Shown piece after piece: positions 1 through 15,855 of a stretch of 15,855 bases of DNA. Source of the stretch: Thermoplasmata archaeon (GTDB lineage: Archaea; Thermoplasmatota; Thermoplasmata; Thermoplasmatales; Thermoplasmataceae). Position 1 is the first letter of the stretch. Each line of letters opens with the position of its first letter. The notes beneath the pieces are model-generated. The model saw nothing but the letters and a program-made list of their open reading frames with translations. It was not told the origin of the DNA and ran no database searches. The position numbers and the translations under genes were made by a program. The stretch lies in the NCBI GenBank assembly GCA_021847855.1, contig JAJZOT010000008.1, positions 1-15,855 of the forward strand, written 5' to 3'.

Positions 1-267
1 ACTTGGTTGTGTATTAATCCATCAACAGCAGTTTATGATGTACAAAGGTTATGACCAATAATAACTCGATGAAGAAGCGGCAAGATTGAGGTATTCCCTT
101 AAAACATAAGCAGATGTCGACCGGTCCAAAATGTGTCTTTCTTGCTCCATGATATAGATGAGGAGTGGATTTTTCTCCAAGCTCCATGTGGCATCAAAAA
201 TTATGGGCGCTAAGAAACAAGATCATTAGAAGGCTGGGATTGTTAAATTTACTTTTTTTAAATTTTG
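1..267. other. Left flank without a recognisable gene
   Basis: No gene is supported here. On the minus strand a frame stays open from about 231 to a stop at 49-51 (roughly 60 codons, including the string EQERHILDRSTSAYVL). It has no good start and no motif I recognise, so it could be the C-terminal remnant of a lost gene or chance. The A/T-rich stretch at 243-266 lies just beyond the stop of the following minus-strand gene and may help end its transcript. Confidence 0.3.
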
Positions 268-792
268 TCAGAGTGGTAGGTTCTTCCAGTCCATAAGATC
301 CTTGTCATTAAGTGACCTTATTTCGAGCTTTTCAAGAAGATCAACAAAGAGATCATCCCTAATTGAGTCTGCATAGACTTTTTTCTCTGAATGCCGAAAT
401 AGGGCTGACGTGATCGCACCGACGGCCATTGCTGACTGAATATGTGAGGCATGGCTTGCACCTTCCTTGATCTGCTTGGAGTAGACCTTGGAAATGTCCT
501 CTTTCTGCAGATCCTTGAGGAAGTCATCCACTGTGTTTTCTAGCTGACGGTTATGCTCCTCTGCCAGAACTACGCGAACCTTGTATGTAGGTTCAAAATC
601 TACCTGGTCGTCATTAACTTTGAACCAGCTCATTGCATCTTTTTCAAAGAATACCTCGGACAAAGCCCTTGCCACAATTTTTGGATTTGAAAAATCAATG
701 TCTCTTGTCAGATCATAAATAACGAGTGAGCCGTCCTCTGAAACTTTCCTGGAATTTACTATGGCGGACTTCAGCTTATCTTCTGCAACCAT
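268..792 (-). CDS. Hypothetical soluble protein, family not recognised
   Basis: A protein of about 174 residues with no membrane segment, signal peptide or motif I can name. The N-terminal half (VSEDGSLVIYDLTRDIDF) looks like alternating beta structure. The middle is charged and helical (residues about 80-110). An Ala/Ser/His-rich helix follows (GASHASHIQSAMAVGAITSA), then an acidic C-terminus ending in DWKNLPL. The frame opens with TTG at 807 and has ATG codons at 798 and 792. I prefer 792 because a TATA-like TTATAT at 815-820 lies about 25 nt upstream, the spacing expected for a leaderless archaeal transcript. It stands alone on its strand, with no operon partner. The ORF is intact with ordinary amino-acid composition, so it is probably real, but I assign no function. 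Confidence 0.6.
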   Translation of the reverse strand: MVAEDKLKSAIVNSRKVSEDGSLVIYDLTRDIDFSNPKIVARALSEVFFEKDAMSWFKVNDDQVDFEPTYKVRVVLAEEHNRQLENTVDDFLKDLQKEDISKVYSKQIKEGASHASHIQSAMAVGAITSALFRHSEKKVYADSIRDDLFVDLLEKLEIRSLNDKDLMDWKNLPL

Positions 793-1248
793 AATCATGC
801 ATTGCAATTTACTGATATAAGGTTTTGATAATGATCGCAGCTATTGATTTTAATAGCGTGCTGGAACTGCTGCAATTTCGAAAATATCCCGTTCAGCATC
901 TAATTGATCTCTATGATCATATATTTTCCCCCCCGGTTACCCATTTCTCACTTATGTCTACCATTATTGGCACCACGATCCTCATCTGTACCATATCTGA
1001 AGGAAATCATGGATGTAGTGATCAAAAGGACCTAAAAAGTTAGAGTCATTATTGTTAGATCTTTGGGGTATATAAAAAATATTTACAGGTAATTGAGGCT
1101 TTGTGATGGTTAAATCTTGGTACCCACAATGAACCAAAGCGGAGCACAATTAGAATGGACCAGTCGAGAATTGATAATAAAACACATATTGAACTACTTG
1201 TCGAACTGTAATACAGAAAATTGAAGTATTTGTAATACATTTAGTATT
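793..1248. other. Intergenic region between the hypothetical gene and vapBC
   Basis: Apart from the promoter at 815-820 (minus) and the vapB operator at 1207-1249, I see nothing firm. A 72-codon plus-strand frame (825-1043) and a 61-codon minus-strand frame (1055-1240) are open but have no family resemblance and no promoter or RBS. A seven-base C run sits near 929-935. The region may be degraded coding sequence. Confidence 0.3.
815..820 (-). promoter_or_regulatory. TATA box of the 268..792 gene
   Basis: TTATAT on the minus strand, centred about 25 nt before the ATG at 792. This is the distance at which an archaeal TATA box would place the transcript start on that ATG. It is the evidence for choosing this start over the upstream TTG and ATG. 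Confidence 0.45.
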
Positions 1249-1249
1249 A
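1207..1249 (+). promoter_or_regulatory. Probable vapBC autoregulatory operator
   Basis: A five-base half-site alternates in orientation: AATAC at 1210-1214, GTATT at 1226-1230, AATAC at 1234-1238 and GTATT at 1244-1248. The octamer TGTAATAC occurs twice, at 1207-1214 and 1231-1238. TAATAC-ATTTA-GTATTA (1233-1249) is a perfect inverted repeat that runs into the vapB start codon. Type II antitoxins of the ribbon-helix-helix kind usually repress their own operon by binding such repeats. Binding by this VapB is inferred from position only. Confidence 0.6.
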
Positions 1250-1476
1250 TGAAAAAGTATACCACAATTTCTGCAAAAATCTCAGAAGAAGAAAGGGAAG
1301 AAATCAAGAAACTCAAACTGAATCCCACCGTAATCATTAGAAAGGCTGTGCAGGAAGAAATAAGGAGAGCCAAAAATAAAGGCTTAATCGAGAGAATGGA
1401 GAAAGTCAGACCAATAATCTCGAAATTGAAGTTAGAGGAAATAGTGTCAGATATTCGGGAAGATAGGGAAAGATGA
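1249..1476 (+). CDS. vapB: VapB-type antitoxin
   Basis: A 75-residue protein with the short N-terminal strand and two helices of a ribbon-helix-helix DNA-binding domain (YTTISAKISEEEREEIKK, then a helix through VIIRKAVQEEIRRAK). A charged helical C-terminus follows, the part that normally wraps the toxin. It should neutralise the PIN-domain toxin encoded immediately downstream and repress the pair's promoter. Its last bases overlap the toxin start (ATGA, 1473-1476), a classic translationally coupled antitoxin-toxin order. Size, composition and partner all fit archaeal VapB antitoxins. Inverted and direct repeats of AATAC/GTATT lie directly upstream and reach the start codon, consistent with autoregulation. 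Confidence in the family is high, mainly because of the partner gene. Confidence 0.85.
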   Translation: MKKYTTISAKISEEEREEIKKLKLNPTVIIRKAVQEEIRRAKNKGLIERMEKVRPIISKLKLEEIVSDIREDRER

Positions 1477-1859
1477 ACCTACTGGACGCTTCCGCAATAT
1501 TTAATCTCTTTCAGAGTGGTAAGTACAGTATACTTGTTGTCGGAGCAACGATTCCCCTTGCCAAGTATGAAATGGGCAACATTCTGTGGAAAAATCATAA
1601 AATTAGAAATAGGATTTCAAAAGAAGAAGCAAAGGAATCTGGTGCTGTTCTATTTGAATTACTTGATTCCATGGAACTGGTCATACCCTCTCCAGATTCT
1701 ACTCTAAGTTTGTCCTTAGAAGAGGGTCTGACATTCTATGATTCATCTTATCTTGTTTCCGCTATTGAAACAGGTTACGAGCTAGTGACAGACGATATGA
1801 ACTTACATAAGATTGCGAGCTCTAAGGTGCTGGTGCGAAAAAGTTCAGATCTAGAATGA
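1473..1859 (+). CDS. vapC: VapC-type PIN-domain ribonuclease toxin
   Basis: A 128-residue PIN-domain protein, predicted to be the Mg2+-dependent RNase toxin of a type II toxin-antitoxin pair. The acidic residues expected at the active site are visible: D5 in LLDASA, E33 in KYEMGN, D90 in FYDSSY and D107/D108 in VTDDMNL. The length is normal for VapC. The start ATG overlaps the vapB stop by four bases, so the two are almost certainly co-translated. All catalytic positions are present, so the toxin is probably active. PIN toxins cut tRNA, rRNA or mRNA depending on the member, and the target cannot be read from the sequence. The pair sits beside decayed genes, a typical accessory setting. Confidence 0.9.
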   Translation: MNLLDASAIFNLFQSGKYSILVVGATIPLAKYEMGNILWKNHKIRNRISKEEAKESGAVLFELLDSMELVIPSPDSTLSLSLEEGLTFYDSSYLVSAIETGYELVTDDMNLHKIASSKVLVRKSSDLE

Positions 1860-2555
1860 CACCTTTACGGAAAGAGTACAGAATATGGTATCTCAGCCTC
1901 GGGGGGAATTCTTCAGATACGCTCATGAATATCGGTTACGGAAGGCTATTTGACGAGAATAAGTTAGCATATCGGGTGTAATAGGTAAAACCTGGCGCCA
2001 TTCAGGTCATGGTCCTCATCTTCTCCTGCGATTGTTTCATTGTCTGCTCAGCAAGGAGAGCATCCTCACCAAATTTGAAATATCCTCTTTTCCCAGAACA
2101 GAAAAGAAATCTTTGTCTGTAGACTCAACGAAAATAATTGCCCTGTTCACCAACTCTAAACCAGCATCGGTCACCTTCAGAATATAAGCACGAGTGTCCG
2201 TTGGATGTCTCGACCTGGTAAGCAGTTCCTTTTTGACTAGAGTCCTAAAGCGGGGAAGATCTAAAGAACGGCAGGATCAGGAACGTTAGAGACTTTCTTA
2301 AGGAACTATAGCCCAAATATCGAAGTATGCGGCGAGGCCGTAGACATGATACCGAAAAGCGAACTTGAAGATATGAAAGTATGTCGCGATTTCACTACAT
2401 TATGAATGAAAGGGCTTTCATACGACGGTAATTGTGAAAAAATCCAATTGCATCACTTAAAGATCGGGAACCAGGGCATAAAAAACTTTTCTGGAGTTCA
2501 TCGATATACATCAATGGTTCAGGAGATCGATTTGAGAAATAATATGGGATGCAAT
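1860..2555. other. Decayed intergenic stretch after vapC
   Basis: About 700 bp without an intact gene. It contains the MarR C-terminal remnant on the minus strand (2037-2276) and, on the plus strand at 2265-2405, an open frame ending in ...NIEVCGEAVDMIPKSE... and a TGA stop. The latter faintly recalls the C-terminal 'VCG' part of DsrE-type proteins; that is a weak guess. I see nothing between 2406 and 2555. The pattern suggests gene erosion or an insertion/deletion scar. Confidence 0.45.
2037..2276 (-). pseudogene. C-terminal remnant of a MarR-family regulator
   Basis: The minus strand is open for about 79 codons and reads DLPRFRTLVKKELLTRSRH, then PTDTRAYILKVTDAGLELV, then a helical tail ending ...LSLLSRQ and a TGA stop. 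This is the end of the recognition helix, the winged hairpin (HPTDTRAYILKVTDAG matches the MarR pattern 'P.DrRa..l.lT..G') and the C-terminal dimerisation helix of a MarR-type winged-helix repressor. The N-terminal half of the domain is missing: an in-frame stop occurs immediately upstream (2277-2279), no start codon is available, and no matching N-terminal sequence is seen in the adjacent minus frames. It therefore looks truncated. A frameshift or sequencing error alone would not restore the missing part. Confidence 0.7.
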
Positions 2556-3134
2556 TCACGATGAAATGACGGTAGGTTTAGCAACTATCTTTACAAAACC
2601 TTCGGAGAATTCAATCTTTTCAGTGGAATATCCATAGGACTTCAGGAAGCCACGGAGCCCCTCCGCAGTGCATTTGGCAGCTTCGATGCTGTATCCGGCA
2701 CCCGAAATAACCATGGAAGTCACATCGCCTTGCATCTCAACCTCAAAGATATCCATTGGAAGTAGAGGGCTATATTCTGTTATTAAGTTTACCACATCCT
2801 TGAGGTTGTGAGAGTATTTCTTCAGAATGTCTCCTATAACCTGGCCTCTTTCGTACCATCGCTTAATCACTTCCTCCTCTGAGTTGTTGAATGCTATCTT
2901 TATCAGGTTGTCGAGAAGGATTCCCGGTATAGGCACAGAATTAATCTCCTTCATTATCCCCAAAAGTTTTAAGGAACTGAGAATTTCGTCGGCCCTTACC
3001 CAAACCTTCTTTGTTTCAAGGTAAATGACTGCAGCTTCACTTAGAAGCGAACTCACGGTTTTTCCGGATTTCTCAGATTCCTCATTGATACTCTTGAGCA
3101 ACTCATTCTTCATACTGACATTTATTCTTGCCAT
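2556..3134 (-). CDS. Ribbon-helix-helix transcriptional regulator with an unassigned C-terminal domain
   Basis: A 192-residue protein. Residues 1-42 (MARINVSMKNELLKSINEES and the following helix SSLLSEAAVIYLETK) form a CopG-like ribbon-helix-helix DNA-binding domain. The remaining ~145 residues form a mixed alpha/beta domain (IFEVEMQGDVTSMVISGAG, EKIEFSEGFVKIVAKPT) that I do not recognise and that may sense a ligand or redox state. It has a single Cys. The start is supported by AAGGTG about 10 nt upstream and a TATA box at 3180-3187 (minus). It is divergent from the cupredoxin-Rieske-cytochrome b genes, so it is the best local candidate for their regulator. The TTCCC-GTAT-GGGAA palindrome at 3361-3374 is a possible operator. 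The regulatory link is inference. Confidence 0.75.
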   Translation of the reverse strand: MARINVSMKNELLKSINEESEKSGKTVSSLLSEAAVIYLETKKVWVRADEILSSLKLLGIMKEINSVPIPGILLDNLIKIAFNNSEEEVIKRWYERGQVIGDILKKYSHNLKDVVNLITEYSPLLPMDIFEVEMQGDVTSMVISGAGYSIEAAKCTAEGLRGFLKSYGYSTEKIEFSEGFVKIVAKPTVISS

Positions 3135-3179
3135 TCTTTGTACACCTTGAGCCGGTACATCAGGATACTCTGTAGCGCC

Positions 3180-3187
3180 TTTATATA
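3180..3187 (-). promoter_or_regulatory. TATA box of the ribbon-helix-helix gene
   Basis: TATATAAA-type sequence on the minus strand about 50 nt before the start at 3134. This would give a leader of roughly 23 nt containing AAGGTG, so the mRNA is probably led rather than leaderless. A 10-bp palindrome ACATATATGT (3226-3235) lies further upstream, in the space shared with the divergent operon. Confidence 0.5.
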
Positions 3188-3243
3188 GTTTTGTCAGAAG
3201 TCCTATCCATTACCTTTTTCCATATACATATATGTCAGCTGAA

Positions 3244-3305
3244 TAAAATTGTTCCAATGTGTGTTACTATACTCATCCTTACTCACTTAACTTATTATAT
3301 TTCTC
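3244..3305 (+). promoter_or_regulatory. Shared upstream module, copy 1 (cupredoxin operon)
   Basis: This 62-bp stretch aligns without gaps to 8387-8448. TAAAATTGTTC (3244-3254) and TAACTTATTATATTTCTC (3288-3305) are identical in both, 44 nt apart start to start, and GTGTGTT lies between them in both. By my count 46 of 62 bases match. The 3' block contains a TATA-like TTATTATAT. Here it would place a transcript start near 3319-3323, about 95 nt before the cupredoxin start. Confidence 0.6.
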
Positions 3306-3333
3306 AACTGTCTGCCTTTCAAGGTATTTACCT

Positions 3334-3426
3334 ATGTATGTCGTAAAGGTGAGCATAAATTTCCCGTATGGGAATCTTTTTATGCCTTTGCACATGATAA
3401 AAACGGGAGAGAACTATTATGAATGA
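3334..3426 (+). CDS. Possible 30-residue upstream ORF in the cupredoxin leader
   Basis: ATG at 3334 opens a 30-codon frame (beginning MYVVKVSINFPYGNLF and ending KTGENYYE) that stops with TGA at 3424-3426. It overlaps the first eight bases of the cupredoxin gene in another frame. It would lie on the transcript from the upstream TATA at 3292-3300. Overlap with the next start is the arrangement seen in coupled leader peptides, but the frame is short, its protein is unrecognised and the region also holds a palindrome and a second TATA box. It may be chance. Confidence 0.2.
   Translation: MYVVKVSINFPYGNLFMPLHMIKTGENYYE
3361..3384 (+). promoter_or_regulatory. Palindrome and proximal TATA box of the cupredoxin operon
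   Basis: TTCCC-GTAT-GGGAA (3361-3374) is a perfect inverted repeat directly abutting TTTTTATG (3377-3384), a plausible TATA box. The transcript would start near 3407 with a 12-nt leader holding GGGAG (3405-3409) before the ATG at 3419. A repressor bound at the palindrome would block TBP/TFB access. The divergent ribbon-helix-helix protein is the obvious candidate. Confidence 0.5.
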
Positions 3427-4126
3427 AAAGTTTTTTTATGCAATTATATCGGCGATTATTGTAGTTGGCGGAATTGGAATAGGAGCCATTTACTATCACT
3501 CCGTAAGCAGTGCCGGTTCAACGGCTTTGCCTCAACAGACATCTCTTACACTGGTGGTTACATCAGAGAATTATTACAATAACACAGAACCACACCAACC
3601 TGTATTTTATATCTTGGAACCTAATGGCAGTCTTGCCTCAGCTTCAAACATAAATCTGCCATCTCACAAACTTATTTCCATAACAATTGTGGATTATGAT
3701 GGACAGGGTACTGAGGCTAACATATATGCGGACTCCACATCAAATATCACCAACTATGCCAATGTAACCGGAACTGTTGGTGGGGTTGAGTATTATTACA
3801 ACAATACAAACATCAATTCGAGCCTTTCAAACAACGTTTCCAACAACATTACAGTTAGTGGGGGAATGTTGATCTCAAAGGTTCCATGGATCGGTAACTC
3901 CACTGGAGGCTATGACATAGCACACACATTCACCATACTGTCCAATGGGAAGGTTATTCTAAACCTGCCAAGCCCTGGAGATTCGATAGTTCACGCAAAT
4001 ATCTACATTAACCAGACCGGTACGTATACATGGCAATGTTATGTGCCGTGTGGCAGTGATACGAACGGATGGGGTGGCGCAATGGCTACGGCAGGCTGGA
4101 TGTCTGGACAGGTAACGGTATCTTAA
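3419..4126 (+). CDS. Membrane-anchored cupredoxin-like protein (sulfocyanin / oxidase subunit II type)
   Basis: A 235-residue protein with one N-terminal membrane anchor (residues 5-26), an outward-facing domain rich in Asn/Tyr and about ten N-x-S/T sequons, and a C-terminal cupredoxin fold. Candidate copper ligands are H169 (IAHTF), C207 and C211 (WQCYVPCG) and a Met in the GGAMATAGWMSG loop (M222 or M228). The C-x3-C spacing equals that of CuA, but the His four residues later is a Thr (T215). The His of blue copper loops (C-x4-H-x4-M, as in rusticyanin) is also absent. It is probably an extracytoplasmic electron carrier paired with the Rieske/cytochrome b genes that follow 10-16 nt downstream. 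It could be mono- or binuclear copper, or metal-free; the sequence does not decide. Confidence 0.75.
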   Translation: MNEKFFYAIISAIIVVGGIGIGAIYYHSVSSAGSTALPQQTSLTLVVTSENYYNNTEPHQPVFYILEPNGSLASASNINLPSHKLISITIVDYDGQGTEANIYADSTSNITNYANVTGTVGGVEYYYNNTNINSSLSNNVSNNITVSGGMLISKVPWIGNSTGGYDIAHTFTILSNGKVILNLPSPGDSIVHANIYINQTGTYTWQCYVPCGSDTNGWGGAMATAGWMSGQVTVS

Positions 4127-4142
4127 ATTCAGGTGAATGTTA

Positions 4143-4868
4143 ATGAGCTCGCCGGAAAAAGAGGATTTGTCCGCAAATCCTGAGAGAAGGACATTCCTCA
4201 AGTTCATGGGTACTATTGCCATTGGGGCCGCCGTTGTGGGAGGACTCCGAGGGATGGTTCAGACTATTATCCCGCAGTCGTCGCCACTTGCCTCAGGCTT
4301 TCCGACCATGACGCTGGTGGATTCTTCCGGGAATCCCATTAAAACAACTGATTTACAGGTCAATTCTGCTTCAGTCGTTACCTTTGAATATCCACTCCAG
4401 GGAGAACCGAACTTCCTGCTCAGACTAGGCGACAGCAGCAACAAGGATGTAGAGGTTAAATCCATGACGGTAAAATCTCCGGCATCAGGAAAAACATTTC
4501 AATCCCCGCCTGGCGTTGGACCGTATAAATCTGTGGTTGCATCGAGTGCAATCTGTCAGCACCTCGGTTGTGAGCCACCGATCATGCATTTCTACCCGCC
4601 AGGTTCTGGTTCATTTCCGGGAAAGATACACTGTAACTGCCACGGAAGCACTTACGATCCGTATCAGGGTTTTGGCATCGTCACCGGACCTACACTGGAG
4701 CCGTTGCCTAACGCTGTCTTGAGTTATGATCCGTCCAGCGACACTTACAAAGTCGTAAACATGGTAGGGCCAACGATATACGGTCACACCAACGACCTTA
4801 GCGGCGGCAACCCACTTCCTTCAACCACTCAGACGAAAATACAGAATACTGGGACTCCTACGTCTTAA
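4143..4868 (+). CDS. Rieske [2Fe-2S] protein with Tat-type signal
   Basis: About 241 residues. The N-terminus carries a Tat-like motif (ERRTFLKFMG) followed by one hydrophobic helix, so it is exported folded and probably stays anchored. The Rieske domain shows both cluster-binding boxes: ICQHLGC (C138, H140, structural C143) and CNCHGSTYDPYQG (C164, structural C166, H167). All ligands and both disulfide cysteines are intact. It should carry electrons from quinol oxidation at cytochrome b to the cupredoxin. A Gly/Ser/Thr/Pro-rich tail of ~35 residues follows the domain. The frame also has an ATG at 4137, but AGGTGA (4131-4136) touches that codon and is correctly spaced (6 nt) for ATG 4143, so I choose 4143. 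It sits between the cupredoxin and cytochrome b genes in a tight operon. Confidence 0.93.
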   Translation: MSSPEKEDLSANPERRTFLKFMGTIAIGAAVVGGLRGMVQTIIPQSSPLASGFPTMTLVDSSGNPIKTTDLQVNSASVVTFEYPLQGEPNFLLRLGDSSNKDVEVKSMTVKSPASGKTFQSPPGVGPYKSVVASSAICQHLGCEPPIMHFYPPGSGSFPGKIHCNCHGSTYDPYQGFGIVTGPTLEPLPNAVLSYDPSSDTYKVVNMVGPTIYGHTNDLSGGNPLPSTTQTKIQNTGTPTS

Positions 4869-4880
4869 TAGGTGAAAAAT

Positions 4881-6509
4881 ATGTTGAAAAGCGGATCTAA
4901 AAAAGGTTCCATGATTGCGAAGATAATGAATGAACCACAGTTTCTGCCAAGAAAAGTTCCAGATTACATGAGAAAGAAAGGGGGTTCATCTTACTGGATA
5001 GGATCAATGGTTCTGACGGCATTCATGTACGAGGTGTTCACAGGGCTGATCATACTCTTCTATTATGACCCTGCGAGTGCCTATGCCAGTACAGAGAATT
5101 TTGTCAATAATGTTCCATTCGGATCATTGATTCTCACCACGCACCTCTACGGCGCATATATTATGATTGTTTTAACGTACATTCACCTTCTCCGGAATTT
5201 CTTCGTTGGTGCATACAAGAATCCAAGGAAGAACCAGTGGATCACAGGTATCCTTCTTCTCCTTCTCACTATCGCAGTAGGATTTTTCGGTTACTCCATG
5301 AGCGGAGATGTTCTGGCCATTGATGCAACCGATGTTGGCAGAGGTATCGCGGCAGGCGCTCCTGTGATTGGTGTCTATCTTAGATCATTATTCTTCGGAA
5401 GCGGCACAGATCTGTCACTATTTCACTGGATGCTTGGATGGCATATTGTGCTGGCAGCATCTATAGGAATACTGTTTTCTTTTCACTTTTTCATGGCAGA
5501 ATACAACACCGTTATGCCCGCAAGGAAAGATTCAGATTACAAGGCGCCGGCTATTGATATGGGGAGCCCGGAATACAAACCATGGTTCCCTAACAACCTT
5601 CTGTATATGGTGGAGCTCTCTCTTTTGATTATTTCGGCAATTATCCTGATCCCGTCCCTGCTTGCCATACTTCCCGGTGTCCCTGCGCTATTTTCGCCGT
5701 TTCCGCAGGTGGCAGCCACGAATCCCCTTGCGGCAAATGTTCCGCCATATCCTCCGTGGTTCCTGCTTTTTGTTTACAAGGAGCTTGATTTCGAGATGGT
5801 TCAGGGAATCGGGCCATTCTGGGGAACAGTGGTATTTGTTGGTCCTCCTCTGATGTATCTCATGGCCCTTCCGTATCTTGACACAAGCAATTCGTTAAAG
5901 TTGAGAGAAAGACCGATAACTGTTTCAATGGGAATAATCGGGATAGTTTACCTGATAGGTTTGACAATATGGGGTGGACTCACACCTGGCGTGCCTATAC
6001 CAACTTGGCAGGTTCTTGCATTCTTCCTCGTGCCGGGAGTCCTGATAGTAGGTCTTGTCCTTCTTATTTCTCATCTCTTGGAAGAGGGAGCAATTAAGTT
6101 TACCAATCCGGAAAATCTCTACATTGCGCTTACGATTCTTGGTTTGTCATCGTTTGGAGTTGGCATTCTAGCCATTGCCCTGATCACAAACTATCTCCTA
6201 ATCTACGGAGTGCCGCTGATCCTTCTACTGATGGTGGTAAGCATATGTCTGGTGTATATCTATGCGTTCATAAAGACCGGCGGTGCGATGTTCGGGAAAA
6301 GGGAGAGGGAAGACTATCTCAAGGGAAGCACATATACAGTGACAGCCTCTGGATTCACACTTTCAGCAATCGTTATATTCATTGAGATCTCCATTATTCC
6401 GCCTACTTCTGTTATGTCAAGTTCACTTTATGGAATAGGCCTAGGAATTCTGTTCCTGATTGCAGCAGCCTTGCTGAAAATATACAGGAGTGCTACATAC
6501 GGGGAGTGA
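4881..6509 (+). CDS. Cytochrome b (quinol-oxidising, Rieske-associated)
   Basis: About 542 residues, longer than the usual ~400 because of roughly four extra C-terminal membrane helices. Heme ligand pairs are H88/H102 in one helix (TTHLYGAY...YIHLLRNF) and H188/H202 in another (GWHIVLA...FSFHFF). Both have the 14-residue spacing of cytochrome b, so both b hemes are expected. The quinol-oxidation site motif, normally PEWY, reads PPWF (residues 291-294), removing the conserved glutamate. Together with the Rieske protein it would form a bc1-like core; no cytochrome c1 gene is present and the cupredoxin may serve as acceptor. A GTG at 4872 also opens the frame, but AGGTGA at 4870-4875 is spaced for the ATG at 4881. 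A T-rich stretch (6531-6543) follows the stop. Confidence 0.92.
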   Translation: MLKSGSKKGSMIAKIMNEPQFLPRKVPDYMRKKGGSSYWIGSMVLTAFMYEVFTGLIILFYYDPASAYASTENFVNNVPFGSLILTTHLYGAYIMIVLTYIHLLRNFFVGAYKNPRKNQWITGILLLLLTIAVGFFGYSMSGDVLAIDATDVGRGIAAGAPVIGVYLRSLFFGSGTDLSLFHWMLGWHIVLAASIGILFSFHFFMAEYNTVMPARKDSDYKAPAIDMGSPEYKPWFPNNLLYMVELSLLIISAIILIPSLLAILPGVPALFSPFPQVAATNPLAANVPPYPPWFLLFVYKELDFEMVQGIGPFWGTVVFVGPPLMYLMALPYLDTSNSLKLRERPITVSMGIIGIVYLIGLTIWGGLTPGVPIPTWQVLAFFLVPGVLIVGLVLLISHLLEEGAIKFTNPENLYIALTILGLSSFGVGILAIALITNYLLIYGVPLILLLMVVSICLVYIYAFIKTGGAMFGKREREDYLKGSTYTVTASGFTLSAIVIFIEISIIPPTSVMSSSLYGIGLGILFLIAAALLKIYRSATYGE

Positions 6510-6530
6510 AGCCAGAAAGTACACTCCACA

Positions 6531-6543
6531 CTTTTCCTTTTTT
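6531..6543 (+). terminator. Oligo-T terminator after cytochrome b
   Basis: CTTTTCCTTTTTT, 22 nt after the stop codon. Archaeal termination commonly uses T-rich stretches without a hairpin. A separate TATA-like sequence (TTTATTATC, about 6608-6617) precedes the next gene, so the operon may partly end here. Confidence 0.4.
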
Positions 6544-6607
6544 GAACCTGTCGCTAGATGACAAAATAATTTGGTCCCGTCCTGAAATACAGAGAAGGCC
6601 CGGAATT

Positions 6608-6644
6608 GTTTATTATCTTATTTCTTTTTCCAATATTATGGAGG
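6608..6644 (+). promoter_or_regulatory. Promoter and RBS of the polytopic protein gene
   Basis: TTTATTATC (6608-6617) is a TATA candidate, which would start the transcript near 6640. GGAGG (6640-6644) lies 11 nt before the ATG at 6656. An ATG at 6652 in another frame stops after four codons, so 6656 is the start. Confidence 0.35.
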
Positions 6645-6655
6645 CTGAGTAATGA

Positions 6656-8224
6656 ATGTTGAATAGTGAGAAATCCCCTGATATTGGTAAAGAAAAGAAA
6701 CAATCCGCCTCCTTACACAGCATAGTATTGCCACAGAAGTTAGAATTATCTCTTAGTGTTATCACTTCACTTTTTACAGTAATTTACTTCCTTCTCGGTT
6801 CATCAGCTGGATTTATAATATTCAACAGTGATCTTGGAATCGAACGCTACGGAATAATTCTCGCCATAGCAGTGATTCCCATTGTGGGTGCCCTCGCACC
6901 TGAAAAACTTTCTCCTCTGAAGCTGTATCTGAAGTCGTTTGCAGCATTGAATTTCATTTTGCTTATGATACTCAGTTCAGGTAATCTGCCTATGCTCTTA
7001 CTGAGTTTTGCCCCTGCAGCCGCAGCAACGATATCCCTTGTATCCGGTGAAAGATACGTCAGAAGGAAAAACAGCAGGCTCGCCGTCTTTATCGGAGTTT
7101 TTCTTTTCATGTTATACATAGGCGAGTTTGTGACGATTGCCTCTGGCTCACTCTCCAATAATATAGTATTTATCCCATCCCTGGACTTCTTCCTGACTTC
7201 TTCCTTCAGCAGAGGGTCATTCTTCCTTTATGCAGGGGTCGTAGTCTTTTCTCCTCATTTAGCGGTTATTTTCAGCCCTGAAGAATATGCGCTGTTTTTT
7301 GCAATATCTGTGCTTGTGTCAGAAAACTATTACAGGATAGTTTCAGTTATGGTAAGAGAAAAGGGGCTGAAAGGAAGACAACTTAGCAGTCTGGTTTACG
7401 GACTCACCGGTGCATTCAGTTGCCAGTGTGAGGGGTTGATCGCGTTATTACCTGTTATGACTGCCCTTCTTCTGTCATTTTTCCTGTTTCCGCTCATCCT
7501 CGAAAGCCTTGCTTTCCTGTCAGCAACATTTTACCTTACAACAAAATTCTACATGGAGGGAAAACCCATTGTATTCTCATGGATTCGTGGTAATGGATAC
7601 AGCGGGAAAATAATCTTTCCTCTTGCAGTTTTATGTCTGTTTGCTCCACAATTTCTCGTTATAATCGGAGTTTATTATTCTCTTCAGCACAACCCCCTTT
7701 TCTTTCTTGGATCTACTATGCTTATGATAGTGCCCGGTTACGTCTTTGGGATTATCATGGCAAAGATTCTTCCAGTGGCCTCAATCCCGTACCGTGCAGG
7801 AATAATTATGGCAAGTCTCGGTATAGTGATCTCCTCCATGTGGTATTTTCCATACCTCACAGGATATGCATATGCAAATCCTGCAATATTCGCACTCATG
7901 AACATTACAGTATTCACTGGAGGTGTTTTTTTCGGTTTATCATACAAAATTCTTGGAGAAACCGTAGGAAAGATACTAAATGAGTTCATCACTGTTATAT
8001 TCAGTTTTATCCCGGTTATAGTGTATTATTACGCTGTGATAACCCAGAGACCATTGTGGAGTGAATTTTCCATAATTGGGCAGATTGAGTTTTCCCTGCT
8101 CACCTGGGCGATTATGCTACCTTTGATGTGGCTGACAACGCACGTGAGCCTAAACACGCTGGTAGCAAGTAGATCAGCTGCGGCGATCAATCTGCATACT
8201 GAAATCACGATAACCCGGCCTTAG
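6656..8224 (+). CDS. Polytopic membrane protein of the redox island, function unknown
   Basis: A 522-residue protein with about 13 hydrophobic segments from residue 31 to 498 and a charged, cytoplasmic-looking N-terminus (KSPDIGKEKKQS). I recognise no transporter or enzyme family. Its most distinctive feature is C256-x-C258 (TGAFSCQCEGLIALLP) at the start of a hydrophobic segment; the only other Cys is C327. Such a pair could bind metal, form a redox disulfide or take part in copper transfer, but this is speculation. It lies between cytochrome b and the ferredoxin-fusion gene on the same strand. Sulfolobales soxLN-cbsAB clusters also pair Rieske/cytochrome b with an uncharacterised hydrophobic subunit (established for that group), so a subunit role is a reasonable inference. 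No homology to CbsB is claimed. Confidence 0.75.
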   Translation: MLNSEKSPDIGKEKKQSASLHSIVLPQKLELSLSVITSLFTVIYFLLGSSAGFIIFNSDLGIERYGIILAIAVIPIVGALAPEKLSPLKLYLKSFAALNFILLMILSSGNLPMLLLSFAPAAAATISLVSGERYVRRKNSRLAVFIGVFLFMLYIGEFVTIASGSLSNNIVFIPSLDFFLTSSFSRGSFFLYAGVVVFSPHLAVIFSPEEYALFFAISVLVSENYYRIVSVMVREKGLKGRQLSSLVYGLTGAFSCQCEGLIALLPVMTALLLSFFLFPLILESLAFLSATFYLTTKFYMEGKPIVFSWIRGNGYSGKIIFPLAVLCLFAPQFLVIIGVYYSLQHNPLFFLGSTMLMIVPGYVFGIIMAKILPVASIPYRAGIIMASLGIVISSMWYFPYLTGYAYANPAIFALMNITVFTGGVFFGLSYKILGETVGKILNEFITVIFSFIPVIVYYYAVITQRPLWSEFSIIGQIEFSLLTWAIMLPLMWLTTHVSLNTLVASRSAAAINLHTEITITRP

Positions 8225-8386
8225 GATAACAGTCGATCAACAATTATCTTCGGCGATACCAGACTGCTACTGTCGGATCTGCTTCACCCAAAGTGAAATC
8301 CCCTTCTTGATAAGAAATTAAATCTGGCAGGAGTGTCATGAATTGTTGAAATATAGCGTTTCTCACGTGCAGGCTTGAACATTGTG
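8225..8386. other. Spacer before the ferredoxin-fusion promoter
   Basis: No ORF or RNA structure recognised. It contains a CACGTG hexamer at about 8364-8369. The regulatory part begins at 8387. Confidence 0.3.
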
Positions 8387-8448
8387 TAAAATTGTTCTTT
8401 AGTGTGTTTGAATGCACACTTTTACACGCCTAACTTATTATATTTCTC
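8387..8448 (+). promoter_or_regulatory. Shared upstream module, copy 2, with TATA box and inverted repeat
   Basis: This aligns gaplessly with 3244-3305: TAAAATTGTTC at 8387-8397 and TAACTTATTATATTTCTC at 8431-8448. The TATA element TTATTATAT (8435-8443) is 27 nt from the ATG at 8466, giving a leaderless transcript. AGTGTG-(8 nt)-CACACT (8401-8406/8415-8420) is a perfect inverted repeat upstream of the TATA, where archaeal activators bind. Copy 1 keeps only the GTGTGTT arm. Confidence 0.65.
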
Positions 8449-8465
8449 GCCAGTCCACCGACCAG

Positions 8466-10415
8466 ATGGAATCTATTATTCTGATAATGGAACTGACATT
8501 TTTAGCTTCTTTGATGATTCTCTTCTCCATATTCCTGATATTCAGGATCAAAAATGACAGATCAGATACCTGGCTCAATTTTTCCCTTTATCTGTCAGGT
8601 GGCATGGTGACAATGTTCATTTTTCTTCCATATTATTTTACCTCCCCGAATCTGTCGCTACTTGCAATAATACTCCTTGTCAACACCGCATACATGATAG
8701 TTGGGTTCTTTCTTATAATCTACTTCAGTAGATTCAGGGAATCGGTTAAAATTCACAGGAAACTGGTCCTGTCCATATTTGCATTGTTAATGGGAATCAG
8801 TGAGGCGGCAATGGGACAGACGTTCAACTCAATTATCAGCGGCACCCCAGGAAATATTCTTCAGGGAACCACCAGTTACTGGTATCAGGCAGCCATGCTG
8901 GCTGAGATGCTATTTGCACTGTTCTACTGCATGAAAAAAGAAAAATCACCGTTGAAAAACTATCTGATCGGAATGCTGACGGTGATGGCAATTTCGCCGC
9001 TTATGGATCTGAACAGTGGATTTTACGTTACCTTTTCAACATGGTATTCTGCCGTTACCATGATTGGAGCCACTGTTCTCATTTATGAAACACTATACAG
9101 ATCAAGGGCATCGCTAACACAGAACCTTCCTTCAGCCGTTTGGGTGATGAGTATCTTCGCTTTAATGATGGTTGGAGAATTTCTATTCTTCCTTTATGGG
9201 GACTGGACTATTTTCGAACTGTCCATGATTCTCGGGATGGCACTTTTCATATACAAGGCAATGGACACTTCCCAGTCAGCCAAAATCATCTACACTTCTC
9301 GAGCAGGCTGGACTTTTACATTCCTTCTGGTTACCTTCGTGATGGAATGGCTCATGGGAGCGGTCCTGGATTTTAATACGGGCATATTTTCCGGAGGGCT
9401 TTCCGGATTCATATCCTCCCTTCCATGGTATGCTCCCCTTACCTCTTATTATGGTCTGGGAGCAGTTGCTGACTTTATAGCTGTAGTGGGAATAGTTACC
9501 GGATCTCCATGGTTTCTCATTATGATGGGTACAGAGATGGGTTCCCTTGTGATCTTCAAAATGATGAGCATGAAAAGCAGAGAGAATATTGCTAGATCCG
9601 CCATAATGCTTTTTTCATTTGCAGTATACGCCATTTATCTCCCCATATTTTCACCGTTTTCCTCTTATTTACGGTATATACCCTACATGTGGAGCATGGG
9701 TATTGGGACGCTTGGGCCGGTCAGCCCCTCTTACCTCCTTGGAGGAATTGTCGGAACCTATGCGGTATCGGCCGCTCTTTCATTCATGTTTGGTGGGAGA
9801 CAGATTTGCTCAGTGACTTGTACTGCGCCGGTTATGTATCAGGGAACTTTTTATGACACCCTTAAAACTTATAACCGGACATCTCGATTGGGGAAAAAAA
9901 CTCTGGGATCGTCAGTCAAGCCATTGTTCATGCTCATTATAATGGGGGTCTGGGTCCTTCTTCTCATATCAGCAATAGTATCTTATCTGAACAGTACGGG
10001 AATCATTGCCTTTACCATCCTTGATGTTGACGTTACAATGTTCTTATTCAGCTTCTTCTTCAATTTCCTGTGGTACGTTGTCTTTATCTCCATCCCTTTC
10101 ATGGGAACATATGCCTGCATTACCCAGGGATGGTGCGCCTGGGGTTCCTTCAACGAATTCTTCGGCCACCTTGGATTCTTCAGGCTGAAAGTCAAGAATT
10201 CGTCTCTGTGCTCAACCTGCTCTACAAAGGATTGTGCCGTCGCATGCCCCGTTGGAAATACGGAACTTCCCGGTAATTTCATAAGAAAAGGTGAGTTCAA
10301 ATCTTTCAAGTGCGTTGGAGTTGGAGACTGCATAGAGGCGTGCCCTCATAACAACATCTTTACTTATGATGTCAGGGCTTGGATGAAGGAGAAGATCAGA
10401 GGGAGCCAATATTGA
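8466..10415 (+). CDS. Membrane protein fused to a NapH-like polyferredoxin region
   Basis: About 649 residues. Residues 1-270 form a domain of about eight membrane segments homologous to the convergent gene that ends at 10396. Residues 275-400 add more helices. The C-terminal third has NapH/NosR-like features: GGRQICSVTC (C448, C452), a membrane segment, YACITQGWCAWGSF (C551, C557), then a cytoplasmic-type ferredoxin domain. The first cluster motif is complete (C582-x2-C585-x4-C590-x3-C594-P). The second is C616-x5-C622-x3-C626-P with V619 where a Cys is expected, so one cluster may be [3Fe-4S] or need another ligand. It probably moves electrons between a cytoplasmic donor and the quinone pool or Rieske complex; that is inference. 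The frame extends to 8412, but that ATG lies within the promoter. The TATA at 8435-8443 is 27 nt from ATG 8466. Confidence 0.8.
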   Translation: MESIILIMELTFLASLMILFSIFLIFRIKNDRSDTWLNFSLYLSGGMVTMFIFLPYYFTSPNLSLLAIILLVNTAYMIVGFFLIIYFSRFRESVKIHRKLVLSIFALLMGISEAAMGQTFNSIISGTPGNILQGTTSYWYQAAMLAEMLFALFYCMKKEKSPLKNYLIGMLTVMAISPLMDLNSGFYVTFSTWYSAVTMIGATVLIYETLYRSRASLTQNLPSAVWVMSIFALMMVGEFLFFLYGDWTIFELSMILGMALFIYKAMDTSQSAKIIYTSRAGWTFTFLLVTFVMEWLMGAVLDFNTGIFSGGLSGFISSLPWYAPLTSYYGLGAVADFIAVVGIVTGSPWFLIMMGTEMGSLVIFKMMSMKSRENIARSAIMLFSFAVYAIYLPIFSPFSSYLRYIPYMWSMGIGTLGPVSPSYLLGGIVGTYAVSAALSFMFGGRQICSVTCTAPVMYQGTFYDTLKTYNRTSRLGKKTLGSSVKPLFMLIIMGVWVLLLISAIVSYLNSTGIIAFTILDVDVTMFLFSFFFNFLWYVVFISIPFMGTYACITQGWCAWGSFNEFFGHLGFFRLKVKNSSLCSTCSTKDCAVACPVGNTELPGNFIRKGEFKSFKCVGVGDCIEACPHNNIFTYDVRAWMKEKIRGSQY

Positions 10416-11280
10416 TCTTTTTTCGATTCCAGCTTTGATTCCCGTTGAATATAGTATAGAAATAAAAAACCATACCGCAGATCATTGCTATAGCAAGGGG
10501 AGACCATACTGATGAGTAGGGGCCAGTAAGAAGAAATCCAAGTGCTATGCCGGAGGCCATTAGTGCGTAGACAAGAAACAGACCTGCAAGGAACCTGATC
10601 TCGTTAATAACGAGAGTCGGGAGATTCTTCCATATCTCCTGAAATATGAGAACCATAAAAAATGTCATTGCGGCGATGGTAAGTATGGTTCCGGGTACTT
10701 CAAAAACAAGGTCGGGAAGCAGAGTTGGAGAAGAAAGCGACATAACTATTATGGAGGAGTAGGAGACTAACTGCAGTCCTTTACTTTCGAAAAGCAGAAC
10801 TGAGAATATCATTTCTGCCGCCATTGGAGCAATGAACAGGTAATTATTGATCCCGTTGACAACATATCCAGGGATGCTAACTATTCCTACGGAATATAAG
10901 GGGGCGTATCCGATTATATATAAGAGCAACGCCATCGATATCTCATTCCATACGAGAAGAACTGTTATCCATGCAGAAAAGTGCCGAACCTTAAAATCAC
11001 CTTTTGAGCGTGCTGCCTCGAATGCTAGGTAGACTATGGCAACGGACATTGAAAGCATGGATATACTGAGGGCAATTATGGCGCTGAAGAACGTTTGAGG
11101 ATTTACAAAATAATATGACAGAGAATCCAGCATTCCGCCCATCATGGATAGTATAAGGATAATTACCGCCCATTCTTTCAAAAGAAGCTTTTTTCCCACT
11201 CTGTGAACATAATAAATAATCAACCCCAGAACTGCGGTCATAGTAAACTCAACAATAATTATCCCTGTTATGTTGTTCAT
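10396..11280 (-). CDS. Membrane protein, stand-alone paralogue of the ferredoxin-fusion N-terminal domain
   Basis: About 294 residues and about eight hydrophobic segments, with no Cys-rich motif. By eye it is related to residues 1-270 of the convergent protein. Both have a short N-terminal helix beginning (I)VEFT/MELTF, a GG(M) followed by a YYF segment in the second helix, and an 'A-M-x-A-E-M-x-F' helix start (IAPMAAEMIFSVLLF versus QAAMLAEMLFALFYC), followed by an Ile-rich segment containing SP. It ends in the same position, after helix eight (VFYFYTIFN versus LFIYKAMD). The frame opens at TTG 11304, but ATG 11280 has GGTG just upstream and a TATA-like TTTAATTT near 11313-11320. Its 3' end overlaps the convergent gene by 20 bp. 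It may be a subunit or an assembly or sensory partner; function unknown. Confidence 0.75.
   Translation of the reverse strand: MNNITGIIIVEFTMTAVLGLIIYYVHRVGKKLLLKEWAVIILILSMMGGMLDSLSYYFVNPQTFFSAIIALSISMLSMSVAIVYLAFEAARSKGDFKVRHFSAWITVLLVWNEISMALLLYIIGYAPLYSVGIVSIPGYVVNGINNYLFIAPMAAEMIFSVLLFESKGLQLVSYSSIIVMSLSSPTLLPDLVFEVPGTILTIAAMTFFMVLIFQEIWKNLPTLVINEIRFLAGLFLVYALMASGIALGFLLTGPYSSVWSPLAIAMICGMVFYFYTIFNGNQSWNRKKINIGSL
10417..10424 (+). terminator. Oligo-T stretch after the ferredoxin-fusion gene
   Basis: CTTTTTTC begins two bases after the stop codon, a plausible archaeal terminator. It lies inside the 3' part of the convergent gene, so transcripts from both strands overlap here. Confidence 0.35.
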
Positions 11281-11870
11281 ATCAGCACCGGTCTGGAATC
11301 TCAAGAATATTCAAATTAAAAGCACAAGTTATGAGAAAGGTGATGCTCAGGAATGGGAGCTTCTTTTCTCGCCTTTTATGAGACATTAGCTTCAAGCCTC
11401 TATGCCTTCCGATTCTATTTTTCTTTCTCCTGAAATTTTCATAAGTTTCTCATTACCCTGAACCACATTTCCGTAGAATGACTCAAGCTGGTTATGATCG
11501 ATTTGATACTTTCCACGCTATATATAGAGAAAACCAGGTGCCGTGAAGAAATACTGCAGGGAAGAAATAGAGAATTTCTCTGGTTAGTGACTCTGTGGGA
11601 ATTTACGCATTATTTGGCATCTTCTTTTGATTTTTCTAAGCTTTTCGCGAAGTTAAAACATAAGTAAAGATGCATTATTCATTTCAGTGACACCTTTCGA
11701 CTTAATTTCACAACACCGTTGCCGTGGATTTGCACAACACCAATGGATACGCATCTTTTCAAACTCGTTATTTAATTTCATGAGCTTTACAACTTTCAAA
11801 AGCAACCTGCCAAGCAGATCAACTGAGATAAAACAATAGTAACAGATAAGTGTGGATGTCAAGAATGTTG
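11281..11870. other. Gene-poor stretch with a transposase remnant
   Basis: About 590 bp. It holds the promoter of the 10396..11280 gene and the transposase C-terminal remnant at 11392-11517 (minus). A 69-codon minus-strand frame at 11653-11862 is Cys-rich (HWCCANPRQRCC) but has no recognisable family or start signal, and I do not call it. No inverted repeats marking insertion-sequence ends were found by eye. Confidence 0.4.
11392..11517 (-). pseudogene. C-terminal remnant of a DDE-type transposase
   Basis: A 41-codon minus-strand frame reads KYQIDHNQLESFYGNVV, then QGNEKLMKISGERKIES and ends ...GIEA before a TGA stop. HNxLESFYGN followed by a basic/Met stretch resembles the region around the catalytic Glu of DDE transposases ('HN.iErlhgt.rdr.k.mrG'). 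An in-frame TAG bounds it upstream and no start is available, so only the tail survives. The assignment rests on this short pattern, so the exact insertion-sequence family is open. Confidence 0.5.
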
Positions 11871-12359
11871 TTACTTTCTTGCTCCTCTTTTTCTTATTAT
11901 CTTGAACAGGTCAGAGATTGTGAGAACGCAGAATATAAGCCCTATGAGCAGACTGAGGAAGAAGAATATTTCTACATCTATGAACAGTGACGAATTAGCA
12001 TAGGGGATTAACCCACCGGTGAAGAAGATTATCAGTAGCATTGTTCCGTCAAGAATGGTAAAGACGAACAACCTGTTTATTTGCGTGAAAATAGGCTTCT
12101 GAAGGCTTTCGCCCGAAAATAGCGGCATAACTGCTACGATCATCGCATAAGCAGTCAGAAGGAGACCAATAAGGGTTCCGTATAGGGTGAGGAGATTCGA
12201 ATTTGCGAAAAATGTTGTGAATCTAGCCGAAAGAGCTGGATCAGACAGAAATTTGATATAGCGGTTTTCGAGAAGAAAAGTGAATATGAATGATATGATT
12301 AGAACGGTTTTAACCTTAAAAAGGCTCTCCAAATCTTCTCGTATCTTAATTGGTGGCAA
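11871..12359 (-). CDS. Small four-segment membrane protein, unknown
   Basis: About 162 residues, starting at TTG (12359). There are four hydrophobic segments, at approximately residues 17-30, 54-81, 95-117 and 127-149, with a basic C-terminus (FKIIRKRGARK) that suggests a cytoplasmic tail. There are no Cys/His motifs and only one acidic residue within the membrane segments (FTILDGTML). I recognise no family. The unusual TTG start is supported by TTTATAAG on the minus strand at 12383-12390, centred 27 nt upstream, which places the transcript start on the TTG itself. No other start codon in this part of the frame fits as well. It is a single gene between a transposase remnant and mocA, with no evident partner. 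Confidence 0.6.
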   Translation of the reverse strand: MPPIKIREDLESLFKVKTVLIISFIFTFLLENRYIKFLSDPALSARFTTFFANSNLLTLYGTLIGLLLTAYAMIVAVMPLFSGESLQKPIFTQINRLFVFTILDGTMLLIIFFTGGLIPYANSSLFIDVEIFFFLSLLIGLIFCVLTISDLFKIIRKRGARK

Positions 12360-12382
12360 ACTGTGAGGATAAAAGTGGTACT

Positions 12383-12390
12383 CTTATAAA
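12383..12390 (-). promoter_or_regulatory. TATA box of the small membrane protein gene
   Basis: TTTATAAG on the minus strand, centred 27 nt before the TTG start at 12359. It decides the start and indicates a leaderless mRNA. Confidence 0.5.
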
Positions 12391-12456
12391 ATTGTTGCTG
12401 CATAGATTTAGAATCCATATCTTCCCTCGTTAGCACGGATCTGTGGTCGCAGTTTG

Positions 12457-13056
12457 TCATCCAATTGATTCTTTACATATCTTTCTCGCAAGGTCCAGAT
12501 CCTCGCGTGTATCGATGTCAAGAAAGCAGGTTTCATTTTCAATGCTGATAAATTTGACACGGTTTTTGTTCTTCATAACTATTTCCCTTCCTCCTTTATC
12601 TCCCGTTATTTCCATTAAGTCCCGGAAATATTCCTTCGAAAATATCACCGGATTCCGGGGAATACCGTGTAGTGATGAACTCACTATACTGCTTCCTTCA
12701 GCTCTCCACTCCACGATCAACTTGCGGTAATTTTCCGATCCGAAGAATGGCATATCTCCATTGGTGATAAGAACTGCATCTACATCGGGTGAGATGTTAG
12801 CAATAGCAGCCTTGATCGAGGAAGACATTCCTTCCTTTGCGTGTTTGTTTTGAATCAACCGTATTCTAGAATCAAGGAGTAATGAATCCATCCGGCTTCC
12901 GACCCCAGTTACAATATATATCAAATCGAGGTCGGTATCAGCCAGATCGTCGACTACCCTCCTTATTACCGTTTTGCCACAGAGATCCTGATTGAGTTTA
13001 TCTGATCCCAGCCTGGTGGAGTATCCCGATGCCAGAATAACTCCTGCTATTTTCAT
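12457..13056 (-). CDS. mocA: Molybdenum cofactor cytidylyltransferase (MocA/MobA-like)
   Basis: About 199 residues of the MobA-like nucleotidyltransferase fold. The N-terminal nucleotide-binding loop is LASGYSTRLGSDK (residues 8-20; family pattern LAaGxSxRmGxxK). EGMSSSIKAA (75-84), the metal-binding TNGDMPFF (98-105), GIPRNPVIF (131-139) and TGDKGGRE (151-158) are all present and typical of MocA proteins, which join CMP to molybdopterin for xanthine-dehydrogenase-family enzymes. Its place beside xdhC and coxMSL-type genes favours MocA over MobA (GMP) or a sugar nucleotidyltransferase. The frame has an earlier ATG at 13074, but ATG 13056 begins the conserved strand MKIAGVILASG and lies about 23 nt from a TATA-like TTTTATAG (13075-13082, minus), so I choose it as a leaderless start. 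It is divergent from the hydroxylase operon. Confidence 0.88.
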   Translation of the reverse strand: MKIAGVILASGYSTRLGSDKLNQDLCGKTVIRRVVDDLADTDLDLIYIVTGVGSRMDSLLLDSRIRLIQNKHAKEGMSSSIKAAIANISPDVDAVLITNGDMPFFGSENYRKLIVEWRAEGSSIVSSSLHGIPRNPVIFSKEYFRDLMEITGDKGGREIVMKNKNRVKFISIENETCFLDIDTREDLDLARKICKESIG

Positions 13057-13408
13057 GCTGATTGGAGTAAGCATCTATAAAACATATACCTTGCCTGCCA
13101 CAAATCGGTATTGCTTACGGGAAACATTTTGAATGTGGCCAATGTCTTGAACTGTCTGCCTACTGTACTGAAATCGTATTCCAAAACAGCTTTGAGCAGA
13201 TCATCTGGAAGAAAGCGTCAAACAATACATCTACCTTAACCGTAAAAATCAGGTTGTATTTTTCACCCTGCTGGAACATCCGTTTCAATTTTTTTCTAGT
13301 GTTTGTCCCCCGCTATTCTTATTCGATAGATCATACTCCTATCTGTGAAAATAGGTAAAATGCTTGAAAACACGAAAAGCATTTAATAGGATGTTTAATA
13401 ACATAATT
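13057..13408. other. Divergent intergenic region between mocA and xdhC
   Basis: About 350 bp. The mocA TATA box (minus, 13075-13082) and the xdhC TATA-like TTTAATAG (13382-13389) lie at its ends. In between, a plus-strand frame (about 13128-13358) stays open (HFECGQCLELSAYCTEIVF...) with three closely spaced Cys residues but has no start signal or family match, so I do not call a gene. A T-run (about 13290-13298) is present. Confidence 0.35.
13382..13389 (+). promoter_or_regulatory. TATA box of xdhC
   Basis: TTTAATAG, centred about 24 nt before the ATG at 13409. It overlaps the longer frame that begins with TTG at 13364, which argues that the first 15 codons of that frame are promoter, not protein. 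Confidence 0.45.
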
Positions 13409-14248
13409 ATGGAGAACTACGATTTCGCAAGCAAGATTCATGATATGAGCACTGCAGGTCGCTCTTTCGTCGTTGCCACTGTCGTGAACACTGAGGGTTC
13501 TTCACTTGCAAAACCTGGATTCAAGGTAGTTATATACAACGGGGAAGTGATTTATGGTACACTTGGCGGTGCGTGCCCCGAATCAGTGATACTTGATATG
13601 GCTGAAAAAGTCCTGAAATCAGGACAGCCAAGAACTGTCAAAATCCACCTTGAGGATGCTGGCAAGGGAATTCCTGCCATGATGACAGCAAAAACAGATA
13701 ATGAGATCTTCGTTGAGACTTTCTGTGGGGGAACCATAGACGTGTTCCTTGAACCATTCAAGCCGTTTGAGCGCATGGTGATCGTGGGACAGGGAGGAAG
13801 AGATGAGGTTGAAGATTATCTTGTATGGCTTGGTAAAAAGCTGGATTTCAAGGTCATTGTTATTGATCATGCCCCGGGACTCACGGAAAAGCCTGATGAG
13901 CTTATATCTGATCTCGACTTTAATCTGGAGAATTTCAAATTTACCAAGGATGATTTTGTAATAATACTCACTAAGGGAGAGCGCGACATAGAGACTCTGA
14001 AAGCCCTGTCAAAGCACAATGTTGCATACATAGGTCTCATGGCCAGCAGGAAGAGAATTGATCACGACTTCGGGATATTGAAGAGTCAGGGAGTTCCCGC
14101 AGATTTCCTGGACAGGATTATGACCCCTATAGGGATTAAAATAAAGGCAGTCACTCCATTTGAGATCGCCATAAGCATTGTTGCGGAAATCACGGGTGTG
14201 AGACGCGAACGCCTGACTTTCATCAGAGATGAAAAACTCATGGCATAA
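13409..14248 (+). CDS. xdhC: XdhC/CoxI-family molybdenum hydroxylase maturation protein
   Basis: About 279 residues with both halves of the family. The N-terminal XdhC/CoxI domain has ATVVNTEGSSLAKPG (23-37), GTLGGACPES (50-59; Cys56) and FCGGTID (105-111). The C-terminal Rossmann domain has VIVGQGG (124-130) and the closing IGLMASRKR (208-216). XdhC proteins bind sulfurated molybdenum cofactor and deliver it to xanthine-dehydrogenase-family enzymes, here presumably the adjacent coxMSL-type enzyme. In many members the Rossmann loop reads GxGHxG, so VGQGGRD is a mild variant without the His. Start 13409 is chosen from the TATA spacing; ATG 13391 and TTG 13364 are alternatives. The FAD-subunit gene follows after 74 nt with its own TATA box. 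Confidence 0.9.
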   Translation: MENYDFASKIHDMSTAGRSFVVATVVNTEGSSLAKPGFKVVIYNGEVIYGTLGGACPESVILDMAEKVLKSGQPRTVKIHLEDAGKGIPAMMTAKTDNEIFVETFCGGTIDVFLEPFKPFERMVIVGQGGRDEVEDYLVWLGKKLDFKVIVIDHAPGLTEKPDELISDLDFNLENFKFTKDDFVIILTKGERDIETLKALSKHNVAYIGLMASRKRIDHDFGILKSQGVPADFLDRIMTPIGIKIKAVTPFEIAISIVAEITGVRRERLTFIRDEKLMA

Positions 14249-14290
14249 GTTTTGCAACCTTTAAGATTAATCCTAAAAAATAAAAAATCC

Positions 14291-14300
14291 CTTTAAATAT
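14291..14300 (+). promoter_or_regulatory. TATA box of the FAD subunit gene
   Basis: CTTTAAATAT, centred 27 nt before the ATG at 14323, so the hydroxylase subunit transcript is predicted to be leaderless and to start separately from xdhC. Confidence 0.6.
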
Positions 14301-14322
14301 CAGGAAATATTGTTCATTTGCT

Positions 14323-15192
14323 ATGATACCGCCACCTTTTGATTATTTTGCACCGACTGATATTCAGGAGGCTTTGGATCTTTTGAATAAGTACGGAGAA
14401 GAAGCAAAGATTCTTGCCGGAGGCCAGAGCCTGGTGCCGCTGTTGAAAGCCAGAATAACGACTATACCTTACCTGATCAGCCTCTCCGAAATCCGTGGTC
14501 TCTCTTATATAGACGAGAGAAAAGGGGCACTGCATATAGGGGCTATGACTCTGGACTGTGATATTGAACTTTCTGGCATAATAAAGAAAAGATTCCCTAT
14601 ACTGGCAGATGCAGCCGGACAGATGGCTGATCCACTGGTCAGGAACATGGGAACCATCGGAGGCAATATTTCACATGCTGATCCAAGCAACGATCTCCCC
14701 GCTGTTATGAACGCAATCGGGGCGTCAATGATCGCGAAAGGCAGGAACGGGAGCAGGGAAATCAATGCCAGGGACTTTTTTGTTGACACTTTTACGACTG
14801 CGCTTGATCAAGGAGAGATTTTGACCGAGATACGGCTTCCTTTCTGGGGCAATAATTCAGGAGGGTCATACGTGAAATTCAGGAAAGGTACCTGGAATTT
14901 CTCGGTAGCGGCCGTCGCTGTCCAGTTGGAACTTGATGGTAAAAAGGTGATTAGGTCAGGAATTGCAACAACTTCTGTCGGACCAAGAACGCTGAAGATG
15001 GAAAAAGCTGAGAAATTCATTATAGGCAAAGAACTTACAGAGGACACTATCAAGCAGGCTGCGGAAATAGTTGCAAGAGATGCCCAGCCGGTTTCTGATT
15101 CCTATGGATCAGAGGAATACAAGAGAGAGATATTGAGGCGGATTACCGCAGATGCCATAAAGAATGCCCATAAAAGGGCCAGAGGAGAGTGA
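14323..15192 (+). CDS. coxM: FAD-binding medium subunit of a molybdenum hydroxylase (CoxM type)
   Basis: A 289-residue protein of normal length for CoxM/CutM. The two FAD-binding motifs are clear: AGGQS (32-36) and TIGGNISHADPSNDLPA (111-127), the latter within VRNMGTIGGN. The C-terminal substrate-dehydrogenase domain follows (GGSYVKFRKGTWNFSVAA, IRSGIATTSVGPRTLKMEKA). It takes electrons from the iron-sulfur subunit and passes them to the quinone pool or another acceptor. The order FAD subunit, 2Fe-2S subunit, large subunit is that of coxMSL operons and of glyceraldehyde oxidoreductases in some thermoacidophilic archaea, so the symbol is by family and not by proven CO oxidation. It is the first gene of the operon, probably leaderless; the next gene starts four bases after its stop. 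Confidence 0.9.
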   Translation: MIPPPFDYFAPTDIQEALDLLNKYGEEAKILAGGQSLVPLLKARITTIPYLISLSEIRGLSYIDERKGALHIGAMTLDCDIELSGIIKKRFPILADAAGQMADPLVRNMGTIGGNISHADPSNDLPAVMNAIGASMIAKGRNGSREINARDFFVDTFTTALDQGEILTEIRLPFWGNNSGGSYVKFRKGTWNFSVAAVAVQLELDGKKVIRSGIATTSVGPRTLKMEKAEKFIIGKELTEDTIKQAAEIVARDAQPVSDSYGSEEYKREILRRITADAIKNAHKRARGE

Positions 15193-15196
15193 TTTA

Positions 15197-15724
15197 ATGG
15201 AAAAGAAACATGTATCGATAATTGTGAATGGCGAGAGGAAAGAGGCGGAAATTGAACCCAGAATGCTCCTCGCACACTTTCTGAGAGAAGTGGTTGGTCT
15301 GACAGGCACCCACATAGGATGTGACACGACAAACTGTGGTGCATGCACAGTTATTCTCAACGGCAGGGCCGTTAAGTCCTGCACAGTTCTGGCAGTACAG
15401 GCGAACAACACGAAAGTCCTGACCATAGAGGGACTGACCAGAGGGCAGAATAAACTTCACCCCGTACAGAAAGCATTTGTGGATAAACAGGGGTTCCAGT
15501 GTGGTTACTGCACATCCGGAATGATTCTCACTTCATATTGGCTTCTCAAGAACAGGAATAACGTTTCTGAGGAGGAGATCAGGGCGGCAATATCAGGGAA
15601 TCTCTGCCGTTGTACTGGATATGACAGTATTGTGGAATCAATAAAGGAAGCCCAGGAAATGATGAAAGAAGAGGGAGATACTCTCGAAAACGAGCAGGAG
15701 ATCACTGTTCGTTCAAAGAGGTGA
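15197..15724 (+). CDS. coxS: 2x[2Fe-2S] small subunit of a molybdenum hydroxylase (CoxS type)
   Basis: A 175-residue protein. The N-terminal plant-type ferredoxin domain has C42, C47, C50 and C62 (HIGCDTTNCGACTVILNG...SC). The C-terminal four-helix domain has C102, C105, C137 and C139 (GFQCGYCTSGM, GNLCRCTGY), with Q101 near the molybdopterin in family structures. All eight ligands are intact, so both [2Fe-2S] clusters should form and relay electrons from the Mo site to FAD. The tail after residue 155 is charged (MMKEEGDTLENEQEITVRSKR). The frame is open from 15164, but that stretch overlaps the end of coxM; ATG 15197 with GGAG 9-13 nt upstream is preferred. The large-subunit gene starts immediately after the stop. 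Confidence 0.95.
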   Translation: MEKKHVSIIVNGERKEAEIEPRMLLAHFLREVVGLTGTHIGCDTTNCGACTVILNGRAVKSCTVLAVQANNTKVLTIEGLTRGQNKLHPVQKAFVDKQGFQCGYCTSGMILTSYWLLKNRNNVSEEEIRAAISGNLCRCTGYDSIVESIKEAQEMMKEEGDTLENEQEITVRSKR

Positions 15725-15855
15725 ATGAACTTGGAACTTAGTGAAAAACTGGTCACTGGAAAAGGAAGATTCACAGATGACATCAACCTACCTGGAATGA
15801 TACATCTTGCTTTCGTCAGGAGTCCTTATGCGAGGGCAAAAATTCTGAAAATCAC
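15725..15855 (+). CDS. coxL: Molybdenum hydroxylase large subunit (CoxL type), N-terminal part, cut by window end
   Basis: Only the first 43 complete codons are present. LVTGKGRFTDDINLPGMIH and the following LAFVRSPYARAKILKI match the conserved N-terminus of the Mo-containing large subunit of the xanthine dehydrogenase family. ATG 15725 directly follows the coxS stop, and GAGGTGA (15718-15724) touches it. An in-frame TTG at 15731 has the 6-nt spacing from AGGTGA seen at the Rieske gene, so initiation at either codon is possible. The N-terminus is short, with only nine residues before TGKGRF, where many homologues have a longer lead with an IG..R.ED motif. Substrate identity depends on the active-site loop (VAYRCSFR in true form I CoxL), which lies beyond the window. 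Confidence 0.9.
   Translation, partial: MNLELSEKLVTGKGRFTDDINLPGMIHLAFVRSPYARAKILKI

Follow-up and report, generated by a model that had tools for sequence, protein, structure and literature searches.

The sulfocyanin (iron-oxidation) cluster of Acidiplasma, Ferroplasma and Picrophilus is described as containing a Rieske protein, cytochrome b6, an unassigned ferredoxin labelled ‘Fd’, a blue copper protein, hypothetical proteins, coxAC, coxB, CyoE and COX15, with ‘Fd’ and COX15 as neighbours (PMC12524180). For Ferroplasma acidiphilum, a Rieske-cytochrome b complex of 150 kDa has been reported apart from a sulfocyanin-oxidase complex of 850 kDa (PMC8280799). In Sulfolobales, the soxNL-cbsAB cytochrome ba complex, called a bc1 analogue, joins a Rieske protein and a cytochrome b with an extra uncharacterized hydrophobic protein, CbsB, and the fox iron-oxidation cluster is described as combining a Fe-S protein with genes for a heme-copper oxidase (PMC5461723). 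Little is known about the copper supply of heme-copper oxidases and cupredoxins in archaea; according to a review from 2020, Cu(II) reduction is known among archaea for CopZ of Archaeoglobus fulgidus only. The same review describes CcoG, encoded beside oxidase genes, as a membrane-bound Fe-S protein that has two tetranuclear clusters and reduces Cu(II), serving as a cupric reductase in cbb3 oxidase assembly (PMC7558416).

Here we analysed a 15,855-nucleotide genome stretch (the window) from an archaeon of acid environments, which carries a small respiratory operon (cup, Rieske, cytb) and two uncharacterized membrane proteins, poly and fus (Table 1). ORF, Pfam and NCBIfam analyses confirmed the gene order given in an earlier note on this DNA, as well as its statement that cytochrome c1, COX1 and hydrogenase genes are lacking, none of these families being matched by Pfam in the 13–14 window ORFs scanned, including a small ORF at 268–807. 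The ribbon-helix-helix gene was indeed found in divergent position, but its family assignment is weak, as an unrelated family scores equally well. Intergenic gaps measure 10 nt between cup and Rieske, 3 nt between Rieske and cytb, 146 nt before poly and 241 nt before the corrected start of fus, and because of the last two the island is not one obvious transcription unit.

Table 1. Features of the island, with positions in the window.
Feature	Position	Strand	Evidence
rhh, RHH-like regulator	2556..3134	-	PF07878 E 0.015, below cut-off
Repeated upstream element, copy 1	3244..3312	+	69-nt direct repeat
cup, cupredoxin-like, N-terminal hydrophobic anchor	3419..4126	+	7-sequence alignment: H, CxxPCG, M
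Rieske protein	4137..4868	+	PF00355; SoxL2-like, below equivalog cut-off
Cytochrome b (cytb), SoxC-like	4872..6509	+	PF13631/PF00033/PF00032; NF041076 below cut-off
poly, polytopic membrane protein, invariant CQCE	6656..8224	+	Alignment A3, AF2
Repeated upstream element, copy 2, immediately 5' of fus	8387..8455	+	Direct repeat
fus, duplicated Met/Glu-rich membrane domain and NapH-like 2x[4Fe-4S] domain	8466..10415	+	
par, free paralogue of the first part of fus	10396..11304	-	27% identity

The cup, Rieske and cytb genes form a tight operon that recurs: relatives of cup were found in 38 of 61 order-level genomes, and cup and cytb lay at most 8 kb apart in 23 of the 33 genomes of this set that carry both. 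The Rieske translation contains CxHxGC and CxCHGS, i.e. the [2Fe-2S] motif, and its domain exceeded the Pfam cut-off (25.0 bits); the best NCBIfam match was SoxL2 with an E of 1.4e-66, but with 225 bits against the 582 required. All three Pfam families of cytb scored over cut-off and thus both the N- and the C-terminal cytochrome b domains are present, with SoxC as the best NCBIfam match (E 3.7e-123, 412 bits against 740 required). In the cupredoxin of the earlier note, the candidate ligands common to the seven aligned sequences are one His, CxxPCG and a Met; no copper-protein family of Pfam or NCBIfam was matched over cut-off, and the ligand set is neither canonical type-1 nor CuA. Sulfocyanin and rusticyanin use two His, a Cys and a Met as type-1 copper ligands, and the CuA motif of COX2 reads CxExCxxxHxxM. 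A standard sulfocyanin or rusticyanin was rejected for cup in view of the missing family match and the single His conserved in seven sequences, and a CuA subunit II (COX2) in view of the motif His, which is absent although CxxPCG is present, and of a CoxB score of 15.1 of 147.7 bits. Pfam revealed no cytochrome c1 or analogue beside Rieske/cytb in the window ORFs scanned, and cup may replace c1. The earlier claim of a Rieske/cytb unit that has an extracytoplasmic copper partner and lacks c1 is thus supported by the recurrent cup-cytb linkage.

The two copies of the upstream element are 74% identical in ungapped alignment, including 18 identical nucleotides; its core has only these two matches in the window, against 0.04 expected, and is kept in locus L021. 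This repetition suggests, from the DNA sequence, that the operon and fus are co-regulated. Homologues of rhh lie near fus at six (L021, L052, L058, L066, L068 and L077) of 80 loci, the best 80 of 136. The RHH protein may act as a regulator here.

The start of fus is probably ATG 8466 rather than 8412, judging from the starts of its relatives: none of 22 in alignment A2 begins upstream of ATG 8466 and 15 begin in that column. In A4, a larger alignment of 64 sequences chosen by hand from 111 hits, 11 start before this ATG. Position 8412 falls within the repeated element. The C-terminal part of fus has a core of the NapH/CcoG/YccM type with two 4Fe-4S clusters, as Fer4_7 and Fer4_10 scored over cut-off and hhalign gave 94% with NapH over 174 columns and 92% with YccM over 77 columns of the ferredoxin part. 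Among the NCBIfam matches listed (25 of 34 families), the best was NapH PRK09477 (E 4e-8), which at 32.6 of 234 bits stays below the equivalog cut-off. About 12–13 helices precede this core and contain an internal duplication (hhalign 95%), so that the fusion of a membrane domain with a NapH-like ferredoxin part proposed earlier is real, but the membrane domain is duplicated and larger than the eight segments assigned to it. Its 43 most conserved columns comprise 17 Met and no His, against 31 Met among 400 columns overall (P ∼1e-10). The same Met/Glu residues are kept in 25 homologues of par, which aligns with roughly the first 290 residues of fus and is, as had been claimed, a convergent free paralogue of the fused domain. 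A break in fus at locus L137 coincides with a masked/N run and hence is no evidence of fission. At L143, on a single contig of 1,564,906 bases, fus appears split into two ORFs (375 and 276 aa) that share 37 nt.

For poly, the ∼13 membrane segments with a CxC motif described earlier were reproduced by an AF2 model with ∼13 helices (pLDDT 80) and by a CQCE that is invariant in the 29 rows of alignment A3. The protein matched no known Pfam or NCBIfam family, and Pfam gave nothing even when E values up to 1 were admitted. Fold searches gave no informative relative; with regard to an MFS copper importer of the CcoA type, considered for poly, they gave only short low-Z MFS rows. A protein search yielded eight relatives, three of them near-identical. 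Relatives were found in 42 of the 61 genomes, which like all genome counts for poly is a lower bound, as the gene was scored absent in G039, G046, G049 and G055 and yet a divergent poly is present in G046. A heme A synthase was rejected for poly, which has no CtaA/COX15 family match and no conserved His, and the lack of a conserved His also spoke against poly or fus carrying heme. No function has been assigned to fus, poly or par in the openly accessible literature searched.

Linkage, taken as a distance of at most 8 kb, was scored in the 61 genomes after short or weak fragments had been dropped (cup 15/80, cytb 6/80, fus 2/52, COX1 5/51 and poly 0/53 rows), whereby genome G004 was lost and 37 of the 38 cup genomes were used. 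By chance, 0.6–1.5 linked pairs are expected per comparison, assuming 1.6-Mb genomes and ignoring contig ends. Where both genes were present, poly was linked to COX1 in 27 of 40 genomes and to cytb in 11 of 37, fus to COX1 in 21 of 42 and to cytb in 9 of 39, and poly to fus in 17 of 40 and to cup in 13 of 33; a window-type cup lay near fus in only 3 of 36. Most of these linkages exceed the chance expectation, indicating that the arrangement is not accidental. Both fus and COX1 occurred in 42 of the 61 genomes, fus alone in two, COX1 alone in two and neither in 15. Oxidase clusters carry, beside fus, a small protein, COX2, COX1, a plastocyanin-like protein, UbiA, poly and an Rce1-like protein (families from Pfam and from BLAST labels), and the full CuA motif was present in all 15 of the 16 COX2 tails that reach this region. 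A second fus and a second poly stand inside the oxidase cluster of the nearest genome. For 22 of 50 fus places, no tested partner lay within 8 kb. Some fus copies adjoin arsenic-type genes, and in Metallosphaera fus lies beside COX1. Sulfolobus acidocaldarius strain SUSAZ also yielded a fus hit.

The 80 named fus loci, searched by BLAST with the window's proteins and situated in many cases on short contigs, were the best 80 of 136 relatives; 39 of them had a par-like gene at most 8 kb from fus, and only two (L021 and L032) a Rieske/cytb pair like that of the window at such a distance. The earlier note had made its joint complex depend on linkage of poly and fus to Rieske/cytb in other genomes, and such linkage is largely missing for fus and partly so for poly. 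As they stand more often beside the terminal oxidase in related genomes, poly and fus look like separate modules and shared helpers, not like components of a single new enzyme complex. Cooperation among the island genes is nevertheless likely, given that the gene set of the window is repeated in L032, that in L146 and L147 oxidase genes occur together with Rieske/cytb, fus and a divergent poly, and that the operon and fus have the upstream element in common.

We tentatively favour, as a possibility falling somewhat short of an even likelihood, an aerobic-respiration locus with two functional layers, in which fus and poly would serve cupredoxins and oxidases by handling their copper. In the first layer, a Rieske/cytb quinol oxidase without c1 would pass electrons to the anchored cupredoxin. 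The second, consisting of poly and fus with par, would comprise membrane accessory proteins that the heme-copper oxidase clusters of these organisms use as well, and most likely provides copper in the redox state required. In fus, the NapH-like [4Fe-4S] part would use cytoplasmic electrons to reduce Cu(II) to Cu(I), and the duplicated Met/Glu-rich membrane part, like par, may conduct or hand over the Cu(I). Its movement or insertion into extracytoplasmic copper sites (cupredoxin, CuA, CuB) might be the task of poly, which bears the CQCE motif. The sequences themselves show which genes are present, that they are linked to both respiratory modules, that fus is duplicated, conserves Met/Glu and is homologous to NapH, and that the upstream element is repeated; copper as the substrate, the direction of its transfer and the electron donor are our inference. 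The bolder version, that fus (a duplicated Met/Glu-lined conduit with an Fe-S cupric reductase), par (a cluster-free conduit) and poly (a CQCE transporter) constitute a new archaeal copper-delivery machine metallating the respiratory copper sites of thermoacidophiles without recognizable Cox11 or PCuAC, is rather unlikely.

Neither Cox11 nor PCuAC was matched in any of the 61 genomes, and Sco matches occurred in 26, nine of them over cut-off, narrowly and mostly over half of the model. Among eight control genomes with COX1, Cox11 was matched in one, PCuAC in two and Sco in six, and as most COX1-bearing controls likewise have neither Cox11 nor PCuAC, the absence of these two lends the copper reading little weight. 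CcoG was not among the NCBIfam matches listed for fus, and no CcoG-type C-terminal Ig-like domain was detected in it by Pfam at E up to 1; this domain is absent in YccM-type members. Against a copper role stands that the nearest NCBIfam among the matches listed, NapH, is a quinol dehydrogenase subunit. COX1 was present in all 12 fus genomes picked from records of crenarchaea and thaumarchaea, and was absent from all four sampled genomes of genus g6, which have cup, poly and fus together, showing that these can accompany a cupredoxin without an oxidase. At the phylum level, COX1 scored over cut-off in 82 of 194 genomes and a convincing fus (E about 1e-90 or lower) was found in 25, 20 of which have COX1, with 19 further matches to the ferredoxin part only; oxidases are thus not generally in need of fus.

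The NapH-like core with its two ferredoxin clusters and the linkage of fus to both respiratory modules would suit an electron-input module, i.e. a ferredoxin:quinone (or quinol:ferredoxin) oxidoreductase serving the quinone pool for Rieske/cytb or the oxidase, with poly as partner subunit. The 2-oxoacid:ferredoxin oxidoreductases annotated in Metallosphaera (PMC7325606) and in Acidiplasma (PMC12524180) are in line with such a module, which nonetheless appears unlikely, as it leaves unexplained both the Met/Glu conservation and the retention of these residues by the cluster-free par, lacks a conserved His for heme, and finds no Rieske/cytb near most of the named fus loci. A role of poly, and perhaps of fus, in transport of heme O/A or its insertion into the oxidase and a SoxC-type cytochrome could be read from the position of poly after the UbiA (heme O synthase-like) gene in oxidase clusters and from the SoxC-like window cytb. 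SoxC carries heme As in Sulfolobus. We consider this role quite improbable, given that the conserved columns of poly and fus contain no His and that conservation of Met/Glu and CxC would better fit a soft metal. The single quinol-copper-ferredoxin complex of the earlier note, a stable Rieske/b complex of all six proteins to which poly and fus would contribute structurally or as redox subunits, could draw on the adjacent genes, the common upstream element and the joint occurrence of Rieske/cytb, poly and fus in L032, L146 and L147, but is very improbable, with poly and fus more often beside COX1 than cytb, Rieske/cytb near so few fus loci, and the wide gaps before poly and fus.

Under either main reading, models of one complex drawn from this island alone are best avoided. 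Should the copper role hold, there would be a testable function for proteins annotated as ‘polyferredoxin’ or ‘4Fe-4S binding protein’ or left unnamed in Thermoplasmata, Sulfolobales and Nitrososphaerales, and in published iron-oxidation clusters ‘Fd’ would have a role other than that of electron carrier; electron input would instead concern the way in which respiration in these archaea is fed by reduced ferredoxin.

Compared with the known systems, fus resembles CcoG (RdxA/FixG), YccM and NapH in being a membrane Fe-S protein, and its C-terminal part can be aligned with NapH and YccM of E. coli; it differs in its duplicated Met/Glu membrane domain, for which neither E. coli protein (NapH, 287 aa; YccM, 357 aa) has a counterpart, in a second membrane-core Cys motif of Cx5C and in the lack of a FixG-type C-terminal domain. 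The window shares with soxNL-cbsAB a Rieske protein, a cytochrome b and an extra uncharacterized hydrophobic protein, whereas no CbsA-type gene was recognized in it. The position of fus by COX1 in Metallosphaera recalls the Fe-S protein described for the fox cluster. Unlike the sulfocyanin cluster, the window has no coxAC, coxB, CyoE or COX15, and its cupredoxin falls outside known families. Like that cluster, however, loci L132 and L133 have fus directly beside a 261-aa gene that is CtaA/COX15-like by eye, with no Pfam match, and the ‘Fd’ of published sulfocyanin clusters would correspond to fus.

The Met/Glu-rich NapH-type fusion family represented by fus is the most interesting part of the island, whose genes are listed below together with the other features of the window.

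Features of the island and of the adjoining molybdenum hydroxylase locus
Feature	Position	Strand	Pfam
RHH-like (ribbon-helix-helix-like) gene, divergent	2556-3134	-	
69-nt element, copy 1	3244-3312		
cup, cupredoxin-like protein	3419-4126	+	
Rieske protein	4137-4868	+	
cytb, cytochrome b	4872-6509	+	
poly, polytopic protein, no known family	6656-8224	+	
69-nt element, copy 2	8387-8455		
fus, membrane-ferredoxin fusion	probably 8466-10415	+	
par, paralogue of fus N-terminal part, convergent with fus	10396-11304	-	
MobA-like nucleotidyltransferase	within 12457-15724	-	PF12804
XdhC/CoxI	within 12457-15724	+	PF13478, PF02625
CO dehydrogenase-type flavoprotein	within 12457-15724	+	PF00941, PF03450
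[2Fe-2S] subunit	within 12457-15724	+	PF01799

The gaps between cup, Rieske and cytb are 10 and 3 nt, respectively; longer spacers, of 146 and 241 nt, lie upstream of poly and of the corrected fus start, and the 3' ends of fus and par overlap by 20 nt. The island proteins share 94-100% amino-acid identity with those of the nearest genome, G001 (locus L021). The closest families of Rieske and cytb are SoxL2 and SoxC, with scores under both equivalog cut-offs. An alignment of seven cup family sequences kept one His, CxxPCG and Met, a ligand set that matches neither a standard type-1 nor a CuA copper protein. Elsewhere in the window, a 128-aa ORF (1473-1859) scored below the threshold for a PIN domain (E 0.0054, 17.8 of 23.6 bits).

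Alignment of fus with its relatives (65 rows, 64 of 111 hits used) revealed 43 columns at least 90% conserved within residues 1-440, comprising 17 Met, 6 Glu and no His; the Met excess has a hypergeometric P of about 1e-10, shared ancestry being ignored. This part is an internal repeat (residues 50-238 versus 239-440; profile comparison 95% probability, P 1.8e-8), both halves carrying ExxMG and WFxxMxxEM-type stretches in the same order. In par, M22, M54, M55, M58, M83, E121, M124, M161, E164 and M165 are invariant in 25 homologues chosen by BLAST and length. The C-terminal part of fus is NapH-like and alignable to E. coli NapH and YccM. Fold searches with the AF2 model, which is confident overall (pLDDT 83, pTM 0.89), recognised no solved structural relative. 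Near the boundary between Met/Glu domain and NapH-like core, fus is divided between overlapping ORFs of 375 and 276 aa at L143:6662-8583, on a 1.56-Mb single contig, and a shorter variant (505 aa) followed by a VKOR-family gene occurs in Metallosphaera yellowstonensis (L074:9479-11390).

The AF2 model of poly has about 13 helices (pLDDT 80). ENY, CQCE, W396, P399 and M415 are invariant or nearly so, and the alignment contains no conserved His. The model places CQCE where one predicted helix gives way to the next, in a region of low confidence; by analogy only, the motif is reminiscent of CPC in copper ATPases.

The two 69-nt copies are 74% identical ungapped and include 18 identical nucleotides with a TATA-like stretch. 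Across the window the core matched just these two sites, against 0.04 expected; L021 retains both, and they are absent from L121, the oxidase-side locus of G001. Copy 2 stops 10 nt short of the ATG at which fus probably starts, a distance that suggests a leaderless fus transcript. The RHH-like gene, near fus in five other named loci too, is a candidate regulator. A second direct repeat (25 nt, 257-281 and 1500-1524, 80% identical) possibly arose by chance.

Relatives of poly, fus and COX1 occur in 42, 44 and 44, respectively, of the 61 order-level genomes. Gene maps of 40 chosen regions, named from Pfam scans of examples and BLAST labels, placed poly in two main settings, cup-Rieske-cytb-poly and a heme-copper oxidase cluster ordered small protein, COX2, COX1, plastocyanin-like protein, UbiA, poly and Rce1-like protein, often with fus divergent. 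Further arrangements were cup-poly-fus (L135, L136) and cup-poly (L120, L138-L140). Both settings occur in G001, with a separate copy of fus and poly in each, and L146 and L147 unite oxidase genes, a divergent poly, fus, Rieske and cytb in one locus. Counting linkage within 8 kb per genomes having both genes, cup adjoined cytb in 23/33; poly adjoined COX1 in 27/40, fus in 17/40, cup in 13/33 and cytb in 11/37; fus adjoined COX1 in 21/42, cytb in 9/39 and cup in 3/36; and COX1 adjoined cytb in 5/39 and cup in 0/35. The 8-kb surroundings of the 80 named fus loci, the best of 136, held a par-like gene at 39 loci, COX1 at 8, an RHH gene at 6, poly at 3, and each of cup, Rieske and cytb at 2, all lower bounds owing to few BLAST queries and many short contigs. 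The genes that the earlier note had tentatively assigned to one quinol-copper-ferredoxin complex are real and recurrent, but their modular linkage does not favour a single complex: poly and fus are modules shared by the oxidase and cup-Rieske-cytb settings. In L051, L060 and L065, the genes upstream of fus are arsenic-resistance-like, belonging to sequence clusters exemplified by ArsB (L064) and a low-molecular-weight phosphatase (L061).

Both fus and COX1 were found in 42 of the 61 genomes, fus only in 2, COX1 only in 2 and neither in 15. In a phylum sample of 194 genomes, 25 had a convincing fus, 20 of these with COX1, which exceeded the cut-off in 82; fus without COX1 occurred in one genome of family f7 (G154) and in all four sampled genomes of genus g6 (listed completeness 99% in every case). 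As cup, poly and fus adjoin in these four (L135, L136, L143, L144), the accompanying copper protein there is a cupredoxin, not an oxidase. COX1 was present in 12/12 fus genomes chosen from crenarchaeal and thaumarchaeal records.

Co-location is partly known already. A 2025 paper on Acidiplasma, Ferroplasma acidiphilum and Picrophilus describes their sulfocyanin cluster, which comprises COX15, coxAC, coxB, CyoE, cyt b6, Fd, Rieske, SoxE and hypothetical proteins (PMC12524180), of which we take Fd to be a putative fus and one hypothetical protein a putative poly. The F. acidiphilum genome paper assigns the iron-oxidation chain to a genomic island and lists a COG0348 ferredoxin, FAD_0146 (PMC5473848). 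The literature searched yielded no account of fus/poly family anatomy, the association with par and RHH, or a copper role.

Because a copper protein is present in both settings, we propose that fus and poly handle copper for cupredoxins and oxidases, a prediction from gene context, residues and precedent. In the oxidase clusters, the CuA motif of COX2 is complete in 15/16 tails inspected, the sixteenth stopping short of it. Known copper assembly factors look scarce: Cox11 and PCuAC were each found in 0/61 order-level genomes, and Sco matched in 26/61, nine over the cut-off, narrowly and mostly across half the model. This argument is limited, since few of the eight COX1-bearing control genomes matched Cox11 (one) or PCuAC (two); six matched Sco. 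An electron-input role, with fus as a ferredoxin:quinone (or quinol:ferredoxin) oxidoreductase, is a serious rival. For copper handling, a precedent is the bacterial membrane Fe-S protein CcoG, described as encoded with oxidase genes and reducing Cu(II) (PMC7558416).
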